Positions 1 to 64,000 of a stretch of DNA of 64,000 nt are shown in pieces. The stretch covers positions 3,968,001 to 4,032,000 of the forward strand of contig NZ_CP116942.1 in NCBI RefSeq assembly GCF_028532485.1. The letters run 5' to 3'. Made by a program: the position numbers and the translations under genes. The DNA comes from Iamia majanohamensis (GTDB lineage Bacteria > Actinomycetota > Acidimicrobiia > Acidimicrobiales > Iamiaceae). Each line of letters opens with the position of its first letter. Positions within the stretch are counted from its first letter, which is position 1. The notes under the pieces are model-generated. The model saw only the letters and a list, made by a program, of their open reading frames with translations. It searched no databases and was not told where the DNA came from.

Positions 1-487
1 CCCCGGTGCCGTCGCCCAGCTCGCCGCGGGCGCAGGCCAGGACGGCGGACACGATGTTCTGGTAGCCGGTGCAGCGGCAGAGGTTGCCCTCCAGCCCCTC
101 GCGCACGGCCGCCTCGTCGAGGGTGCGCCCCTCGGCCTCGACCTCGGAGATGAGGGCGGAGGCCGCCATCACCATGCCGGGGGTGCAGTAGCCGCACTGG
201 AGGCCGTGGTTCTCCATGAAGGCCTGCTGCATCGGGTGCATCTCGCCGTCGTGGGCCATGCCCTCGATGGTCGTGACCGAGGAGCCGTCGGCCTGGACGG
301 CGAGGACGGTGCAGGACTTCACCGACTGCCCGTCGAGGTGCACGGTGCAGGCGCCGCACGACGTGGTGTCGCAGCCCACGTTGGTGCCCGTGAGGCCGAG
401 CACCTCGCGCAGCAGGTGGACGAGGAGCAGGCGGGGTTCGACGTCGGCCGAGCGCTCGACGCCGTTGACGGTGACCGTCACCAACAT
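1..487 (-). CDS. CO/xanthine dehydrogenase-type small [2Fe-2S] subunit (partial)
   Basis: This encodes the small iron-sulfur subunit of a molybdenum hydroxylase (CoxS/XdhC type), which passes electrons from the Mo subunit to a flavin subunit. The plant-type ferredoxin cluster ligands are C39, C44, C47 and C59. The second [2Fe-2S] domain has QCGYC (C98, C101) and CRC (C137, C139). The ATG at 487 has a GGAGG six bases upstream. The C-terminus runs off the window edge after about 162 codons, close to the usual 155-170 residue family length. Partner large and medium subunits presumably lie outside the window, so the substrate cannot be told. Confidence 0.9.
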
Positions 488-639
488 GGGGGACCTCCGG
501 GGAGAGGGGGGCGAGGTGTGGTGTCGGTCACACGGTACCGAGGGTCCGGTCGTCTCGCTCGGGGTGCCGCACGTCGGCGGCGGTGCGAGCGACTAGGACA
601 GGGGCGCCGCAGCCGACGACGACGAGGGACGGGCGACAG

Positions 640-2388
640 ATGGCCGAGCGCAGCAGTGCCGCGAGCTACGACCTGGTGGTCATCGGGGCCAACGCCGGCG
701 GGTTCTCCGCAGCCACCGCGGGACTGGGGCGGGTGAAGGTCCTGGAGCCGGGCTCGACCATCCCGTTCGGCTCGATCGTCGGGCCCGAGGCCCTCGACAT
801 CTCCTTCGGCGAGACGGTGACGTCGGTCGACGTCGACGGCGAGGGCCTGGTGGTGACCACCGCCAAGGGCACCTACGGCTGCAGGGTGTGCCTGGTCGCC
901 CAGCGCCTCGACTCCGCGGGCTGGGAGCCGCCGATCCCGGTGACCGCCCGCGACCGGGTCCACGTCGACCGGCTGCCGGACCGCGTCGCGGATGCCGACG
1001 TGCTCGTGGTGGGCCACACCGACCACGCGGTGGAGCTCGCGTCCCGGGCGGTGGAGGGGGGCGCGAACGCGGTGCTCGCCGCCGGGGGCATGGACCCCAC
1101 CCTCGTCTCGCCCACCGCGGCCGAGGCCCTGCGGGTGCTGGAGAAGGGCCGTCGCCTCACGGGGCTGTTCCGGTCGGTCCCCGAGCAGGTCGGCGAGGTC
1201 GACGGCTACCCCATGGCCTTCTTCGGCGACCGGCGCACGCCGGACCTCCAGTTCGACCACGTGGTGTTCGCCTCGGGCCGCACCACCGTGGGCCCCGACG
1301 CCCTGGGCGTCACCGACGCCGCCCTCGCCTCGGGCCAGGTCTGGTTCCTGGGTGAGGAGGAGGTCGCCCCGGGCGCCCCCACCTCGCCCGGCTGGCGGGT
1401 CGCCAGCGACATCGCCGCGGCCTGCTTCCCCGACCGGGAGGTGGCCCCCTCCCCGTCACCGGCCGAGCGCCGGCGGGGCGTGCCGGGGGTCGCCGAGGAG
1501 CTCCGCGACGAGCACTACAACGCCACCATCACCTACTTCGAGCCCACCCACTCGGACCTCTGGATCCTGCGGGTGCGCCCCGACGAGGGGACCATCTCGC
1601 ACCTGCCCGGCCAGTACGCCTCGCTCGGGCTGGGGTACTGGGAGGAGCGCATCGACGACGCCGTCGACCCCGGCCTCGACGGCCGCTGGGACAAGCTGGT
1701 GCGCCGCTCGTACTCGATCTCCAACCGCATGCTCGAGCCCAACGGGTACCTGGTGGGCGAGCGGGGCGAGGACGAGCTCGAGTTCTACATCGTGCTGGTG
1801 CCGCCGACCGACGCGAACGTGCCCGGTCTCACCCCCCGCCTGGCCCTCAAGCGGGCCGGCGACCGCATCTACCTCGGGCCCAAGGTGGCGGGGCGCTACA
1901 CCCTGGCGCCGGTCGACGACCCCGACCTCTCGGTGCTGTTCCTCTCCACCGGCACCGGCGAGGCGCCCCACAACAACATGCTGGTGGAGCTGCTGCGGAA
2001 GGGGCACCGGGGCCCCATCGCGTCGGCGGTCTCGGTGCGGCGCTGGGCCGACCTGGCCTACATCGACAAGCACCGGTACCTGGAGGAGCGCTACCCCTGG
2101 TACTCGTACCTCCCCCTGCCGACGCGGGAGGACGACGTCCCCAAGCGCTACATCCAGGACGCCATCACCGACGGCACCCTGGAGGGCCTCCTCGGCCACG
2201 ACCTCGACCCGGCCCGGACCCACGTGTTCCTCTGCGGCAACCCGTCGATGATCGGGCTGCCCGAGGAGGTCGACGGCGAGACCCGGTACCCGGACACCAC
2301 CGGCGTGGTCGAGCTCCTCGCCGCGCGCGGGTTCACCCTCGACCAGCGCAAGCAGCGCGGCAACGTCCACTTCGAGGAGTACTGGTAG
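640..2388 (+). CDS. Two-domain flavoprotein: degenerate disulfide-reductase-like N-half plus FNR-type C-half
   Basis: The 582-residue protein has an N-terminal half resembling FAD/NAD-dependent disulfide reductases (VVIGANAGG near the start, a second nucleotide fold around VLVVGH), but it lacks a CxxxxC redox pair. The C-terminal half (about residue 290 on) resembles ferredoxin-NADP reductase: RSYSISN for flavin binding, GTGEAPHNN for NADP binding, and a FEEYW end with a terminal aromatic residue. A likely role is electron transfer between NAD(P)H and a ferredoxin or flavodoxin. The ATG at 640 is preferred because GAGGGAC precedes it; a GTG at 583 would add 19 poor residues. It is divergent from the CoxS-type gene. 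Confidence 0.8.
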   Translation: MAERSSAASYDLVVIGANAGGFSAATAGLGRVKVLEPGSTIPFGSIVGPEALDISFGETVTSVDVDGEGLVVTTAKGTYGCRVCLVAQRLDSAGWEPPIPVTARDRVHVDRLPDRVADADVLVVGHTDHAVELASRAVEGGANAVLAAGGMDPTLVSPTAAEALRVLEKGRRLTGLFRSVPEQVGEVDGYPMAFFGDRRTPDLQFDHVVFASGRTTVGPDALGVTDAALASGQVWFLGEEEVAPGAPTSPGWRVASDIAAACFPDREVAPSPSPAERRRGVPGVAEELRDEHYNATITYFEPTHSDLWILRVRPDEGTISHLPGQYASLGLGYWEERIDDAVDPGLDGRWDKLVRRSYSISNRMLEPNGYLVGERGEDELEFYIVLVPPTDANVPGLTPRLALKRAGDRIYLGPKVAGRYTLAPVDDPDLSVLFLSTGTGEAPHNNMLVELLRKGHRGPIASAVSVRRWADLAYIDKHRYLEERYPWYSYLPLPTREDDVPKRYIQDAITDGTLEGLLGHDLDPARTHVFLCGNPSMIGLPEEVDGETRYPDTTGVVELLAARGFTLDQRKQRGNVHFEEYW

Positions 2389-2404
2389 GTCCTCGCCCCC
2401 CCAG

Positions 2405-2447
2405 CTTTGAGCACTTGTGCGTCCCATCCGGCGACATGTGCTCAAGG
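2405..2447. repeat. 43-bp hairpin element, copy R1
   Basis: Imperfect palindrome with arms TTGAGCAC and GTGCTCAA around a 23-nt loop; one outer T-G wobble extends the stem to 10 bp. It begins 17 bp after the FNR gene stop and forms a tandem pair with the next copy. The loop contains CGGCGACA, which is shared with copy A at 44634. Confidence 0.8.
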
Positions 2448-2466
2448 TCCGGAGTGGTCCCGCGGA

Positions 2467-2509
2467 CGTTGAGCACTTGTGCGTCACATGCGGCGACATG
2501 TGCTCAACG
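2467..2509. repeat. 43-bp hairpin element, copy R2
   Basis: Second copy of the same element, about 20 bp after R1. Its arms are perfect over 10 bp (11 with one more base each side). The loop differs from R1 at two positions (C to A, C to G) but keeps GGCGACA. It sits 32 bp before the S4-protein start, so it could act on the mRNA leader or just be a dispersed repeat. Confidence 0.8.
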
Positions 2510-2540
2510 TTCGGGGTCGTGGTGCTGCGAGCATGGGGCG

Positions 2541-2909
2541 GTGGAGACGGCACGGGTCGACCGGTGGATGTGGGCGGTGCGCCTGTTCCGCACGCGGTCC
2601 GACAGCGCCGCGGCGTGCCGGGGCGGCCACGTGCGCGTCGACGGCCGTCCCGCCAAGGCGGCCACCCCCGTGGGCCCGGGGGCGACGGTGGAGGTGCGGG
2701 TCTACGGCGTCGACCGCACCGTCGAGGTGGTCCGGCCCATCGAGAAGCGGGTCGGGGCCGCGGTGGCCGCCGACTGCCTCGTCGACCACACCCCTCCCCC
2801 GCCGCCCCGCGACGTGGCCCCGCCGGTCGCCGAGCGCGACCGGGGCGCGGGCCGTCCCACCAAGCGGGAGCGGCGCGAGCTCGACCGCCTGCGCGGCCGG
2901 CGCCGCTGA
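2541..2909 (+). CDS. S4-domain RNA-binding protein, Hsp15-like
   Basis: A 122-residue protein with an N-terminal S4 fold (RVDRWMWAVRLFRTRS, then HVRVDGRPAK) typical of the ribosome-associated Hsp15 family, which in E. coli handles stalled 50S subunits carrying nascent chains. The C-terminal tail is basic (KRERRELDRLRGRRR). The GTG at 2541 was chosen because the S4 domain begins right there; the open frame extends further upstream only through the palindromic repeats. Confidence 0.85.
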   Translation: METARVDRWMWAVRLFRTRSDSAAACRGGHVRVDGRPAKAATPVGPGATVEVRVYGVDRTVEVVRPIEKRVGAAVAADCLVDHTPPPPPRDVAPPVAERDRGAGRPTKRERRELDRLRGRRR

Positions 2910-3049
2910 TCCGCCCCACCTCACCGACCCGTGCTGGCACGCGACCACGATGGGTCCCGGTCCCGCACGCCTGCCACCTCGGGGGCGGGGGGGGGGTGGT
3001 CTCGGCGGGGTCGTCGGGGGTGCGCGCCGCGCCGGTAGCGTCGGCGGCG

Positions 3050-3751
3050 ATGGGCCCGCCGCTGTTCGCGCTGGAGCGGGTGGGCCTGGTCCGCGACGGC
3101 ACCGAGGTGCTGCGCGCCGTCGACCTGGACATCCCCGACGGCGGCATCACGGTGCTGGTGGGGGCGTCGGGGGCGGGCAAGTCGACCCTGCTGCGCTGCC
3201 TCAACCGGCTGGAGTGCCCCACGTCGGGCTCCGTCCGCTTCCGGGGCGACGACCTCACCGCGCTCGACCCCCTCGCCCACCGCCGCCGGGTGGCCATGGT
3301 GTTCCAGGCGCCCACGCCCTTCCCGGGCACGGTGGCCGAGAACCTCCGCACCGCCGCCCCCGACCTCGCCGACGACGACGCGTGCCGCCTCCTGCAGCGG
3401 GTGGGCCTGCACCGGGACCTGCTCCACCGGTCGGCGGACGCCCTCTCCGGGGGCGAGGCCCAGCGGCTGGTGCTGGCCCGCGCCCTCGCCACCGGGCCCG
3501 AGGTCCTGCTGGCCGACGAGGCCACCTCCGCCCTCGACGCCACCGCCACCCGCCACCTCGAGGAGCTGGCCCGGTCCCTCGCCGACGAGGGCATGCCGGT
3601 GCTGTGGGTGACCCACGACCTGGCCCAGGCCCGGCGGCTGGCCGACCACCTGGTGGTGACGCGGGCGGGCGAGGTGACCTGGTCCGGCCCGGCTGGCGAC
3701 CCCGCGGCCGAGGGCGCGGTACGCGACGCCCTGCGGGAAGCCCCGACGTGA
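3050..3751 (+). CDS. ABC transporter ATP-binding protein (FetA/YbbL-like)
   Basis: A complete ABC ATPase of 233 residues: Walker A GASGAGKST near residue 37, Q-loop VFQAPTPF, signature LSGGEAQR, Walker B VLLADEATSALD, H-loop THD. It lies 13 bp upstream of a UPF0014 permease, the pairing seen for FetA-FetB (YbbL-YbbM), which in E. coli exports iron. The ATG at 3050 precedes the first beta strand. The open frame upstream of it is low-complexity and overlaps the S4 gene, so it is not coding. Substrate is inferred only from family and pairing. Confidence 0.85.
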   Translation: MGPPLFALERVGLVRDGTEVLRAVDLDIPDGGITVLVGASGAGKSTLLRCLNRLECPTSGSVRFRGDDLTALDPLAHRRRVAMVFQAPTPFPGTVAENLRTAAPDLADDDACRLLQRVGLHRDLLHRSADALSGGEAQRLVLARALATGPEVLLADEATSALDATATRHLEELARSLADEGMPVLWVTHDLAQARRLADHLVVTRAGEVTWSGPAGDPAAEGAVRDALREAPT

Positions 3752-3764
3752 GGCGGCACCGACG

Positions 3765-4541
3765 GTGAGCGACGGGGTCGTGGGCTGGGGGGCGCTGGCC
3801 GCGTCGCTCGTGTTCGTGGCCGCGTCGGTGGCGATCGTGGGCCGCCAGCACCTGGGCCTGGGCCGGCCGATCCTGGTGGCGGTCGCCCGGTCCCTGGTGC
3901 AGATGGCCGTCGTGGGCCTGGCCCTGGTGCCCATCGTCGACCCCGACACGCCGCTGGTGTGGTCCTGGCTGTGGGTCGCCGGCATCGTGGCCTTCGCCGC
4001 CGTCACCGTCGCCCGGCGGGCGCCGGCGGTGCCCGGACTCGTGTGGGTCGCGGCCGGGGCCATGGGGCTCGTCGCGATCACGGGGGTGGGGACGATCTAC
4101 GGCCTCGGCATCTTCCCGCTCGAGGGCCGGACCCTGGTGCCCGTGGCCGGGATGGTCGTGGGCAACTCGATGAAGGCGGCGGTGGTGGGAGCCTCGCGGG
4201 TGGCCGAGTCGCTCGCCGAGCAGCGGGCCGAGGTGGAGGCCGGCCTGGCCCTGGGCCTCACCCCCCGCGCCGCGTCGCGTCGGGTGGTGCGCTCCGCCCT
4301 CCACACCGCCATCTCGCCCCAGGTGGAGCAGACCGCCGGGCTGGGGGTGGTGTTCCTCCCCGGCGCCATGACCGGCCTGATCCTGGCCGGCGCGTCCCCT
4401 GCCGACGCGGTGCGCACCCAGCTGGCCCTGATGTACGTGATCCTCGCCGGGGTGGTCATCGCCGCCACGGTGACCGGCCTGGGCACCCTGGCCCGGCTCA
4501 CCACCGCAGACCAGACGATCCTCCGCCTCGAGCGGCGCTGA
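3765..4541 (+). CDS. UPF0014 family permease, FetB/YbbM-like
   Basis: A 258-residue multi-pass membrane protein with the UPF0014 signature: GxGTIYGLGIFPLEG followed by MVVGNSMKAAVVGASRV, and later QVEQTAGLGVVFLPGAMTGLILAGASP. It forms the membrane half of the transporter with the ATPase just upstream; putative iron export follows from the FetAB family. GTG start. Its stop is 2 bp before the next gene, so the three genes 3050-4951 probably form one operon. Confidence 0.87.
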   Translation: MSDGVVGWGALAASLVFVAASVAIVGRQHLGLGRPILVAVARSLVQMAVVGLALVPIVDPDTPLVWSWLWVAGIVAFAAVTVARRAPAVPGLVWVAAGAMGLVAITGVGTIYGLGIFPLEGRTLVPVAGMVVGNSMKAAVVGASRVAESLAEQRAEVEAGLALGLTPRAASRRVVRSALHTAISPQVEQTAGLGVVFLPGAMTGLILAGASPADAVRTQLALMYVILAGVVIAATVTGLGTLARLTTADQTILRLERR

Positions 4542-4543
4542 CC

Positions 4544-4951
4544 GTGGAGACGGCCGAGGCCCGCCGCCGGGTGGCTGCGGCGCGCGTGGGTCACCTGGCC
4601 ACGGTGACGCCCGAGGGCCGGCCCCACCTCGTCCCCTGCTGCTTCGCCCTGGTCGACGACGCCCTGGTGTCGGCCGTCGACGGCAAGCCCAAGTCGACCA
4701 CCGCGCTGCGGCGCCTGGCCAACGTGGAGGCCCACCCCGCGGTGACGCTGCTGGTGGACCACTACGACGACGGGGACTGGTCGGCCCTGTGGTGGGTGCG
4801 GGTCGACGGTCGGGCCCGGGTGGTGCGGGACGGCCCCGAGCGCGAGCGCGGCCTCGACGCCCTCGGGGCCAAGCACCGGCAGTACCGGGAGGTGCGCCCG
4901 CCGGGCGCGCTCATCGTGGTCGAGGACCTCACCTGGCGGTCCTGGCCCTGA
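4544..4951 (+). CDS. PPOX-class (probably F420-dependent) oxidoreductase
   Basis: A 135-residue split-barrel flavin/F420-binding protein. The start is typical of the class (ARVGHLATVTPEGRPHLVPCCFAL), followed by KPKSTTALRRLANVEAHPAVTLLVDHY and a closing W-R-S-W motif, as in the TIGR03668-type PPOX proteins. The reaction is unknown; relatives reduce small quinones, biliverdin or xenobiotics with F420H2. GTG start 2 bp after the FetB-like stop suggests cotranscription with the transporter. Confidence 0.82.
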   Translation: METAEARRRVAAARVGHLATVTPEGRPHLVPCCFALVDDALVSAVDGKPKSTTALRRLANVEAHPAVTLLVDHYDDGDWSALWWVRVDGRARVVRDGPERERGLDALGAKHRQYREVRPPGALIVVEDLTWRSWP

Positions 4952-5033
4952 CCGGTGGCCGGGGCGGCGGGCGTTGCGGGCCGCACGGCCCGGCGCGAGG
5001 GTGACGTCGGGCACATCCCCCGAGAGGACCACC

Positions 5034-6527
5034 GTGAAGCAGCTCACCGGCCTGGACGCCACGTTCCTCTACATGGAGACGCCCACCCAGTTCGGCCACG
5101 TGTCCGGGCTGTCGATCTTCCGGCGCCCCGACGACCCCGACTACGACCCCCTCGCTGCCTGGTGCGCAGAGATCGCCCGGCGCATGCACCGGCTGGAGCC
5201 CCTGCGCCGCCGGGTCCGCGACGTCCCCTTCCGCCTCGACCACCCCTACTGGGAGGACGACCCCGACTTCGACCTCGAGTACCACGTGCGCCACACCGCG
5301 GTCGCACCCCCGGGCACCGACCACCAGCTGGGCGAGCTGGTGGCCCGCATCATCGGCCGCCCCCTCGACCGCCGCCGCCCGCTCTGGGAGAGCTACGTCA
5401 TCGAGGGCCTGCCCGACGACCGCTTCGGGATCCTCACCAAGATCCACCACGCCACCGTCGACGGGGCCTCCGGCGCCGAGCTGCTGACGATGATGCTCGA
5501 CGACAGCCCCGACGCCGACCACGCCGCCGACGACGCGGCTGAGCCGTGGACCCCCTCCCCGCCCGCCACCGACGCCGGGGTGCTGGCCCGGGCCACCCTC
5601 GGCCTGGCCCGCAAGCCGGCCCGGGCCCTGGTCCTGGGGGCCCGGACGGCCCGCGACGTGGGCCGGGCCACCCGCAACCCGGTGCTCGTGGCCGCGGCCG
5701 GCCAGGTCCGCAGCAACCTCCGGGGCCCGGTGGGCACGGTGCTCAACCTGGGCCGCGACCGGGGCACCGAGGGGCGCGTCGCCGGGCCTCTGCCCGAGGC
5801 CATGGGCCCGCCGACGCCGTTCAACGCCACCGTCACCGCCCACCGGCGCTTCGCCTTCCGGTCCACGTCGCTCTCCGCGGTCAAGGACGTGAAGCGGGCC
5901 ATGGGCGCCACCGTCAACGACGTGGTCATGGCCATGTGCGCCGGCGGGCTGCGTCGGTGGCTGGCGGACCACGACGCCCTGCCCGACCGGGCCCTGGTGG
6001 CGATGGTCCCCATCTCGGTGCGCACCGGCGAGGAGGCCGAGCGCTGGACCAACCGGGTGTCGGCCCTGTTCAGCGCCCTGCCCACCGACGAGGACGACCC
6101 CCTCGAGCGGGTGCGCAAGGTCAACGGGGCCATGGTCGGGGCCAAGGGCCTGTTCGACGCCGTCCCGGCCGAGGAGCTCACCGACTTCACCCAGTTCGCG
6201 CCCCCGGCCGTGTTCGCCGGGGCCATGCGCACCGCCCTGCGCCTCACCGGGCGCCTGGCCTCCCCGGTGAACCTGGTGGTCTCGAACGTCCCGGGTCCCC
6301 GCCAGCCGCTCTACTCGGCCGGGGCCGAGCTGCTGCACTACTACCCGGTGTCGACGATCGTCGACGGCCAGGGCCTCAACATCACGGTGCAGAGCTACCG
6401 CGACACCCTGGACGTGGGCCTCGTCGCCTGCCGGGAGCTGGTCCCCGACCTGTGGGACATGTGCGACCACATCGTGGAGGAGCTGGCGGTGCTGGGCGAG
6501 GCCGTCGGCGTCGACGTCGCCCTCTGA
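5034..6527 (+). CDS. Wax ester synthase/diacylglycerol acyltransferase (WS/DGAT)
   Basis: A 497-residue acyltransferase making wax esters or triacylglycerol from acyl-CoA. It begins KQLTGLDATFLYMETPTQFGHV, typical of bacterial WS/DGATs, and carries the catalytic HHATVDG motif (HHxxxDG) near residue 140. The second conserved block is ASPVNLVVSNVPGPRQPLY. GTG at 5034 was chosen because GAGAGGACC sits just before it; an upstream GTG at 4974 would add 20 poor residues. It suggests neutral lipid storage, common in actinomycetes. The stop codon lies inside the shared terminator hairpin. Confidence 0.92.
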   Translation: MKQLTGLDATFLYMETPTQFGHVSGLSIFRRPDDPDYDPLAAWCAEIARRMHRLEPLRRRVRDVPFRLDHPYWEDDPDFDLEYHVRHTAVAPPGTDHQLGELVARIIGRPLDRRRPLWESYVIEGLPDDRFGILTKIHHATVDGASGAELLTMMLDDSPDADHAADDAAEPWTPSPPATDAGVLARATLGLARKPARALVLGARTARDVGRATRNPVLVAAAGQVRSNLRGPVGTVLNLGRDRGTEGRVAGPLPEAMGPPTPFNATVTAHRRFAFRSTSLSAVKDVKRAMGATVNDVVMAMCAGGLRRWLADHDALPDRALVAMVPISVRTGEEAERWTNRVSALFSALPTDEDDPLERVRKVNGAMVGAKGLFDAVPAEELTDFTQFAPPAVFAGAMRTALRLTGRLASPVNLVVSNVPGPRQPLYSAGAELLHYYPVSTIVDGQGLNITVQSYRDTLDVGLVACRELVPDLWDMCDHIVEELAVLGEAVGVDVAL

Positions 6528-6559
6528 GCGGCACCACCCGACGGGGGGTCGGGCCGCTC
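6526..6559. terminator. Bidirectional terminator hairpin between convergent genes
   Basis: Nested stem: GAGCGG pairs with CCGCTC at the outside and CCCGAC with GTCGGG inside. It overlaps both stop codons of the convergent WS/DGAT and phosphoesterase genes. There is no U-tract, which is usual in high-GC actinomycetes. Confidence 0.7.
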
Positions 6560-7382
6560 AGGCGTAGGGGTTGGGCAGGTCGACCGAGACGGTGAGCTGG
6601 GCCAGTCCCGGCGGCACCACCTCGACGGCCGACCACGTGCCGTCGGGGTGCAGGTCGAGGTCCACCACCGCGCAGCGCTTGTCGCCGAGGGCGGGCTGGA
6701 CGTCGTCGGGCAGCACCGCCCAGGCGGTCGGCACCCAGAGGTGGTGGCGCCCGTCCAGGTCCAGCGTCCGGCCCTGGTGGACGTGGCCGCTCACCACCAG
6801 GGGGACGGTGGCCCCGGCGAGCAGCGACCGCAGCCGGGCCCGGGCGTCGGCGGGCAGGAAGCGGACGCCGGGGCCCTCGCTCCCCTCGCCCGGCGGGGTG
6901 GCCACCGGCTTGTGCGAGGCCAGCACCACGGGCCGGTCGCCGGCCGCGGCCAGCCGGTCCTCCAACCAGGCCCACTGCTCGCCCTCGGCGTCCAGGCCGG
7001 AGCCGACCAGCTGGGCGTCGAGGGCCAGCACCCACCAGCCGTCGAGCGCCTCGGCCCACCAGGGCGGCCCGACGTGCTCGGCCCACCGGCGCAGACCGGC
7101 CCCGCCGACCACGCCCTCCGCGGCCCCGGGCGCGGGCGGGGCGTCGCCCTCGTCGTGGTTCCCCGCCACGGCCCGCCACGGCACGGCCAGGTCGTCGAGC
7201 AGACGCCGCCCGAGCACGAGGTCGTCGGGGCCCTCGGAGCCCTCCAGGGTCAGGTCGCCCAGGTGCAGCACCAGGTCGGGGCGGGTGCGCTCGACGTGGT
7301 CGTGCACCGCCTGCCAGGCGGCGAGGGTCTCGGGCACGCGGGCCGACAGGTGGGTGTCGGACACGATCGTCACCCTGGCCAC
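6558..7382 (-). CDS. Calcineurin-like metallophosphoesterase
   Basis: A 274-residue two-metal phosphoesterase with all ligand blocks: SDTHLS (D9, H11), LHLGDLT, AVAGNHDEG, SGHVHQG. It resembles the cyclic-nucleotide phosphodiesterase (CpdA) branch, but the substrate cannot be read from sequence. It has no signal peptide, so it is presumably cytosolic. It is convergent with the WS/DGAT and nearly divergent from the cysteine-rich protein at 7463, with about 80 bp between starts. Confidence 0.87.
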   Translation of the reverse strand: MARVTIVSDTHLSARVPETLAAWQAVHDHVERTRPDLVLHLGDLTLEGSEGPDDLVLGRRLLDDLAVPWRAVAGNHDEGDAPPAPGAAEGVVGGAGLRRWAEHVGPPWWAEALDGWWVLALDAQLVGSGLDAEGEQWAWLEDRLAAAGDRPVVLASHKPVATPPGEGSEGPGVRFLPADARARLRSLLAGATVPLVVSGHVHQGRTLDLDGRHHLWVPTAWAVLPDDVQPALGDKRCAVVDLDLHPDGTWSAVEVVPPGLAQLTVSVDLPNPYA

Positions 7383-7462
7383 GGGGTCACCGTACCGACG
7401 GTGACCGCCCGACGCGGCGGCCGACGGCGGCGGACGCCGGCGCGGTCCGTAGCCTCGGGCCG

Positions 7463-8125
7463 ATGGACCCGGAGGTGGAGGAGGTCGTCGACGGCGACGT
7501 CACCTGGCGCTTCGACGTGGGCTTCCTCACCTCCCGCTGGACCTGCGTCTGGGGGCAGGGCTGCCAGGGGATCCTCCCGGAGCGGGCGCCCGAGCTCCAG
7601 CAGGGGTGCTGCTCGGTGGGCGCCGAGCTCGACGGCCCCGAGGAGGGCGCCCGCCTCAGCGCCTACGCGGCCATGGTGGACCCCGAGCTCTTCCAGCACC
7701 ACGCCGAGGCCGAGCGGGGCGGGATCTTCGGCGACGAGCGCCGCCTCAGCACCCGGGTCGTCGACGGCGCGTGCATCTTCCTCAACCGCCCCGGCTTCGA
7801 GGGCGGGGCCGGCTGCGCCCTGCACCTCGCCGCCCTCGACGCCGACGAGCCGCCCCTCGAGTGGAAGCCATCGGTGTGCTGGCAGCTGCCGGTGAAGGTC
7901 GACTGGGCACCGGGGGCCGACGAGGGCACCGAGGTGGCCACCGTGCGCCGGTGGACCCGCGCCGACTGGGACGAGGAGGGCGACGAGATGGCGTGGTGCT
8001 GCACCGAGGAGCCCGAGCCCTACGTGGGCGAGCGGCCCGTGGTCGAGTCCCTGGGCGAGGAGCTGGAGGCCGTGGTCGGCACGCCGGTCTACGTCGAGCT
8101 CCGCCGCCGCCTGACCGGCCGCTGA
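7463..8125 (+). CDS. Cysteine-rich protein of unknown function (DUF3109/YkgJ-like)
   Basis: A 220-residue soluble protein with conserved-looking cysteine clusters: CVWGQGCQGI, QQGCC, GGAGCALH, PSVCWQLP and AWCC. This layout resembles the putative zinc/iron-chelating YkgJ and DUF3109 families, where several cysteines bind a metal or Fe-S cluster. I do not recognise the exact protein and cannot give a reaction. Codon use matches its neighbours. A strong hairpin follows 27 bp after the stop. Confidence 0.6.
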   Translation: MDPEVEEVVDGDVTWRFDVGFLTSRWTCVWGQGCQGILPERAPELQQGCCSVGAELDGPEEGARLSAYAAMVDPELFQHHAEAERGGIFGDERRLSTRVVDGACIFLNRPGFEGGAGCALHLAALDADEPPLEWKPSVCWQLPVKVDWAPGADEGTEVATVRRWTRADWDEEGDEMAWCCTEEPEPYVGERPVVESLGEELEAVVGTPVYVELRRRLTGR

Positions 8126-8152
8126 GGGGCCGCCGGCTCCCGACGACGATCG

Positions 8153-8200
8153 AACCAGTGACCAGTCGCGTGGCTCCGACGACGCGACTGGTCGCTGGTT
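8153..8200. terminator. 19-bp-stem intergenic hairpin
   Basis: Arms 8153-8171 and 8182-8200 pair over 19 bp with one G-U wobble and a 10-nt loop. It lies downstream of the cysteine-rich gene and upstream of the quinone reductase, both on the + strand, so it most likely ends the first transcript. The length of the stem is unusual for a terminator. Confidence 0.6.
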
Positions 8201-8270
8201 GCCTTCCGGGACGGGCGCGACCTCCTGCGGTCGGCCGTAGGTTCGAGGGCACGCCACCGAGGAGATGCCC

Positions 8271-9233
8271 GTGAAGGCCGCCGTGTACCACCAGACCGGA
8301 GCCCCCGAGGTGCTCGTCTACGGAGACGTGCCCGACCCGGAGCTCACGCCCGACGGGGTCCGCGTCGCGGTGGAGGCCGTCAGCATCGAGGGCGGCGACA
8401 CCCTGAACCGCCTCCAGGGCGACATGCCGGCCGTGCCCCACATCGTCGGCTACCAGTGCGCCGGCACGATCACCGAGGTCGGGGCCGACGTCACCGACCG
8501 CGAGGTCGGCCAGCAGGTGGTGGCCACCATGATGCACGGCTCCCACGCCGAGCAGGTGGTGGTGCCCGCCTCGTCGACCTGGCCGGTGCCCGACGGCCTC
8601 GACGTCGTCGCCGCCGCCTGCGTGCCCGTCGCCTTCGGCACCGCCGACGACTGCCTCTTCGAGTTCGGCCGCCTGCGCGAGGGCGAGACGGTCCTCGTCC
8701 AGGCCGGCGGCGGGGGCGTGGGCCTGGCCGCCATCCAGCTGGCCCACCGGGCCGGGGCGACCGTGCTCACCACCGCCTCCAGCCCGGAGAAGCTGGAGCG
8801 CCTGGGCGCCTACGGGGCCGACCACACCATCGACTACCGCACCGACGACGTGGCCGCCGAGGCCCGCCGCCTCACCGACGGCCGGGGCGTCGACCTCGTC
8901 CTCGACTCCGTCGGCTCGACCCTGCCGGCCAGCATCGCCTCGCTCGCCTACCGGGGCCGGATCTCCTACGTGGGCAACGCCGGGCGCGACGTCCAGCCCG
9001 TCGACGTCGCCCCGCTCATGGGCGGGAGCCAGACCCTCCAGGGCGTGTTCCTGGGGGCCGAGCTGATCACCGGCCGACGGGCGTACGACAACATCGCCCG
9101 CCTCCTCGGCGAGGTCGCGTCCGGCGACCTGGAGGTCGTCGTCGACCGCACCTACCCTCTCTCCGAGGCGGCCGCCGCCCACGCCCGCATGGAGGCCCGG
9201 GAGGCCTTCGGCCGGGTCGTCCTCGTGCCCTGA
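8271..9233 (+). CDS. MDR-family NADPH:quinone reductase/zinc-independent alcohol dehydrogenase
   Basis: A 320-residue medium-chain dehydrogenase/reductase. It has a GroES-like N-domain and a Rossmann domain with AGGGGVGLAAIQLA (NADPH binding), followed by the ASSPEKLERLGAYGADHTIDY block. The structural zinc cysteines are absent, so it belongs to the quinone oxidoreductase (QorA/crystallin) branch. The GTG at 8271 gives the usual KAAVYHQTG start and has GGAG at a good distance; an ATG six bases upstream sits too close to that site. The physiological substrate is unknown. Confidence 0.87.
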   Translation: MKAAVYHQTGAPEVLVYGDVPDPELTPDGVRVAVEAVSIEGGDTLNRLQGDMPAVPHIVGYQCAGTITEVGADVTDREVGQQVVATMMHGSHAEQVVVPASSTWPVPDGLDVVAAACVPVAFGTADDCLFEFGRLREGETVLVQAGGGGVGLAAIQLAHRAGATVLTTASSPEKLERLGAYGADHTIDYRTDDVAAEARRLTDGRGVDLVLDSVGSTLPASIASLAYRGRISYVGNAGRDVQPVDVAPLMGGSQTLQGVFLGAELITGRRAYDNIARLLGEVASGDLEVVVDRTYPLSEAAAAHARMEAREAFGRVVLVP

Positions 9234-9255
9234 GCGGCGGACGCCCGCCGGCGGG

Positions 9256-9615
9256 TCAGACGTCGCCGTCGCGCTCCGCCTCGAAGCGCTGGCGCACCCG
9301 TACCGGGGCCCTCGCCCGCCAGGCGTCGGTGATGAGCTCGGACAGCTCGTCGACGTCGACGGCATCGAGGTCGACGAGCACCGAGGCGTGGCCGTCGTAG
9401 TGGGGCGTGGTGTGGAAGCGGTCGGGGGCGGAGGCCAGCAGCGCCTCCTTCTCGCCCTGGTCGGCCACGAACACCACCAGCCAGCCCTCGGCGTCGGTGC
9501 GGAGCCGCAGGAACAGCCGGTCCTCCACCCGGAACCCAGGGGTGCCGTAGGAGGGCTTCTCCGTCGTCTCGGGCAGCGCCAGGGCCAGGCGGCGGACGTC
9601 CTCCTCGGTGGCCAC
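9256..9615 (-). CDS. MmcQ/YjbR family protein
   Basis: A 119-residue protein of the MmcQ/YjbR fold: RRLALALPETTEKPSYGTPGFRVEDRLFLRL, then ASAPDRFHTTPHYDGHASVLVDL. The fold resembles the type II secretion chaperone/CyaY-like double-wing motif and is suggested to bind DNA, but its function is not established. GTG start. Convergent with the quinone reductase; a short GC hairpin (CCCGCCGGCGGG, 9246-9257) overlaps its end. Confidence 0.8.
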   Translation of the reverse strand: MATEEDVRRLALALPETTEKPSYGTPGFRVEDRLFLRLRTDAEGWLVVFVADQGEKEALLASAPDRFHTTPHYDGHASVLVDLDAVDVDELSELITDAWRARAPVRVRQRFEAERDGDV

Positions 9616-9634
9616 GGGGTCGAGGGTACGGCCC

Positions 9635-11029
9635 TCAGCCCCGCTGGTGCGGGGCCGGCCGTCCGTCGCCCCGGGCGGCGGCCGCAGCGCGGCGCACGTG
9701 CTCGTGGTGGACGAGGGGGAACGCGCCGGACTGGGCGTGGTGGAGGCGGAAGCGGGTGGCGCGGTGGTGCAGCGGGCCCTCGGGCGGGGCCTCGGCGCGC
9801 GCCGCCAGGAGCTGGCGCGACCACAGCACCGCCGTGAGCGCGACCATCCCCACGCCGGCGACGGTGACGGCGGTCCACACGGCTCGGGTGTCGGCCACCC
9901 AGCCCAGGGCCAGGCCACCGGCCGGCGCGACGAGGGTGTACACGATGGCGTAGAGGGCGAAGACCGGTCCCTCCATCTGCTCCTCCACCCGGACCTGGAC
10001 GATCGACGCGATCACCGACTGCCCGAGCGAGAGGAGCAGGCCGAGGGGGACGAGGGAGGCGGCGAGGAACCCCCACACCACGGGTGGGTCGAGGGGGTCG
10101 CCGAAGAGGCCGAAGGCGAGGAGGATCGCACTGGTCGCGAGGAAGCTCACGTCGATGATCCGCTGCGGGGCGAAGCGGCGCTCCAGCACGTGGATGACCC
10201 AGGCCACCGACATGGCCCCGACCCCGTAGAAGGCGGTGAGGGTGCCGAGGGTCGAGCGCGACGCGCTGATCTGGGAGGCGACGGCCGGGAGCAGCTGCAC
10301 GACGGGGGCGACGAGGAGGCTGAGCAGGGCGATGCGGCCGAACGCCTGCCAGAGGGCGGGGTGGGCCCGCACGTACGCCGTCGTCTGCCGGAAGGAGATG
10401 CGCCCGGTCGTCGGGGCCGAGCGGCCGGGGACCCGGGTGCGGAAGATCACCCACACGTAGGGCAGGTAGCTGGCCGCGTCGAGCGCGAACACGGACCACA
10501 CCCCCACCGCGCTCATCAGCGCTCCCCCCAGCACCGACCCGGCCAGGCCGGCTGCGGCGGCGGCCCCGCCCAGTGCCCCGTTGACCTCGGCCAGCCGGTC
10601 GGCAGGGACGAGGTCGCGCTCGTACTCCATCCACGCCGGGGTCGTGAACGCAGAGGTGGTCCCGGCGAGGACCGCGGCCACCATGAGCTCGGGCACGCCC
10701 AGCTCGCCGGCGGCGGCGAGGGCGGCCATCGCCGAGTAGAGCAGGATCTTGGCGCCGTAGCACCCGACCAGGAGCAGGCGCCGCTCGACCCGCTGGGCCA
10801 GGCGGCCGGCCACCATCCCGAAGGTCGCCATGGGCAGGCTGTAGGCGGCCGAGACCAGGACGGTGTGGAGCACCGACCGGGACGCGTCGTAGGACAGGTA
10901 GGCGATGCCGAGCAGCGCCATGGTGCTGCCCAGGCTGGACGAGAGCTCCGCGACCAGCAGGCTGCGCATGTGGGGGAGGGCGCGCAGCCTCCGGGTCGCC
11001 TCGTCCTCCGCCCGGGCCCTCTCCGCCAC
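9635..11029 (-). CDS. MFS transporter, MFS_3/EntS-like exporter
   Basis: A 464-residue major-facilitator protein with about 10-12 hydrophobic spans. The first spans carry MALLGIAYLSYDASRS and MVAGRLAQRVERRLLLVGCYG, the conserved loop-2/3 region of the family. It resembles the MFS_3 group that includes EntS-type siderophore exporters, but no substrate can be assigned. The C-terminal 60 residues are hydrophilic and histidine-rich (EGPLHHRATRFRLHHAQ, HHEHVRR), which is unusual and might bind metal. GTG start. Confidence 0.8.
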   Translation of the reverse strand: MAERARAEDEATRRLRALPHMRSLLVAELSSSLGSTMALLGIAYLSYDASRSVLHTVLVSAAYSLPMATFGMVAGRLAQRVERRLLLVGCYGAKILLYSAMAALAAAGELGVPELMVAAVLAGTTSAFTTPAWMEYERDLVPADRLAEVNGALGGAAAAAGLAGSVLGGALMSAVGVWSVFALDAASYLPYVWVIFRTRVPGRSAPTTGRISFRQTTAYVRAHPALWQAFGRIALLSLLVAPVVQLLPAVASQISASRSTLGTLTAFYGVGAMSVAWVIHVLERRFAPQRIIDVSFLATSAILLAFGLFGDPLDPPVVWGFLAASLVPLGLLLSLGQSVIASIVQVRVEEQMEGPVFALYAIVYTLVAPAGGLALGWVADTRAVWTAVTVAGVGMVALTAVLWSRQLLAARAEAPPEGPLHHRATRFRLHHAQSGAFPLVHHEHVRRAAAAARGDGRPAPHQRG

Positions 11030-11064
11030 CCGGCGAGCCTAGGACCCAGGCCCCCGGGCCCCGG

Positions 11065-12261
11065 TCAGTCCCGGAGGAGGGGAATGGTCGGCTCGACGTC
11101 GCGACCGAGCAGGACCGTCCGGGTCACCGCCTTCCCGCCGAAGCGGTCGCGGACGCCGTCGACCGCCGCGTCGAGGGCGTCGCCGCTCTGCACGTCGAAG
11201 GGGAGCGGGAGCTGCACGGGCCGGTCGTCGGCCAGGCCGGCCACCGCCACGCCGAGGAGGGTGAGGCCCCGCTCCTCCACCAGGGGCCGCACCCCGTCCA
11301 GCAGGTCGCGCAGGGCGGCCAGGATCGTGGGGGTGTGGGCCGTCGACTGGGGGAAGGTCCGCGAGCGGGTGGCCCGGGTGTAGTCGTCGAAGCGGAGGCG
11401 CAGCACGACGGTGCGCCCGACGCGGTGGCCCTTCCGCAGCCGGCGGGTGACCCGGTCGACGAGGGAGACGAGCACGGCGTCGAGGTCGGCGGCGGTGCGG
11501 GGGCCACGGCCGAGGGCGCTCTGCGAGCCGACCGAGCGGCGCCGGCGACCCACCTCGACCGGGCGGGGGTCGCGGCCCCGGGCCAGGGCGTGGAGGTGGT
11601 GGCCGGCGGCGCGGCCGAGCAGCGCGGTGAGGACGCCCTCGCCCAGGGCGGCGACCTCGGCGACGGTGCTGATGCCCCGGTCGTGCAGGCGCGCCGCCGT
11701 CTTGGGTCCCACGCCCCAGAGCCGCTCGACCGGGAGCGGGTGCAGGAAGGCCAGCTCCCCGTCGGGGGGGACGACGAGCATCCCGTCGGGCTTGGCCACG
11801 CCGCTGGCCACCTTGGCCAGGAACTTGGTGCGGGCCACGCCGACGCTGATGGGGAGGCCCACCTCGTCGGCCACCCGCGCCCGGAGCCGGGTGGCGATGA
11901 CCTCGGGCGTCCCCGACACCCGACCGAGCCCCCCGACGTCGAGGAACGCCTCGTCGATGGAGAGGCCCTCGACCACGGGGGTGGTGTCGTCGAAGATGGC
12001 GAACACGGCCCGGCTGGCCTCGGTGTAGGCCTCCCACCGGGGCGTGACCACCACGGCGTCGGGGCAGAGGCGCCGGGCCGTGCGGCCGCCCATGGCCGAG
12101 CGCACACCGAGGGCCTTGGCCTCGTAGCTGCAGGCGAGGACGACGCCCCCGCCCACCAGGACCGGTCGGCCCCGGAGGGCGGGGTCGTCGCGCTGCTCGA
12201 CCGAGGCGTAGAAGGCATCGAGGTCGGCGTGGAGGATCGACGCCCGTCCGGTCACGAACAC
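11065..12261 (-). CDS. dinB: DNA polymerase IV
   Basis: A Y-family translesion polymerase of up to 398 residues: ILHADLDAFYASVEQ (first catalytic Asp and steric gate region), GLSIDEAFLDV (catalytic Asp-Glu), and helix-hairpin-helix WGVGPKTAARL. The little-finger region ends QLPLPF, a likely beta-clamp-binding motif of the QLxLF type. Candidate GTG starts are 12261 and 12255; both lie inside the SOS box, so the mRNA may be leaderless or the start may be slightly downstream. It follows the alkyltransferase-like gene by 43 bp. Confidence 0.92.
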   Translation of the reverse strand: MFVTGRASILHADLDAFYASVEQRDDPALRGRPVLVGGGVVLACSYEAKALGVRSAMGGRTARRLCPDAVVVTPRWEAYTEASRAVFAIFDDTTPVVEGLSIDEAFLDVGGLGRVSGTPEVIATRLRARVADEVGLPISVGVARTKFLAKVASGVAKPDGMLVVPPDGELAFLHPLPVERLWGVGPKTAARLHDRGISTVAEVAALGEGVLTALLGRAAGHHLHALARGRDPRPVEVGRRRRSVGSQSALGRGPRTAADLDAVLVSLVDRVTRRLRKGHRVGRTVVLRLRFDDYTRATRSRTFPQSTAHTPTILAALRDLLDGVRPLVEERGLTLLGVAVAGLADDRPVQLPLPFDVQSGDALDAAVDGVRDRFGGKAVTRTVLLGRDVEPTIPLLRD

Positions 12262-12268
12262 ATGTTCG
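12255..12268. promoter_or_regulatory. LexA-type SOS box
   Basis: The perfect palindrome CGAACACATGTTCG matches the Gram-positive/actinobacterial LexA site CGAACRNRYGTTCG. It overlaps the candidate starts of dinB, so LexA binding would directly occlude the start of that transcript. It is the only such site I saw in the window. Confidence 0.85.
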
Positions 12269-12304
12269 CATCCCGCGACGAGGCCCGCCAGGGCCACGGC
12301 GGGG

Positions 12305-12631
12305 TCAGGTGCCGGGGTGGACCCGGCGGTGCTCGTCGACGTGGTGGCCCTCGGCCCGCAGGAGGGGCGCCTGGACCGGGGCGTGCGAGCAGTAGAGCCG
12401 GCCGGAGGCGGGCACGACGCGCCACCAGGGCAGGTCCGGCGCGGCGCGCAGCACGTTGCCGACGGCCTGCTGGGCGCCGGGGTGGCCCGCCTCCTCGGCC
12501 AGGTCGGCGTAGGTGGCCAGCTCGCCCGGCTCGAGGGCGGAGGCCACCGCCACCACCGCGGCCTGGAACGGGGTGGGCTCGTGGTCCTCGGGCCAGGGGG
12601 CGGCTCGGGGCGGGGGCGGGGCGTCCGGCAC
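12305..12631 (-). CDS. Alkyltransferase-like protein (ATL, MGMT family)
   Basis: A 108-residue protein with the DNA-binding half of O6-alkylguanine-DNA alkyltransferase: AVVAVASALEPGELATYADLAEEAGHPGAQQAVGNVLR (winged-helix with recognition helix). The active site PCHR is replaced by LPWWRVVPASGRL, so the acceptor cysteine is a tryptophan. That makes it an ATL, which binds alkylated bases and flags them for excision repair rather than repairing them. It lies just upstream of dinB on the same strand; both act on damaged DNA. GTG start. Confidence 0.85.
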   Translation of the reverse strand: MPDAPPPPRAAPWPEDHEPTPFQAAVVAVASALEPGELATYADLAEEAGHPGAQQAVGNVLRAAPDLPWWRVVPASGRLYCSHAPVQAPLLRAEGHHVDEHRRVHPGT

Positions 12632-12677
12632 CGCGCCACGCTCCCCGGCCGGCCCGGCGGCAACCTGCTCGCCGGGC

Positions 12678-12695
12678 GGGGACCTTCGGCCCTGG
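12678..12695. promoter_or_regulatory. DosR-type box upstream of the universal stress gene
   Basis: GGGGACCTTCGGCCCTGG matches the mycobacterial DosR half-site layout GGGAC-N4-GNCCC. It ends 32 nt before the USP ATG. The site is palindromic and could also face the alkyltransferase-like gene 46 bp away on the other strand. Confidence 0.8.
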
Positions 12696-12727
12696 TGGGT
12701 GGGGCCGGGCGGGAGGACGCTGCGGCC

Positions 12728-13615
12728 ATGGCACCAACACCGCTGGTCGTGGTCGGGGTCGACGGCTCCGACGCCGCCGCCGAGGCCCTCGACGTGGCCG
12801 CCCGGGAGGCCCGCCGGCGCGGGGCCCGGCTCGAGGTGGTCTTCGCCTGGGGCCACCAGGACCCGCCCTTCGCCACGTGGGAGGTCCGTCTCGACCCCTA
12901 CGAGGTGCAGCTGTGGGCCCAGGCCCGGGTCGAGGACATGGTGGCCCAGGCCCCGGCGGCCCAGGACCTCCCGGTGATGCCCTGGGCCGTGAACGACCTG
13001 CCCGCCCCCGCCCTGCTGGAGGCGGCGGCGCGCGCCGACCTCCTGGTGGTGGGGTCCCGGGGGGAGGGTGGCTTCCTGGGCCTGCGCCTGGGGTCGGTGG
13101 CCCACAAGGTCCTGGCCCACCCCCCCTGCCCGGTCATGGTCGTCCACGAGGGCTCGGCCGCGAGCGACGACGCCCGCGGGCGCATCGTCGTCGGCGTGGA
13201 CGGCTCCGACGGGGCGCGCACGGCCCTGCTCTGGGCCGTCGAGGAGGCCGACCGCCGCAGTGCCCGCCTCGTCGTGCTCCACGGCTGGAGCCCGCCCGCG
13301 GTGGCGGGCGGCACCTTCCCCGCCGCCTACCCCCCGGCGGACGTGTGGGAGCGGGGTGCCCGCCTCCTCGTCGACGAGGCGGTGGAGCGGGCCCGCGCCG
13401 CATCCCCTGCCCTCGACGTGGAGGGTCGGCTGGTGTGCGCCGGCGGGGCCGGGGCCCTGCTCGAGGCCGCGGCCGACGCCGCCCTGGTCGTCGTCGGGAC
13501 CCGCGGTCGGGGCCGGGTGGCCGAGCTGCTGCTGGGCTCGGTGGGCCAGCAGGTGGCCCGCCACGCCGAGTGCCCCGTGGTGGTGGTGCCCGACGGGGCG
13601 ACCACCGACGGGTGA
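12728..13615 (+). CDS. Tandem-domain universal stress protein
   Basis: A 295-residue protein with two Usp domains (residues about 1-140 and 150-290). Each has the ATP-binding pattern: GSRGEGGFLGLRLGSVAHKV then CPVMVV, and GTRGRGRVAELLLGSVGQQV then CPVVVV. Such tandem USPs (Rv2623 type in M. tuberculosis) are classic DosR-regulon members linked to growth arrest under hypoxia. A DosR-type box ends 32 nt upstream of the ATG, supporting the same control here. Convergent with the flavodoxin-like gene. Confidence 0.93.
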   Translation: MAPTPLVVVGVDGSDAAAEALDVAAREARRRGARLEVVFAWGHQDPPFATWEVRLDPYEVQLWAQARVEDMVAQAPAAQDLPVMPWAVNDLPAPALLEAAARADLLVVGSRGEGGFLGLRLGSVAHKVLAHPPCPVMVVHEGSAASDDARGRIVVGVDGSDGARTALLWAVEEADRRSARLVVLHGWSPPAVAGGTFPAAYPPADVWERGARLLVDEAVERARAASPALDVEGRLVCAGGAGALLEAAADAALVVVGTRGRGRVAELLLGSVGQQVARHAECPVVVVPDGATTDG

Positions 13616-13676
13616 CCCGGCCTCGTCGACGCCCGCCCGGCGCCCGCGCCGCCCGTGCCTGGGGGCCCGCGGGCCG

Positions 13677-14153
13677 TCAGACCGCGGCGAGGCCGTCCAG
13701 CTCGCTCGCGACCGCGGCGGCGAAGCCGGCCAGGTGGTCGTGGGCGGTCTCCGGGGCGACCCCGGCGACCGGGGGCCGCACCCCGGCGCGGTCGAGGTCG
13801 AGGGTCACCACGCCCCGGGCCCGCACCCGCCGTCCGAGCCGGCCCAGGTCGCTCACCGGGGCGGTGACCCGCACGGTGCTGCGGGCACCGGCGGGCACGA
13901 CGCCGACGAGCCACACGGGCATGGTCCGCAGGGCGTGGGCCCTCTGGCGCAGCACCTGGCGGAGGTGGTGGTCCCAGCGCTCGCGGTGCTGCAGCCCCAC
14001 GACCACCAGGGCGTCGTAGGTCGAGGGGTCCGGCGCGCCGTCGACGGAGGCGACGTCGACCTGCAGTCCCCGGGCCGCGAGCGCGGCGCCGACGGTGCGG
14101 CCGGGACCCGCCGCATCCCACCGCCCCGCACCGTGGACGACGAGGACCTCCAT
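13677..14153 (-). CDS. Flavodoxin-like protein
   Basis: A 158-residue protein starting MEVLVVHGAG and containing VDVASVDGAPDPSTYDALVVVGLQHRERW, the layout of flavodoxin-fold proteins of the protoporphyrinogen-oxidase (HemG) type. The usual T/S-x-T-G-N phosphate loop is replaced by HGAGRWDAAG, so FMN binding is uncertain. GAAGGGAG precedes the ATG. It lies within the DosR-like cluster, but I find no convincing box in front of it. Confidence 0.6.
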   Translation of the reverse strand: MEVLVVHGAGRWDAAGPGRTVGAALAARGLQVDVASVDGAPDPSTYDALVVVGLQHRERWDHHLRQVLRQRAHALRTMPVWLVGVVPAGARSTVRVTAPVSDLGRLGRRVRARGVVTLDLDRAGVRPPVAGVAPETAHDHLAGFAAAVASELDGLAAV

Positions 14154-14239
14154 GGCGCTCCCTTCGCGCGGCCCCCCGGGGCCTCCATCGTCGCCGCTCT
14201 GCGGCCGGGGCGCCACGGATCGAGGTCCGGCCGGGCCGC

Positions 14240-14668
14240 TCAGGCCCCGGCCGGGCCCAGGCGACGCCCGGTGACCTCGTCCACCCGGACCTGGACCCAC
14301 GTGGCGCGTCGGGCCTCGTCCAGCCACGGGTCCAGGCCCAGGCCCTCCAGCGCCGCCACGTCGTCGGGCGACGACTCGGCCACCCCGCGGGCGACCACGC
14401 TCCAGCCCGTGCGGCCGTCGGCATCCCACTCGTCGACCTCGAAGGCGACGGGGGCGGCGACGACGGCGGCCGAGAGCTTGCCCCCCGCCGGGCTGCGGAA
14501 CACGACCCGTCGACCCACGACCCGGTGGGTGACGGGCAGCACCATGGGGGCGCCGCCGTCGACGAAGGCGAGGCGGCCCACCGGCGCGGCGGCGAGCAGG
14601 TCCCAGCACTCCTGGGGCGAGAGGACCTCGAGGCCCAGGCGGTCGAGGGTGGTGTCGCGTGCATCCAT
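14240..14668 (-). CDS. PPOX-fold (pyridoxamine oxidase-like) flavoprotein, paralog 1
   Basis: A 142-residue split-barrel protein: LEVLSPQECWDLLAAAPVGRLAFVDGGAPMVLPV, then FRSPAGGKLSAAVVAAPVAFEVDEWD and GWSVVARGVAE. This is the short PPOX group common in actinobacterial dormancy regulons; the reaction is unknown, probably a flavin-dependent reduction. A DosR-like box (14701-14718) lies exactly 32 nt upstream of the ATG. It is divergent from paralog 2 at 14790. Confidence 0.85.
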   Translation of the reverse strand: MDARDTTLDRLGLEVLSPQECWDLLAAAPVGRLAFVDGGAPMVLPVTHRVVGRRVVFRSPAGGKLSAAVVAAPVAFEVDEWDADGRTGWSVVARGVAESSPDDVAALEGLGLDPWLDEARRATWVQVRVDEVTGRRLGPAGA

Positions 14669-14700
14669 GGCCCCAGGGTGCGCTCCCCGGCCCCGGCCGG

Positions 14701-14718
14701 GAAGGGCCCTTCGTCACC
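14701..14718 (-). promoter_or_regulatory. DosR-type box for PPOX paralog 1
   Basis: Read on the minus strand it is GGTGACGAAGGGCCCTTC, with half-sites GGTGAC and GGCCC in the DosR spacing; it departs from consensus at one position in the first half-site. It ends 32 nt before the ATG at 14668. It is weaker than its neighbours, but position supports it. Confidence 0.6.
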
Positions 14719-14739
14719 CCGTCCCGGCCCCCGACCGCA

Positions 14740-14757
14740 GGGGACCTTGGGCCCTGG
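14740..14757 (+). promoter_or_regulatory. DosR-type box for PPOX paralog 2
   Basis: GGGGACCTTGGGCCCTGG, differing by one base from the USP box. It ends 32 nt before the ATG at 14790 and 21 bp from the oppositely oriented box of paralog 1. Confidence 0.8.
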
Positions 14758-14789
14758 TGCGGGGCGGGTCGTCACCCCACAGTCCGGCC

Positions 14790-15242
14790 ATGGACATCGA
14801 CCGCAACGGCCTCGAGGTGCTGTCCCGCCCCCAGTGCCTCGCCCTGCTCGCCGGCGCGAGCCTCGGGCGGGTCGGGGTCACGGTGGACGCCCTGCCGGTG
14901 GTCCTGCCGGTCGGCTTCTGCCTGGCCGACGACCGCATCCTCATCCGCACCAGCCCGGGCACGAAGCTGGCGGCGGCGCTGCGGGGGTCGGTGGTGGCCT
15001 TCGAGGCCGACGACGTCGACCCGCTCTACCACGCCGGGTGGAGCGTCCTCGTCACCGGCATCGCCCGCACCGCGGGTGAGGGGGAGGTCGCCCCCGCCCT
15101 CGACGGGGCGCGCATCCCCCGGTGGGCCCCGCAGGGCGAGGACCGGGTCGTCGCCATCTCGACCGACGTGGTCACCGGGCGCCGGCTGGTGGCCGGGCGA
15201 CCGCCGGTGATCGAGCGCACCCTGCACGGCGCCCGCGGCTGA
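14790..15242 (+). CDS. PPOX-fold flavoprotein, paralog 2
   Basis: A 150-residue relative of the gene at 14240: MDIDRNGLEVLSRPQCLALLAGASLGRVGVTVDALPVVLPVGF, then RTSPGTKLAAALRGSVVAFEADDVD and GWSVLVTGIAR. Same split-barrel flavin-binding fold, reaction unknown. A DosR-type box sits 32 nt upstream. The gene ends 8 bp from the convergent histidine kinase stop, so it is packed between regulator and targets. Confidence 0.87.
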   Translation: MDIDRNGLEVLSRPQCLALLAGASLGRVGVTVDALPVVLPVGFCLADDRILIRTSPGTKLAAALRGSVVAFEADDVDPLYHAGWSVLVTGIARTAGEGEVAPALDGARIPRWAPQGEDRVVAISTDVVTGRRLVAGRPPVIERTLHGARG

Positions 15243-15250
15243 GCGGCCGG

Positions 15251-16378
15251 TCAGGGCCGGGGCACCCGCCACTCCAGCACCGAGCCGGCCGGCGGACCCG
15301 GACGCAGCACGGCCCGTCCCCCGTGGCGCTCCGCCCGGGCGGCCATGTTCCGCAGGCCCCGCCCCCGCCCGACGTCGCCTGCCGGCGGGCCCACCCCGTC
15401 GTCGACCACGCGGAGCACGACCTCGTCGGGCTCGGCGCGGAGGACCACGTCGACCACCGACGCCCCGGCGTGGCGGGCGGCGTTGCTCAGCGCCTCGCGC
15501 AGGGTGGCGACGACGTCGGCCGCCAGCTCGGCGCCGATGGACGTGTCGACGGGCCCCTCGAAGACGGCACGGGGGGCGAACCCCAGGGGCCCGGCCGCCT
15601 CGGCGCAGGTGGCGAGGACCTTCTCCCGGGTGCTGTGACCCGCGTCGCGCACCTCGAGGGAGAAGATCGCCGAGCGGATGTGCTTGATCGTCTCGTCCAG
15701 GTCGTCGACAACGCCCTCGACCCGGGAGGCCGCCGCCGAGGGGTCGGCCGCCATCACCTGGAGCGAGGCCTGGAGGGCCATCCCGCTCGCGAAGAGGCGT
15801 TGCACCACGGTGTCGTGCAGGTCGCGGGCGATGCGCTCGCGGTCCTCGGCCATCCGCAGGTCGGCCACCCGCTCGTGCAGCCGGGCGTTGTCGATGGCCA
15901 CCGCCGCAGCCGCGGCCACCGCCACCACCACCTCCTCGTCGTCGTCGGAGAACTCCTCGGCCCCCTCCTTCTCGGTCAGGTAGAGGTTGCCGAAGACGCG
16001 GTCGCCGATGACGATCGGCGCCCCGAGGAACGACGTCATGGGCGGATGGCCGGGTGGGAACCCGAAGCTGTCGGGGTGGGCGGTGAGGTCGGGCAGCCGG
16101 ATGGGGCGGGCGTCGAGGATCAGCAGGCCGAGCACCCCGTGACCCTCGGGCAGGCGCCCGATGCGCGCCCGCACCTCGTCGTCGACGCCGACGGTGACGA
16201 ACTCGTCGAGGCGGGTGCCGGCGGGGTCGAGCACCCCGAGGGCGGCGTAGCGGGCCCCGGCCAGGTCGGCGGCCACGCGGGTGATGTGGCGGAGCACCGT
16301 GGGCAGGTCGACCCCGGTCCCGATCGCGGCGATGGCCCGGAAGAGCTCGTTGGGACGCTGGCCGCTCAACGATGACAT
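15251..16378 (-). CDS. GAF-domain histidine kinase, DosS/DosT-like
   Basis: A 375-residue sensor kinase with one GAF domain (about 20-165), a HisKA_3 dimerisation helix (ERIARDLHDTVVQRLF, H188) and an HATPase domain (LREALSNAARHAGA, VDDGVGPP, GRGRGLRNMAARA). The GAF keeps the DosS block GFPPGHPPM-x-FLG; H111 aligns with DosS H149, the heme axial ligand, so it probably senses O2, NO, CO or redox through heme. M. tuberculosis DosS has two GAFs; this one has a single GAF and no membrane segment. It is divergent from the regulator gene, 68 bp apart. Confidence 0.9.
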   Translation of the reverse strand: MSSLSGQRPNELFRAIAAIGTGVDLPTVLRHITRVAADLAGARYAALGVLDPAGTRLDEFVTVGVDDEVRARIGRLPEGHGVLGLLILDARPIRLPDLTAHPDSFGFPPGHPPMTSFLGAPIVIGDRVFGNLYLTEKEGAEEFSDDDEEVVVAVAAAAAVAIDNARLHERVADLRMAEDRERIARDLHDTVVQRLFASGMALQASLQVMAADPSAAASRVEGVVDDLDETIKHIRSAIFSLEVRDAGHSTREKVLATCAEAAGPLGFAPRAVFEGPVDTSIGAELAADVVATLREALSNAARHAGASVVDVVLRAEPDEVVLRVVDDGVGPPAGDVGRGRGLRNMAARAERHGGRAVLRPGPPAGSVLEWRVPRP

Positions 16379-16446
16379 GGCGGGGACCAGGCTAGGACAG
16401 GGCTCGACGTCGCATCCCGGGCCCGGGCGACGGGCATGATGGTCCC

Positions 16447-17106
16447 GTGCGCATCGGTGTCTTCCTCCTCGACGACCACGAGGTGGTCCGTCGGGGGATG
16501 GGCGACCTCATCGAGGCCGAGGACGACCTCACGGTGGTGGGCGAGGCCGGCACGGCCGAGGCCGCGCTGGCCCGCATCCCTGCGACCAGGCCGCAGGTCG
16601 CGGTGCTCGACGTCCGCCTGCCCGACGGGAACGGGATCGAGGTCTGCCGCCAGGTCCGCTCGGACCACCCCGAGGTGGCCTGCCTGGTGCTCACGTCCTT
16701 CGCCGACGACGACGCCCTGGCCGCCGCGATCGTCGCCGGCGCGGCCGGGTTCGTGCTCAAGCAGGTGCGGGGCAACGACATCATCGACGCCATCCGGCGG
16801 GTGGCGCAGGGCGAGACGCTGATCGACCCCACGCTGACCTCCCGGGTCCTCGACCGCATGCGCCGGGCCGACGAGGAGGCCCACGAGCGCGACCGGCTGA
16901 CGCCCCAGGAGAACCGCATCCTCGACCTCATCGGCGAGGGCAAGACGAACCGCCAGATCGGCGAGGAGCTGTTCCTGGCCGAGAAGACGGTCAAGAACTA
17001 CGTGTCCAACCTGCTGGCCAAGCTGGGCATGAGCCGCCGCACCGAGGCCGCGGCCTACGCCGCCCGCCTCGACGAGCGCCGGCGGCACCGACCCGCCCTC
17101 GGGTAG
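16447..17106 (+). CDS. NarL/FixJ-family response regulator, DosR-like
   Basis: A 219-residue regulator close to mycobacterial DosR. Receiver: LLDDHEVVRRGM, phospho-acceptor D55 in AVLDVRLPDGNGIE, K105. LuxR-type HTH: LTPQENRILDLIGEGKTNRQIGEELFLAEKTVKNYV. K180, K183 and N184 align with DosR K179, K182 and N183, the base-contacting residues, so the same DNA motif is expected, and six such boxes lie within 12 kb. The GTG at 16447 lacks a clear ribosome site. The cognate kinase is divergently encoded. Confidence 0.93.
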   Translation: MRIGVFLLDDHEVVRRGMGDLIEAEDDLTVVGEAGTAEAALARIPATRPQVAVLDVRLPDGNGIEVCRQVRSDHPEVACLVLTSFADDDALAAAIVAGAAGFVLKQVRGNDIIDAIRRVAQGETLIDPTLTSRVLDRMRRADEEAHERDRLTPQENRILDLIGEGKTNRQIGEELFLAEKTVKNYVSNLLAKLGMSRRTEAAAYAARLDERRRHRPALG

Positions 17107-17127
17107 GCCGGCTCCACCGACGGCCGC

Positions 17128-17145
17128 CGGGACCTTCGCCCCTGG
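17128..17145 (+). promoter_or_regulatory. DosR-type box for PPOX paralog 3
   Basis: CGGGACCTTCGCCCCTGG keeps GGGAC-N4-GCCCC. It ends 24 nt before the ATG at 17170 and lies just after the regulator's own stop codon. Confidence 0.7.
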
Positions 17146-17169
17146 CGCCCGCCCTCCGGGGGGCAGACG

Positions 17170-17634
17170 ATGACGGTGACGCCGAGGCTCCTGCCCGGAG
17201 CCGGACCCGAGGAGGCGATCGTGTTCCCCGTCGAGCAGCAGGCACCCCACCGACTGGACCGGGAGGAGTGCCTCCGCCTGCTCGCCGTGGAGGACGTGGG
17301 CCGGCTGGCCCTGACCCAGGGCCGGGCCCCGGCCATCTTCCCCGTCAACTACGCGCTCGACGGCGAGGCCGTCGTCTTCCGCACCGCCGAGGGCACCAAG
17401 CTCGCCCACGGCGACCGGGCTGCGGCCGCCTTCGAGATCGACGGCCTCGACCGCGAGGAACGCCGCGGGTGGAGCGTCGTGGTCACCGGGCGGCTCGAGG
17501 AGATCACCGACCCCGAGACCCTGGAGCGGGTGCACGGCCTCGGCATCCGGCCCTGGGCCGACGGCCCCAGGGGCCACTGGATGCGCCTCCTGCCCGGGAT
17601 CATCACCGGCCGCCGGGTCGGGCGGGCGGGGTGA
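17170..17634 (+). CDS. PPOX-fold flavoprotein, paralog 3
   Basis: A 154-residue third member: HRLDREECLRLLAVEDVGRLALTQGRAPAIFPVNYALDG, then FRTAEGTKLAHGDRAAAAFEID and GWSVVVTGRLEEI. It is related to the genes at 14240 and 14790. Its extra 20 N-terminal residues are not matched by the other two; a GTG at 17221 would remove most of them, but the ATG at 17170 fits better with the upstream box. It sits between the DosR-like gene and cydA. Confidence 0.83.
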   Translation: MTVTPRLLPGAGPEEAIVFPVEQQAPHRLDREECLRLLAVEDVGRLALTQGRAPAIFPVNYALDGEAVVFRTAEGTKLAHGDRAAAAFEIDGLDREERRGWSVVVTGRLEEITDPETLERVHGLGIRPWADGPRGHWMRLLPGIITGRRVGRAG

Positions 17635-17653
17635 CCGACGCCATCTCCCAGGC

Positions 17654-17669
17654 GGGGACCAAGGTCCCT
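17654..17669 (+). promoter_or_regulatory. DosR-type box upstream of cydA
   Basis: GGGGACCAAGGTCCCT contains GGGACC-AA-GGTCCC, the most symmetric site in the window, with GGGAC-N4-GTCCC as in mycobacterial boxes. It lies 73 nt before the cydA GTG, leaving room for a promoter and leader. Confidence 0.8.
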
Positions 17670-17742
17670 ACCTGACGCTCGGAGCGATCCGTACCGTCCC
17701 CCTCGGCGGCCGATCCCCGGCCGTGACCGGAGAGGAGACGCC

Positions 17743-19227
17743 GTGGACGTGGTCACCCTGGCCCGCTGGCAGTTCGGGATCACGACCGTCTACCACTTCT
17801 TGATGGTGCCCCTGACCATCGGGCTGTCGCTCGTGGTCGCCTGGTTCCAGACCCGCTGGCACCGCACCGGCGACGAGGCCTACCTGCGCCTCACCCGCTT
17901 CTTCGGGAAGCTGTTCCTCATCAACTTCGCCATGGGCGTGGTGACCGGGATCGTGCAGGAGTTCCAGTTCGGCATGGCCTGGGCCTCCTACTCGCGCTTC
18001 GTGGGCGACGTGTTCGGCGCCCCCCTCGCCATGGAGGCGCTGGTCGCCTTCTTCCTCGAGTCCACGTTCCTCGGCCTCTGGGTCTTCGGCTGGGACCGGC
18101 TCCCGCCCCGGGTCCACCTGGCCACCATCTGGGCCGCGGCGATCGGCACCGTGCTCTCCGCCTACTTCATCGTGGCCGCCAACTCCTGGATGCAGCACCC
18201 CGTGGGCGTGCGCTTCGACCGGGCGACCGGCCGGGCCGAGCTGACCGACATCGGCGCGGTGCTGACCAACCCCACCACCCTGGCGGCCTACCCCCACGTC
18301 ATCGCGGGGGCGATCCTCACCGCCGCCGTGTTCGTCGGGGGCATCTCGGCCTGGCTCCTGGCGAGGGACGAGGGCGTGCCCGAGGACGACCGGGGCGCGC
18401 TGCGCCGGGCCGTGCGGGGGTCGATCGCCCTCACCTTCGTCGCCGGCCTCGCCGTGGGGGTCAGCGGCCACTTCCAGACCCGCCTCATGTTCGAGCAGCA
18501 GCCGATGAAGATGGCTGCAGCCGAGGCCCTCTGCGACACCGAGGTGGGCCCCGGCCTCTCGGTCTTCGCCGTCGGCGACGTCTCCGCCGAGTGCGACGTC
18601 CGCAGCGCGGTCGTGCCCAAGGCCCTGTCGCTGCTCGCCACCGACACCACCGACGCCGAGATCAGCGGCGTGCGGGACCTGAACGTCGAGTACGCCGAGC
18701 GCTACGGCGAGGGCGACTACCGCCCCAACCTGATCGTCGCCTACTGGGGGTTCCGGGCCATGATCCTCTTCGGCGCCATCGCCGCCGTCGGCGCCGCGGT
18801 GGCCTGGTGGCTCACCCGGGGCGGGCGCGACCTCCCCCGGCGGCGGTGGGTGCGGCGCACCTCCCTCGCCGTCATCGCCACACCGTTCCTCGCCAACGCG
18901 GCCGGATGGATCTTCACCGAGATGGGTCGCCAGCCGTGGGTGGTGGCCCCCAACCTCGACGGCATCCCCGAGGTCCGCCTCCTCACCGCGGAGGCCGTGT
19001 CCTCCAGCGTCTCGGGCTGGATGGTCCTCACCACCCTCGTCGGCTTCACGCTCGTCTACGCCGCCCTGATGGTCGTCGAGGTCGTGCTGCTGCGGCGCTA
19101 CGTGCGGGCCGGCCTGGCCGGGACCGACGCCCCGGTGCCGGGTGCCGGCGACGAGGACGAGGACGACGGCGACGAGCCCCCGACCACCGACGACGAGGCG
19201 GACCGCGTGCTCGCCTTCGCCTACTGA
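17743..19227 (+). CDS. cydA: Cytochrome bd oxidase subunit I
   Basis: The 494-residue heme-bearing subunit of quinol oxidase bd. LARWQFGITTVYHFLMVPLTI contains H18, the counterpart of the heme b595 ligand, followed by EFQFGMAWASYSRFVGDVFG and the FFLESTFLG helix. MGRQPWVV marks the region of the heme b558 methionine. The Q-loop is of the short type. The last 30 residues are strikingly acidic (DEDEDDGDE), not typical of CydA. GTG start. First gene of a cydA-cydB-cydDC run with 11- and 3-bp gaps; a DosR-type box lies upstream. Confidence 0.95.
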   Translation: MDVVTLARWQFGITTVYHFLMVPLTIGLSLVVAWFQTRWHRTGDEAYLRLTRFFGKLFLINFAMGVVTGIVQEFQFGMAWASYSRFVGDVFGAPLAMEALVAFFLESTFLGLWVFGWDRLPPRVHLATIWAAAIGTVLSAYFIVAANSWMQHPVGVRFDRATGRAELTDIGAVLTNPTTLAAYPHVIAGAILTAAVFVGGISAWLLARDEGVPEDDRGALRRAVRGSIALTFVAGLAVGVSGHFQTRLMFEQQPMKMAAAEALCDTEVGPGLSVFAVGDVSAECDVRSAVVPKALSLLATDTTDAEISGVRDLNVEYAERYGEGDYRPNLIVAYWGFRAMILFGAIAAVGAAVAWWLTRGGRDLPRRRWVRRTSLAVIATPFLANAAGWIFTEMGRQPWVVAPNLDGIPEVRLLTAEAVSSSVSGWMVLTTLVGFTLVYAALMVVEVVLLRRYVRAGLAGTDAPVPGAGDEDEDDGDEPPTTDDEADRVLAFAY

Positions 19228-19238
19228 CAGGAGCCGAC

Positions 19239-20255
<1,017 letters not shown>

Positions 20256-20258
20256 GCG

Positions 20259-23200
20259 GTGGCGGCACCGGTCCCCCACCGGGGCGGCCCCCTCGACCGA
20301 CGGGTCCTCGGGCTCAGCGGGGCGCTGCGCACCCACCTGCTGGTGAGCGGTGCGGCCGCCGTCGCCGTGGCCGTCGCCGTGCTGGTGCAGGCCGAGGCCG
20401 TCAGCCGGCTGCTGCCGGAGCTGGTGGACGGTCGGGGCGCTGCCGTCGCACCCCTCGTCGCCGCACTGGTGGTCGTGGCCCTGGTCCGGGGCGCCGCCGC
20501 CGCGGTGACCGACCGCTCGGCCACCCGGGCCCTGCTCGCGACCCGGACCTCGGTCCGCCGGAGGGTCCTTGACCGCCTCCTGGCGCTCCGGCCCGAGGCC
20601 CGGGCGCACCTCGGCCCGGGCCGGGTCGCCGCCCTCTCCGGGCCCGCCCTCGACGCCCTGGACCCGTGGGTCCGCGCCTACCTGCCCGCCCTGGTGCTCG
20701 CCGTCGTCGTCCCCCTGGCCGCCGGCGCCCGGATCCTCGGCGCCGACCCGGTGTCGGCGGCGGTGCTGCTCGCGGTCGTGCCTCTCGTGCCCCTGTTCAT
20801 GGTCCTCATCGGGAGGGCCACCGAGGTCCAGGCCGCGGGCCGGTGGGAGGCGCTGCGCCGCCTGGGCGACCGCTTCCTCGACACCCTGGAGGGGATGCCG
20901 ACCCTCCGGTTGTTCGGCCGGGCCGACGGCCAGGCCGAGCGCATCCGGGCGGTGACCGAGCAGTACCGGCGCACCACCCTGCGCACGTTGCGGGTCGCGT
21001 TCCTCTCGGCCCTCGTGCTCGAGCTCCTGGCCACCCTCTCGGTCGCCCTGGTGGCCGTGTCGCTGGGCGTGCGCCTGACCGAGGGCGGCATCGACCTGGG
21101 CACGGCCCTGCTGGTGCTGGTGCTCGCCCCCGAGTGCCTCCTCCCCCTCCGCCGGGTCGGCGCCGCCCACCACGCCGCCGCATCGGGCACCGACGCGGCC
21201 GACGAGGTCCACCGGGCCCTCGCCCTGCCGACGGTCGCCGAGGGCCGGGAGGCCGTGCCCGGGCCGGCCCCCCTGGTGGCCGCCGGCGTCACCGTCGCCG
21301 ACCCGGCGCGGGGCACCCGGCTGGCACCGACGGACCTCCGGGTCGCCCCCGGCGAGCTGGTCGCCGTCACCGGGCCCAGCGGGGCCGGCAAGTCGACCCT
21401 CCTCGACGTCCTGCGCGGCGCCCTCGCCCCCGATCGGGGCACGGTCCACCTGGGTCGGGTGGACGTCACCGCGCTGCCCCTCACCGCCCGGGCCGCCGCC
21501 CTCGCCTGGGTGCCCCAGGCCCCGCACGCCCCCGGCGCCACCGCGGCCGATGCCGCCGCCCTCGGCCACCCGGACGGCCCCGTCACCGAGGCCGCGGTGG
21601 CCCTGGCCCTCGACCAGCTGGGCCTGGCCCCCGTCGCCGGGCAGGCGCCGCGGACCCTCTCGGGCGGGCAGCGGCGGCGCCTGGCCCTGGCCCGGGCCCT
21701 CGTCGGCGTCCGCCTGGGGACGGTCCGCCACCTGCTGGTCGACGAGCCCACCGCCCAGCTCGACGACGCCAGCGCGGCCGCGGTCGTGGCCGCCCTCCGG
21801 GGCGCGGCCGACGCGGGTGTCGGGGTGGTGGTCGCCACCCACGACCCCGCCGTGGTCGGGGCCGTGGATCGGGAGGTGGGCCTGGTCGGCTCCGTCCCCG
21901 CCGCCCGGGTCGGGGCGGCCGCGTCGCCGGCCCCGAACCCCCCGACGCCGACCCCGACCCGGGCGGGGGCGACGGACGGGACCGCCCCCCTCCCCGTCAC
22001 CTCCGGTGCCGCCCCCGTCGGGACGGTGCGCTGGCTGCTCCGCCTGGCCCGGCCCCGGGCCGGGCGGTTCGCAGCCGCCCACGCCCTCGGGGTCGCGGCC
22101 GAGGCCTGCACCGTGGGGCTGGCCGGCACCGCGGCGTGGCTAGTGGTCCGGGCCGCCGAGCGGCCGTCGTTCGCGTCCCTCGCCGTCGCGGCGGTGGCCG
22201 TGCGCGCCTTCGGCCTGGGCAAGGGCGTGCTCCGCTACGGCGAGCGCCTCGCCTCCCACGACGCCACCCTGCTCCTGCTGGCCGACCTGCGGGCGACGGT
22301 CGTCCGCCGTCTGGCCCGCCTGTCCCCCACCGGGCTGGGCCGGGACCCCCACGGCGACCTCCTGACCCGCCTCGTCGACGACGTCGACCGTCTCCAGGAC
22401 CTCTTCCTCCGGGTGCTCGGCCCGGTGGTGTCGGTGCTGGTGGTGGCGGCCGGCGCAGTGGCCGTGGCCGCGGTGCTCGACCCCGCCGCCGGCGCCGCCC
22501 TGGCCGTCGGCGTCGCGGTCGTCGGCCTCGTCCTCCCGGCCGTCACCCACCGGGCGGCCCGCCGTCGAGGGGTGGCCGTGGCCACCGCACGGGGGGCGGT
22601 GGCCGCCGCCGCCGTCGACCTGGCCGAGCACGCCGAGGAGCTGGTCGCCTGCGGTGGGGTCGCCCGCTGGCGGGACCAGGTCGAGGCCCGGGCCCGCGAC
22701 CTCGACGGCCACGAGCGGGCCCAGGGCCGCACCTCGGCGGCCATCGCCGCCATCGCCGCCGGCGCCCCCGCCCTGGGCACCGCCGCCGTCGTCGCGGCCG
22801 CCGGGCCGGCCGGCGGCGACGTGTCCGGCCCTGTCCTCGGGCTCCTCGTGCTGCTGCCCCTGGCCGTGCTGGAGCTGGCCGCCACGCTGGCGCCGGCCGG
22901 CGACGTGCTGGCCCGGGTGGAGGCCTCCGCCGAGCGGGTGAGGGCCCTGCTCGGACGGCCCGACCCCGTCCCCGAGGCGGTTCACCCGGCGCCGCCACCC
23001 GACCGAGGCGACCTCGACGTCGAGGGGGTGGCCCTGGCCTGGCCCGGCACCGCCCCCCGGGTCGCCGGCGTCGACCTGCGGGTGGCCGAGGGGGAGCGGG
23101 TGGTCGTCCGGGGCCCGAGCGGGTCGGGCAAGTCCACCGTCGCCGCCGGCCTGGTGCGGTTCCTGCCCCCGACGGCGGGCACCTACGCCGTGGGGGGCGC

Positions 23201-23717
23201 CCCGGCGGGGGACCTCGGCGGGGAGGGCGTGCGCCGCACCGTCACCTGGTGCCCCCAGGACCCGTGGTTCGCCGACTCCACCCTGGCCGACAACCTCCGG
23301 ATCGCCCGGCCCGACGCCACCGACGAGGAGATGTGGGACGCCCTGGCCGTGGTCCACCTCGACCGCTGGGCCCGTGCCCTCCCACACGGGCTGGCCACGC
23401 GCCTGGACCGCGACGCCTCGGCGATGAGCGGTGGCGAGCGCCAGCGCCTGGCCCTGGCCCGGGCGCTGCTCGGCGGCCAACGGGCCGTCGTGCTCGACGA
23501 GCCCACCTCCCACCTGGACGGGCCGACGGCGTCGGCCGTCCTCGGCGACCTGCTCCACGCCACCCGGGACCGGGCCGTCGTGCTCATCGCCCACGGCACG
23601 GAGGGCGCCGGCCTCGGGCGCGAGCACCGGGTCGTCCCCACCCCCCGGGGCCCCGCCCGCTGGGACACCACGGTCGACGACACCCCCGCCGGGGACCCCG
23701 GCACCCCCACGTCCTGA
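20259..23717 (+). CDS. cydDC: Fused CydD-CydC ABC exporter (thiol exporter for bd oxidase assembly)
   Basis: An 1152-residue fusion of two ABC half-transporters. The CydD half (about 1-570) has Walker A TGPSGAGKST near 370, LSGGQRRR and DEPTAQLDD. The CydC half (about 590-1152) has Walker A GPSGSGKST near 951, MSGGERQR and DEPTSHLD. A Pro/Ala/Thr linker joins them. In E. coli, separate CydD and CydC export glutathione and cysteine for bd oxidase assembly; fused forms occur in actinomycetes such as Streptomyces. GTG start 3 bp after cydB. Confidence 0.92.
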   Translation: MAAPVPHRGGPLDRRVLGLSGALRTHLLVSGAAAVAVAVAVLVQAEAVSRLLPELVDGRGAAVAPLVAALVVVALVRGAAAAVTDRSATRALLATRTSVRRRVLDRLLALRPEARAHLGPGRVAALSGPALDALDPWVRAYLPALVLAVVVPLAAGARILGADPVSAAVLLAVVPLVPLFMVLIGRATEVQAAGRWEALRRLGDRFLDTLEGMPTLRLFGRADGQAERIRAVTEQYRRTTLRTLRVAFLSALVLELLATLSVALVAVSLGVRLTEGGIDLGTALLVLVLAPECLLPLRRVGAAHHAAASGTDAADEVHRALALPTVAEGREAVPGPAPLVAAGVTVADPARGTRLAPTDLRVAPGELVAVTGPSGAGKSTLLDVLRGALAPDRGTVHLGRVDVTALPLTARAAALAWVPQAPHAPGATAADAAALGHPDGPVTEAAVALALDQLGLAPVAGQAPRTLSGGQRRRLALARALVGVRLGTVRHLLVDEPTAQLDDASAAAVVAALRGAADAGVGVVVATHDPAVVGAVDREVGLVGSVPAARVGAAASPAPNPPTPTPTRAGATDGTAPLPVTSGAAPVGTVRWLLRLARPRAGRFAAAHALGVAAEACTVGLAGTAAWLVVRAAERPSFASLAVAAVAVRAFGLGKGVLRYGERLASHDATLLLLADLRATVVRRLARLSPTGLGRDPHGDLLTRLVDDVDRLQDLFLRVLGPVVSVLVVAAGAVAVAAVLDPAAGAALAVGVAVVGLVLPAVTHRAARRRGVAVATARGAVAAAAVDLAEHAEELVACGGVARWRDQVEARARDLDGHERAQGRTSAAIAAIAAGAPALGTAAVVAAAGPAGGDVSGPVLGLLVLLPLAVLELAATLAPAGDVLARVEASAERVRALLGRPDPVPEAVHPAPPPDRGDLDVEGVALAWPGTAPRVAGVDLRVAEGERVVVRGPSGSGKSTVAAGLVRFLPPTAGTYAVGGAPAGDLGGEGVRRTVTWCPQDPWFADSTLADNLRIARPDATDEEMWDALAVVHLDRWARALPHGLATRLDRDASAMSGGERQRLALARALLGGQRAVVLDEPTSHLDGPTASAVLGDLLHATRDRAVVLIAHGTEGAGLGREHRVVPTPRGPARWDTTVDDTPAGDPGTPTS

Positions 23718-23736
23718 GCCCGGCCACCGCACCGAG

Positions 23737-23803
23737 GAGGCGCTCGGGCGGCGACGCGCCCCGGGCCGCGCCTCGAGACCGGTGCGAGGCGCCGGAGCGC
23801 CTC
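23737..23803. terminator. Convergent-junction hairpin
   Basis: GAGGCGCTC (23737-23745) pairs with GAGCGCCTC (23795-23803) over 9 bp around a GC-rich 49-nt interior. It lies between the convergent cydDC and CoA-binding genes, so it may terminate both; the long loop makes this less certain. Confidence 0.45.
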
Positions 23804-23810
23804 GTCCTGG

Positions 23811-24293
23811 TCAGCTGCGGGCGACGTCGCCCCGGAGGTGCCGGGCGGCCCGGTGCACCTTGTGGAACCAGCCGACGGGCTCCAGGAACATGAGCGGGCA
23901 GGCGCCGGCGACGACGTCGATGTCGTGCTCCCGGCAGAGCCTCACGGCGTCGTCGGACAGGGCGCCCGGTCCTCCGAGGCCCTTGAACAGCCAGACGTGG
24001 TCGACGCCGAGGTCGAGGCAGTCGCGCACCACCTCGGTGGCGGCCTCGGCACTGGTCATGACGACCACGCCGTCGAGGTCGCCGGGCACGTCGGCCAGGG
24101 TGCGGTGGCACGGCTGGCCGGCCACCGGGCCACTGGTCGGGTGGACGGCGACGACGTCGTAGCCGTGATCGGCGAGGGCCTCCACGATGGTGCGGCCGAA
24201 GCTCGACGACTCGTCCGAGGCGCCCACGACGGCGAGGCGGTGGCCGGCGAGGAACCCGTCGACCGAGGCGGGGGTGATGGTGAGGGTCTCCAT
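23811..24293 (-). CDS. CoA-binding domain protein (CoA_binding_2, YccU-like)
   Basis: A 160-residue single Rossmann domain: LAVVGASDESSSFGRTIVEALADHGYDVVAVHP, then DLDGVVVMTSAEAATEVVRDCLDLGVDHVWLFKG, ending in CPLMFLEPVGWFHKVHR. Single-domain CoA-binding proteins relate to the succinyl-CoA synthetase alpha subunit and are DosR-regulon neighbours in some actinomycetes (my inference). A DosR-type box lies 33 nt upstream of the ATG. Confidence 0.87.
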   Translation of the reverse strand: METLTITPASVDGFLAGHRLAVVGASDESSSFGRTIVEALADHGYDVVAVHPTSGPVAGQPCHRTLADVPGDLDGVVVMTSAEAATEVVRDCLDLGVDHVWLFKGLGGPGALSDDAVRLCREHDIDVVAGACPLMFLEPVGWFHKVHRAARHLRGDVARS

Positions 24294-24326
24294 GCCCCCA
24301 TCGTCCGCTCAGGCCGATCCGTCGGG

Positions 24327-24344
24327 CAGGGCCGAAGGTCCCTG
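24327..24344 (-). promoter_or_regulatory. DosR-type box upstream of the CoA-binding gene
   Basis: On the minus strand it reads CAGGGACCTTCGGCCCTG with GGGAC-N4-GGCCC, the same core as the USP box. It ends 33 nt from the ATG at 24293. Confidence 0.8.
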
Positions 24345-24440
24345 AGCCGACGTCGCCCCCGGAGCAGGCGGACCCGCCCACCAGGCGATGGGGGGATCCC
24401 CGGATGGTCACCACCCGCTCGCAGGATCACCTTGGGACCC

Positions 24441-25034
24441 ATGTCGATCCGCTGGCGCCACGCGCTGCTGATGCTCGTGTGCGCAGCCGTCGTCGGCGCC
24501 AAGGCGGCGCAGCTCTCCCTCTGGCCCGACCCCGGCGGCGTGGCGCTGGTCCCGGGGCTGGTCCGCCAGCTGGCGATCGTCGCCGCGCTCGTCGCGGCGC
24601 TGGCGCTGCTCACCGACCTCCGGCCCGCACCTCCGTCCCCGGCGCGCACGGGGTCCTGGCTGGTCGCCATCATTGCGCTCGCCGCCGTGCTCGGGCAGGC
24701 GGGCTCGCCCCCCGGCCTCTCACTCGCCACCCTCGTCGTGGTGACCGCGATCGGCGAGGAGGTGGTCTTCCGAGGGCTCCTGCCTGCGCTGGGTCGGGCG
24801 CTCGACCTCTCGAGCCGCCGATCGGACCACGTCGCTGCGGCCACCTTCGGGCTCTGGCACCTGCCCGACGGCTGGGCCTCCGGGCCCCTCGTCGCCGCGG
24901 GTGTCGTCGCCCTCACGACGACGGCTGCGCTGGGTGTTCTCGTCCCGATGCGACGCCGGTGCGGGACCGTGCTGGCCCCCGCGTTCGTCCACGCCTCGGC
25001 CAACGGGATCGGCCTGCTCGCAACGACGTGGTGA
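24441..25034 (+). CDS. CPBP-family intramembrane metalloprotease
   Basis: A 197-residue membrane protein with about five or six hydrophobic spans. Its motifs fit the CAAX-protease/bacteriocin-processing (CPBP, Abi) family: AIGEEVVFRGLLPAL (EExxxR), FGLWHLPDG (FxxxH) and HASANG (HxxxN). The substrate is unknown; relatives process prenylated peptides or give self-immunity to bacteriocins. The start ATG at 24441 has no strong ribosome site. It is the last gene before the low-GC island begins at 25117. Confidence 0.85.
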   Translation: MSIRWRHALLMLVCAAVVGAKAAQLSLWPDPGGVALVPGLVRQLAIVAALVAALALLTDLRPAPPSPARTGSWLVAIIALAAVLGQAGSPPGLSLATLVVVTAIGEEVVFRGLLPALGRALDLSSRRSDHVAAATFGLWHLPDGWASGPLVAAGVVALTTTAALGVLVPMRRRCGTVLAPAFVHASANGIGLLATTW

Positions 25035-25116
25035 CCGGTGCCGGTGCGGGGGCGGGCTGCTTTCGCCCTCCCGGCGACCCGGTCCCGAACGACGGCACGG
25101 AGTGCGGTCGGCCCCG

Positions 25117-25128
25117 CAGATGTCGTAG
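25117..25128. repeat. Left copy of a 12-bp direct repeat (candidate att site)
   Basis: CAGATGTCGTAG, identical to 27492-27503 at the 3' end of glnA; the match continues with one mismatch for three more bases (14 of 15). Base composition changes to lower GC immediately to the right. Confidence 0.5.
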
Positions 25129-25626
25129 AAGTGAGCTGAGGTTGTCCGGATCTGCGCTGGCCCTGACAAAAAGTCGCTTGATCTGCGGTTTCATGCAAAG
25201 GCGTCCCGTCGAGCATTGGCCCGTCCTCATCCATTTCGTGGAGCTGGTGAGGGGCTGGCCCCTCGAGACGTTGTGGGAAACATCTGCTCACCCGACCTCG
25301 AGCACGACCGCCCACCCAGCCGCCATCCACACGGCGCACCCAGACCACGAGCCGGAGCCACGCGGCACCCGACCTCTATCGTCCACGTTCCCCAGAGCGA
25401 CAGATCAAGTCGGCCCACACTTGCAGGTTCGCCTTCGGGGGAGCCTGCGGCAGGTTCGCGCTCACCCCTTCGCTCGCTGCGGCAACCACGGAATGGACCC
25501 GTCTGTCACGGGTATCGATCTGGATCGGGCGACCGTCAGGCGCCGCAATCACCGCGCCGCGCTGCTGCGGGCCCCCTTGCGAGACGCCAGGTTGCGTCCC
25601 AGCGCTCGGGCCGGTCGGTTGTGTAC

Positions 25627-25650
25627 TTGCGCAATCGAAGTCAGACTTCG
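25627..25650. promoter_or_regulatory. Operator-like palindromes before the XRE gene
   Basis: TTGCGCAA (25627-25634) is followed at once by CGAAGTCAGACTTCG (25636-25650), a 6+3+6 inverted repeat. They end 4 bp before the XRE ATG. TTGCGCAA recurs in the promoter of the DUF3892 gene, suggesting one repressor acts at both. Confidence 0.6.
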
Positions 25651-25654
25651 TGCC

Positions 25655-25942
25655 ATGGCCCCGGACACGCTTGGACAACGAGTGAGGCGCGAGCGACTCG
25701 CACGACAGATCACGCAGCGGGAGCTTGCCGGAGCGATCGACGTGGGCGTGCCTTACATCTCGAAGATCGAGGCCGATCGCGAGACTCCCGCAGACGACAA
25801 GATCACGAAGCTTGCAAGAGCACTCGATATCGAGCCGGACGAACTGCTGCTCACTGCTCGCCGTGTCCCAGCCGACGTCTTGGAACGTCTTGCGTCCGAC
25901 CCGGCCCGAGGGCTCGAGTTCTTGCGGACCTGGAAGGACTAG
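25655..25942 (+). CDS. XRE-family transcriptional regulator
   Basis: A 95-residue Cro/C1-type repressor: residues 5-62 form the HTH (LGQRVRRERLARQITQRELAGAIDVGVPYISKIEADRE, then DKITKLARALDIEPDELLL). The ATG at 25655 gives the usual short N-terminus. Its stop overlaps the start of the ImmA/IrrE peptidase (TAGTG), so the two are translationally coupled. Such pairs (ImmR-ImmA, DdrO-IrrE) couple a repressor to a protease that cleaves it on a signal. GC content is below that of the flanking chromosome. Confidence 0.9.
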   Translation: MAPDTLGQRVRRERLARQITQRELAGAIDVGVPYISKIEADRETPADDKITKLARALDIEPDELLLTARRVPADVLERLASDPARGLEFLRTWKD

Positions 25943-26562
25943 TGGCCCGGCGCACATTCCCGCGTCGGGACGCCGCCCACGGCGTGACGGCAAGTCACGT
26001 TCTGGCGAAACACTCGGCTCAGACTGGGTGGGTCCCGGCGCTTCCAGTTCCGATCGACATGATCGTTGAGCACACCTACGGGCTCGAGATCCTCTGGGAG
26101 CCGATCGACGAGCCACCCGGGACGAAGGTCCTCGGCGCACTGGCGCCCTCGCTGAAGCGCATCGTGCTCAACGACCGGCATCTCGCCATGTTCGAGGGCT
26201 TCGTCGGGCCTGAGCGCTTCACGCTGGCCCATGAGCTTGCCCACTGGATCTACGACGCCGAGATGTCTGGGCAAGGCACCCTCGACTTCGACACCCCAGA
26301 TCAGACCTTCTGTTATTGGCGCGAAAGTGACTCGATCGATGAGACCACGCGGCTACGCGAGCTGAACGCAAACAAGCTGGCCGCCCATCTGATCCTCCCC
26401 GACGACCTCGTCCGAGCGGCAAACCTCGACCAAGTCCTCGCCAACTTCCGCGACACTGCTCGCCACTGGGGCGTCTCCCTCACGACTCTCCGCATCAAGC
26501 TCGACACACTCGGCCTCCTCGATAGCGGCGATCGCCAGCAGCTCGGGACGCTTGGTCTCTAG
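25942..26562 (+). CDS. ImmA/IrrE-family metallopeptidase
   Basis: A 206-residue zinc peptidase with HELAHWIYD (HExxH, residues about 97-101) and the downstream RELNANKLAAHLILP helix carrying the third-ligand region. The N-terminal part (PVPIDMIVEHTYGLEILWEPID, VLGALAPSLKRIVLND) is typical of the COG2856 family. GTG start in the TAGTG overlap with the XRE stop. The predicted substrate is the upstream repressor, by analogy with ImmA-ImmR and IrrE-DdrO. Confidence 0.92.
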   Translation: MARRTFPRRDAAHGVTASHVLAKHSAQTGWVPALPVPIDMIVEHTYGLEILWEPIDEPPGTKVLGALAPSLKRIVLNDRHLAMFEGFVGPERFTLAHELAHWIYDAEMSGQGTLDFDTPDQTFCYWRESDSIDETTRLRELNANKLAAHLILPDDLVRAANLDQVLANFRDTARHWGVSLTTLRIKLDTLGLLDSGDRQQLGTLGL

Positions 26563-26569
26563 GACAAGG

Positions 26570-26612
26570 TTGCGCCGATCACGCAACATTGCTAGGTTAG
26601 TGGTTGCGCAAC
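26570..26612 (+). promoter_or_regulatory. Promoter with embedded TTGCGC operators before the DUF3892 gene
   Basis: A -35 TTGCGC (26570-26575), 17-bp spacer and -10 TAGGTT (26593-26598) make a clean vegetative-type promoter. The -35 is half of an inverted repeat GTTGCG...CGCAAC (26569-26587), and the palindrome GTTGCGCAAC (26603-26612) lies just after the -10. A repressor binding these would block initiation; the XRE protein is the obvious candidate. Confidence 0.65.
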
Positions 26613-26647
26613 TGCGCAGACTCTCAACCCACCAAGGAGGTCCCCTC

Positions 26648-26899
26648 ATGGACCGAAGAGTGACCAAGACCGGCAAGGACTCGGAGGGCGACATCACGTC
26701 GCTCTGCGGAGCCTGGGGCTCCACCAGCAAGGCGACGGCCATCCGTGAGATCGAGGCCAGCTCGACGGCGTACTACGTCCAGGACATCTACAGCCGGAGG
26801 GCCGATGTCCACGTCGTGGCCGGCGCGACGGGCAAGTACCTCAGGACCGATCCGAACTCCAGCTGCAGCGACAACCTCGACAGCCTCCCGGCGTGCTGA
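26648..26899 (+). CDS. DUF3892-family small protein
   Basis: An 83-residue protein matching the DUF3892 pattern: VTKTGKDSEGDITSLCGAWG, then KATAIREIE, YYVQD and ATGKYLRTDPN, ending NLDSLPAC. The family has no established function. AAGGAGG lies 7 bp before the ATG, one of the best ribosome sites in the window. It is the first gene behind the operator-bearing promoter and probably the main target of the XRE-ImmA switch. Confidence 0.82.
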   Translation: MDRRVTKTGKDSEGDITSLCGAWGSTSKATAIREIEASSTAYYVQDIYSRRADVHVVAGATGKYLRTDPNSSCSDNLDSLPAC

Positions 26900-26940
26900 G
26901 CAACGCGTACGCCGAGCTACTGCCAGGAGGGAGGTGAACC

Positions 26941-27051
26941 ATGGCCAAGACCGTCAACAAGTCCTCGATCTCGGGGCGCTTCGTGTCGAGCCGACAGGTG
27001 GCACGCAGCCCCAAGACCACCTACAAGCAAACCGTGAAGAAGGGCAAGTAG
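26941..27051 (+). CDS. 36-residue basic peptide
   Basis: A tiny lysine/arginine-rich protein: MAKTVNKSSISGRFVSSRQV, then ARSPKTTYKQTVKKGK. The spacing S-x-x-S-G-R-F-V...P-K-T-T looks like a recurrent short family, but I cannot name it. GGAGGGAGGTGA precedes the ATG closely, so translation is well supported. It follows the DUF3892 gene by 41 bp and a terminator stem lies 23 bp after its stop, so the two form a short operon. Confidence 0.75.
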   Translation: MAKTVNKSSISGRFVSSRQVARSPKTTYKQTVKKGK

Positions 27052-27074
27052 GTGCCCGGCGGCCAGGCGGCCAG

Positions 27075-27102
27075 GGGGTCCGGCTGGGACAGGCCGGGCC
27101 CC
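27075..27102 (+). terminator. Terminator of the small-protein operon
   Basis: A 10-bp stem (27075-27084 with 27093-27102, one G-U pair) around the 8-nt loop TGGGACAG, followed by TTCGG. It lies 23 bp after the 36-residue peptide stop. Confidence 0.7.
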
Positions 27103-27180
27103 TTCGGTCGAATGATGACCTTAGCGATCCGATTCGTTGAGAGCGCGGGGCTGATCGCGATCGACGCCGGGTAGAACTGA

Positions 27181-27399
27181 GTCTCACGCCCCCGCCTCGC
27201 ACTGGAGATCGCCGACGATCTCATCGCGTACCCGATCCTCTCCGTGGCCGATGCTCATCGCCGACACGGACGCTCGAACCAAGCGAATCGCAACGCAGTG
27301 AGCTCGCTCGTCGACCTTGGGATCCTCGAGCCATACAGCGCCGCTCGCTACGACCGGCTCTACTGGAACAGACGCGTGTTCCAGGTCATCGAAGGCTGA
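27181..27399 (+). pseudogene. C-terminal remnant of a Fic-family protein
   Basis: An open stretch of 72 codons without a usable start. It reads LEIADDLIAYPILSVADAH, then ANRNAVSSLVDLGILEP, YDRLYWNRRVFQVIEG and a stop. This matches the winged-helix C-terminus of Fic AMP-transferases (SxxxAN-A-xx-LV-LGIL, then R-x-R-V/L-xx-I). The Fic core with HPFxxGNGR is absent. It probably marks the broken end of the inserted island. An opposite-strand frame here (27184-27423) is unconvincing. Confidence 0.6.
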
Positions 27400-27490
27400 C
27401 CTTCGACCGACGCCTGGAGCCATGTCGTGGGGCTGGTGTGGGGCTGAGGCCAGATCAGGCCCCGAACTCCCCGGTCAGCGCACCCGCACG

Positions 27491-28927
27491 TCAGATGTCG
27501 TAGTAGAGGGTGAACTCGTAGGGGTGGGGGCGCAGGCGGAGGGCGTCGACCTCGTTGACCCGCTTGTAGGCGATCCACGTCTCCAGCAGGTCGTCGGTGA
27601 AGACGTCGCCGGCGCGGAGGAAGTCGCTGTCGGCCTCGAGCGCGTCGAGGGCGGCTTCCAGCGACGCCGGCACCTGGGGCACGTCGGCCAGCTCCTCGGG
27701 CGGCAGGTCGTAGAGGTCCTTGTCCACCGGGTCGGGCGGCTCGATGCGCTTGTCGATGCCGTCGAGGCCGGCCAGCAGCATGGCGCTGAAGGCGAGGTAG
27801 GGGTTGGCCGTGTTGTCGGGGCAGCGGAACTCGACCCGCTTGGCCTTGGGCGACAGGTTGGCCAGCGGGATGCGGCACGAGGCCGACCGGTTGCGCTGGC
27901 TGTAGACGAGGTTCACCGGCGCCTCGTAGCCCGGCACCAGCCGCTTGAAGCTGTTGGTGGTCGGGTTGGTGAAGGCCAGCAGCGCCGGGGCGTGGTGGAG
28001 CAGGCCGCCGATGTACCAGCGGGCCAGGTCCGACAGCCCGGCGTAGCCGCCCTCCTCGTAGAAGAGGGGCTCGCCGCCCTTCCAGAGCGACTGGTGGGTG
28101 TGCATGCCCGAGCCGTTGTCCTCGAACACCGGCTTGGGCATGAAGGTGAGGCTCTTGCCCGCCTCCCAGGCCGTCGACTTGAGGACGTACTTGAAGGTCA
28201 TGAGCTTGTCAGCCATGGCCAGCAGGGTGTCGAAGCGGATGCCGATCTCGCCCTGGCCGCCGGAGGCGACCTCGTGGTGGTGGAGCTCGACGGGCACGCC
28301 GACCTGCTCCAGGTTGAGCGCCATCTGCGACCGCAGGTCGTGGAGGTGGTCCATGGGCGGCACCGGGAAGTAGCCCTGCTTGGTGCGGGGCTTGTAGCCG
28401 AGGTTGGGCTGCTCGTCGCGCCCGGTGTTCCACTGCCCCTCGTCGGAGTCGACGGAGTAGAAGGCGCCGTTGGAGCGGGTCTCGAAGCGGACGTCGTCGA
28501 AGACGAAGAACTCGGGCTCGGGCCCGAAGTAGGCGGTGTCGGCCAGCCCGGTGGAGTAGAGGTGCTGCTCGGCCTTGCGGGCGATGTGGCGCGGGTCGCG
28601 GCTGTAGCTCTCGCCCGTGACCGGGTCGGCCACGAAGCAGTGGAGCACGTAGGTGGGGTGCGGCCGGAAGGGGTCGAGGTAGCCGGTGTCGGGGTCGGGC
28701 ACGAGGATCATGTCCGACTCCTGGATCTCCTGGAACCCGCGCACCGACGAGCCGTCGAAGGGGTGGCCGGTCTCGAAGTGGCCCTCGGTGAGGGCCTCGG
28801 CCGGGATGGTGACGTGCTGCATCACCCCGGGCAGGTCCGAGAACCGGAAGTCGACGAAGGCGACGTCCTGGTCGCTGATGGTGTCGAGCACCTCGGCGGG
28901 GGTGCGCTGCTCCACGGGGACCTCCAT
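27491..28927 (-). CDS. glnA: Glutamine synthetase type I-beta
   Basis: A 478-residue [81 protein letters not shown], and [19 protein letters not shown] carries Y406, the expected adenylylation tyrosine, so activity is probably switched by GlnE. It makes glutamine from glutamate, ammonia and ATP. Its last codons (TYR-TYR-ASP-ILE) form the right copy of the 12-bp direct repeat. Confidence 0.96.
27492..27503. repeat. Right copy of the 12-bp direct repeat, inside the glnA 3' end
   Basis: CAGATGTCGTAG is the reverse complement of the last glnA codons plus part of the stop. The intact stop is completed by the T at 27491, which the left copy lacks. The low-GC stretch lies on the left side only. Confidence 0.5.
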
Positions 28928-29030
28928 GGTCGGGTCCGGGCGAACCTACCCGAGCCCCGGGTCGGGGCCGGGCAGGTCGGCGGCGGCCGGGCGCCGAGGC
29001 CGCTGGTCGGCGTCGACGTCGGGACGCGGC

Positions 29031-29058
29031 GAGGGCCGGCCCCGCGGGGCCGGCCCTC
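29031..29058. terminator. Perfect 28-bp palindrome, terminator of the GSII gene
   Basis: Fourteen-base arms with no mismatch, starting GAGGGCCGGC and ending GCCGGCCCTC. It lies 18 bp after the GSII stop and 104 bp upstream of the glnA start on the same strand, so it separates the two transcripts. Confidence 0.75.
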
Positions 29059-29076
29059 GACGTCAGGCGGTGCTGC

Positions 29077-30084
29077 TCAGGAGGCGGCCGAGCAGATCGT
29101 GTTGGTGATGAGGCGGGTCACGACGTAGGGGTCCATGTTGGCGTTGGGCCGACGGTCCTCGATGTAGCCCTTCTTGTCCTGGGCGACCTGCCAGGGGATG
29201 CGGACCGAGGCGCCGCGGTTGGAGACGCCGTAGCTGAACTCGTTCCACGGGGCGGTCTCGTGCAGGCCGGTGAGGCGGTGCTCGATGTCGGGGCCGTAGC
29301 CGGCGACGTGCTCCTCGACCTTGCCGGGGGCGCCGAGCGCCTCGCAGGCGGCGATGATCGGGTCGTAGCCCTCGCGCATGGCCTTGGTCGAGAAGTTGGT
29401 GTGGGCCCCGGCGCCGTTCCAGTCGCCCTTGACCGGCTTGGGGTCGAGGGTGGCGGCGACGTCGAAGTCCTCGGCGATGCGGTACAGCAGCCAGCGGGCC
29501 AGCCACATCTCGTCGGAGACCTCCAGGGGGCCCACCGGGCCGACCTGGAACTCCCACTGGCCGGGCATGACCTCGGCGTTGATGCCCGAGATGGTGAGCC
29601 CGGCGGTGAGGCAGGCGTCGAGGTGGGCCTCGACGATGTCGCGGCCGTAGACCTCGTCGGCGCCGACGCCGCAGTAGTAGAAGCCCTGCGGGGCCGGGAA
29701 GCCGCCCTTCGGGAAGCCGAGGGGGTGGCCGTCGGAGAAGAAGGTGTACTCCTGCTCGATGCCGAACATCGGCTCCTGGTCGGCGTACTTCTCGGCCACC
29801 TCGCGCAGCGCGGCCCGGGTGTTGGTCGGGTGCGGCGACATGTCGATGAGCATGACCTCGCACATGACGAGGACGTTGTCGCCGCCGCGGATGGGGTCGG
29901 GCACGACCCGGACGGGCTTCAGGACGCAGTCGGACATGTCGCCGGGCGCCTGGTTGGTGCTGGACCCGTCGAAGCCCCAGATGGGCCACTCCTTCGGGGC
30001 CTCCGCCACCACCTTGGTCTTGGACCGCAGGCGCGCAGCCGGCTCGGTGCCGTCGATCCAGATGTACTCGGCCTTGATCGCCAC
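29077..30084 (-). CDS. glnII: Glutamine synthetase type II (eukaryotic-type)
   Basis: A 335-residue GSII: AEYIWIDGTEPAARLRSKTK, then WGFDGSSTNQAPG, FGIEQEYTFF, WEFQVGP, KGDWNGAGAHTNFSTKAMR and SNRGASVRIP. GSII enzymes form decamers, are not adenylylated and are heat-labile; Streptomyces and Frankia carry one beside GSI. GTG at 30084 has GAAGGAAG upstream. An 11-bp-periodic repeat (30156-30188) lies about 70 bp upstream of the start. Confidence 0.95.
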   Translation of the reverse strand: MAIKAEYIWIDGTEPAARLRSKTKVVAEAPKEWPIWGFDGSSTNQAPGDMSDCVLKPVRVVPDPIRGGDNVLVMCEVMLIDMSPHPTNTRAALREVAEKYADQEPMFGIEQEYTFFSDGHPLGFPKGGFPAPQGFYYCGVGADEVYGRDIVEAHLDACLTAGLTISGINAEVMPGQWEFQVGPVGPLEVSDEMWLARWLLYRIAEDFDVAATLDPKPVKGDWNGAGAHTNFSTKAMREGYDPIIAACEALGAPGKVEEHVAGYGPDIEHRLTGLHETAPWNEFSYGVSNRGASVRIPWQVAQDKKGYIEDRRPNANMDPYVVTRLITNTICSAAS

Positions 30085-30155
30085 GGGCGACTTCCTTCTC
30101 TCGGTCTGTGGGGCTGGGGGACCGCAGGACGATGCCAGGAGGCCGTGTCCCACCC

Positions 30156-30188
30156 GTTTCCCGAATGTGAACGTGGTGTGAACCCCGT
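30156..30188 (-). promoter_or_regulatory. Triple 11-bp direct repeat upstream of the GSII gene
   Basis: On the plus strand GTTTCC, GTGAAC and GTGAAC begin at 30156, 30167 and 30178, exactly 11 bp apart. Read on the GSII strand the last two are GTTCAC, the core of Streptomyces PhoP direct-repeat units. OmpR-family proteins bind such repeats as tandem monomers. Confidence 0.55.
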
Positions 30189-30281
30189 CGCGGACCCCCG
30201 AGGAGGGTAGCCAGGGCCTGCGGGGAGCCCCGGATCGCCCGGTCACCACCCCGGGCGGGCCCCGGCGCGGGCGCCGGAGCC

Positions 30282-30303
30282 ATGAACGCAATGTGAACTG
30301 GGC
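30282..30303 (+). promoter_or_regulatory. Double 11-bp direct repeat upstream of the GSI-alpha-like gene
   Basis: ATGAAC at 30282 and GTGAAC at 30293 are 11 bp apart. AATGTGAAC is identical to part of the repeat at 30165, so the same regulator probably binds both sides of this divergent intergenic region. It ends 45 bp before the GTG at 30349. Confidence 0.5.
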
Positions 30304-30348
30304 CCGCGTCGGCTTGCGGGTGGGGACGACGGCAGCGAGCATGCGACG

Positions 30349-31686
30349 GTGGATCCGCAGAAGGCCTACGTCCTCCGCACCGTCGAGGAGCGGGGTGTCC
30401 GACTCATCCGCCTGTGGTTCACCGACGTGGTGGGCCAGATGAAGTCGTTCGCCATCTCCCCGGCCGAGCTCGAGTCCGCCTTCGACGAGGGCATGCAGTT
30501 CGACGGCTCGGCCATCGACGGCTTCAGCCGCATCCAGGAGTCCGACGTCCTGGCCCGGCCCGACGCCGGCACCTTCGAGCTGCTCCCGTGGGGCCAGACC
30601 GACGAGACCGCGGCCCGCATGTTCTGCGACATCACCAACCTCGACGGCACGCCGTTCGAGGGCGATCCTCGCCACGTCCTCAAGCGCAACCTCGACCGGG
30701 CCCGGGAGCGGGGCTTCAGCTTCTACGTGGCCCCGGAGATGGAGTTCTTCTACTTCGCCGACGGCGAGGGCCACGGCCGGCCGCCGGTCCCCCTCGACAC
30801 GGGGTCCTACTTCGACCTCACCACCGCGGACGTGGCCTCGGACCTCCGCAAGCGGACGATCCACACCCTCGAGGCCATGGGCATCCCCGTGGAGTACTCG
30901 TTCCACGAGGACAGCCCGAGCCAGCACGAGATCGACCTGCGCTACACCGACGCGCTGACCATGGCCGACAACGTGATGACGTTCCGCCTGGTCGTGCGGG
31001 AGATCGCCATGGAGCGCGGCGCCTACGCCACGTTCATGCCCAAGCCCCTCTCCGACGTGCAGGGCTCGGGCATGCACACCCACATGTCCCTGGGCGAGGG
31101 CGACACCAACGCCTTCGCCGACGCCGGCGACCCCTACCGGCTCTCGAAGGTCGGCCGCGGCTTCATCGCCGGCCTGCTCGAGCACGCCCCCGAGATCACC
31201 GCCGTCACCAACCAGCTGGTCAACTCCTACAAGCGGCTCATCCCCGGCACCGAGGCCCCGGCCCACGTGTCCTGGGCCCGCAACAACCGCTCGGCGCTGG
31301 TGCGGGTGCCGGTCACCAAGTCGGGCAAGGACTCCTCGGTGCGCATCGAGTACCGGGCCCCGGACCCCGCCTGCAACCCGTACCTCGCCTTCTCGGTCGT
31401 CCTCGCCGCCGGCCTCAAGGGCATCGACGAGGGCTACGACCTCCCGGCCGAGACGACCACCAACGTCTTCGAGCTGACCCCGGCCGAGCGGGCCGCCGAG
31501 GGGCTCCGCGAGCTGCCCCAGTCCCTCGCCGAGGCGCTCGACGTGATGGAGCGCTCCGAGCTGGTGGCCGAGACCCTCGGCGAGCACATCTTCAGCTGGT
31601 TCATCCGCAACAAGCGCAACGAGTGGTCCGACTACAAGGCACAGGTGACCCCCTACGAGCTGGAGCGCTACCTGCCGACCTGGTGA
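30349..31686 (+). CDS. Glutamine synthetase type I (alpha-like, non-adenylylated)
   Basis: A 445-residue GSI: FTDVVGQMKSFAIS, FDGSAIDGFSRIQESD, APEMEFFYF, HEDSPSQHEIDLRY, KPLSDVQGSGMHTHMSL, and NNRSALVRVP. At the adenylylation position the sequence is NVFELTPAERAAEGLRELP: the tyrosine is a phenylalanine, so GlnE control is not expected. It is similar to mycobacterial GlnA2-type enzymes. GTG start. Divergent from the GSII gene; mini-ORFs and the GlnR-like gene follow on the same strand. Confidence 0.93.
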   Translation: MDPQKAYVLRTVEERGVRLIRLWFTDVVGQMKSFAISPAELESAFDEGMQFDGSAIDGFSRIQESDVLARPDAGTFELLPWGQTDETAARMFCDITNLDGTPFEGDPRHVLKRNLDRARERGFSFYVAPEMEFFYFADGEGHGRPPVPLDTGSYFDLTTADVASDLRKRTIHTLEAMGIPVEYSFHEDSPSQHEIDLRYTDALTMADNVMTFRLVVREIAMERGAYATFMPKPLSDVQGSGMHTHMSLGEGDTNAFADAGDPYRLSKVGRGFIAGLLEHAPEITAVTNQLVNSYKRLIPGTEAPAHVSWARNNRSALVRVPVTKSGKDSSVRIEYRAPDPACNPYLAFSVVLAAGLKGIDEGYDLPAETTTNVFELTPAERAAEGLRELPQSLAEALDVMERSELVAETLGEHIFSWFIRNKRNEWSDYKAQVTPYELERYLPTW

Positions 31687-31708
31687 GGGTCGGCGACAGG
31701 CGACGGGC

Positions 31709-31834
31709 ATGAGCACCACGAGCGAGCACCGACGAGCCCGACGACACGGGGCCCCCGACAGGGGAGCCGGCGGCCACCCGCACCACGACCGGAGCACGCG
31801 CCGGCGCTGCGAGGACGGGAGCACGCGGGGATGA
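31709..31834 (+). CDS. 41-codon mini-ORF, copy 1 of a duplicated unit
   Basis: Starts MSTTSEHRRARRHGAPDRGA and ends EDGSTRG. Its TGA overlaps the ATG of copy 2 (ATGA). About 95 bp of DNA are shared with copy 2 with small indels. It could be a real leader peptide or repeat DNA that happens to read open; the composition is Arg/Gly/His-rich and low in hydrophobic residues. Confidence 0.35.
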   Translation: MSTTSEHRRARRHGAPDRGAGGHPHHDRSTRRRCEDGSTRG

Positions 31835-31944
31835 GCACCGGGAGCGAGCGCAGCGAGCGAGCCCGACGACACGGGCCCTCCGACGGCGGAGCCTGCGGAG
31901 CCGGCGGCCACCCGCGCCACGAGGACGGGAGCGAGGGCCGATGA
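31831..31944 (+). CDS. 37-codon mini-ORF, copy 2 of a duplicated unit
   Basis: Starts MSTGSERSERARRHGPSDGG and ends EDGSEGR. Its TGA overlaps the ATG of the GlnR-like gene at 31941, again as ATGA. It contains the repeat GAGCGAGCGCAGCGAGCGAG, a low-complexity string common in high-GC genomes. Function unknown; see the tandem-unit finding. Confidence 0.35.
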   Translation: MSTGSERSERARRHGPSDGGACGAGGHPRHEDGSEGR

Positions 31945-32627
31945 GCCTCGAGCCCTGGCTGGTCTACCCCGACCCCCCGCCACCGGAGCTGGTGCAGACC
32001 CTCGAGCTGGCCGGCCACGCCTGGAAGGCGGTGGCCGACGAGAACGCCGTGGTCCGGATGGAGTCCGACACCGTGTGGCGCGGCGCGGTGGTCCTCCTCG
32101 GCGACGCGTCCGAGTCGGGCCTGGCGGTGTGCCGGGCCCTGCGCAAGCGCGACATCCCGATCGAGCCGGTGCTGCTGCTGGTCCGGGGGGCGGGCCTGGC
32201 CGACCTCGAGCTGCGCGACGACCTCTACGACGACTTCTGCCTCGACCCGTTCCACCCCCGCGAGCTGGAGGCCCGCCTCCGGCACCTGCTGTGGCGGGCG
32301 GGCACCGGCACCGGCCCGGAGATGATCGAGCACGGCGGGCTGGCCCTGAACCTGGAGACCTACCAGGCCGCCATCGACGACCGGCCCCTCGACCTCACCT
32401 ACATGGAGTACGAGCTGCTCAAGTTCCTGGCCCAGCACCCGGGCCGGGTGTTCACCCGCGAGACGCTGCTCAGCCGGGTGTGGGGCTACGAGTACTACGG
32501 CGGGGCCCGCACCGTCGACGTCCACATCCGGCGCCTCCGGGCCAAGCTGGGCGAGGAGCACGCCGGTCTCATCACCACCGTGCGCTCGGTGGGCTACCGC
32601 TTCGGCCAGTCCCGCTGGGGCGGCTGA
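31941..32627 (+). CDS. GlnR-like OmpR-family response regulator
   Basis: A 228-residue regulator with a poorly conserved receiver half (no N-terminal acidic pair; starts SLEPWLVYPDPPPPEL) and a full winged-helix DNA-binding half (YMEYELLKFLAQHPGRVFTRETLLSRVWGYEYYGGARTVDVHIRRLRAKL, then VRSVGYRFG). GlnR, the global nitrogen regulator of actinomycetes, is likewise an orphan OmpR protein with an atypical receiver. Its place after three glutamine synthetases supports that role. No partner kinase lies nearby. Its ATG overlaps the stop of the mini-ORF. Confidence 0.82.
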   Translation: MSLEPWLVYPDPPPPELVQTLELAGHAWKAVADENAVVRMESDTVWRGAVVLLGDASESGLAVCRALRKRDIPIEPVLLLVRGAGLADLELRDDLYDDFCLDPFHPRELEARLRHLLWRAGTGTGPEMIEHGGLALNLETYQAAIDDRPLDLTYMEYELLKFLAQHPGRVFTRETLLSRVWGYEYYGGARTVDVHIRRLRAKLGEEHAGLITTVRSVGYRFGQSRWGG

Positions 32628-32629
32628 GG

Positions 32630-32659
32630 GACCGGACCCGGGGGCCCGGCCCGCCGGTC
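32630..32659. terminator. Convergent terminator hairpin
   Basis: GACCGG (32630-32635) pairs with CCGGTC (32654-32659), with a GC-rich inner stem. It separates the convergent GlnR-like and small membrane protein genes and overlaps the latter's stop. Confidence 0.6.
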
Positions 32660-32816
32660 AGCGGTTGAGCTCGATGAGCTCGCTGCCCTCGTTCACCGTC
32701 TCACCCGTCTGCTTCAGGAAGAAGCCGAGGATCCCCGATGCCACCGCGCCGCTCAGGGCCACGGCGACGGGGAACACGAGCACGAGGATGACGGCGAGGA
32801 TGATGCCGGTGGCCAT
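32658..32816 (-). CDS. 52-residue single-pass membrane protein
   Basis: Starts MATGIILAVILVLVFPVAVALSG, then AVASGILGFFLKQTGETVNEGSELIELNR. A transmembrane helix (about 5-22) is followed by a short helix and a charged tail. No family recognised; the tidy topology and neighbour-like codon use support a real gene. No other candidate reading frame in this gap looks as good. Confidence 0.65.
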   Translation of the reverse strand: MATGIILAVILVLVFPVAVALSGAVASGILGFFLKQTGETVNEGSELIELNR

Positions 32817-32891
32817 GGCCCCATCATGGCCGCCCGGGACGGGCCGGGCCCACCCGGGGCGGATCGGGGTGGGCCGGGCCCCTGACCGCCG

Positions 32892-33242
32892 TCAGTCGGC
32901 CGGGGCGACGGCCCAGGCCTCGACCTCGACGCGGACGTCGAAGGGCAGGCCGGCCACGGCCACGCAGCTGCGCGACGGGCGGGGCTCGGCGAAGGCGGCC
33001 ACCCAGCGCTCGTTCAGCACCGAGTAGTCGGACATGTCGGTGAGGAACACGGTGGTCTTCACCACGTCGCCGAGACCGGCGCCGTGCTCGGCCAGGCGGT
33101 CCGAGACGTTGGCCAGCACGGCGTCGACCTGCTCGCCGAAGGGCCGGTCGGTGAGGAAGGTCCCGTCGCGGAGCGGCACCTGGCCCGAGACCGCGATCCA
33201 GTCACCGGTGCGGAGGGCGGGGGTGTAGGGGGGGCTGCTCAT
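32892..33242 (-). CDS. RidA/YjgF-family protein
   Basis: A 116-residue Rid protein: SPPYTPALRTGDWIAVSGQVP at the start, then DRPFGEQVDAVLANVSDRLAEHGAGLGDVVKTTVFLTDMSDYSVLNERW and EPRPSRSCVAVAGLPFDVRVEVEAWA. The SRS arginine corresponds to the residue that binds the carboxylate in RidA, which hydrolyses reactive enamines and imines from PLP enzymes. Probably a metabolite-damage enzyme. ATG at 33242 was chosen by family length. Confidence 0.9.
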   Translation of the reverse strand: MSSPPYTPALRTGDWIAVSGQVPLRDGTFLTDRPFGEQVDAVLANVSDRLAEHGAGLGDVVKTTVFLTDMSDYSVLNERWVAAFAEPRPSRSCVAVAGLPFDVRVEVEAWAVAPAD

Positions 33243-33325
33243 GGACGTCTCCCAGAGAGGCGCGTGGGCGAGGGCACGAGGCTACCGGTCACCACCTCGA
33301 CCCCCACGTCCCGGTCAGGGGCCGG

Positions 33326-34972
33326 TCAGCCGCCGGTGGGGAGGTCCGGGGGCGCCCCGGCCGCCAGCCACGCGGCCGTCGCCGCGGCCACGAACACGGC
33401 GTCGGTGGCCCGCACCGCAGGGGCGTCCGTCGGCACCACCTCGACGGTGACCGGGGGCATGTCGGCCGCCCGGAGGATGCCGAAGGAGCGGATGGTGAGG
33501 TCCTCCACCACCCCGTCGGGGGTGACGGCCAGGCCCTCCGAGCGGACCCACGAGAGGCCCTGGTGGACCGCCCCGATGCAGTAGCTGCGGAGCACGACCT
33601 CGTCGAGGGGGTCTCCGGCCTCCACCCGCACGTGGACGGCGCCGTCGTCGTCCAGGGTGACCTCGGCCCGTCCGCCCCCGGGGTCGGCCACCGGCCCCTG
33701 CCGGCCGGTGGCCCCGGCGAGCAGCAGGTGCGCCTCGGCCCACCCCGCGGCCCGGGGGTCGGTGCTGGTCGGGGGACCCGGCAGGGCCACCTCCTCGACC
33801 CGGAGGCCGGGGGCCGCGACCGAGACGGCGGCGGCCACGCCGGGCGTGGCGGCCACGCGCAGCACACCCGTGCCGTCGGCCCGGGCGCCGCCGGCGACCG
33901 GCGGCCGCTTGGGCCCCAGGCGCACGACGTCCTCGCGCGCCAGCAGGACCCGGACCGGCCGGCCGTGGCGGTCGGCCAGCTCGCGCGCTGCGGCGGCGAC
34001 GGGCGAGGTGCGCTTGCCGCCGAAGGCGCCGCCGTTGCGCAGCGGCCCCACCGGGTCCGCCCCCGGGCGGCACCAGGCCGCGTCGGGCTCGAGGTAGGCG
34101 GGCTCGACCCAGCGGGTGCGGAGGGTCGCGTCCCAGTCGCCGGTGGGCAGCTCCAGCGGGGGCCCGGTCTCCACGGTGGTGCGCCGGCCCTGGACCTTGC
34201 CCGCTGCGGCCCGGGCCCGGGCGAGGGTCTCGGCCACGGCCCAGCCACCGGCGCCGTCGGGCACCGCGACCAGGGCGTCGTCGGGGGCGGTGTCGTCGGC
34301 GAAGCCACCCTGGCCGAGGGCGACCTCGGGGCCGACCTGCTGGGGCGCGCCCCCCTCCAGCGCGGCCCGGCGGGCTGCGGCGTCGAGGTCCCGGCCCGAC
34401 GCCGCCCCACCCGTGCGCAGGGCGGGCGCGGGGTCGACCTGGACCTCCGAGAGGGCGGGCACGGCCACGTCCCAGGCGTCGCGGATGGGCTGCCACCCGG
34501 TGCAGCGGCACAGGTGGGCGGCGAGGGCCCGGTCCACCGCGACCCGGTCGTCGGCCCCCGCCCCCTTCGTCCGGGCCCCCTCCAGCCGGCAGATGATGCC
34601 GGGGGTGCAGAACCCGCACTGGCTCGCGCCGGTGGCGGTGAAGGCCTCGGCCCAGGTGGAGCGGACCTCCGGGGCGAGGCCGTCGACGGTGGTGACGGCC
34701 CTCCCCCGCACCCGCCGCAGCGGGGTCACGCACGCCACCCGGGGGGCGCCGTCGACCAGCACGGTGCAGCAGCCGCACTGCCCCTGCGGCGAGCAGCCGT
34801 CCTTGGGGCTGCGCACGCCGAGGCGGTCGCGCAGGGCCTCGAGGAGGGTGATCCCCTCGTCGGCCAGCTCAACCTGGGTGCCGTCGACCTCGAGCTGGAT
34901 GCGCTCCGCCGACGGACCCCGGACGGCCGGCGCGCCGTCGCTCCGCGTGGGATCGGTCACCGGGCGGAGCAT
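33326..34972 (-). CDS. Compact fusion: two [2Fe-2S] domains plus shortened molybdopterin-binding-like region
   Basis: A 548-residue protein. Residues 24-170 form the small subunit of a xanthine dehydrogenase-type enzyme (cluster ligands C60, C66, C69, C81; QCGFC C119/C122; CRC C155/C157). The rest resembles fragments of the large Mo subunit: NGGAFGGKRTSPVAAAARELADRHGRPVRVLL and a C-terminal CIGAVHQGLSW block. Large subunits are normally 750-800 residues, so about half is missing, including recognisable pterin contacts. It may be an enzyme without molybdenum or an electron carrier. Divergent from the Tat lipoprotein. Confidence 0.6.
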   Translation of the reverse strand: MLRPVTDPTRSDGAPAVRGPSAERIQLEVDGTQVELADEGITLLEALRDRLGVRSPKDGCSPQGQCGCCTVLVDGAPRVACVTPLRRVRGRAVTTVDGLAPEVRSTWAEAFTATGASQCGFCTPGIICRLEGARTKGAGADDRVAVDRALAAHLCRCTGWQPIRDAWDVAVPALSEVQVDPAPALRTGGAASGRDLDAAARRAALEGGAPQQVGPEVALGQGGFADDTAPDDALVAVPDGAGGWAVAETLARARAAAGKVQGRRTTVETGPPLELPTGDWDATLRTRWVEPAYLEPDAAWCRPGADPVGPLRNGGAFGGKRTSPVAAAARELADRHGRPVRVLLAREDVVRLGPKRPPVAGGARADGTGVLRVAATPGVAAAVSVAAPGLRVEEVALPGPPTSTDPRAAGWAEAHLLLAGATGRQGPVADPGGGRAEVTLDDDGAVHVRVEAGDPLDEVVLRSYCIGAVHQGLSWVRSEGLAVTPDGVVEDLTIRSFGILRAADMPPVTVEVVPTDAPAVRATDAVFVAAATAAWLAAGAPPDLPTGG

Positions 34973-34983
34973 AGGTTGAGGCC

Positions 34984-35934
34984 GTGGCCGCCCCTCCCCC
35001 TCCGTCCGACCCCTCGCCCCTGCTCGTCAGCCGGCGGGCCCTCCTGCGCGGCGCCACCGCCCTCGGCGTGCTGGGCACCGTCGGCGGCCTGGGCCTGGTG
35101 GCCTGCGGCGACGACGACGAGTCCGGGTCCTCCGAGACCGGCACCACCGGGGGCGAGGCCGGTGGCGACCTGGTCCTGGTGAGCATGCTGCCCGAGGGCA
35201 CCGCCGCCGCCGGCTCGCTGGTCCGCGTCCCCCTCGGCCTGGGCGACGTCAACGGGACCCTCGTCAGGGACGCCCCGGCCCGCCTGACGTTCTCGATCGA
35301 GGACGTCGACGGCAACGAGGTCGTGAGCGGCCTCGAGGTCCCTCGCCACGACGCCGGCCTGCCCCGGGCCTACTTCCCGGTCGAGCACACGATCGACGCG
35401 CCCGGCTTCTACACGGCTCGCTCCGAGCTCGACGGCACCCCCCTCGACGCCGCCTTCCAGGTGGTCGACCCCGGCGAGGTGGCCATCCCCCAGCCCGGCG
35501 ACGACATCCCGGCGCTCACCACGCCCACCCCCGCCGACCCCGCAGGGGTGGACCCCATCTGCACGGCCGAGCCGCAGTGCCCGCTCCACGAGGTGGAGCT
35601 CACCTCGGTCCTCGGGACCCAGCCCGTCGCCCTGCTCATCTCCACGCCGGCCTTCTGCCAGACGGCCATCTGCGGGCCCGTCCTCGACCTCTTCGTGGCT
35701 GCGCGCGAGGAGTTCCCCGACGTGGCCTTCATCCACGCCGAGGTCTACGCCTCCGCCGCCGAGGTGGAGGCCGACGGCCTCCAGGCCCCGCTCGCCCCCG
35801 TGGTCGACGAGCTGGGCTTCGCCTTCGAGCCCGACCTGCTCCTCATCGGCGCCGACGGCACCCTGGCGCGACGCCTCGACGTCATCTACGACGAGGTCGA
35901 GCTCCGCGACGGTCTGTCGAGCCTCACCGCCTGA
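34984..35934 (+). CDS. Tat-exported lipoprotein with thioredoxin-like domain
   Basis: A 316-residue protein. The N-terminus has a twin-arginine signal (SRRALLRG, R17-R18), a hydrophobic stretch and a lipobox LVAC (C41) before GDDDESG, so it is a Tat-exported lipoprotein. The C-terminal 120 residues look thioredoxin-like, with FCQTAICGP (C225, C230; CxxxxC rather than CxxC) and FAFEPDLLLIGADGTLARRL. It may act in extracytoplasmic redox or assembly of the neighbouring Fe-S/Mo protein. GTG start, 11 bp from the divergent gene. Confidence 0.75.
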   Translation: MAAPPPPSDPSPLLVSRRALLRGATALGVLGTVGGLGLVACGDDDESGSSETGTTGGEAGGDLVLVSMLPEGTAAAGSLVRVPLGLGDVNGTLVRDAPARLTFSIEDVDGNEVVSGLEVPRHDAGLPRAYFPVEHTIDAPGFYTARSELDGTPLDAAFQVVDPGEVAIPQPGDDIPALTTPTPADPAGVDPICTAEPQCPLHEVELTSVLGTQPVALLISTPAFCQTAICGPVLDLFVAAREEFPDVAFIHAEVYASAAEVEADGLQAPLAPVVDELGFAFEPDLLLIGADGTLARRLDVIYDEVELRDGLSSLTA

Positions 35935-35977
35935 GCCCGGGCGTCAGCGTCGGGGACGGCTGCCGCCGGTGGCGCCC

Positions 35978-35996
35978 GGGTGTGCCCGGCACACCC
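35978..35996. repeat. Palindrome at the convergent junction
   Basis: GGGTGTGCC-C-GGCACACCC, 9-bp arms around one base. The core GTGTGCC-N-GGCACAC recurs at 61873. It lies between convergent genes, so it may help termination. Confidence 0.5.
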
Positions 35997-36012
35997 TGGA
36001 CAGGGGCGGGGG

Positions 36013-36333
36013 TCAGGAGAAGGAGGAGCCGCAGCCGCAGGTGCGCTGGGCGTTCGGGTTGTTGATGGAGAACCCGGCCTGGTTGAGCCCGTCGGCGTAG
36101 TCGAGGGTGGCGCCCTCGAGCATCATGGCGCTGGAGGCGTCGACCACGACCTTCACGCCCGAGTAGTCGGCGGTGAGGTCGTCCTCCGCGATCTCGGTGT
36201 CGAAGAACATGTCGTAGCTGAACCCCGAGCAGCCGCCCGGGCGGACGGCGACGCGCAGGGCCAGGGCGTCCTCGCCCTCGGCCTCGATCAGCTGGGAGAC
36301 CTTGGTGGCGGCGGTGTCGGTCAGGGCGATCAC
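36013..36333 (-). CDS. A-type Fe-S carrier (HesB/IscA/ErpA family)
   Basis: A 106-residue A-type carrier with GGCSGFSYDM (C35) and the CTCGC-like C99-G-C101 near the end (RTCGCGSSF). These three cysteines hold and hand over Fe-S clusters. The size and ends match ErpA/IscA. It belongs with the SufR-like regulator and Mrp 1 kb away, though separated by a small membrane gene. Confidence 0.92.
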   Translation of the reverse strand: MIALTDTAATKVSQLIEAEGEDALALRVAVRPGGCSGFSYDMFFDTEIAEDDLTADYSGVKVVVDASSAMMLEGATLDYADGLNQAGFSINNPNAQRTCGCGSSFS

Positions 36334-36417
36334 GTCAGCGTTCCTCCTCGTGGGACCTGCGGCGCAGTGCCCGCCATGCTACCGCTGAGGTCGCCGCGCG
36401 CCCCACCGCGCCGGCCA

Positions 36418-36675
36418 TCACCGCCGGTCGCCGCCGGGTGGCCCGACCCCTCTGCGGCGCTGGTCGCGCCGCTCGGCCCGGTCCTGCAGGAAGGCGCCGA
36501 CGACCAGGGCGACGATGAGGACCGACCCCCCGACCGCGAGCCAGGCGGGCCCCCGACCGTCCAGGCCTCGGGCGATGCCGAGGAGCACGGCGAAGGCCAC
36601 GGTCGCCACCACCACCGCGCCCCACCCGACCCAGAGGCGGCGAGGGGACCCCGGAGCCGGGGTGAACCGGCTCAC
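36418..36675 (-). CDS. 85-residue membrane protein
   Basis: Two hydrophobic segments (about 16-34 and 46-64) and a basic tail (DRAERRDQRRRGVGPPGGDRR). No family recognised. GTG start overlaps the stop of the SufR-like gene as GTGA, so it is cotranscribed and translationally coupled with that regulator. Confidence 0.65.
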   Translation of the reverse strand: MSRFTPAPGSPRRLWVGWGAVVVATVAFAVLLGIARGLDGRGPAWLAVGGSVLIVALVVGAFLQDRAERRDQRRRGVGPPGGDRR

Positions 36676-37439
36676 ACCGGTTCGGGGGCCCCGGGGAGGC
36701 GGATCTCGACCTGGCAGGGGGTGCGGTCGACGAGCGACCCGAAGCCGACCACGGACCCCTCGCCCGAGGCGTCGACCAGCCCCTCGATGAGGCCCCGGTG
36801 CAGGCTGCAGAGCAGGTCGGGGCGCTGCTCGGCCAGGTCGCGGAACGGGCAGTGGGCGAAGGCCACCGTGGCCAGCTCGACCGCGGCCCCCTCGTCGTCG
36901 ACGTCGGAGGCGCTGGCCACCGCGGGGTCGAAGCCCATGGCGTCGAGCTGGGCGACGACGGCCGAGAGGCAGCCCCGCGACGCGCCGTAGCGCTGGGCGT
37001 CGGCCTGGCCCTGGTCGCGCCCCACGTCGAGGGCGTCGCCGGCGTCGGCGCCCGTGGCCGCGGCCAGGCGCATCAGCATGCTGGCCAGGGTGGGGAACGA
37101 CGCCGGCTCCAGGCCGAGCGACGGGGCCTCGGGCGCGAGGGAGTAGAGGTGCTGGGGTCGCCCCACCCCGCCCCGGGCGTCGCTGGTCACGGTGAGCAGG
37201 CCGACGTCGCGCATGCGCTCCAGGTGGGGCCGCACCGTGTTGGGATGCAGGTCGAGGACCCCGGCCACGTCGGAGGTCGACAGCGGGCGCGACGAGCGGG
37301 CCAGCTCCAGGTAGATGGCGTAGCGGGTGTTGTCGCCCAGGGCCTTGAGGACGGCCAGGCGGCCCAGGTCGACGCCTGCCTCCGGCTCGGCCCCGTCACC
37401 AGGGGCGGGCGCGGCCTCTCCCCGGGTCCGATCGCTCAT
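36672..37439 (-). CDS. SufR-like iron-sulfur transcriptional regulator
   Basis: A 255-residue regulator. The N-terminal winged helix is LAVLKALGDNTRYAIYLELARSSRPLSTSDVAGVLDLHPNTVRPHLERMRDVGLL. The C-terminal half has cysteines C197, C211 and C242 (CPFRDLAEQRPDLLC, then TPCQVEI), the arrangement of Fe-S-sensing SufR regulators. Divergent from the Mrp gene 63 bp away, so it probably controls cluster biogenesis in response to Fe-S status. No clear operator was seen in the gap. Confidence 0.78.
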   Translation of the reverse strand: MSDRTRGEAAPAPGDGAEPEAGVDLGRLAVLKALGDNTRYAIYLELARSSRPLSTSDVAGVLDLHPNTVRPHLERMRDVGLLTVTSDARGGVGRPQHLYSLAPEAPSLGLEPASFPTLASMLMRLAAATGADAGDALDVGRDQGQADAQRYGASRGCLSAVVAQLDAMGFDPAVASASDVDDEGAAVELATVAFAHCPFRDLAEQRPDLLCSLHRGLIEGLVDASGEGSVVGFGSLVDRTPCQVEIRLPGAPEPV

Positions 37440-37502
37440 CGGCCCCCAGGCTACCCCGTCGCCCCCGGGGTTCTCCCGGGCTCCGCCGGTAGAATCCCCT
37501 CC

Positions 37503-38762
37503 GTGCCCCCCACACCCCCCTCCTCCACCGCCGGCGGGGCCGACGGGCCCCGGATCGACCTCGACGAGATGCGCGGCCTGCTCCGGGGCGTCATCGACCC
37601 CGAGCTGGGCAGCGACATCGTCGACCTCGGCATGGTGCGCGACGTCACCGCCGACGACGACGGCCACGTCGTCGTCACCATCGCCCTCACCACCTCCGGG
37701 TGCCCCCTGCGGGCCCAGATCCAGCGCGACATCCGCACCCGGCTGGGCTCGGTGCCCGGCGTGGCCGACGTCCGCCTGGAGTGGACCGAGATGACCGACG
37801 AGCAGAAGAGCTCGGCCATGGCCAAGGCCCGCTTCAACGTCTCCCAGCGCGAGGAGGAGACGAACGTGGCCCCGACCACCAAGGTCATCCTGGTGGCCTC
37901 GGGCAAGGGCGGCGTCGGCAAGTCGTCGGTCACCGTCAACCTGGCGACGGCCATGGCCGCCCGGGGCCTGAAGGTGGGCGTGCTCGACGCCGACGTCTGG
38001 GGCTTCTCCGTGCCCCGCATGCTCGGCGTCGAGGGCCGGCTGGCCGGCTCCGAGGAGGGCGGCCGCAAGATGATGGTCCCCCACTCCAAGCGGGTGGGCG
38101 ACGGCGAGCTGCGCATCACCTCCATGGGCTTCCTGGTCGAGGACGAGGCCTCCGCCCTCATGTGGCGGGGCCTGATGCTCAACCGGGGCGTCCAGCACTT
38201 CCTGCAGGACGTGGCCTGGGGCGACGACCTCGACTACCTGCTCGTCGACATGCCCCCGGGCACCGGCGACGTGCAGATGGGCGTGGCCAAGATGATCCCC
38301 CGGGCCGAGGTGCTGGTGGTGACCACGCCCGCCCTCGCGGCCCAGAAGGTGGCCGAGCGGGCCGTCAGCATGTCCCGCAAGAGCTACCTGCGGGTGGCCG
38401 GCATCGTCGAGAACATGAGCGCCTTCACCTGCGACCACGGCGAGAGCTACGCCCTGTTCGGCTCCGGCGGCGGCGCCGCCCTGGCCGAGTCGTCCGGGGC
38501 CCCGCTGCTGGCCGAGATCCCCCTCGAGCCCGAGGTGGTCTCCGGCGGCGACACCGGCCAGCCCGCAGCACTGGGCGACGGCCCCGCGGCCGAGGCCTTC
38601 CGGGCCCTGGCCGAGGTGGTGGTCACCGAGGCCGTCCCGCCCCTGGCCATGGCCGGGTGCACGGCCCGCATGCTCGACGCCGCGGTCGCCGCCCTCGACG
38701 AGGCCGACGCCGCCGAGGAGACCCCCTCGGAGACCGCGGTCGACGTCCCCACCCCCGGCTGA
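37503..38762 (+). CDS. Mrp/ApbC Fe-S cluster carrier ATPase
   Basis: A 419-residue protein with an N-terminal MIP18/DUF59 domain (GVIDPELGSDIVDLGMVRDV, SGCPLRAQI) and a deviant Walker P-loop ASGKGGVGKSSVTVNLA. The later MSAF-x-CDHGESYALFGSGGG block has only one cysteine where CxxC is usual, so cluster binding may differ. Mrp/ApbC proteins transfer Fe-S clusters. Divergent from the SufR-like gene. GTG at 37503 gives the normal MIP18 start. Confidence 0.9.
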   Translation: MPPTPPSSTAGGADGPRIDLDEMRGLLRGVIDPELGSDIVDLGMVRDVTADDDGHVVVTIALTTSGCPLRAQIQRDIRTRLGSVPGVADVRLEWTEMTDEQKSSAMAKARFNVSQREEETNVAPTTKVILVASGKGGVGKSSVTVNLATAMAARGLKVGVLDADVWGFSVPRMLGVEGRLAGSEEGGRKMMVPHSKRVGDGELRITSMGFLVEDEASALMWRGLMLNRGVQHFLQDVAWGDDLDYLLVDMPPGTGDVQMGVAKMIPRAEVLVVTTPALAAQKVAERAVSMSRKSYLRVAGIVENMSAFTCDHGESYALFGSGGGAALAESSGAPLLAEIPLEPEVVSGGDTGQPAALGDGPAAEAFRALAEVVVTEAVPPLAMAGCTARMLDAAVAALDEADAAEETPSETAVDVPTPG

Positions 38763-38777
38763 GGGCCCCGCCGCCGG

Positions 38778-39503
38778 TCAGACGGCGCGGGCGAGGTACG
38801 CCGCGGTGAGCCCGTCGTCGGAGTGGGACGCGTCCTCGATGCGGAAGCCGCACCGCTCGACCATGGGCTCCAGCAGCCAGGTGAAGGTCGAGTGCTCGTC
38901 GCGCACGTGCTCCTCGACGTCGGTGCGCACCCAGTCGTCGCCGGAGGCCGACCGGTCCGGGTAGGCCGCGCACCAGGCCTCGATCCGCTCCTCCACCTCC
39001 GAGGGGTCGAAGGCGAAGGCCACGTCGGACAGCCGCAGCAGGCCTCCCGGCCGCAGCAGGCCCCGCATCCGTCGCAGGGCGACGACCTTCCACATGTCGG
39101 GCAGGTGGTGCAGGGCCCACCGCGAGTAGACGACGTCGGCCGGCGGACCCTGGTGGTCGTAGGTGAGGAAGCCGGCGTGGACGACCTCGACGTTGTGCCG
39201 GCCCGCCGCCTCGACCTGGGCCCGCAGCCGGGCCAGCATCACGGGCGACACGTCGACGGCGACCACCCGGCCACACGTGGGTGCGGCCGCCAGCGCCACC
39301 TGGCCGGTGCCCGCCCCCATGTCGACCAGCGTCGCGTCCGGGGCGAGCCCGTGGGCGCGGAGCAGGGCCACCTCGGCCTCGGCGCCGGCATCCTCCTTCA
39401 GGTCGTAGCGGGTGACGTGGTCGGGATCGAGGTTCTCCCGGCCGGCGTGGGCCATCTCGTCCAGCACCCACCCCGGCACACCCGCGGTCTGCGCCTCGGC
39501 CAT
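38778..39503 (-). CDS. SAM-dependent class I methyltransferase
   Basis: A 241-residue methyltransferase with the SAM-binding motif LVDMGAGTGQVALAAA, then VVAVDVSPVMLARLRAQ and DVVYSRWALHHLPDMWKVVALRRMRGLLRPGG. The substrate is unknown. The ATG at 39503 (MAEAQTAGVPGW) is preferred over one 15 codons upstream rich in Cys and Arg. Convergent with the Mrp gene. Confidence 0.88.
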   Translation of the reverse strand: MAEAQTAGVPGWVLDEMAHAGRENLDPDHVTRYDLKEDAGAEAEVALLRAHGLAPDATLVDMGAGTGQVALAAAPTCGRVVAVDVSPVMLARLRAQVEAAGRHNVEVVHAGFLTYDHQGPPADVVYSRWALHHLPDMWKVVALRRMRGLLRPGGLLRLSDVAFAFDPSEVEERIEAWCAAYPDRSASGDDWVRTDVEEHVRDEHSTFTWLLEPMVERCGFRIEDASHSDDGLTAAYLARAV

Positions 39504-39551
39504 CCCGCACCCTCGCATCCGCCCGCAGGCGCCACAACCGACTTGCACCGG

Positions 39552-40145
39552 TCAGCCCACCGGGGCGCCGACCTCGCGGGCTGCGGCCTCGGCGACGGAC
39601 CGCACCAGGGCGTCGTCGAGGGGGCGGGCCTTGAACAGGTGGACGAAGAAGAGCGGGGACACGAAGCGCAGCTGGGCCACGTCGATCGGGGCGTCGGCCG
39701 CGACCTCCCCCCGGGCCACGGCCCGGTCGAACACGACCCGGCACGCCCGCCGCCGGTCCTCGCCGAAGCGGTCGAGGGCCCGGCTGATGTCCTCGTCGTG
39801 GGTGGCCGACTCCAGCAGCGACGCCAGCGTGCGCCCCCAGGGGCCGTGGGTGAGGCCCTCGGCCAGCTGGCGGCCGAACACCAGCAGGTCGTCGACCAGG
39901 CGGCCGGTGTCGGGCGTGTCGTCGAAGTCGAGGAGGTGGGCGAAGGCCTCGGCCAGGAGCGCAGGCCGATCGGGGAAGTTGCGGTAGATCGTGCTGCGGG
40001 CCACGCCGGAGCGCTCGGCCACGCCGTCGATGGTGATGCGGCCGAAGCCGTCCTCGGCCAGCAGCTCGGCCGCGGCCTCGAGGACCACGGCGCGGGTGCG
40101 CTCGACGCGGGGGTCGACGCCGGTGCCCGCCTCCACCGGGGTCAC
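39552..40145 (-). CDS. TetR-family regulator
   Basis: A 197-residue regulator with HTH RTRAVVLEAAAELLAEDGFGRITIDGVAERSGVARSTIYRNFPDRPALLAEAF and a diverse ligand-binding half. Its GTG overlaps the stop of the upstream exporter gene (GTGA), so they form one operon. Likely the local repressor of that exporter, acting at the 13-bp inverted repeat at 41738-41786. Confidence 0.88.
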   Translation of the reverse strand: MTPVEAGTGVDPRVERTRAVVLEAAAELLAEDGFGRITIDGVAERSGVARSTIYRNFPDRPALLAEAFAHLLDFDDTPDTGRLVDDLLVFGRQLAEGLTHGPWGRTLASLLESATHDEDISRALDRFGEDRRRACRVVFDRAVARGEVAADAPIDVAQLRFVSPLFFVHLFKARPLDDALVRSVAEAAAREVGAPVG

Positions 40146-41725
40146 GACGAGATCAGCTCCTCGCGCTCCTCGTCGGACACCAGCGGCTCCTTGGGCCAGG
40201 CCCGGTTGACGATCACCGCGGCGACCACGCCGATGCCGGCGGCGACGACGAAGGCCAGGCTCATGCCGTCGGTGTAGGCGCCCTTGGCCGTCTCGATCAG
40301 CTGCGCGCCCAGCCCCGGAGGCGCGTCGGGCGAGCTGCCCACGGCGATGGCGCCGGCGATGGAGTCCTCCACCACGCCGGCCACCTCGCCCGGCAGGCGG
40401 GACACGACGTCGGAGACCCCGGAGCGGTAGCCGATCGACAGCAGCGACCCCAGCACGGCGATGCCGATGGCCCCGCCGACCTCGCGGGTGGTGTCGTTGA
40501 TGGCCGAGCCCACGCCCGCCTTGCTGGCGGGCAGGGCGGCGACGATGGCCTCGGTGGACGGCGGCATGAGGTTGGCCAACCCGATGCCGAGCAGCACCAG
40601 GCCGACGAGGAGCACCACGTAGGGGGTGTCGGGGCCGAGCGTGGCCATCACGCCGAAGCCCAGAGCCTGCACGAGCAGGCCGAAGGTGACCATGGTGCGC
40701 GCCCCGAAGCGGGCCACCAGCCGGGGCCCCTGGGGCGACACGACGAGCATGGTGGCGGCGAAGGGCAGCTGGTGCACGGCGGCGGACAGCGGGCTGTAGC
40801 CGTGGACGAACTGCAGGTACAGGGTGACGATGTAGAACATCCCGAACATCACGCCGAAGGCGGCGGTGATGGTGAACGAGCCCAGCGACAGCCGGCGCAG
40901 GCGGAACAGCCTCGGGTCGAGCATGGGGTACTCGAGGCGCAGCTCGTAGAGCACGAAGCCGACCAGCCCGGCGACCCCGAGGGCGAAGCCGGCGAGGGTC
41001 TCGGGGCTGGTCCAGCCGTGCTCGGGGCCGTTGATGATGCCGAACACGAGCCCGCCCAGGCCGATGATCGAGAGCACCGCACCCAGAGGGTCGAGGGGGC
41101 GGCGCTCCTCGTCGCGGGAGGACGGCACCACCCAGGCGATGGCGACCAGGGCCACCAGCGCGATGGGCACGTTGATGAACAGCACCGAGCCCCACCAGAA
41201 GCTCTCCAGCAGCAGGCCGCTCATCAGCGGCCCGATCGCGCCGCCGGCCCCGGCGAAGCCGGCCCACACGGCGATGGCCTTGCCCCTCTCGGCGGGCGGG
41301 AACACCGAGGTGAGGATGGAGAGGGTGGCCGGCATGATCAGCGCCGCACCGATGCCCATCACGGCGCGGAGGGCGATGAGCTGCATCGGGTCGCCGGCCT
41401 CGCTGGCCACGACGGCGGCCCCGGCGAACACCACCAGGCCCACCAGCAGGGCCTTCTTGCGCCCGTAGCGGTCGCCCAGGGCGCCGGCGAAGAGCAGGAA
41501 GCCGGCGAACACGAGGCCGTAGGAGTCGATGATCCAGAGCTGCTCGGTCTGGTCCGCGTCGAGGGCCCGGACGATGGAGGGGATGGCCACGTTCAGCGAG
41601 CTGACGCTGGCCACGACCAGGATCAGGCAGAGGCAGAGGATCCCGAGGATCGTCCAGCGCTGGGGGTGGCCCTCGTCCGCAGCGGGGGGCGGGGCGCCGG
41701 CGGGCGTGTCCGAGCGGCGGGGCAT
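40142..41725 (-). CDS. MFS transporter of the DHA2 (14-TMS) family
   Basis: A 527-residue efflux pump: LNVAIPSIVRALDADQTEQLWIIDSYGLVFAGFLLFAGALGDRYGRKK is the typical DHA2 opening, with the loop-2/3 motif. Later GSAINDTTREVGGAIGIAVLGSLL is the conserved motif-C-like region. It probably expels drugs or lipophilic compounds. The ATG at 41725 has GAGGAGA upstream and is the operon's first gene. Confidence 0.92.
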   Translation of the reverse strand: MPRRSDTPAGAPPPAADEGHPQRWTILGILCLCLILVVASVSSLNVAIPSIVRALDADQTEQLWIIDSYGLVFAGFLLFAGALGDRYGRKKALLVGLVVFAGAAVVASEAGDPMQLIALRAVMGIGAALIMPATLSILTSVFPPAERGKAIAVWAGFAGAGGAIGPLMSGLLLESFWWGSVLFINVPIALVALVAIAWVVPSSRDEERRPLDPLGAVLSIIGLGGLVFGIINGPEHGWTSPETLAGFALGVAGLVGFVLYELRLEYPMLDPRLFRLRRLSLGSFTITAAFGVMFGMFYIVTLYLQFVHGYSPLSAAVHQLPFAATMLVVSPQGPRLVARFGARTMVTFGLLVQALGFGVMATLGPDTPYVVLLVGLVLLGIGLANLMPPSTEAIVAALPASKAGVGSAINDTTREVGGAIGIAVLGSLLSIGYRSGVSDVVSRLPGEVAGVVEDSIAGAIAVGSSPDAPPGLGAQLIETAKGAYTDGMSLAFVVAAGIGVVAAVIVNRAWPKEPLVSDEEREELISS

Positions 41726-41737
41726 GGCGGTCTCCTC

Positions 41738-41786
41738 GACTTCTGCAACAGTGCGTCGCACAGTAGGACGCCGTGTTGCAGAAGTC
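41738..41786. promoter_or_regulatory. Nested inverted repeat, probable TetR operator
   Basis: GACTTCTGCAACA (41738-41750) and TGTTGCAGAAGTC (41774-41786) are perfect 13-bp arms around a 23-bp interior. Inside, GTGCG-T-CGCAC (41751-41761) is a second palindrome. It lies 12 bp upstream of the exporter start, so a TetR dimer pair could block transcription. Confidence 0.75.
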
Positions 41787-41970
41787 TAGAGACGATCCCC
41801 CGACACAGCCGCCGCGATCACTTTCTGCGGCGCACGCTCGTGATGCGGCAAGCACCCTCGGTGGTCGTGGAGCTGCTCATTGTGCTCAGCGCACCCGCGT
41901 GCGAGGATCGCTGCGCCGGTCACCGACGTGCACCCAGCACCTCGTCGACCTCTCCCGAAAGGCCACCGAT

Positions 41971-42306
41971 GTGGGCCCGACGTCCCCCCCGCTGGAGCGG
42001 CCTTGCTGCGACCCGCCTACTGCTGACGTGGGGGAACCGGTCGACATCAACGTCAGCGTCGACCCGTCCCGGCACAGCAAGCTCAGCTTCGGGCTGATCC
42101 GCATCTCCGACGAGGGGTACCCGAGTCTGTGCCCGTCGGGCCCTGCGGTCGTGCCCGCCACCGACGGCTACGTCCACATCGCGTGGACACCGACCGACGC
42201 CTGCCCCCAGGCCGCCATCGTCGTCAACCACCTCGACCCGAACTCCAGCTACAGCCTGGGTGGTGACACCTACTTCGTGGGCGTGACGGCAGACGGGGGG
42301 TCGTAG
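41971..42306 (+). CDS. Hypothetical protein, uncertain start
   Basis: An open frame ending at 42306 with a plausible beta-rich sequence: VDINVSVDPSRHSKLSFGLIRISDEGY and VNHLDPNSSYSLGGDTYFVGVTADGGS. No domain recognised. The start is unclear: GTG 41971 lies after GAAAGG, but a signal-peptide-like start appears only in another frame (ATG 41970) across a run of seven C residues (41984-41990). So this may be a frameshifted secreted protein. Base composition is lower than its neighbours. Confidence 0.4.
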   Translation: MGPTSPPLERPCCDPPTADVGEPVDINVSVDPSRHSKLSFGLIRISDEGYPSLCPSGPAVVPATDGYVHIAWTPTDACPQAAIVVNHLDPNSSYSLGGDTYFVGVTADGGS

Positions 42307-42309
42307 TCC

Positions 42310-42681
42310 GTGCGCAGGCCCATCGCACTCGCAGCGGTGGCGGCAGCCCTCCTGGCCGGGACCGGTTGCAGCTACGTCTTCGGCGAGACCCCGGTCGACA
42401 ACATCAGCTCTCTGAGCTTTCGCAACAGCCGGAGCGAGACCGTCATCGTGTCCTACGAGCTCAAGCCAGAACAGGTCGACCCCACCTACTCCGGCCCACG
42501 TGTCCTCACCCTCCCACCGGGGGACACCGACAGCCTGACTCCGTTCCCCGCCCCCGACTTCTGCCTGGTGGCCCCGATCGTGATCCGAAGCCAGGACGGC
42601 ACCGAGCTCGAGCGAGTGCCGGAGGGCTACTGCTGGGACGGAAGCCCTAGGTACGACCGAAGCTTCTTCGACATCGAGTGA
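42310..42681 (+). CDS. Small lipoprotein of unknown function
   Basis: A 123-residue protein starting MRRPIALAAVAAALLAGTGC: basic start, hydrophobic stretch and a lipobox (LAGTGC, C20), so it is a lipoprotein. The mature part (SLSFRNSRSETVIVSYELK, DFCLVAPIVIRSQDGTELERVPEGYCWDGSP) looks beta-rich. GTG start 3 bp after the previous frame's stop, suggesting a two-gene unit of foreign origin. Confidence 0.65.
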   Translation: MRRPIALAAVAAALLAGTGCSYVFGETPVDNISSLSFRNSRSETVIVSYELKPEQVDPTYSGPRVLTLPPGDTDSLTPFPAPDFCLVAPIVIRSQDGTELERVPEGYCWDGSPRYDRSFFDIE

Positions 42682-42815
42682 GCGGGCCGGGTCGCCGCCT
42701 CGGGTGCGCTGCGATCAGCGTTCTCTCGGCGTCCTCACCGGACCAGGCTCACGGCGTCCCCACACCGTCGGGCCTGGGCACGGGCGGTGGCGCGGCCAGC
42801 ATCTAACGTCGGCCC

Positions 42816-43169
42816 GTGGTCCCCTTCGAGCGCCGGGTGGTGCACGCCCTCGTGCACACCTCCGACCCGGCCCTGCGGGCCGCAGTCGAGGCCTACGTCG
42901 AGGGCTGCCTGGGCGACATGCCCGAGCACCTGCGGGCCGGGGTGCTGGCCGAGTCGCTCGCCCTGGGCACGTGGTCGCGCCTGCGGACCCTCCGGGCGGG
43001 CGACCCCGACGCCGCCCTGCGGCGCCAGCTCGAGGCCTGGGAGCACCACCCGGTCGACGTGGTCCGCCAGTACGTGCGCCTCATCGGCTCGCTGGTGCAG
43101 TTCGCCGAGGTCGAGCTGACCGACGCCGCGGCCCGGGGCGAGGAGCTCTCGCCGGGCGTGCTCGCCTGA
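42816..43169 (+). CDS. Small subunit-like protein upstream of the GMC oxidoreductase
   Basis: A 117-residue helical protein (FERRVVHALVHTSDPALRAAVEAYVEGCLGDMPEHLRAGVLAESLA...). It resembles gluconate 2-dehydrogenase subunit 3-type partners in size and placement, but similarity is weak. Its stop overlaps the ATG of the GMC gene (TGATG), so a complex with that enzyme is likely. Confidence 0.6.
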   Translation: MVPFERRVVHALVHTSDPALRAAVEAYVEGCLGDMPEHLRAGVLAESLALGTWSRLRTLRAGDPDAALRRQLEAWEHHPVDVVRQYVRLIGSLVQFAEVELTDAAARGEELSPGVLA

Positions 43170-44614
43170 TGGCCGCACCCCCCACCCGCATCGGCGCCGA
43201 GGTCGCCATCGTGGGCTCGGGCGCAGGCGGCGCCGTCACCGCCGCCCGCCTGGCCGCGGCCGGGCGCGACGTGCTGGTCCTGGAGGAGGGCCCCCGCTAC
43301 GACCCCGACGCGGTCGAGCCCTTCTCGCTCGAGGAGCTGGCCACCCGCTACCGCCACCGGGGCCTGTCGGCCAGCCTGGGCAGCCCGGCCATCGCCTTCG
43401 CCGAGGGCCGCTGCGTGGGCGGCAGCACCGAGGTCAACAGCGGCCTCTACCACCGCCTGCCCGGCGAGCTGGTCGAGCGCTGGGCCCGGCGCTACGCCAT
43501 CGACGAGTTCGACGAGCCCGCCCTCGACCGCTACGCCGAGGAGCTGGAGGCCGACCTCGGCGTCTCGCGGGTCGACGGGGCGCCGCCCCGGTCGTCGCAG
43601 GTGCTCGAGGAGGGGGCCGACGCCCTCGGCTGGCGGGCCGTCGAGTTCGCCCGCGTCTACCGCAAGGAGGGCGAGGGCCCGGCGGTGAAGCAGACGATGT
43701 CGCGCACCATGGTCCCCCGGGCCGAGGCCAGCGGAGCCCGGGTCCTGGCCGACTGCCGGGTGCGTCGGGTCCTCCGCGCCGACGGCGGGCGGGGCCGGGC
43801 CGTGGGCCTCGACGTCGAGCGCACCCGCCCCGACGGCACCCGGGAGGCGGTGGTCGTCGACGCCGACCACGTGGTCGTCTGCGCCGGCGCCATCCAGACC
43901 CCCGCCCTGCTCCAGCGCTCCGGCATCCGGGGCGTCGTGGGCCGGGGCCTGAAGGTGCACCCCACCGTGAAGGTGGCGGCCCGGTTCCTCGAGCCCATGG
44001 ACCGGGCCGAGGTGCCCATGCACCGCATCACCGAGTTCGCCCCTCACCTCACCATCGGCGGCTCGGCCAGCCGCCGGGGTCACCTCGCCCTGGCCCTGGC
44101 CGAGACCGGCCTCCCCCACGCCGACGCGCTGGCCCACTGGGAGGACGTCGCCGTCTACTACGCCGCCATCCGCAGCGACGGCATGGGCCGGGTCACCGCC
44201 CTGCCCGGCGCCCGCTCGCCGCTCGTGACCTACCGCCTCACCGACGGCGACCTGAGCCGCCTGGCCCGGGGCCTGGTCCACGTGGGCGACGCCCTCCTCG
44301 CCGCCGGCGCGGTCGAGCTCCACCCCTCCATCGTGGGCGGGCCCATCGTCACCGACCGGGCCGGCCTGGTGCAGTGGTGGGACGCCCTCACCCGCCGCCG
44401 GGCCAACCTGATGACCGTGCACATGACCTCGAGCGTCCGCATGGGCGAGGACCCCAGCCGCACCGGCACCGACAGCTTCGGGCGGGTCCACGACGTGCCC
44501 GGCCTCCGGGTCAACGACGCCTCGCTGCTGCCCGACGCCCCCGGGGTCAACCCCCAGGGCGCGGTGATGGCCATCGCCGCCCGCAACGCCGACCACCTCC
44601 TGGCCACCCTGTGA
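43169..44614 (+). CDS. GMC-family FAD oxidoreductase
   Basis: A 481-residue glucose-methanol-choline oxidoreductase: EVAIVGSGAGGAVTAARLAAAGRDVLVLEEG (FAD), then GRCVGGSTEVNSGLYHRLP, CAGAIQTPALLQRSGI and VNDASLLPDAPGVNPQGAVMAIAARNADHL. Close in style to sterol/cholesterol-type and gluconate dehydrogenase-like GMC enzymes; alcohol substrate unknown. Coupled to the upstream small subunit and followed by two hairpin repeats. Confidence 0.9.
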   Translation: MAAPPTRIGAEVAIVGSGAGGAVTAARLAAAGRDVLVLEEGPRYDPDAVEPFSLEELATRYRHRGLSASLGSPAIAFAEGRCVGGSTEVNSGLYHRLPGELVERWARRYAIDEFDEPALDRYAEELEADLGVSRVDGAPPRSSQVLEEGADALGWRAVEFARVYRKEGEGPAVKQTMSRTMVPRAEASGARVLADCRVRRVLRADGGRGRAVGLDVERTRPDGTREAVVVDADHVVVCAGAIQTPALLQRSGIRGVVGRGLKVHPTVKVAARFLEPMDRAEVPMHRITEFAPHLTIGGSASRRGHLALALAETGLPHADALAHWEDVAVYYAAIRSDGMGRVTALPGARSPLVTYRLTDGDLSRLARGLVHVGDALLAAGAVELHPSIVGGPIVTDRAGLVQWWDALTRRRANLMTVHMTSSVRMGEDPSRTGTDSFGRVHDVPGLRVNDASLLPDAPGVNPQGAVMAIAARNADHLLATL

Positions 44615-44633
44615 CCCCCCTCCACCCCTCCGA

Positions 44634-44676
44634 CCTCGGACGCGTGGTCGCGTCAGGCGGCGACAGCCGTCCGAGG
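44634..44676. repeat. 43-bp hairpin element, copy A
   Basis: Arms CCTCGGACG and CGTCCGAGG with a 25-nt loop containing GGCGGCGACA. It lies 20 bp downstream of the GMC stop and forms a tandem pair with copy B. Confidence 0.8.
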
Positions 44677-44705
44677 CCCGTCGCACCTCCCGAGCACCCC
44701 GCCAA

Positions 44706-44748
44706 CCTTGGACGCTTGGTCGCGCCATGGAACGACACCCGTCCAAGG
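44706..44748. repeat. 43-bp hairpin element, copy B
   Basis: Arms CCTTGGACG and CGTCCAAGG: relative to copy A a C to T change is matched by G to A on the other arm, so pairing is kept. The loop is again 25 nt and keeps CGACA. It lies 17 bp before the GTG at 44766. Confidence 0.8.
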
Positions 44749-44765
44749 TCCGTCGGGGGGACGAG

Positions 44766-45818
44766 GTGACCGAGCCGACGCCGGCACCCGAGGGGCTGAC
44801 GCCGGACCCCACCCTTGTGGTCACCGGCGCCGCGGGGTGGCTGGGGCAGAACCTGCTGCGCACCACCCGCCCGGACCGCGAGCGCATCCGGGCCCTGGCC
44901 CAGGACGAGGGCCAGGCCGCGCTGCTGGCCGTGCTCGGGCCGAACGTCGAGCCCGTGGTCGGCGACGTGCGCGACCCCGTGGCCGTGGCCCGCCTGTTCG
45001 ACGGCCTCGACGCGCCCACCGTCGTGCACACCGCCGCGGTCATCCACCCCACCGACGGCGTGCGCCAGATGTTCGACGTCAACGTGGGCGGCACCGAGGT
45101 GGTGCTCGACCAGGCCCGGCGCAGCGGTGCCCGGCGGGTCGTCCACATCTCGTCCACCTCCCCGTTCGGGGCCAACCCGCACCCCGGCGAGCGCTTCACC
45201 GAGGACTCCCCTCGCAACCCCTTCGTCGGCTACGGCGGGTCCAAGCACGAGGCCGAGCTGCTGGTCGAGCGGGCCCACGCCCGGGGCGACGTGGAGACGG
45301 TCATCCTGCGGGCGCCGTGGTTCTACGGGCCCTGGCAGCCCGAGCGCCAGGCCCGCTTCTTCGCCGGGCTGCGACGGGGTCGCTTCCCCTTGGTGGGCGA
45401 CGGCTCCAACCGGCGGTCGATGGTCTACACGGGCCACCTCGTGCAGGGCGTGCTGCGGGCCGAGGCGGTCGAGGCCGCCGCCGGGCGCGACTACTGGATC
45501 GCTGATGCCGAGCCCTACCGGGTGGCCGACGTCTACCGCACGGTGAAGGAGGCGCTGGCCGCCGAGGGCCTGGAGCCGGTGGGGTACCAGCCCCGCCTCC
45601 CCCGCCTGGCCGGGGTGGTGGCCGAGGGCCTCGACCGGGCCGCCCAGTCCCGGGGCGCCTACGTGCAGGCCCTCCACGTCCTGGGCGAGATGAAGGACGA
45701 GATCGCGGTCGACGTCACCCGGGCGCGCACCGAGCTGGGCTACGACCCGGCGACCACGCTGCTCGACGGCATGCGCACCAGCATCCGCTGGTGCCTCGAG
45801 CACGGCCAGGCGCTCTGA
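44766..45818 (+). CDS. NAD-dependent epimerase/dehydratase (3-beta-HSD-like), first of two
   Basis: A 350-residue extended short-chain dehydrogenase: LVVTGAAGWLGQNLL (NAD binding), VVHTAAVIHPTD, YGGSKHEAE (active Y-x3-K) and ILRAPWFYGP. The GTG at 44766 was chosen because the ATG at 44727 lies inside hairpin copy B. It is coupled to the next epimerase (its TGA overlaps the next ATG). Substrates may be sugars or sterol-like alcohols. Confidence 0.88.
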   Translation: MTEPTPAPEGLTPDPTLVVTGAAGWLGQNLLRTTRPDRERIRALAQDEGQAALLAVLGPNVEPVVGDVRDPVAVARLFDGLDAPTVVHTAAVIHPTDGVRQMFDVNVGGTEVVLDQARRSGARRVVHISSTSPFGANPHPGERFTEDSPRNPFVGYGGSKHEAELLVERAHARGDVETVILRAPWFYGPWQPERQARFFAGLRRGRFPLVGDGSNRRSMVYTGHLVQGVLRAEAVEAAAGRDYWIADAEPYRVADVYRTVKEALAAEGLEPVGYQPRLPRLAGVVAEGLDRAAQSRGAYVQALHVLGEMKDEIAVDVTRARTELGYDPATTLLDGMRTSIRWCLEHGQAL

Positions 45819-46843
45819 TGCGCGCTCTGGTCACCGGCGGGAGCGGGTTCTTCGGCACCATGCTCGTCGAGCGCCTCCGCGCCCGGGGCGACGAGGTCCG
45901 CATCCTCGACCTGTTCGCGCCGGACCCCGTCCCCGAGGGCGTCGAGGTGGTGGTGGCCGACATCCGCGACGCCGAGGCCGTCCGGGCGGCCTGCGCGGAC
46001 GTCGACGTCGCCTTCCACAACGTGGCCCAGGTGCCCCTGGCCCAGGACCGCGACCTGTTCTGGACGGTCAACGTAGTGGGCACGGCGAACCTCCTCGTCG
46101 CCGCCCGCGACGCCGGCGTGGGCAAGGTCGTGTCCACCTCGACCAGCGCCATCTACGGCATCCCGGAGACCAACCCGGTCGACGAGGACACCCCACCCCG
46201 CCCGCTCGAGGCCTACGGCCGGGCCAAGCTGGAGGCCGAGCTCCTCTGCGCCGACGCCGTCGCCGCCGGGCTCGACGTCACCACCATCCGGCCCCGCACG
46301 ATCCTGGGCCACGGCCGCCTCGGGATCATGTCCATGCTCTTCGAGCTGGTGGCCGAGGGGGCGCCGGTGCCGGTGCTCGGCTCGGGCGACAACCGCTACC
46401 AGTTCGTCCACGCCGCCGACCTGGCCGACGCCTGCCTGCTGGCCGGCGACCGTCCCGGCCCCGCGGCCTACAACGTGGGCGGGCCCGACGTGGGCACCAT
46501 GCGCGAGACGCTCGAGGCCCTGTGCCGCCACGCCGGAACCGGCGCCACCGTCCGGTCGCTCCCCCACGGCCCCGCCCGGCTGGCCATGGAGGCCGCGTCC
46601 CGGGCCCACCTGGTGCCCCTCGCCCCGTACCACTGGCTGCTCTACGGCGAGTCGCTGTGGTTCGACAGCACCCGGGCCCGCAGAGAGCTGGGCTGGGAGC
46701 CCGCCTACGGCCACGAGGCGATGCTGGCCGAGACCTACGACTGGTGGCGCGCCCACCGCGACGAGCTGGCCGGCCGCACCGGCTCGCACCACCAGAGCCC
46801 CGCCCGCATGGGGGCCCTCGCCCTCCTCAAGCGCCTCCCCTGA
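45818..46843 (+). CDS. NAD-dependent epimerase/dehydratase (3-beta-HSD-like), second of two
   Basis: A 341-residue relative of the upstream gene: RALVTGGSGFFGTMLVERL, FHNVAQVPLAQDRDLFWTVNVVGT, YGRAKLEAE (Y-x3-K), TTIRPRTILGHGRLG. Start ATG overlaps the preceding stop. The C-terminus (WLLYGESLWFDSTRARRELGWEP) is typical of 3-beta-hydroxysteroid dehydrogenase-like proteins. Confidence 0.87.
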   Translation: MRALVTGGSGFFGTMLVERLRARGDEVRILDLFAPDPVPEGVEVVVADIRDAEAVRAACADVDVAFHNVAQVPLAQDRDLFWTVNVVGTANLLVAARDAGVGKVVSTSTSAIYGIPETNPVDEDTPPRPLEAYGRAKLEAELLCADAVAAGLDVTTIRPRTILGHGRLGIMSMLFELVAEGAPVPVLGSGDNRYQFVHAADLADACLLAGDRPGPAAYNVGGPDVGTMRETLEALCRHAGTGATVRSLPHGPARLAMEAASRAHLVPLAPYHWLLYGESLWFDSTRARRELGWEPAYGHEAMLAETYDWWRAHRDELAGRTGSHHQSPARMGALALLKRLP

Positions 46844-47058
46844 GGCCCGGCCCCCCGACCCCCGGCGGGCACGGAGGCGCAGACGGGGCTGCCGCCCTCG
46901 GCGTGACCACCGCGTCGAGACCGGCGCCGGCCGGGGACCCGAGGGCCCGGGCATGCTCCGGCACCCCGAGGACACCGGACCGCCGGCCGGTCGTGTGCGG
47001 CGACGAGAGCCTCGGTCGGGACCCCTGGACGGAGTCCGAGGTTCGGGTGCGAGGGCGG

Positions 47059-49158
47059 TCAGGGGGTGCCGGCGGGGGCGACGAAGACGCCGGTGGGGGC
47101 GCCCAGGTCGATGATCTCGTCGAGGTCGTCGCGGACGTCGCTCGGCACCTCGCCGTCGACCGCCACCACCAGGAGGTTCTGCTCGACCATGTCGGCCTGG
47201 TCGGCCCGGCCCTCCTCGCGCAGGCGGCGCTGGACCCGGTCGAAGAGCTCCTCCTGGCGGGCCACCTCCTCCGGGGACCGCGGATCCGCCGAGGCCACCT
47301 CCACGGCCTCGGGCCGGGCCCGCCAGTCGTCGACCCGGGGCCCGGTCGCCACCACGATCACCGGCACCTGCTCGTCGGGGGCCACGACGTGGTCGCCGGC
47401 GGTGCTCTCCAGCCGGGCCGGCAGCCGGGCGTCGATGCCCTCCCGCCGCAGCTCGGTGAAGAGCCCGTAGGCCTGCACGCCGATGACGTAGGGGTCGTCG
47501 GCCCGCACCTCGTAGGGACCCTCGCCGCCACCGGGGACCTCGCCCCCCTCGAGGGCGGCCACGGTCGGGGGGGTGACCTCGGCCAGGGTCTCGGAGTACA
47601 CCGACGACGACTGGGTGGCGTCGAGGGCCTGCACCGCCCCGGCGGCCGAGGCCACGACCAGGACGACCACCCCGACGGCGGCTGCGGTCCTCGCCCGGCC
47701 GGTGGGACGGGACGACGCCGTCCGGGTCGTGCCTGCGGGCGCGGGAGCCGCGGCCGGAGAGGCACCGGCCGGGTCCGCCGTGGGTTCGACGGCCGGGCCG
47801 GCCCCCGAGGCGTCGCCGACGGGGCCTGCGTCGTGACCGCCCCCGCGCGCCGAGCCGGCCGCGTGGCCGTCGGCCACCCGGGCCCGACCCCGGCCCGGGG
47901 CGGCGACCCCCAGGGCCCGGGCCCCGGTGGCGACCACGGCCAGCACGGCCACCGCGGTGGTCGACCAGGCCCAGAGGACGAGGTAGTAGTGCAGGGCGCC
48001 GTAGATCCGTGACATCGAGGCCAGCCCGGCGAGGGCGGCGAGACCGGCCACCTGGTGGAGCCGGAGCAGGACCGTGTCCCGGCGGCGCCAGGCCAGGACG
48101 GCGGCCGCCACCCAGACGAGGACGAACAGGGCGCCCAGCACCCGGTTGCCGGCCACCGGCCCGTCGAGGGTGCCGGTGAGGAGGGTGAGCGGGTCGAGGC
48201 GCGACAGCCACAGCGAGCCGCCGGACCCGAGGCCCACGGGCTCGCCCTCGCCGCCCAGGAAGTAGCGGACGATCACGGTGATGTTGCCGGGGTCGCCGGT
48301 CAGCTCGTCGATCAGGGGCGGGATCCAGGCCACCACCCCGACGGCCACCGCCACCGCCACGGCGACGCCGGAGGGCATCCGCACCCCCTCCGCACCCCGC
48401 CGGGCCCGGACGGCGCGCCAGGCCAGGCGCAGGGCGGTGGCCCCCAGGACCACGGCCACCAGGCCGGCGTAGGGGACGTGGGTCTGCGAGGCGAGGCAGG
48501 CGGCCCCCACCGCCACCGGCAGGAGGACGTCGTCGTCGCACCACACGCTCCACACCGAGAGCAGCACCACCACCCACCAGAGCACCGGGATGTAGGGGTT
48601 CCACGGCTCGGTCAGCACCCGAGGCCCGAGGGAGCGCACCAGCACGGCCAGCACCGCGGCGGTGCCGAGGGCGAAGAGCCAGCCTCCTCGCCGCCGGGCG
48701 ATGCCGATGGCCAGGCCCACCGCCAGCAGGCTCAGGGCCGCGCTCGCGGCCTGGAGGGCGAACGGCGAGCTCCCCAGCAGGCGGTAGACGGGGGCGAGGG
48801 CGTAGAAGCTGAGGGGCCCGGGGTGCGAGCCGGGGTCCTCGGGGGGCCCGATGCGCCCGGCCAGGCCGACCAACGGCGTGTCGGCGGTGCCCACCTCCCC
48901 CACCCGCAGCTCGGTCTGGGCCAGGTCCCCGATCGGGTACCACCGGGGGCTCTGCAGCACCGCCAGGGCGACCACGAGGGGGACGGCGACGACGGCGAGC
49001 AGCCCGAGGGTGACGAGGATCGGACGGGGGCTGCGGCCTCCCGCCCCGGAGCCGTCGGTGGCCACGTCGAGATCCTTGGCTCCGCTGCGCCCCCACTCGC
49101 CGTCGGTCGGGCCCCGGTCCCCAGGACGCGGCGCCGGCGTCGCGGGTCGGGTGGCCAT
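47059..49158 (-). CDS. Polytopic membrane protein, GT-C glycosyltransferase-like
   Basis: A 699-residue protein with about 11 hydrophobic spans in residues 45-420, a Pro/Ala/Gly-rich linker, another span, and a C-terminal extracytoplasmic domain of about 200 residues. The first loop has DLAQTELRVGEVGTADTPLVGLAGRIG followed by PGPLSFYALAPVYRLLG, as in DD-x-H-like loops of PMT/ArnT-type GT-C proteins, and VLTEPWNPYIPVLWW. No certain family. ATG at 49158 is followed by MATRPATPAPRPGDRGP; a GTG 3 codons upstream is possible. Confidence 0.6.
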   Translation of the reverse strand: MATRPATPAPRPGDRGPTDGEWGRSGAKDLDVATDGSGAGGRSPRPILVTLGLLAVVAVPLVVALAVLQSPRWYPIGDLAQTELRVGEVGTADTPLVGLAGRIGPPEDPGSHPGPLSFYALAPVYRLLGSSPFALQAASAALSLLAVGLAIGIARRRGGWLFALGTAAVLAVLVRSLGPRVLTEPWNPYIPVLWWVVVLLSVWSVWCDDDVLLPVAVGAACLASQTHVPYAGLVAVVLGATALRLAWRAVRARRGAEGVRMPSGVAVAVAVAVGVVAWIPPLIDELTGDPGNITVIVRYFLGGEGEPVGLGSGGSLWLSRLDPLTLLTGTLDGPVAGNRVLGALFVLVWVAAAVLAWRRRDTVLLRLHQVAGLAALAGLASMSRIYGALHYYLVLWAWSTTAVAVLAVVATGARALGVAAPGRGRARVADGHAAGSARGGGHDAGPVGDASGAGPAVEPTADPAGASPAAAPAPAGTTRTASSRPTGRARTAAAVGVVVLVVASAAGAVQALDATQSSSVYSETLAEVTPPTVAALEGGEVPGGGEGPYEVRADDPYVIGVQAYGLFTELRREGIDARLPARLESTAGDHVVAPDEQVPVIVVATGPRVDDWRARPEAVEVASADPRSPEEVARQEELFDRVQRRLREEGRADQADMVEQNLLVVAVDGEVPSDVRDDLDEIIDLGAPTGVFVAPAGTP

Positions 49159-49222
49159 CCCCGTCACGGTACCCGTCGCCCTCCCGCCGCTCCCGGCCGG
49201 CACCGGCCTGGCCCACCGCGGA

Positions 49223-49266
49223 CCTGCGACACCCACCAGCGGTCCTGCCGGTTCAGCGTCGCAAGG
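49223..49266. repeat. Hairpin element, copy D
   Basis: Arms CCTGCGAC and GTCGCAAGG pair with one bulged base. The stretch shared with copy E starts upstream at 49211 (20 identical bases) and continues through CCAGCGGTCCTGCC. Confidence 0.65.
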
Positions 49267-49293
49267 TCGCACCCCCTCCACGCCCACCGCGGA

Positions 49294-49336
49294 CCTGCGA
49301 CGCGCGCCAGCGGTCCTGCCTGCCCAGCGTCGCAGG
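49294..49336. repeat. Hairpin element, copy E (43 bp)
   Basis: Perfect 9-bp arms CCTGCGACG and CGTCGCAGG around a 25-nt loop, the same geometry as copies A-C although the loop sequence differs. Tandem with copy D. Confidence 0.7.
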
Positions 49337-49395
49337 AAGGCCACCGTCCAGGGATCTGGCGCCGGACCGGTTGCGCCCGCCCGAGCCGACCCATT

Positions 49396-49447
49396 CGAGC
49401 TGGGCCGGGATCTGGTGGCCAGGACCACCAGATCCCGGCCCAGTTCG
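49396..49447. terminator. 23-bp-stem hairpin downstream of the M15 gene
   Basis: Arms 49396-49418 and 49425-49447 pair over 23 bp with one G-U wobble and a 6-nt loop. It is probably a strong terminator or processing site for the M15 transcript, but the length is exceptional. Confidence 0.65.
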
Positions 49448-49460
49448 GTGATCGGGGGGG

Positions 49461-49597
49461 GGATCAGTGGTGGGGGGTCAGCGGTTGGGGGGGTCAGCGG
49501 TTGGGGGGGTCAGCGGTTGGGGGGGTCAGCGGTTGGGGGGGTCAGCGGTCGGGGGTCAGTGGTCGGGGGTCAGTGGTCGGGGGTCAGTGGTCGGGGT
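49461..49597. repeat. G-rich tandem array
   Basis: Five near-identical 17-bp units built on GGTCAGCGGTTGGGG, then about four 14-bp units built on GGGGTCAGTGGTC. The plus strand carries runs of five to seven Gs at regular intervals, so G-quadruplex formation is possible. Not a CRISPR: no spacers. Confidence 0.85.
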
Positions 49598-49647
49598 TCG
49601 GTAGGCGGGGGCGGCGGGTGTCGGGGGGCCGGGGCCGGCCCTGCGGG

Positions 49648-50343
49648 TCAGCGGCCGGAGAGGCTGAAGTGCTGGTAGTCCTTGGCGCTCGACCAGTACC
49701 CGCCCCACCGCCAGCCGATGGCGGCGAAGGCGCCGACCACCGGGTCGCCCGCGGTGATCATCCCGGGCACCACCGAGGAGCGGTCGGTCCAGTCCCGCCC
49801 GGCGGCCGGGGACACGTGGCTGCCGCTCACGTAGGGGTTCTGGATCGGGTTGATGTCGATGGCCGTGCCCCGGCTGTGCTCGGACCACGTCGAGGTGCCG
49901 GCCACGGGACGGCAGTTGAACGCCGAGGTGTTGTTGGCCTCCATGGAGCGGCCGTCGTCGGCCCCGTAGCGGTCGACGGGGTGGATGCGGCGGATCTGCA
50001 CCCGCTGGGCGTAGAGCGACCGGAACACCTCGCGGATGTCGGCGGCCACGCCGTCGGCCACCACCAGGTTCCCGACGTGGCGGGCCCCGTCGTAGCCCCA
50101 GTAGGCGACCGTCGCGACGGTGAGGCCCGACCAGTGCACCGGGCAGCCCTCCCGCCAGGAGAGGCGCACGTCGTCACGCGTGGCGGGGCGCTGCGACGAG
50201 GAGTAGCCGGCCACGTTGGCCCCGGGCGCGGGCGGTCGCGCGCCGCCGGTCGGGTCCGGGTTGCAGGCGGCCAGGGTCACCGCCACCACCGCCAGGGCGG
50301 CCAGGCCGCCGAGTCGCCGTCGCGTGCGCGTCGTTCCCACCAT
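49648..50343 (-). CDS. M15-family (VanY-like) peptidase, lipoprotein
   Basis: A 231-residue protein with a lipoprotein signal (VVAVTLAAC, cleaved before C27) and an M15 peptidase domain: GARHVGNLVVADGVAADI, SEHSRGTAIDINPIQNPY (HxxxxxxxD zinc ligands) and WSSAKDYQHFSL (third histidine). Such enzymes act as D-Ala-D-Ala carboxypeptidases or L-Ala-D-Glu endopeptidases on peptidoglycan outside the membrane. Confidence 0.85.
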   Translation of the reverse strand: MVGTTRTRRRLGGLAALAVVAVTLAACNPDPTGGARPPAPGANVAGYSSSQRPATRDDVRLSWREGCPVHWSGLTVATVAYWGYDGARHVGNLVVADGVAADIREVFRSLYAQRVQIRRIHPVDRYGADDGRSMEANNTSAFNCRPVAGTSTWSEHSRGTAIDINPIQNPYVSGSHVSPAAGRDWTDRSSVVPGMITAGDPVVGAFAAIGWRWGGYWSSAKDYQHFSLSGR

Positions 50344-50388
50344 GGGGTCATCGTCGGCCGCACCCCCCTCCCGGTCAAGGGACCGGGC

Positions 50389-50826
50389 TCAGCGGATGCG
50401 GAGGCGCTGGAGCTCGGGGGGCGGGGAGCCGACCACCGGGCGCAGCACGGCCGGGCCCTTCTCGGCCGTGGCGGGCACGGCGCACTCCTCGGGCTCGGTG
50501 GTGGAGTCGACGCCGGTGCCCCGGAGGGCGAAGCGCACGCCCAGCTCGGTCTCGACCGAGAGCGACTCCCCCATCTCGTCGACGACCTCGAGGCGGGGCC
50601 CCTGGTCGTCGGGGTAGAGGCGGCGCAGGTAGTCGGGGGCGTAGATGACCACGCCCTCGACCTCGCCCACGGGCTGCTGCTCGGGGCCCACGAACATGTC
50701 CTCGTAGAGGAACGGGGCGGTCGACTCGCAGCAGCCGGTGCCGATGGTGATCGTCAGCGTCCCGGACCGCCGCGTCGCCATCTCGGCGACGACCTCGGCG
50801 GCCCGGGCGCTGGCGGTGACCCTCAC
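50389..50826 (-). CDS. DUF779-family protein
   Basis: A 145-residue protein with SGTLTITIGTGCCESTAPFLYEDMFVGPEQQPVGEVEGVVIYAPDYLR, typical of DUF779, found next to aldehyde dehydrogenases in many actinomycetes and proteobacteria. Function unknown; the conserved CC pair may bind a metal. GTG start 16 bp after the aldehyde dehydrogenase stop, so cotranscription is likely. The last 40 residues are not family-typical. Confidence 0.82.
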   Translation of the reverse strand: MRVTASARAAEVVAEMATRRSGTLTITIGTGCCESTAPFLYEDMFVGPEQQPVGEVEGVVIYAPDYLRRLYPDDQGPRLEVVDEMGESLSVETELGVRFALRGTGVDSTTEPEECAVPATAEKGPAVLRPVVGSPPPELQRLRIR

Positions 50827-50842
50827 GACGTGCTCCGCAGCC

Positions 50843-52354
50843 TCAGATGTTGGCGCTGAGGGCGGCGAAGTGCATGTAGCCGTCGCGGCCGGTGGAGGGG
50901 TTGGTGTGGACGTGCTTGGCCTGGCGGTAGATGTCGAACCCGGCGGTGCCCAGCTCCCGGCCGATGCCGGACTGCTTGTAGCCACCGAAGGGACGCTCCG
51001 GGCTGATCATGTGGTAGTCGTTGATCCACACGGTGCCGGTCTTGATGCGGGCGGCGATGGCCTTGCCCCGCTCGACGTCGCCGGTCTGCACGCCGCCGCC
51101 GAGGCCGTAGATCGAGTCGTTGGCGATGGCCACGGCCTCGTCGTCGGACTCGAAGGGGATGACGCAGAGCACCGGGCCGAAGATCTCCTCCTGGGCGATC
51201 CGGGCCGAGTTCTCGACGCCGCTGAAGATGGTGGGCCGCACGAAGTTGTCGACCACCAGGCCGTCGGCCAGGCCGTCGGGGGCGGTGCCGCCGCAGATGG
51301 GGTCGCCCACCTCCTCGCGGCCGAGGGCGATGTAGCGGTTGACGGTCTCGGCCTGGGCCCGCGAGACCATGGGGCCGAGGTCGGTCTCGAAGTCCATCTG
51401 GCTGCCGATGACCATCTTCCCGGCCCGGTCGACGAGCAGCGACACGAACTCGTCGTAGACGCTCCTGTGCACGAGGGCCCGGGTGCCGGACTCGCAGACC
51501 TGGCCGTTGTGGAAGAAGGTGCCGAACAGGGTGACGGCGGCGGCGATGTCGAGGTCGGCGTCGTCGAGCACGATGTTGGCCGACTTGCCGCCCAGCTCGA
51601 GGGTGACGGGCTTGATGGTGCCCGAGGCCAGCTGCATGATCCGCCGGCCCACCTCGGTGGAGCCGGTGAAGGCGACCTTGTCGACCATCTCGTTGGAGGC
51701 CAGCTCCTCGCCGGCGGTGCCGCCGGGGCCGGCGATGACGTTGAGCACGCCGGGCGGGAGGTCGGCCTCCTGGGCGATCTCGCCCAGCATGAGGGCGGTG
51801 AGCGAGGTGTAGGAGGCGGGCTTCAGCACCGAGGTGTTGCCGGCGGCGAGGGCGGGGCCCGCCTTCCAGCAGGCCATCAGGAGCGGGAAGTTGAACGGCA
51901 CGATGCCGGTGCACACGCCGTAGGGCTCGTAGCGGACGTAGTTCTCCGACGGCGGGAAGGGCGAGCCCTCGAGCTCCACCTCGTCGGGGCGCTCGCGCGC
52001 CATGCGGGCGAACCAGCGCAGGGCCCCGGCGGCCCCGGGGACGTCGGCGAAGGTGGCCTTCTTGATGGTGCCGCCGGAGTCGCGGGCCTCCATCTCGGCG
52101 AAGCGCTCGGCGTTGGCCTCGAGCAGCTCGGCCATCTTGTCGAGCTTGGCGGCCCGCTCCTCGCCGCTCATCGACGGCCAGGGGCCCTCGTCGAACGCGG
52201 TGCGGGCGGCCTGGATGGCCCGCTGGGCGTCGCCGCGGTCGGCCTTGGCCACCTCCCCGATGGGCTGCTCGGTGGCGGGGTCGGTGGTGGTGAACGTCTC
52301 GCCGGACGCGGCGTCGACGTACTCACCGTTGATGAAGAGCTGGAAGTCGGCCAT
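50843..52354 (-). CDS. NAD(P)-dependent aldehyde dehydrogenase
   Basis: A 503-residue aldehyde dehydrogenase: ELGGKSANIVLDDADLD supplies the general base glutamate and GQVCESGTRALVH the catalytic cysteine. GTIVPFNFP-like GIVPFNFPLLMACWKAGPALAAGN and FTGSTEVGRRI are also present. Substrate unknown; the DUF779 neighbour is often linked to acetaldehyde or similar short aldehydes. ATG at 52354. A perfect palindrome lies 21 bp upstream. Confidence 0.94.
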   Translation of the reverse strand: MADFQLFINGEYVDAASGETFTTTDPATEQPIGEVAKADRGDAQRAIQAARTAFDEGPWPSMSGEERAAKLDKMAELLEANAERFAEMEARDSGGTIKKATFADVPGAAGALRWFARMARERPDEVELEGSPFPPSENYVRYEPYGVCTGIVPFNFPLLMACWKAGPALAAGNTSVLKPASYTSLTALMLGEIAQEADLPPGVLNVIAGPGGTAGEELASNEMVDKVAFTGSTEVGRRIMQLASGTIKPVTLELGGKSANIVLDDADLDIAAAVTLFGTFFHNGQVCESGTRALVHRSVYDEFVSLLVDRAGKMVIGSQMDFETDLGPMVSRAQAETVNRYIALGREEVGDPICGGTAPDGLADGLVVDNFVRPTIFSGVENSARIAQEEIFGPVLCVIPFESDDEAVAIANDSIYGLGGGVQTGDVERGKAIAARIKTGTVWINDYHMISPERPFGGYKQSGIGRELGTAGFDIYRQAKHVHTNPSTGRDGYMHFAALSANI

Positions 52355-52374
52355 CGGGATCCCCTTGGGTGGTT

Positions 52375-52392
52375 CTTGACCTGGCGGTCAAG
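52375..52392. promoter_or_regulatory. Operator-like palindrome upstream of the aldehyde dehydrogenase
   Basis: CTTGACCTGGCGGTCAAG, 7-bp arms with a 4-bp spacer. TTGAC also resembles a -35. It suits a TetR- or GntR-type dimer, but no such regulator gene is adjacent. Confidence 0.5.
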
Positions 52393-52538
52393 CACGCTAC
52401 CGCACGACGTGGCGCCCTGTCCCTGCCGCCCCGCCGAGCAGATGGGCGATTTGTGTGTGGCAGGGGTCGCCGGGGGCAGGGCGTGACGGGCGGCACGTCA
52501 CACCACACACCACACCACAGCCCACCAGGAGGGACGCC

Positions 52539-53444
52539 ATGTCCCGGAGACCTGACCACACGCTCGCCCACCACGCCAAGGTGGGCCTGAGGGAGATGCC
52601 CCGCAACGCCACATGGGCGCTGTCGAGGCTGCTGCGCCCCATGGGGTCCGCCCCCGCGGCTGCGTCCGAGGCCGCCTCGAGCACCACCGAGGCGGTCGGC
52701 GCCGTCGCCCACAAGGGACGCCGCCTGGCCCACCGTGCGGCCGAGGCGGTCCACCTCGACGGCGACGGCGACGGCAGCGTCGAGGACCTCGTCGACCGGG
52801 CCCGGCGCGCGGCCGAGGAGGCCGACGAGGCCGAGGCCGACGCCGTGGAGAGGGCCCAGGAGGCCCGGCAGGCCGCCGACGAGGCCCGCCTCGGTGCCGA
52901 GCAGGCCGAGGCCCGCCTGGCGGCGGCTCGCACCGAGGGCGATCGCACCGTGGAGGCCCGGGTCGCCGACGCCGAGCGGGAGGGCGCGGAGCGGGTCGCC
53001 CGGGCCCAGCGCGAGGCCGAGGCCCTCGTGGAGGAGGCCGAGGCCGAGGCCCGGGAGGAGGTCGACCGGGAGATGACCGAGCTCTCCTCCGACCTGGAGG
53101 ACGAGGCCGAGGCCCGCCGGTCCCGGGCCGAGGAGGCCTCGGCGGCGGCCCAGGCCGCCATCGACGCGGCCGCCGCCGCCGTGGCCCGTGCCCGCGACCT
53201 CGCCGATCGGGCCCAGCGCGCGGCCGACGAGGCCGCCGCCCGGGCGGCCCGCACCGCCGAGCGCCTGCGAGGCGAGGACCCCACCGCCGAGCTGGCGCCG
53301 CTCGCCGCACCCGGCACCGACCTCGGGGACCGGACCAAGGCCGAGCTGCTCGACCTCGCCGCCCAGGCCGGCCTCGAGGGGCGGACGACCATGACCAAGG
53401 CCCAGCTGGTGGAGGCGCTCGAGGAGCGCCTCCACCCGGCATGA
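52539..53444 (+). CDS. Coiled-coil protein with C-terminal SAP/Rho_N-like segment
   Basis: A 301-residue protein, mostly a long charged alpha-helix (about residues 80-240, Glu/Ala/Arg-rich) and a C-terminal helix-turn segment KAELLDLAAQAGLEGRTTMTKAQLVEALEERL like a SAP or Rho_N nucleic-acid-binding motif. The start MSRRPDHTLAHHAKVGLREMP is basic. GAGGGACG precedes the ATG. Function unknown; possibly a scaffold or nucleoid-associated protein. Lead gene of a four-gene run to 54141. Confidence 0.65.
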   Translation: MSRRPDHTLAHHAKVGLREMPRNATWALSRLLRPMGSAPAAASEAASSTTEAVGAVAHKGRRLAHRAAEAVHLDGDGDGSVEDLVDRARRAAEEADEAEADAVERAQEARQAADEARLGAEQAEARLAAARTEGDRTVEARVADAEREGAERVARAQREAEALVEEAEAEAREEVDREMTELSSDLEDEAEARRSRAEEASAAAQAAIDAAAAAVARARDLADRAQRAADEAAARAARTAERLRGEDPTAELAPLAAPGTDLGDRTKAELLDLAAQAGLEGRTTMTKAQLVEALEERLHPA

Positions 53445-53457
53445 AGGAGGAGACACG

Positions 53458-53631
53458 ATGAGGAACCCACTCAGGAGGAAGAGCCGCTGGCAGAGGGTCG
53501 CCGCGCCGGCGGTGCGGCTGGCCCGGGGTCGGGGCGGGAAGGTCGCGACGCGCACGGCTGGCGTGGCGGCTGCGGCCGCCGCGGCGGTGGCCGCCAGCGC
53601 GGCCGCCACGGCCGCCCGGGACGAGTCGTGA
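53458..53631 (+). CDS. 57-residue basic Ala-rich peptide
   Basis: MRNPLRRKSRWQRVAAPAVR, then LARGRGGKVATRTAGVAAAA and a long alanine run ending ATAARDES. A basic head and an alanine-rich helix; possibly membrane-anchored. GAAGGAGGAG precedes the ATG. Its TGA overlaps the next gene's GTG (GTGA). Confidence 0.65.
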   Translation: MRNPLRRKSRWQRVAAPAVRLARGRGGKVATRTAGVAAAAAAAVAASAAATAARDES

Positions 53632-53795
53632 AGCTGTCGGCCTTGGCCCTCTTCGGAGCCGGCTACGTGCTCGGCACCCGCGCCGGACGCGAGCGCTACG
53701 ACCAGATCCGGGCCCTGACGACCCGCCTCGCGGATCGCCTCGAGGAGAGGGCCGAAGCCCTCGGGGCGGGCGGGTCGAGCACCGCCGGGCACTAG
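53628..53795 (+). CDS. 55-residue YtxH-like small membrane protein
   Basis: Starts KLSALALFGAGYVLGTRAGR, then ERYDQIRALTTRLADRLEER and a short tail. FGAGYVLGTRAGRERYDQI is a pattern common in small actinobacterial proteins of the YtxH type (one membrane helix, then a charged amphipathic helix). Role unknown. Coupled by GTGA to the previous gene, so the two small proteins probably act together with the coiled-coil protein. Confidence 0.75.
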   Translation: MKLSALALFGAGYVLGTRAGRERYDQIRALTTRLADRLEERAEALGAGGSSTAGH

Positions 53796-53799
53796 CGAG

Positions 53800-54141
53800 G
53801 TGGCCTGGCGACGGGGCAGGCGGGCAGCCCGTCGGCCCCCGCCGCAGGTGCGTCGCGGCGACGGCTCCGGCTACCTCGTCGACGCGTCCGTCGAGGTCCG
53901 CCTCCTGGGCCGCGTGCGCCTCCTCACGGTCGACGCCGCCGTCGTGGTCGCCGAGGACGGGTCACCGCCGTCGGGCCTGGCAGCCTCGGCGAGCCCGGCG
54001 TCGGCCGTCGTCGGTCGCGCCCATGGCCCACCGCCCCTCGCACCCGGCCCTCGGCTGCGCCTCGCCGAGGCGACCGACCTCCTGCGCGACGCCCGGGCCG
54101 ACCTGGAGCTCGCGTCCCGGACGGTCAGGGTCGTGCGCTAG
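53800..54141 (+). CDS. Hypothetical basic protein, 113 residues
   Basis: GTG start 4 bp after the YtxH-like stop. The N-terminus is arginine-rich (AWRRGRRAARRPPPQVRRGDG), then a beta-like stretch YLVDASVEVRLLGRVRLLTVDAAVVVAED and a C-terminal helix. No domain recognised. Its stop codon TAG shares the tetramer CTAG with the stop of the convergent MBL gene, so the coding regions overlap by four bases. Confidence 0.55.
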   Translation: MAWRRGRRAARRPPPQVRRGDGSGYLVDASVEVRLLGRVRLLTVDAAVVVAEDGSPPSGLAASASPASAVVGRAHGPPPLAPGPRLRLAEATDLLRDARADLELASRTVRVVR

Positions 54142-55043
54142 ATCCCGACCCAGGTGGTGTCGGGGTCGTCGACGTCGAGGCCCCGGGCCCGGCCCTCGGC
54201 GGCCAGCTTCCGGAGGTGGGCCCACACGCTGAACCGGGCCACGGGGTGGAGCAGCTCGTGGACGTCGACGTAGATGGCCTCCACCAGGGCCTCGGTGTCG
54301 GCGCCGGCCGGCCCGGCCGCGGCGAGGGCCTCGACCACCTGGCGCTCCCGGTCGAGGCGGTGGCTCAGGTAGTCGTCGAGGTAGGGCGCGGGGTCGGTGA
54401 GCACCGGGCCGTGCGCCGGGGCCAGGGCGGTGGCGCCGAGGTCCCGCACCTTCTCGAGCGAGGAGATGTAGGCGGCCATGTCGCCGTCGGGCGGGGCGAT
54501 CACCACCGTGGAGCCCGACATCACGTGGTCGCCGGTGAAGAGCAGGCCCCGGGCCTCGTCCCAGAGGCACACGTGGTTGGAGGCGTGCCCGGGGGTGTGC
54601 ACCGCCACCAGGCGACCGTCGCCCACGCCCACCTCGACCTCGTCGGTCAGCGCCAGGTCGACGCGCTCCAGCCCGTCGCGGGCGTCGAAGGCCGCCACCT
54701 CGGCGCCGGTCCGCCGGGCCAGGGAGGGGGTGGCCGGCCAGTGGTCGACGTGGGTGTGGGTGAGCGCGATCCAGCGGATGCGGCCCTCGCCCGCGGCGAC
54801 GAGGGCGTCGAGGTGGGCGAGGTCGTCGGGGCCGGGGTCGACGACGGTGAGCTCCTCGGTGCCGACCAGGTAGCAGTTGGTGCCGGGGCCGGTCATCATC
54901 CCCGGGTTGGGGGCGGTCAGGCGCCGCACGCCGGGGGCCACCTCGACCAGGTCGCCGGCCACCACGTCGCCCACCATGGCGGCGGGCATCTCGGGCACCG
55001 CGGTGCGGTCGTCGGCCGCCGGCTCCTCGGGGGTCGTGGTCAC
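54138..55043 (-). CDS. Metallo-beta-lactamase-fold hydrolase (LACTB2-like)
   Basis: A 301-residue MBL protein with ALTHTHVDHW (HxHxDH-like), VDPGPDDLAHLDAL, HTPGHASNHVCL and FTGDHVM, then a C-terminal helical domain with FSVWAHLRKLAAEG. It resembles the LACTB2/RNase-associated branch of MBL hydrolases. GTG start overlaps the stop of the NUDIX gene (GTGA). Order FxsA-NUDIX-MBL suggests one operon. Confidence 0.9.
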   Translation of the reverse strand: MTTTPEEPAADDRTAVPEMPAAMVGDVVAGDLVEVAPGVRRLTAPNPGMMTGPGTNCYLVGTEELTVVDPGPDDLAHLDALVAAGEGRIRWIALTHTHVDHWPATPSLARRTGAEVAAFDARDGLERVDLALTDEVEVGVGDGRLVAVHTPGHASNHVCLWDEARGLLFTGDHVMSGSTVVIAPPDGDMAAYISSLEKVRDLGATALAPAHGPVLTDPAPYLDDYLSHRLDRERQVVEALAAAGPAGADTEALVEAIYVDVHELLHPVARFSVWAHLRKLAAEGRARGLDVDDPDTTWVGI

Positions 55044-55918
55044 GCCCGGGCGCTCCGGTCGTCGACAGACGGCCAGGTGCCGAGCGAGCCGTCGCCCTGG
55101 AAGCCGTCGTCCCACTCGTCGTCGCCGGGCATGACGATGCGGACCCCGCCCTCGTCCATGACCACCCGGGGCTGCACCGTGGGCACGTCGACCAGCTCGG
55201 CCGCCGCGGCCAGGGCCTCGGCCGCGGTGGCGCTGGGCTCGATGGCGCGCAGCGAGGCCAGGGTGGGGGGCAGCATGGCCAGGTCGCCGGCGGCGTGGCG
55301 GGCCAGGGCGTCGGCCGGGCGGATCCACAGGTTGGCGATGGCCTCCCGGTCGTCGTGGACCGGGGTCTGCCGCGGCGGGGCGGCGGCGAGGAAGAAGCGG
55401 GTGTCGTAGCGGCGGGGGGCGCCCTCGGGGGTGATCCAGTGGCCGAAGTACCACATGGTGTCGACCGCGAGCCGGAGGTCCTCCTCCTCGCACACCGAGA
55501 GCATGCTGCGCTCGCCGTCGTCGACGGCGCGGCGGTGGGCGACGAAGCGCTCGGCGGTGGCCGGGTCGTCGAGGCGCACCATCTCGCCGTCGGGTCCGTA
55601 GGCGAGCAGCACGCCGGACTCCTCGAAGGACTCGCGGATGGCGGCGACCCAGAAGGCCAGGCCCCCCTCGTCGACACCCAGCCGGGTGGAGGCCTCGGCG
55701 TCGCTGCGCCCCTCGCACCACCGCTCGAGGTCGAGCGAGCGGTCGGGCGGGTCGACGGCGCCGCCGGGGAAGACGTAGGCGCCGCCCACGAAGTCCGAGC
55801 GCAGGTTGCGCCGGAGCATGAAGACCTCGAGGCCGTCGTCGCCGTCGCGGACGATCAGGACGGTGGCCGCGTCGCGCAGGGGCACGCGATCGCCGCCGTC
55901 GACCTGGGGCGGGGCCAC
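55040..55918 (-). CDS. NUDIX hydrolase (NUDT7/19-like)
   Basis: A 292-residue NUDIX protein: VFMLRRNLRSDFVGGAYVFPGGAVDPPDRS, then AAIRESFEESGVLLAY, the NUDIX box with a large insertion, as in NUDT7/NUDT19-type CoA-ester or nucleotide hydrolases. The C-terminal half has no known domain. GTG start, 1 bp after FxsA's stop. Confidence 0.85.
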   Translation of the reverse strand: MAPPQVDGGDRVPLRDAATVLIVRDGDDGLEVFMLRRNLRSDFVGGAYVFPGGAVDPPDRSLDLERWCEGRSDAEASTRLGVDEGGLAFWVAAIRESFEESGVLLAYGPDGEMVRLDDPATAERFVAHRRAVDDGERSMLSVCEEEDLRLAVDTMWYFGHWITPEGAPRRYDTRFFLAAAPPRQTPVHDDREAIANLWIRPADALARHAAGDLAMLPPTLASLRAIEPSATAAEALAAAAELVDVPTVQPRVVMDEGGVRIVMPGDDEWDDGFQGDGSLGTWPSVDDRSARA

Positions 55919-55919
55919 G

Positions 55920-56423
55920 TCAGCCGGACGACCGGTCGCTCGGGCCGGGCCCGAGGGGGGTGGCGTCGGGGGCCCGGTAGGAGGGCGTGCGCTCGGCCGC
56001 GGTGGTGTCGGTGAAGGTGCCCCGCCCGGCCATCCACCCCGGGCCCGACACGAATGCGAAGCCCTGGCCCATCCGGGCGGTGAAGCGCTTCAGCAGGGCG
56101 GCCCGGGCCACCGCCCGGGTGGGCGGGAAGAGCAGCAGGAACCCGACGATGTCGGTGAGGAAGCCGGGCGTGAGCATGAGGGCGCCGGCCACGAGGATGA
56201 GCAGGCCGTCGGCCAGCTCCTTGGTGGGCAGCTGGTGCTCGCGCAGGCGCTCGTCGACCTTGGCGATGACGGCCCGGCCCTGGCGCTTGATGAGCCAGCC
56301 CCCGAGCAGCCCCTCGGCCAGCAGGAGGGCGAGGGTCTCCCAGCCGCCGATGACCTGGGCCACCTGGATGATGAACCAGAGCTCGACGATGGGGCCGACC
56401 ACGAGGAGGAGCACCAACCACAT
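55920..56423 (-). CDS. fxsA: FxsA-family membrane protein
   Basis: A 167-residue FxsA protein: LLLVVGPIVELWFIIQVAQVIGGWETLALLLAEGLLGGWLIKRQG and LADGLLILVAGALMLTPGFLTDIVGFLLLFPPTR, typical of this three-to-four-helix family. FxsA of E. coli suppresses phage F exclusion; its role otherwise is unclear. ATG at 56423, with a GTG codon just before it. Confidence 0.9.
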   Translation of the reverse strand: MWLVLLLVVGPIVELWFIIQVAQVIGGWETLALLLAEGLLGGWLIKRQGRAVIAKVDERLREHQLPTKELADGLLILVAGALMLTPGFLTDIVGFLLLFPPTRAVARAALLKRFTARMGQGFAFVSGPGWMAGRGTFTDTTAAERTPSYRAPDATPLGPGPSDRSSG

Positions 56424-56474
56424 CACGGCGCCCAGGCTACCGGCGCCTCCCCGCCCGCGTCCCCGCCCCCCGGA

Positions 56475-56517
56475 CCTCGGACGCCGCGACCGCGCCCGGG
56501 GCGACACCCGTCCGCGC
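56475..56517. repeat. 43-bp hairpin element, copy C (decayed)
   Basis: Left arm CCTCGGACG is identical to copy A, but the right arm keeps only CGTCCG and ends CGC instead of AGG. The loop is 25 nt and keeps GGCGACACC. It lies between fxsA and the ArsR gene. Confidence 0.65.
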
Positions 56518-56877
56518 TCAGGGCGACCGCTCGGGGTCGGCGACGTCGGCCAGGCGGGCCAGGCGGCGGTCCCAGGCCGCGCCGGCGGCCGCGAGCCAGT
56601 CGGCGGCCTCGGCGAGGGGTGCGGGCGTGACCTGCCACAGGCGCTCGCGGCCCCGGTGGCGGTCGGCGACGAGGCCGGCCGCGGCCAGGAGGTCGAGGTG
56701 CTTGGCCGCGGCCTGGCGGCTCACCCCGACCGCCGCCCCCAGGTCCGTCGCCGTGGCCTGCCCCCGGTCGGCGACGGCCCGCAGCACGGCCCGTCGGGTG
56801 GGGTCGGCCAGGGCCGCGAACACCTCACCGGCGGCCCGCCCGGCGGCGTCCTCCGCGCCCGGCCGGGAGGGGGCCAC
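56518..56877 (-). CDS. ArsR-family regulator
   Basis: A 119-residue winged-helix regulator: EVFAALADPTRRAVLRAVADRGQATATDLGAAVGVSRQAAAKHLDLLAAAGLVADRHRGRERLW. No metal-binding cysteine motif is evident, so it is the ArsR type that pairs with AHSA1/SRPBCC proteins. GTG start 1 bp after the SRPBCC stop, so they form an operon. Confidence 0.87.
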   Translation of the reverse strand: MAPSRPGAEDAAGRAAGEVFAALADPTRRAVLRAVADRGQATATDLGAAVGVSRQAAAKHLDLLAAAGLVADRHRGRERLWQVTPAPLAEAADWLAAAGAAWDRRLARLADVADPERSP

Positions 56878-56878
56878 C

Positions 56879-57373
56879 TCAGAGGGCGGGTGCGACGGCG
56901 AGGCGGCCGTGGGCCAGCACGTCGAGCTCGAGGCCCAGGAGCCGCTGGTCCCAGGCCGCGCCGGCGTCGAGGCAGGCTGCGACCCGGGCCCCGCCGGCGG
57001 GACGCTCGACCACGGTCACGCGGCTGGTGCCCCCGGGCCCTCCGCCGTCCTGGTCCGGCTCCTCGACGGTGAAGGTGACCGTGGTGCGCGCCGCGCTGTC
57101 GCCGACCGGCGCCCACTCGAAGGTGAGGGAGCGGCCCTCCTCCGCGGCCAGCACCCGGCCGACCCGGACGGTGCCGTCGTCGTCGCGCACGCCGAGCGCA
57201 CCGCCCACGGAGGGGTCGAGGCGCACGTCGTCGCCGAGCCAGCGGCCCAGGCCGTCCTCGGTGGCCACCAGCGCCCAGGCGCGGTCGGCGTCGCAGTCGA
57301 GGTCGACGGACCGCACGACGTCACCACCGGCGGCGTCGTCGGGGCCTGGGAGGTGGGTGGCATCGCGGTCCAT
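56879..57373 (-). CDS. SRPBCC (AHSA1-like) protein
   Basis: A 164-residue START/Bet v1-like protein: RSVDLDCDADRAWALVATEDGLGRWLGDDVRLDPSVGGALGVRD, FEWAPVGDSAARTTVTFTVEE. It binds small hydrophobic ligands in a cavity; no enzyme motif. First gene of the ArsR/SRPBCC pair, divergent from the clpP2-type gene; two GCAAC-type palindromes lie in between. Confidence 0.85.
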   Translation of the reverse strand: MDRDATHLPGPDDAAGGDVVRSVDLDCDADRAWALVATEDGLGRWLGDDVRLDPSVGGALGVRDDDGTVRVGRVLAAEEGRSLTFEWAPVGDSAARTTVTFTVEEPDQDGGGPGGTSRVTVVERPAGGARVAACLDAGAAWDQRLLGLELDVLAHGRLAVAPAL

Positions 57374-57390
57374 GCAACTCGATGGTTGCA
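57373..57390. promoter_or_regulatory. GCAAC palindrome overlapping the SRPBCC start
   Basis: TGCAAC, a 6-bp spacer and GTTGCA form a dyad at the start codon of the SRPBCC gene. A second dyad with the same arms lies 34 bp further on, consistent with autoregulation by the ArsR protein. Confidence 0.6.
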
Positions 57391-57423
57391 CATCCGAACC
57401 GCCTGTCGCTACCGTGACGACAC

Positions 57424-57439
57424 GCAACCGGACGGTTGC
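57424..57439. promoter_or_regulatory. GCAACCG palindrome upstream of clpP2
   Basis: GCAACCG-GA-CGGTTGC, perfect 7-bp arms, 23 bp before the clpP2-type GTG. It shares GCAAC/GTTGC with the dyad at 57373, so a single regulator could control both sides of this divergent region. Confidence 0.6.
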
Positions 57440-57462
57440 GGTGCTGTCCCCGAGGAGGAGCC

Positions 57463-58071
57463 GTGCTGATCCCCACCGTCATCGAGCGCACCGAGCGCGG
57501 CGAGCGCGCCTACGACGTCTACTCCCGGCTCCTCCAGGAGCGGATCGTCTTCTTCGGCGAGGAGCTGACCGCGGACCTGGCCAACGTGATCATCGCCCAG
57601 ATGCTCCACCTCCAGGCCGAGGACGCCGACAAGGACATCCGGCTCTACGTCAACTCCCCCGGCGGCGACATGAACGCCCTGTTCGCCGTGTACGACACCA
57701 TGCAGGTCCTCACCTGCGACGTGGCCACGGTGTGCATCGGGCAGGCCGCCTCCGCCGCCGCGGTCATCCTGGCCGGGGGGGCACGGGGCAAGCGCCTGGC
57801 CCTGCCCACGTCCCGGGTGCTGATCCACCAGCCCCACGGCGGGGCCCAGGGCCAGTCCACCGACCTGGAGCTGGCCGTGAAGGAGATGGTCCTGCTCCGC
57901 GACCGCATGGTGGGGTGCCTGGCCGAGGACACGGGCCAGGACGAGGAGCGGATCCGCGCCGACATCGACCGCGACTTCATCCTCCGCGGCGACGAGGCCG
58001 TCACCTACGGGCTGGTCGACCAGGTCCTCACCAAGCCCCCGGCGCCGGGCGACCCGGTCGCCGTGCGCTGA
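57463..58071 (+). CDS. ATP-dependent Clp protease proteolytic subunit, ClpP2-like
   Basis: A 202-residue ClpP with the triad S97 (GQAASAAAV, the ClpP2-type sequence of mycobacteria), H122 (LIHQPHGG) and D171 (in DIDRDFI). YVNSPGGDM is the oxyanion/substrate loop. Actinomycete ClpP2 usually forms a hetero-tetradecamer with ClpP1; no clpP1 or clpX lies nearby, so this may be a stand-alone paralog. GAGGAGGAG precedes the GTG. Confidence 0.92.
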   Translation: MLIPTVIERTERGERAYDVYSRLLQERIVFFGEELTADLANVIIAQMLHLQAEDADKDIRLYVNSPGGDMNALFAVYDTMQVLTCDVATVCIGQAASAAAVILAGGARGKRLALPTSRVLIHQPHGGAQGQSTDLELAVKEMVLLRDRMVGCLAEDTGQDEERIRADIDRDFILRGDEAVTYGLVDQVLTKPPAPGDPVAVR

Positions 58072-58080
58072 GCGGCCCGC

Positions 58081-58650
58081 TCAGCGCGGGAGGGGCGCGG
58101 TGGTGGCCGTGCCCATGGCCCGGCGGCGGGCCTCGGCCCGGGCCGCGTCCTGGGCCCGGTAGGCCCGGGCGAAGGCGGGGTCGACCCCGTCGAGGGTGAC
58201 GGTGCGGCCCCGGCGGTCGGGGCGCCCGGTCACGCCGAGGCGGCCCGGCGTCAGGTAGAGGGTGACGGCCACGGCACCGGCGAGCAGGGCCGCCACCCAT
58301 GCCCCCGGGCGGAGCCCGGCCACGGCCACGGCGAGGACGGCGGCGGCCACGGCGACCGCCAGGGCGACCAGCGCGGCGCCTTCCCAGCGCCGGCGGCGGG
58401 CCTTGGCCTCGGCCAGCGCGGCCCGGGTCATGGGCACGAGCCCCTGGGCCTCTCGGGACAGCAGCCGGTCCACCACGATCATGGCCACGACGCCGACGGG
58501 CCCGAGGAGCAGGAGCAGCAGCACCCACGCCCCGGCCCCCGCCCGGCTGTGGTGCTCGACCAGCACGTCGGCCGGCTCGCCGGTGGCCACGCACACCGCC
58601 GGCACCGCCCCGTCCTCGTAGTCGTCGGTCCGGACCGCCACGTGCGCCAT
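58081..58650 (-). CDS. Membrane protein of unknown function
   Basis: A 189-residue protein with hydrophobic stretches near 40-62, 92-112 and 116-135. The N-terminal part includes AVCVATGEPAD and a C-terminal region rich in Arg and Ala. No family recognised. The stop lies 9 bp from the clpP2 stop in convergent orientation. Confidence 0.6.
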   Translation of the reverse strand: MAHVAVRTDDYEDGAVPAVCVATGEPADVLVEHHSRAGAGAWVLLLLLLGPVGVVAMIVVDRLLSREAQGLVPMTRAALAEAKARRRRWEGAALVALAVAVAAAVLAVAVAGLRPGAWVAALLAGAVAVTLYLTPGRLGVTGRPDRRGRTVTLDGVDPAFARAYRAQDAARAEARRRAMGTATTAPLPR

Positions 58651-58710
58651 GCCGCGAGGCTAGGAGCCTCGACCGCCCGGCGCCGGGGGACCGCCCGGGG
58701 GCGGGGCCGG

Positions 58711-60168
58711 TCAGCCCACGGACTCGAGCTCGTCGGCGACCACCCGGGCCACCATCTGGTCGAGGGAGAGCACGGCGAAGTCGTCGACGTGGAGGTCGGG
58801 ACGCTGGTCGCCCGGCGAGGCCCCGTCGGCGCCGTAGGTGAGGAAGAGGAACGGAGCCTGGGTCACCAGGGCCAGCTCCCGGAAGACCGACTCGCCCACC
58901 GGATCGAGGTTCGACGAGGCCACGGGGACGACCTTGATGCCCGCGGCCGCGAACCGGGTGGCGGTGTCGATGTAGTGGGGGCCGTCGTCGTCGACCGGGC
59001 CGCCTTCGCCCGCACAGGGCTCCACCGGCTCGACGTCGTCGGCGACGGGCGCATCGTCGCCCGCGGCCTCCGGGGCGGGCACCGGCTCGGGGGCGCACCC
59101 GGCGCGGCCGCCCTCCAGGTGGGGCGGGGCGTCGGCCACCAGGAACGCCAGGCGCACCGTGCCCGGGTCCTCCGACCAGTCCAGGTCGTCGAGGGCGGAG
59201 GCGAGGGCCGGCTCCACCGCCTCGGGGGTGTCGCCGCCGCCGTCGGCGGTGACCTCCGACAGCTGCTCCTCGAAGGCGGCCGCATCGGTGGTGAACGGCA
59301 CCGTGCGGGTGACGAACTCGTCGCCCCGGTCGCGGTAGACGGTCATGCCCAACCGCACCTGCGGGGAGCCGGGCAGCTCGCCGATCCCCTCGACCACGGT
59401 GGCGAGGGTGGCCTTCAGCCGCTCGATCTCGTCGCCCATGGACCCGGTGGCGTCGAGGACCAGCTGGAGGTCGACGTCGGGGGCGTCCGCAGGCCGGGCC
59501 CCGGGCGTGCGCAGCACCGGTGCCAGGTCGTCGGGGGCGACCTCGGCATCGAGGTCGCCGGCCTCGCTGCGGACCCGGTAGGTGGTGGCGGTGCCGCGCT
59601 GTTGGGGATCCGACGAGGAGGCCCCCTCGGGTGCGGCGAACACGACGGCCCGCCCGTCGGCGTGGGTGCGGACCGTCGCCACCGGCTCGCCGCCGGCATC
59701 GAGCACGTCGACCACTGCGCCCCGCACCGGTCGGTCGTCGGCGTCGACGACGGTCAGCACCCGGCGGGCATCGACGTCGATCGGGGCCAGCGGGATCCCC
59801 GCCCGCCCGGCGTCGTCCCGGTAGACGAGGTAGTCGGCCCAGGCCTCGCCGTCGTCGATGCGCCCGGCCGTCAGGGCCGGGTCGGTCGGCACCTCGTCGA
59901 CGACGGCGCCGCCGGCGTCCTCGGAGGACGCCGCACCGGCACCGGCCTCGGCCTCCGGGGCGGGCGCGCCGTCGGGGGCGGGACCCGTGGTCGTCGGGGC
60001 GGCCTCGTCGCCGCCGGCCCGGTCGAGCGAGGCCTCCCCGCCGCGCCCGGCCGTCGACGCGTCGGCGTCGTCGGAGGACGCGGCGGTGCCGCAGGCGGCG
60101 AGGAGGACGCCGAGGGCGAGGACCACGGCGAGGAGGGGGCGGCGGGGGCGGCGGGGCGAGGTGTCCAT
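58711..60168 (-). CDS. vWA-domain lipoprotein
   Basis: A 485-residue protein with a lipobox (VLLAACG, C26), a low-complexity acidic/Pro linker, a carboxypeptidase-regulatory-like segment (RRVLTVVDADDRPVRGAVVDVLDAGG) and a von Willebrand A domain with a MIDAS-like DATGSMGDEI (residues about 240-460). The linker is of the length seen in surface-anchored proteins. Function likely adhesion or surface sensing. Confidence 0.78.
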   Translation of the reverse strand: MDTSPRRPRRPLLAVVLALGVLLAACGTAASSDDADASTAGRGGEASLDRAGGDEAAPTTTGPAPDGAPAPEAEAGAGAASSEDAGGAVVDEVPTDPALTAGRIDDGEAWADYLVYRDDAGRAGIPLAPIDVDARRVLTVVDADDRPVRGAVVDVLDAGGEPVATVRTHADGRAVVFAAPEGASSSDPQQRGTATTYRVRSEAGDLDAEVAPDDLAPVLRTPGARPADAPDVDLQLVLDATGSMGDEIERLKATLATVVEGIGELPGSPQVRLGMTVYRDRGDEFVTRTVPFTTDAAAFEEQLSEVTADGGGDTPEAVEPALASALDDLDWSEDPGTVRLAFLVADAPPHLEGGRAGCAPEPVPAPEAAGDDAPVADDVEPVEPCAGEGGPVDDDGPHYIDTATRFAAAGIKVVPVASSNLDPVGESVFRELALVTQAPFLFLTYGADGASPGDQRPDLHVDDFAVLSLDQMVARVVADELESVG

Positions 60169-60216
60169 GCCCCCTCCGACGCCGCACCGCCCGGTCTGGT
60201 TCCCGGGGCGCCCCGA

Positions 60217-61320
60217 TCAGGGGACGGTGGCGCCCACCAGCAGGTCGACCACGTCGCAGGGATCGTCCCGGCGGGCCAGCGCCGCCCGCTGCCGGGCCGC
60301 GCCGGTGCCGTCGCGCAGCAGTGCCTCCACGCCGTCGCCCACCACGTCCCGGTCGCCCACCTCCTCGAGGTGGGGGGCGAGGGCGGTGACCAGGTCGCGC
60401 ACCACGTCGGCGGCGGGCCGGGCCCGTCCCGCCTCCAGGTCGAGCAGCTCGGCGTCGAGGCCGTAGCGGGCGGCCCGCCAGAGCGCGGACCGCAGCACCT
60501 CGGGGCGGTGCCGGGGCATCGGCGCCCCCGCCTCCTCCTGGGCGCAGGCCCGGGCGACGAGCGCCCGGCAGAGGCCGGCGAGGGTCACGCTCTCGTCGAC
60601 GGTCATGGGCACGTCGGCGACCCGGAACTCGAGGGTGGGGTAGCGGGCCGAGGGGCGCACGTCCCAGTAGAGGCGGGCGGGCTCGTCGATGGCGCCGGCG
60701 TCGGTCATGACCCGCACCAGGTCGTCGTAGTCGGCCCGGGAGGCGAAGGGCTCGGGCAGGCCGGCGGTGGGCCAGCGGTGGAAGACCTCGGTGCGGTAGC
60801 TGGCGTAGCCGGTGTCGGTGCCCTCCCAGAGCGGGGAGTTGGTCGACAGGGCCAGCACCTCGGGGATGTGGACGCGCACCCGGTTCATCACCTGGATGGC
60901 CAGGTCGGGGTCGCCCACCTCGACGTGGACGTGGCAGCCCGACACGACCTGCTCGCTGGTCAGGTGGGCGTACTCCTCGGCCAGGCGCAGGTAGGCCGGC
61001 ACCGGGGTGACCCCTCCGGCGGCCGACCACGGCGACCACGGGTGGGTCCCGGTGGCGATGATCCGCGCCCCCCGGGCCCGCGCCGCGGCGTCGAGGCGCC
61101 GGCGCAGCGAGGTGAGCGAGGCGCGCAGGTCCTCGAGGTCCCGGCACACCTGCGACCCGGACTCGACCTGGGCCCGGCTCAGCTCGTGGTCGATCTGGTC
61201 GTCGTCGTGGTGGCGGGCGGCGTCGACGACGTCCTGGGCGTCGGTGCGGAGCTCGCCCGTCTCGCCGTCGACGACGAACATCTCCTCCTCGACCCCGACG
61301 GTGGGTGGTGGTGCAGCCAT
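60217..61320 (-). CDS. Carboxylate-amine ligase (YbdK/GCS2 family)
   Basis: A 367-residue ATP-dependent ligase: VGVEEEMFVVDGETGEL at the start, ESGSQVCRDLEDL, CHVHVEVGD (metal-binding) and RLYWDVRPSARYPTLEFRVADVPMTVDE. This is the YbdK/GCS2 group, with weak glutamate-cysteine ligase activity in some members; mycothiol-type actinomycetes do not use it to make glutathione. The ATG at 61320 is typical of the family. Confidence 0.9.
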   Translation of the reverse strand: MAAPPPTVGVEEEMFVVDGETGELRTDAQDVVDAARHHDDDQIDHELSRAQVESGSQVCRDLEDLRASLTSLRRRLDAAARARGARIIATGTHPWSPWSAAGGVTPVPAYLRLAEEYAHLTSEQVVSGCHVHVEVGDPDLAIQVMNRVRVHIPEVLALSTNSPLWEGTDTGYASYRTEVFHRWPTAGLPEPFASRADYDDLVRVMTDAGAIDEPARLYWDVRPSARYPTLEFRVADVPMTVDESVTLAGLCRALVARACAQEEAGAPMPRHRPEVLRSALWRAARYGLDAELLDLEAGRARPAADVVRDLVTALAPHLEEVGDRDVVGDGVEALLRDGTGAARQRAALARRDDPCDVVDLLVGATVP

Positions 61321-61405
61321 CGGGGGCACTGCCCCGCCGGGTCCGGCCTCAACCCGACCGGGCCGCGCCGATGCCTGGGAGCGGCGGCGGCCTAGCGTCG
61401 GGGTC

Positions 61406-61786
61406 GTGTGGTGGCGGTGGACAGAGGTCGACGCGTCGAGCGCGACGGTGTGGGACCTGCTCGTCGACCTCGACCGCTGGCCCGACTGGGGCCCGAGCGT
61501 CGCCGGGGCCGCCCTCGACGGCGGTGGCCGGCGGCTGCGGGCCGGGGCCACCGGTGCGGTGCGCACCGCGCTCGGCCCCTCTCTCCCCTTCGCCGTCACC
61601 GAGTGGGACGACGGCACCGCGTGGGGCTGGCGGGTGGCCGGCGTGCCGGCCACCCTGCACCGCGTCGAGCCCACCGGACCGCACACCTGCCGGGTGGGCA
61701 TGGGCGTCCCGACGTGGGCGCCCGGCTACCTGGTGGTGGTGGCCGTCGCCCTGGCCCGCATCCGGGACCTGGCGACCGACACCTGA
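61406..61786 (+). CDS. SRPBCC-family protein
   Basis: A 126-residue Bet v1-like protein: WWRWTEVDASSATVWDLLVDLDRWPDWGPSVAGAALDGGGRRLRAGATG, then RTALGPSLPFAVTEWDDGTAWGWRVAGVPATLHRVEP. A ligand-binding cavity protein without an evident enzyme motif. GTG start. Divergent from the YbdK-type gene. Confidence 0.78.
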   Translation: MWWRWTEVDASSATVWDLLVDLDRWPDWGPSVAGAALDGGGRRLRAGATGAVRTALGPSLPFAVTEWDDGTAWGWRVAGVPATLHRVEPTGPHTCRVGMGVPTWAPGYLVVVAVALARIRDLATDT

Positions 61787-61827
61787 CCGCCGCCCCCTGG
61801 CGTCGAGGGGACGCCGGACGTCACGTG

Positions 61828-61887
61828 GTGCCAGGCACGTCGTCGCGTCCCTCGTGACACCCGCACCACGCGGTGTGCCGGGCACAC
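61828..61887. repeat. Short GTGCC/GGCAC palindromes
   Basis: GTGCC-A-GGCAC (61828-61838) and GTGTGCC-G-GGCACAC (61873-61887) lie between the SRPBCC and thioesterase genes. The second shares its core with the palindrome at 35978. Operator or dispersed repeat. Confidence 0.45.
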
Positions 61888-61909
61888 GTCGTGCGGGCAC
61901 ACTCTGCGC

Positions 61910-62731
61910 ATGGCTGCGTTCCCCGAGGCCCTGTTCACCGACCTGGGCGGTGGCCGCCACCAGGCCACCGAGGCCAGCCGCGGCCCCTGGGACGCCCGCG
62001 CCCTGCACGGCGGCCCGGTGGCCGCCCTCGTGGCCCGCGCCCTGGAGGGGGCGCTGGCCGACGCCGCCGGCCCCGACGACCCCGCCTTCGTGCCCGTGCG
62101 CCTGGCCCTGGAGCTGGAGCGCCCCGTCGGCCTCGACCCGCTGGAGGTCCGCGCCGAGGTCACCCGACCCGGTCGCTCCGTGCGCAGCGCCGATGCCACC
62201 CTCCTCGACGGGGACGGGCGCCGCCTGGCCCGGGCCACCCTCGTGGCCATCCGCCAGCGCGCCGAGCCCCTCGACCTCGGCGCCGCCGTGCTGCCCTCCG
62301 ACGAGGCCCCGGCCCCGCCCGGCCCGCCGGCGGCGCCGTCGTGGGAGACCTACCCCGGGCCCGCGTTCCACCGCGACGCCGTCGAGCACCGCTTCGTGCG
62401 GGGGTCCTTCGACGAGATCGGGCCCACGACGGACTGGATCCGCCTGCTCCTGCCGGTGGTGGCGGGCGAGGACCCGACCCCGCTGCAGCGGGTGGCGGCG
62501 GCGGCCGACTTCGGGAACGGGGTGTCGGCCGCGGTCGACCACGCCACCCACACCTTCATCAACCCCGACCTGGTCATCACGCTGCTGCGCGTCCCCGAGG
62601 GCACGCACGTCGGCCTCGAGGCGGTGACCCGGATCGACGCCGGCGGCGTCGGGCTGGCCGAGTCGACCCTGTGGGACGCCCGGGGCCGGGTGGGCGTGGC
62701 CAGCCAGACCCTCGTCGTCGACGCCCGCTGA
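61910..62731 (+). CDS. Acyl-CoA thioesterase family protein (double hotdog)
   Basis: A 273-residue protein of the TesB-like/4HBT_3 type with two hotdog folds: ASRGPWDARALHGGPVAALVARALEG, then DPTPLQRVAAAADFGNGVSAAVDHATHTFINPDLVITLLR, the second-fold catalytic region. It hydrolyses or binds acyl-CoA thioesters; substrate unknown. ATG at 61910. Confidence 0.83.
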   Translation: MAAFPEALFTDLGGGRHQATEASRGPWDARALHGGPVAALVARALEGALADAAGPDDPAFVPVRLALELERPVGLDPLEVRAEVTRPGRSVRSADATLLDGDGRRLARATLVAIRQRAEPLDLGAAVLPSDEAPAPPGPPAAPSWETYPGPAFHRDAVEHRFVRGSFDEIGPTTDWIRLLLPVVAGEDPTPLQRVAAAADFGNGVSAAVDHATHTFINPDLVITLLRVPEGTHVGLEAVTRIDAGGVGLAESTLWDARGRVGVASQTLVVDAR

Positions 62732-62746
62732 GCCCCGCCGAGCGGA

Positions 62747-63007
62747 TCAGGCCCTGCTGGCCACCAGGTTGCGGCGCTCGGCCTCGCTCAGCCCACCCCA
62801 GATGCCGTGGTTCTCACGGATCTTGAGGGCGTACTCGAGGCACGGCTCCTTGACGGTGCAGGTGCGACAGATCTCCTTGGCCCGGGCCTCCCGGGCGGAC
62901 TTCTCGTCCCGCCTCTCGAGGCTCGTGGGCGGGTAGAAGGCGGCGGAGTGCGGGCCGCGGCAGGCAGCCCGGAGCTGCCAGTCGTCGTCGTGTCGCTGTG
63001 CGCTCAC
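62747..63007 (-). CDS. WhiB-family Fe-S transcription factor
   Basis: An 86-residue WhiB protein with the four cluster cysteines C16, C47, C50 and C56 (CRTC, then EPCLEYAL), the GIWGG turn (69-73) and a basic AERRNLV tail. GTG at 63007 with GGAAGGGG six bases upstream was chosen. WhiB proteins hold a [4Fe-4S] cluster and work with sigma factors; the exact WhiB subtype is not certain. Confidence 0.93.
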   Translation of the reverse strand: MSAQRHDDDWQLRAACRGPHSAAFYPPTSLERRDEKSAREARAKEICRTCTVKEPCLEYALKIRENHGIWGGLSEAERRNLVASRA

Positions 63008-63200
63008 AGATGACCCCTTCCGGAGCACCGGGCGGGGGCCGGGGTGCTCCCTCATGGGATGGGAGGGCACGGAGCTGCCCTCTCCGGAGGGTCACGACCC
63101 TAGGACCGACGTCACATGCCGACAAGGGAAACCTTCGCGAGCGATCCCTTGCCGATCGCGAACAGAAGTGCAGGTCAGCGCCGGTCCGCCCGGGGCCGGC

Positions 63201-64000
63201 TCAGTCCTTCCGGTGCCGCTCCCGGTGGTCGGTGGCCGCCCCCTCGAGGGGCTCGACCTCGAGCAGGAGCCCGTCGACCTCCACCACCCGCACCGCCTCG
63301 CCGGCGGGCACCGGCGTGGCCCGGTTGGTGCGGGCCCGCCAGGGGGCACCCCGCACCGAGACGACGCCCTCGGGGTCGACGGCGGACACGGCCTCGCCCT
63401 CCTCGCCGATCATCCACCCCCGCCCGATGGTGGGGGTCGAGAAGCGGGTGCGGACCATGGCCGGCATGGCCCCGATCACGAACAGTAGCATCCCGGCGAT
63501 GCCGACCAGCAGCGTGATCCACGACAGCTCCAGGCCGTCGTAGAGGCGCAGCGAGCCCACGACAAGGGCGAAGGTGCCGACCGCGGTCCACACCCGGGGC
63601 ACACCGGTCTGGACGTCGACCGCGTAGCAGAGCACGGTGGCGACGAGCAGGGCCACGGCCCAGCCCCGCGCCGGCAGCACGGCCAGGCCGTAGCAGCCGA
63701 GCACCGTGCAGCCGGCGCCGACCACGCCGGCCACGCCGACCCCGGCGGTGTAGAGCTCGAACACGATGAGGGCGAGGCCGGCGAGGAGCAGGAGGTAGGC
63801 CACGGCCGGGCTGGCCACGGTGTGGAGGAGCTGGTCGACGATCGGCAGCTTGGAGAACACCGGGATGGAGTCGCCCGCCACCGCCCGCTGGGGCCGGCCC
63901 TCGGCGTCCTCCTGGACCTCGGTCTCCACCCCGTCGAGGCTGATGAGGAAGGCGCCCAGCACCGGGGCCTCGGTCTGGGCCAGGCCCAGCTCGAGCGCCT
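63201..64000 (-). CDS. NfeD-family membrane protein (N-terminus beyond window)
   Basis: At least 266 residues of an NfeD protein: about four hydrophobic spans (VAYLLLLAGLALIVFELYTAGVGVAGVVGAGCTVLGCYGLAVL, then WAVALLVATVLCYAVDVQTG and WITLLVGIAGMLLFVIGAMP) followed by the OB-fold C-domain (IGEEGEAVSAVDPEGVVSVRGAPWRA, VVEVDGLLLEVEPLEG). The missing N-terminal part would carry the ClpP-like serine protease domain of long NfeD proteins. Confidence 0.82.
   Translation of the reverse strand, partial: ALELGLAQTEAPVLGAFLISLDGVETEVQEDAEGRPQRAVAGDSIPVFSKLPIVDQLLHTVASPAVAYLLLLAGLALIVFELYTAGVGVAGVVGAGCTVLGCYGLAVLPARGWAVALLVATVLCYAVDVQTGVPRVWTAVGTFALVVGSLRLYDGLELSWITLLVGIAGMLLFVIGAMPAMVRTRFSTPTIGRGWMIGEEGEAVSAVDPEGVVSVRGAPWRARTNRATPVPAGEAVRVVEVDGLLLEVEPLEGAATDHRERHRKD

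Follow-up and report, generated by a model that had tools for sequence, protein, structure and literature searches.

Within a 64-kb window (the whole stretch of DNA analyzed here, positions 3968001-4032000 of a single-contig host genome of 4.58 Mb), reading of the open reading frames together with Pfam matches reveals a forward-strand module of four genes in the order XRE, ImmA, DUF3892, and a 36-residue ORF. The first gene (25655-25942) encodes a putative repressor of 95 amino acids with an XRE-family helix-turn-helix (HTH_3, 3.1e-13), and the second (25942-26562, GTG start) an ImmA/IrrE-type zinc metallopeptidase of 206 amino acids (Peptidase_M78, 3.3e-10). The one-base overlap between them that had been claimed in the first-pass annotation was confirmed by direct reading and lies within TAGTG. 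The DUF3892 protein (26648-26899; 83 amino acids; PF13031, 6.6e-9, 36.6 bits against a cut-off of 22.3) is preceded by a directly read Shine-Dalgarno sequence, AAGGAGG (26634-26640), and both this sequence and that of the 36-residue ORF are good. The ORF (26941-27051) specifies a basic peptide, SSISGRFVS...SPKTT, of a family with the motif S[AS][IV]SG[RK][FY]V[ST]...P.TT; Pfam detects no domain in this peptide. A G+C-rich hairpin lacking a U tract (27068-27114, forward strand; -41.7 kcal/mol, z -2.1) follows the peptide gene and possibly constitutes the operon end; the terminator scan called nothing at this position. Downstream, a frame preceded by a stop codon (27186-27399, forward strand) and ending in ...LVDLGILEPYSAARYDRLYWNRRVFQVIEG before its own stop looks like what is left of the C-terminal part of a Fic protein; it has no Pfam match and no blastp match to Fic proteins of other loci. 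The G+C content of the module stretch is 62-66%, compared with 70-80% in the left flank, and an ImmA relative of similar closeness occurs once more among 296 genomes of the class. Because of this low G+C content and the rarity of close ImmA relatives, the module has very probably been acquired horizontally. In the whole genome collection, five ImmA-related loci were found, one of these distant, and no close relatives of ImmA were found in viral contigs and plasmids.

ImmA scores well above the gathering cut-off of PF06114 (40.3 bits; cut-off 22) and carries a HELAH motif at residues 97-101; H97, H101, and E140 are invariant in all 13 aligned sequences. A profile search of the PDB retrieves CapP (1.4e-14) and IrrE (5.5e-8), and the predicted structure, with a mean pLDDT of 84 and an unreliable segment at residues 110-126, likewise ranks CapP (Z 13.4) and IrrE (Z 11.7) above the next, unrelated fold (Z 5.0). 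Cys124 is located 16 residues before the zinc ligand Glu140, a spacing common to all five close homologues and CapP, and is assigned as a candidate cysteine switch by its position in the sequence. In VapB52, which has this 16-residue spacing too, zinc is coordinated by C229 and E245, and C229 acts as a "cysteine switch" for which opening on ssDNA has been proposed (PMC13273310). The C-terminus of ImmA aligns with IrrE residue 196, upstream of the GAF-like domain; the protein ends after an HTH-like region and, as it is missing that domain, was not classed as CapP proper. PprI without its GAF-like domain is not stimulated by ssDNA (PMC10904395). Since ImmA does not possess the domain that PprI needs for activation by ssDNA, the inducing signal may differ. 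Judged by these features of sequence and fold, a protease switch is well supported; ssDNA as its signal is only a lead.

Upstream of XRE, pattern matching places a 16-bp operator, TTGCGCAAGTACACAA (25619-25634, reverse strand), which also occurs in four homologous loci (L024, L025, L026, and L027). Its far arm, TTGTGT, presumably provides the -35 element of the XRE promoter (25619-25624, forward strand), with a presumed -10 element, CAGACT (25642-25647, forward strand), separated from the -35 by a 17-bp spacer and lying 7 nt 5′ of the XRE start codon. Because no more than 6-7 nt separate the -10 element from the start codon in four of the five homologous loci, the XRE transcript is probably leaderless. 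In the cargo promoter, operator 1, TTGCGCCGATCACGCAA (26570-26586, forward strand), is a 17-bp inverted repeat enclosing the -35 element TTGCGC (26570-26575), from which a 17-bp spacer leads to a presumed -10, TAGGTT (26593-26598, forward strand); operator 2, TTGCGCAACTGCGCAG (26604-26619, forward strand), lies immediately 3′ of the latter. The first-pass annotation had described a motif before XRE that returns in the DUF3892 promoter, with half-sites at the -35 and after the -10, and this arrangement was recovered, the motif TTGCGCAA being located at 25627 and 26604 and the repeat around the -35 at 26570-26586. A strict sigma-70 scan called no consensus promoter at the module, where the -10 boxes are weak; the promoter assignments derive from the matching layout in related loci.

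These two copies of TTGCGCAA are the only ones in the window, where 0.13 are expected and none of 100 shuffles reached two; the genome contains seven, the window's two included. Four of the five copies outside the window were read; a transposase-like ORF accounts for three of these and 16S rRNA-like DNA for the other, and the fifth copy is at 3122424. The transposase-like ORF of 365 codons is present in three identical copies (L001, L002, and L003, corresponding to G000:C1:352650, 728218, and 766883), each with TTGCGCAA. When the extended 16-bp pattern is searched genome-wide, the XRE site is the sole perfect match and the cargo site is among five matches with one mismatch. A chance origin of the pair was rejected on the grounds of the expectation in the window, the genome count, the 16-bp pattern, and conservation in five loci. 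A genome-wide regulon of XRE is unsupported, there being no other perfect 16-bp site in the genome.

The four homologous XRE-ImmA pairs sharing the operator, three from Actinomycetota and one from Chloroflexota, originate from Dehalococcoidia (L024), palsa_555 (L025), a Ferrithrix MAG (L026), and an Acidimicrobiales MAG (L027), and their XRE proteins are 52-55% identical to that of the window. In all five loci, the full operator conforms to TTGCG-N6-(N)RCAA over 16 bp, from which cargo operator 1 of the window departs slightly, being one base longer at 17 bp; each locus has one operator 5′ of XRE and two 3′ of ImmA, ahead of the gene that follows. The XRE-side operators of the window, L024, L025, L026, and L027 are TTGCGCAAGTACACAA, TTGCGCAAGCGCACAA, TTGCGCAAGTACACAA, TTGCGCAATCGCACAA, and TTGCGCAATCACACAA, respectively. 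Across the five loci compared, cargo operator 1 encloses the -35 (TTGCGC) and operator 2 comes after the -10; the 17-bp spacer and a TANNNT -10 element are found in four, the spacer of L026 measuring 19 bp. Elsewhere in 99 kb of source sequence around the homologous loci, TTGCGCAA is absent. This conservation in five of five loci lends comparative support to the earlier proposal that a single kind of operator may serve both self-control of XRE and control of the cargo.

Each of the four homologous loci retains one or more of the cargo types present in the window. L024 encodes a DUF3892 protein (72% identical), then a basic peptide of 43 amino acids; L025 a DyP-type peroxidase (PF20628, 1.7e-24) and DUF3892 (1.2e-7); L026 a window-type peptide (82% over 33 residues) followed by an OLD/AriA-like ATPase and a type II methyltransferase; and L027 a DUF3892 gene cut at the contig end. 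The 43-residue peptide of L024 (L024:5998-6129, MADRRAGRAGPHVPSKGG...) shows no sequence relationship to that of the window. Contrary to the earlier reading, in which DUF3892 and the peptide were the targets, the cargo is not fixed, as it also comprises a DyP-type peroxidase and unrelated basic peptides. For all four module genes dN is below dS (0.18 and 0.79, respectively, over the 36 codons of the peptide and its L026 homologue).

These data bear on two other explanations of the locus. The first is a type II toxin-antitoxin system, in which XRE would be the antitoxin, ImmA the toxin, DUF3892 and the peptide hitchhikers, and the operators a means of ordinary conditional autoregulation; the sparse and mobile distribution would suit such a system, and XRE matches antitoxin models such as Y4mF, though below cut-off. 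Overlapping small XRE and M78 genes were reportedly predicted to be toxin-antitoxin pairs by Makarova and co-workers in 2009 on the basis of gene neighbourhoods. A bare pair of this type, however, does not need the two operators that occupy a separate downstream promoter at five of five loci; moreover, the nearest solved relatives of ImmA are repressor-cleaving proteases, and the ImmRA pair of Streptococcus mutans acted as repressor and antirepressor instead of as a toxin-antitoxin system (PMC10233336). We therefore consider this explanation very unlikely. The second, which we judge decidedly unlikely, regards the module as the relic of a mobile-element or prophage control region of the ImmR/ImmA type, once in charge of transfer or lysogeny and now of leftovers. 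Matches of XRE and ImmA to phage regulator families, relatives on plasmids and viral contigs, and the lowered G+C content all agree with such a history, yet the window ORFs adjoining the module include no integrase, relaxase, or structural gene, and the cargo is retained in distant phyla under dedicated operators and with dN below dS.

The structure of DUF3892 is predicted with confidence (pLDDT 92); a fold search of the PDB returned nothing at E <= 0.001, the best match being VIA with Z 4.6. The lipocone paper proposes for DUF3892 a dsRBD/HPF-like fold that would sense RNA induced by viruses or ribosomes that have been modified, and describes its fusion to Min-Wnt effectors and a predicted antiviral function (PMC12419801). 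Both targets had been called unstudied, a description that has to be amended inasmuch as DUF3892 was already predicted to take part in antiviral conflict and the peptide is one member of a broader family found at the head of defence operons. Phages yielded one DUF3892 match, in a cyanophage, and PADLOC defence models matched neither DUF3892 nor the peptide. Among 23 DUF3892-seeded loci, seven (L013, L040, L042, L044, L050, L052, and L056) have XRE-ImmA beside DUF3892, mostly in divergent orientation and only distantly related to the window pair; the two proteins are fused in L050, and L040 and L042 are close relatives of one another. The other 16 gave no ImmA; for seven of the 23 loci the flank was only ~1.5 kb long. 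As a background, 60 genomes of the class (~158 Mb) contain 37 M78 matches, that is, one per ~4 Mb or ~0.2% per 8-kb stretch, a frequency that may be higher on plasmids. The divergent promoters bear other palindromes, such as TATAGTGATCACTATA in L042 and CAATTGCTATATAGCAATTG in L061, in line with each repressor recognizing an operator of its own; L044 and L056 show no clear one. A short basic peptide unrelated to that of the window, MAGRRNSEVTSRKAASAASKVLRNPRSSKAAKSAAASALTQRPNRKK, is encoded 5′ of DUF3892 in L052 (about 4790-4940), and on the Sulfitobacter-type plasmids a second, diverged DUF3892 gene comes after the first (L040:4361-4648 and L042:4356-4643).

On alphaproteobacterial plasmids, other XRE-ImmA pairs adjoin DUF3892 and/or the peptide, so that the gene set, whose conservation elsewhere the earlier reading had made decisive, has been found both there and in the homologous loci. 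A tblastn search of plasmids and phages with the window peptide alone gave nothing; the plasmid relatives emerged only via a doubled alphaproteobacterial form, SAISGRYVT...SPRTTVRE, which lies 5′ of DUF3892 on Sphingorhabdus, Sphingobium, and Novosphingobium plasmids and 3′ of DUF3892 on a Paracoccus plasmid. A search with the doubled peptide retrieved 50 plasmid records, and the family profile was built on ten sequences, that of the window included. In 22 peptide loci that were read, a non-random set picked for diversity, the regulators are XRE-ImmA in seven (weak and 1 kb away in L057), WYL in four (L064, L066, L067, and L073), Xre/RES in two (L058 and L063), and none of these in nine. The genes located 3′ of the peptide comprise CBASS in L059 (SMODS 1.8e-52, cyclase 1.5e-195, 2TM effector 2e-77) and, by annotation, in L063; Gabija in L057 (GajA 2e-240, GajB 3e-128), behind a toxin-antitoxin pair; TIR proteins in L064 (1.3e-14), L073 (8.8e-8), and, by annotation, L066 and L067; multiubiquitin-ThiF in L058; and the small domains DUF1883 and DUF2188. 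On four Hyphomicrobiales plasmids (L066, L067, L073, and L064), a WYL regulator, an SGRYVT peptide, and a TIR protein occur in series, constituting a recurring TIR defence-type operon. WYL proteins (CapW/BrxR), like CapH+CapP, are known to control immune operons in response to DNA damage (PMC13373217). That the peptide recurs directly 5′ of CBASS, Gabija, and TIR genes, with regulators of three kinds, suggests that it is a small component of general use in bacterial immunity. Many copies carry no annotation, which would explain why the family has been missed, and a literature search covering open-access papers gave none on the motif "SGRYVT", weak evidence of novelty. It is a realistic, if tentative, possibility that the peptide represents an undescribed family which many defence operons induced by stress (CBASS, Gabija, TIR, ubiquitin-like, DUF3892) share as their first component, whatever the regulator, and which acts as a common accessory to the effectors after it, e.g., as their sensor, chaperone, or antitoxin.

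The defence genes beside the peptide also weigh on a further explanation, according to which the module would respond to oxidative or radiation stress instead of phages, with ImmA acting as IrrE does in Deinococcus and the cargo protecting proteins or nucleic acids. IrrE/PprI is indeed the second-best relative of ImmA, and DyP-type peroxidase is cargo in L025, a DyP-like gene (assigned by sequence reading) being found 3′ of DUF3892 in L013. Genome G060 holds both of these loci (L025:2932-4634 and L013:1495-2400), so that DUF3892 is paired there twice, with a gene that is DyP-like or encodes a DyP-type peroxidase, and the XRE-ImmA alongside is a different one each time. Relatives of the peptide, in contrast, accompany CBASS, Gabija, and TIR effectors, and the rarity and mobility of the set (DUF3892 occurs in seven of 296 genomes of the class) are not those of a core stress response; a stress module of this kind seems rather unlikely to us.

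On balance, it is likely that the locus represents a horizontally acquired, self-contained, protease-switched operon, in which a CapH/CapP-like switch governs its own expression and that of the two neighbouring genes, an operon with a probably defensive role. From the genes, the operators and their conservation, the active-site residues, and the repeated association with DUF3892, with the peptide, and with defence genes, we infer the binding, cleavage, signal, and cargo function as follows. XRE, probably a dimer, would bind the inverted repeat TTGCG-N6-(N)RCAA; the operator on its own leaderless promoter would lead to autoregulation, while the two operators on the -35 and after the -10 would keep DUF3892 and the 36-residue peptide silent. 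ImmA, presumably coupled translationally to XRE, is probably held off by a cysteine-switch loop in which Cys124 binds the zinc. A stress signal from inside the cell, for which a link to DNA damage or phage attack is most plausible, would open ImmA, the opened protease would cut XRE, and a burst of cargo expression would ensue and end once autoregulated XRE accumulates again. The cargo would most likely serve in defence against phages or stress, where DUF3892 may contact RNA or ribosomes, and a defence role of the module is probable. Taken as a whole, the earlier interpretation is partly supported and mostly right, its regulatory part drawing more support from the comparison of loci than could be foreseen from the sequence alone. 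The operator architecture is kept across two phyla, and its three sites form a system suited to binding and cleavage assays.

Several known systems resemble the module. According to papers that cite its original description, CapH+CapP ("controller of adjacent pathways", found with CBASS and other immune operons) likewise consists of a gene for a small XRE-type repressor followed by one for an M78 zinc protease, adjoining the promoter of an immune-type operon; the cargo here is DUF3892 and the peptide, not a cyclase system. CapP is the best match of ImmA in sequence and fold and shares HExxH, Glu, and the switch Cys at a 16-residue spacing, but it has a GAF-like domain absent from ImmA, and identity in the structural alignment is 22%. 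DdrO and IrrE/PprI of Deinococcus also form a pair in which a protease relieves a repressor, and the peptidase fold is shared (Z 11.7); PprI, however, has a GAF-like domain that ImmA does not, and the repressor there binds RDRM motifs at many DNA-damage-response genes while the operator described here is confined to the module locus. ImmR and ImmA of ICEBs1 and TnSmu1 are similarly a two-gene repressor/antirepressor pair, devoted to the control of mobile-element transfer, in contrast to the module, by which no transfer genes are seen. With the DUF3892-Min-Wnt fusions the module has PF13031 membership in common, its DUF3892 being a free-standing protein of 83 amino acids without an effector domain. 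With its compact cargo, consisting of DUF3892 and a tiny peptide, the module would broaden the range of proteolytic switches typified by CapH/CapP and DdrO/PprI.

Follow-up and report, generated by a model that had tools for sequence, protein, structure and literature searches.

A predicted four-unit operator of GlnR type at the glutamine synthetase genes of Iamia majanohamensis and other Acidimicrobiia

The window analysed here, a stretch of 64,000 nucleotides from the genome of Iamia majanohamensis, contains divergent genes for GSII and for a GSI-type glutamine synthetase (GS), and the region between them carries direct repeats at 11-bp steps. The repeats on the GSII side are real and lie far above chance. 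Judged from sequence comparison, positions 30145-30183 probably form a four-site operator of a GlnR-type regulator of the OmpR family, most likely the one encoded at 31941. Among the papers listed in a literature search on GlnR and nitrogen regulation in Acidimicrobiia, none was a study of GlnR in this class; one of them concerned tRNA synthetases. The results amount to a predicted operator code for nitrogen control in a class of Actinobacteria that is largely uncultured and under-studied.

Repeat units between the divergent glutamine synthetase genes

The region comprises the following features, given in window coordinates.

27491-28927, minus strand: GSI-beta type glutamine synthetase gene (glnA1), downstream of GSII (TIGR00653, 660 bits)
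29077-30084, minus strand: GSII gene (glnII), start codon GTG at 30084, stop codon at 29077-29079 (NF041605 GlnII, 671 bits, cut-off 500)
30129-30134, minus strand: putative -10 hexamer CATCGT of the GSII promoter, starting 10 nt past unit 4
30145-30150, minus strand: operator unit 4, GGACAC (plus strand GTGTCC), in phase with units 1-3
30156-30161, minus strand: operator unit 3, GGAAAC (b-type)
30167-30172, minus strand: operator unit 2, GTTCAC (a-type)
30178-30183, minus strand: operator unit 1, GTTCAC (a-type)
30282-30298, plus strand: two-unit element ATGAACn5GTGAAC facing GSI (units 30282-30287 and 30293-30298)
30314-30317, plus strand: TTGC, possible part of the -35 region of the GSI promoter, 15 nt past the dyad, a recurring spacing
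30349-31686, plus strand: GSI-type glutamine synthetase gene (TIGR00653, 461.9 bits, cut-off 429; orthologues in 54 of 61 genomes)
31941-32627, plus strand: gene for a GlnR-like OmpR-family regulator, candidate binder, 3' of GSI (Trans_reg_C, 97 bits; GlnR_1st, 19.8 bits, cut-off 27)

Read on the minus strand from 30183 to 30145, the GSII side has the order GTTCAC-GTTCAC-GGAAAC-GGACAC at 11-bp steps, followed by 10 nt and then CATCGT; units 1 and 2 both read GTTCACA, with A as the seventh base. The first-pass annotation had named three units facing GSII, GTTTCC (30156-30161), GTGAAC (30167-30172) and GTGAAC (30178-30183), all of which are present where it placed them at 11-bp steps, but its count of three fell short, as it missed the fourth in-phase unit GTGTCC (30145-30150), which by comparison belongs to the same element. 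The pair that it had described as facing GSI, ATGAAC (30282-30287) and GTGAAC (30293-30298) at an 11-bp step, is likewise found there. The two sides differ in design, with a four-unit operator 10 nt from a -10 hexamer facing GSII and a reverse-oriented two-unit element 15 nt from TTGC facing GSI. A sigma-70 promoter with a normal -35 region was not found within 30060-30360.

According to the mechanism proposed here, four regulator subunits would line up head to tail on the DNA, one every 11 bp, and the bound array would end 10 bp from the -10 hexamer, occupying the usual place of the -35 region. The predicted transcription start of GSII is near 30122. An OmpR-type activator standing in for the -35 region is established at PhoB-type promoters. 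The regulator would switch on GSII, presumably under nitrogen shortage, and the divergent operon of GSI and the regulator would have an operator of its own in the pair at 30282-30298, whereby the regulator would be autoregulated.

In a genome scan for GTGAAC at 11-bp steps, as the first-pass annotation had suggested, the 4.58-Mb genome was found to contain six exact GTGAACn5GTGAAC dyads, where about 0.10 are expected from base composition, and 16 dyads when one mismatch was allowed, compared with 7 for the reversed control. Two of the six exact dyads precede pst genes; the other four are found at this GSII, between a deaminase gene and an NMT1/THI5-type gene, in front of the pyruvate kinase gene, and within an ATP-grasp gene at its predicted 5' end. 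With up to 3 mismatches allowed in its 24 specified bases, the four-unit pattern was found 33 times in 29 of 61 genomes, a set consisting of I. majanohamensis and 60 relatives, whereas the reversed control gave no match. A scan of the I. majanohamensis genome with up to 3 mismatches gave six tetrads (control: 0), which are located at GSII, in the deaminase/NMT1 region, at the ATP-grasp gene, at a gene for a winged-helix protein in the vicinity of amtB, at the start of an ABC-transporter gene that has an amidohydrolase gene beside it, and at the start of a glnD-type gene; those at the winged-helix, ABC-transporter and glnD-type genes have 3 mismatches each. The view that the repeats arose by chance or have no regulatory role could draw on the window itself, in which loose dyad matches (3 mismatches or fewer) show no enrichment (21 matches versus a shuffle mean of 31.5), a count that is dominated by weak matches. 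Set against the excess of exact dyads, the tetrads that are absent from the control, and conservation over many genera, this view has next to no probability, and for the GSII side it is in effect refuted by conservation.

Conservation across Acidimicrobiia and at other nitrogen genes

A tetrad score of at least 17 out of 24 was reached by 43 of 53 GSI upstream regions versus 1 of 1060 shuffles with dinucleotides kept, and by 50 of 70 named loci (70 usable of 80) versus 1 of 700 shuffles that kept base composition only, the two sets overlapping in some genomes. The remaining 10 GSI upstream regions and 20 named loci fell below this threshold. The spacing of the operator before GSII or glnA1 is usually unchanged across Acidimicrobiia, and a NANNNT hexamer lies exactly 10 bases past unit 4 in 69 of 95 unique GS contexts. 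Among the 66 unique GS sites scoring at least 19, which were selected by their consensus match, position 5 of unit 1 is always A and its positions 2-3 are always TT, and the fourth position of the 5-nt box is A in 100%, 100%, 95%, and 98% at units 1 to 4, respectively.

The presence of the tetrad is associated with the neighbouring gene. Of the 51 named loci in which GSII or glnA1 is the divergent gene, 48 have it, compared with 2 of the 19 with another neighbour. In 17 genomes of the latter group, GSII was detected elsewhere; 13 of the 16 upstream regions used (from 19 GSII matches) carry a tetrad of at least 17 out of 24 pointing at GSII, judged against shuffles that kept base composition only, and the other three are no better than the best shuffle. 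Thus, the operator goes with the GS gene and not with the regulator gene, and a linkage of the operator to the regulator gene was rejected. At 1e-100, no match to glnA1 was obtained in the 17 genomes that lack a divergent GS, an empty answer that with this search does not show absence. Two of the GSII matches (L351 and L359) contain one in-frame TGA each, which is either a sequencing error or real, and a metagenome assembly titled Bifidobacterium breve (L295) carries an Acidimicrobiia-type locus, so that its title is probably wrong.

Related sites were also found at ammonium transporter genes. The matrix used for this comparison was built from 35 GS sites, so that GS scores are not independent of it, while the amtB and relocated-GSII sets lie outside. 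The amtB set consisted of 107 of 114 matches; one stretch was too short for the matrix scan, and two were left out of a looser score. With the GS-trained matrix, 28 of 107 amtB upstream regions exceeded the maximum of composition-preserving shuffles (6.1 bits), 27 of these 28 sharing one orientation, and 79 did not exceed it. With the looser score, which was designed after the sites had been seen, 65 of 105 lay above the 99th percentile of shuffles of the same kind. Two of the three amtB upstream regions of I. majanohamensis (L200 and L253) pass only this score, designed after the fact, and the third (L114) falls below it. Many amtB promoters keep the 10-base register to a NANNNT hexamer, and genome G060 has a tetrad between amtB and glnD. 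The element, with predicted related operators at amtB, glnD, the deaminase cluster, and the ATP-grasp gene, is thereby a marker of a nitrogen regulon.

Several of these places show further features. The stretch between the NMT1/THI5-type gene and the deaminase-type amidohydrolase (genome about 631.65-631.87 kb; L018 6648-6875) mirrors the GSII/GSI layout, with a tetrad on one side and a dyad-n15-TTGC arrangement on the other; the genes nearby include one for an adenosine deaminase and more for amidohydrolases and ABC transporters. In two genomes (L369 about 1501-1538; L071 1501-1539), a gene for a circularly permuted ATP-grasp protein has a GS-like tetrad at its 5' end; the predicted start codons of this gene are probably too far upstream, and it is a possible member of the nitrogen regulon. 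Near amtB (L370 930-1478), the sequence GTTCAC-CGAAAC-CGAAAC-n10-TACGGT points at the gene for a small winged-helix-domain protein, which adjoins a protein with a cyclic-nucleotide-binding domain.

The candidate regulator and the Pho boxes

The OmpR-type protein encoded at 31941 is the best candidate binder of the operator. It has a winged-helix domain and a receiver-like N-terminal part, in which the alignment shows no invariant Asp at the expected place. Its profile scored 168.6 bits against the solved structure 8hih, 164.8 against 8hig, 140.2 against 8hml, and 104.1 against MtrA. A Foldseek search with the predicted model (pLDDT 80.9) ranked 8hih, GlnR of M. tuberculosis, first with 40-41% identity, and the DNA-binding domain of GlnR from S. 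erythraea matched with 60% identity. The protein is called GlnR-like because its score with the Pfam family GlnR_1st, 19.8 bits, is under the cut-off of 27. Matches over this cut-off occur in 9 of 61 genomes, five of them read by coordinates as the GSI-adjacent gene. The regulator gene stands beside GSI in all 30 loci examined, and in 79 of 80 named loci it is preceded by GSI.

A different regulator of the OmpR type, for instance an MtrA-like protein, might be the main binder, the neighbouring gene being incidental. I. majanohamensis encodes several proteins of this type (nine matches, including 31941 itself), and for Streptomyces an action of MtrA on nitrogen genes has been reported (PMC10704036, in part). 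This is unlikely in view of the regular linkage of the regulator gene to GSI, the GlnR proteins as nearest solved relatives, and the fit of the units to published GlnR boxes (PMC10704036, in part).

The first-pass annotation had recognized GTTCAC as the core of Pho repeats, rightly so, and Pho-type boxes do exist in these genomes: a GTTCACn5GTTCAC dyad pointing at pst is found at most 1.5 kb upstream of pstC in 20 of 20 places (19 genomes). The pst box of Acidimicrobiia reads [GTTggg-n5]-GTTCACC-n4-GTTCACC and is mostly located 32 nt from a TA-type -10 hexamer, the same distance as that of the GS dyads. The pst boxes of I. majanohamensis lie at genome positions 462004 and 463269 (L017 5005-5021 and 6270-6286); further pst loci are L144-L163. 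A gene for an OmpR-type regulator is found near the pst-phoU genes of this genome. All this would suit a reading of the dyads as Pho boxes that are bound mainly by a PhoP/RegX3-type regulator encoded next to pst-phoU, GSII then being phosphate-regulated. Units 1 and 2 agree with the Pho core, the dyad and its distance to the -10 hexamer are shared with pst, a regulator gene of the right type is at hand, and PhoP of Streptomyces competes with GlnR at glnA, glnII, and amtB (PMC4415409 and PMC10704036, both in part).

GS and pst sites are, however, separated by the seventh base of the two a-type units, where A prevails at GS (51 and 56 of 66) and C prevails at pst (17 and 18 of 20), by unit 3, which ends in AAC at 51 of 69 GS sites versus 0 of 21 pst sites, and by an extra upstream GTT unit, present at 16 of 21 pst sites versus 1 of 69 GS sites. 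The pst promoters lack the GGMAAC-GGAAAC half that is present at GS, and related four-unit sites occur at nitrogen genes. In a leave-one-out classification from the dyad region alone, all 21 pst sites and all but one of the 69 GS sites were assigned to the right class. Regulation of GSII mainly through a Pho box is thus very unlikely, and PhoP was set aside as the primary binder at GS because the two classes of dyads separate almost perfectly. Of the two binders offered by the first-pass annotation, a GlnR-like protein or a PhoP, the former held up, as the element is a marker of nitrogen genes and the solved structures closest to the 31941 protein are those of GlnR; PhoP in a primary role did not, as GS and pst dyads consistently differ. 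By analogy to Streptomyces, PhoP may compete for the GS operator.

A Pho-like pair is present in 2 of 107 amtB upstream regions versus 43 of 53 GSI upstream regions. More speculatively, and with a probability that is low though not slight, the GS operator of Acidimicrobiia could be a fused nitrogen-phosphate switch, in which units 1 and 2 keep the pst core and register so that a phosphate regulator competes with or joins GlnR, and units 3 and 4 serve GlnR only. If so, phosphate would tune ammonium assimilation and would spare ammonium uptake, since the Pho-like pair is missing from most ammonium transporter promoters.

The pair facing GSI is less clear-cut than the GSII-side tetrad. Exact dyad-n15-TTGC arrangements occur at 12 places in the 61 genomes; read by contig and coordinates, 10 belong to GSI, one to a deaminase gene, and one (L108) lies near a gene for a tyrosinase-domain protein. 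This arrangement facing GSI is not general, as TTGC, judged by eye, is missing in most relatives with a single operator. One operator apparently serves both genes in genome G003, and genomes G000, G001, and G002 have two. This suggests that the two elements of the window may derive from one shared operator. The GSI operon probably has its own operator in the pair at 30282-30298. The pyruvate kinase gene has an exact upstream dyad (L019 4730-4746) in the GTGAAC orientation near TCATACT. The dyad score of the GSI-side pair is weakly GS-like (3.5), and the scores of the deaminase dyad (-5.1) and the pyruvate kinase dyad (-4.2) are pst-like. Due to these ambiguous or pst-like scores, the three dyads are not firmly assigned to GlnR.

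Relation to known GlnR and PHO boxes

The sites described here show how two OmpR-type regulators with a nearly identical core could stay apart via one flanking base and the neighbouring units. With their equal -10 spacing, the GS, amtB, and pst promoters form a natural comparison set for the divergence of GlnR and PhoP specificity.

GlnR and PHO boxes have been described in PMC5826061, PMC4415409, and PMC10704036, each of which is cited here for part of its content. Published GlnR boxes read Gc/aAAC in M. smegmatis and t/gna/cAC in S. erythraea, with an invariant A as the fourth base of the 5-nt box (PMC10704036, in part). By its sequence, the GS element can be classed as a variant GlnR box with its units in the order a-a-b-b. 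As in Streptomyces, Mycobacterium, and Saccharopolyspora, direct units stand at 11-bp steps as pairs of pairs and are located at nitrogen genes, which here are GSII, glnA1, amtB, glnD, and the deaminase cluster. The b-type GMAAC at GS matches the box of M. smegmatis and the a-type TTCAC fits that of S. erythraea, and both the A at the fourth position and the targets GS and amtB are shared (PMC10704036, in part). The order of units differs, being a-a-b-b at GS in contrast to the known alternating a-b-a-b (gTnAc, GaAAc); the a-type unit is TTCAC instead of gTnAc, and the amtB sites are nearer to a-b-b-b.

With the PHO box, which consists of GTTCACC direct repeats bound by PhoP, the GS element shares the GTTCAC-n5-GTTCAC core, the 11-bp step, and the distance to the -10 hexamer seen in the local pst boxes, but its seventh base is A and not C, the upstream GTT unit is missing, and two b-type units are added. 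The GlnR transcription activation complex of M. tuberculosis (8hih) contains the nearest solved relative of the 31941 protein. Four head-to-tail DNA-binding domains have been reported for this complex, as four units would need (PMC10704036, in part). The 31941 protein is only 40-41% identical to this GlnR, and the likeness presented here comes from sequence and predicted structure.
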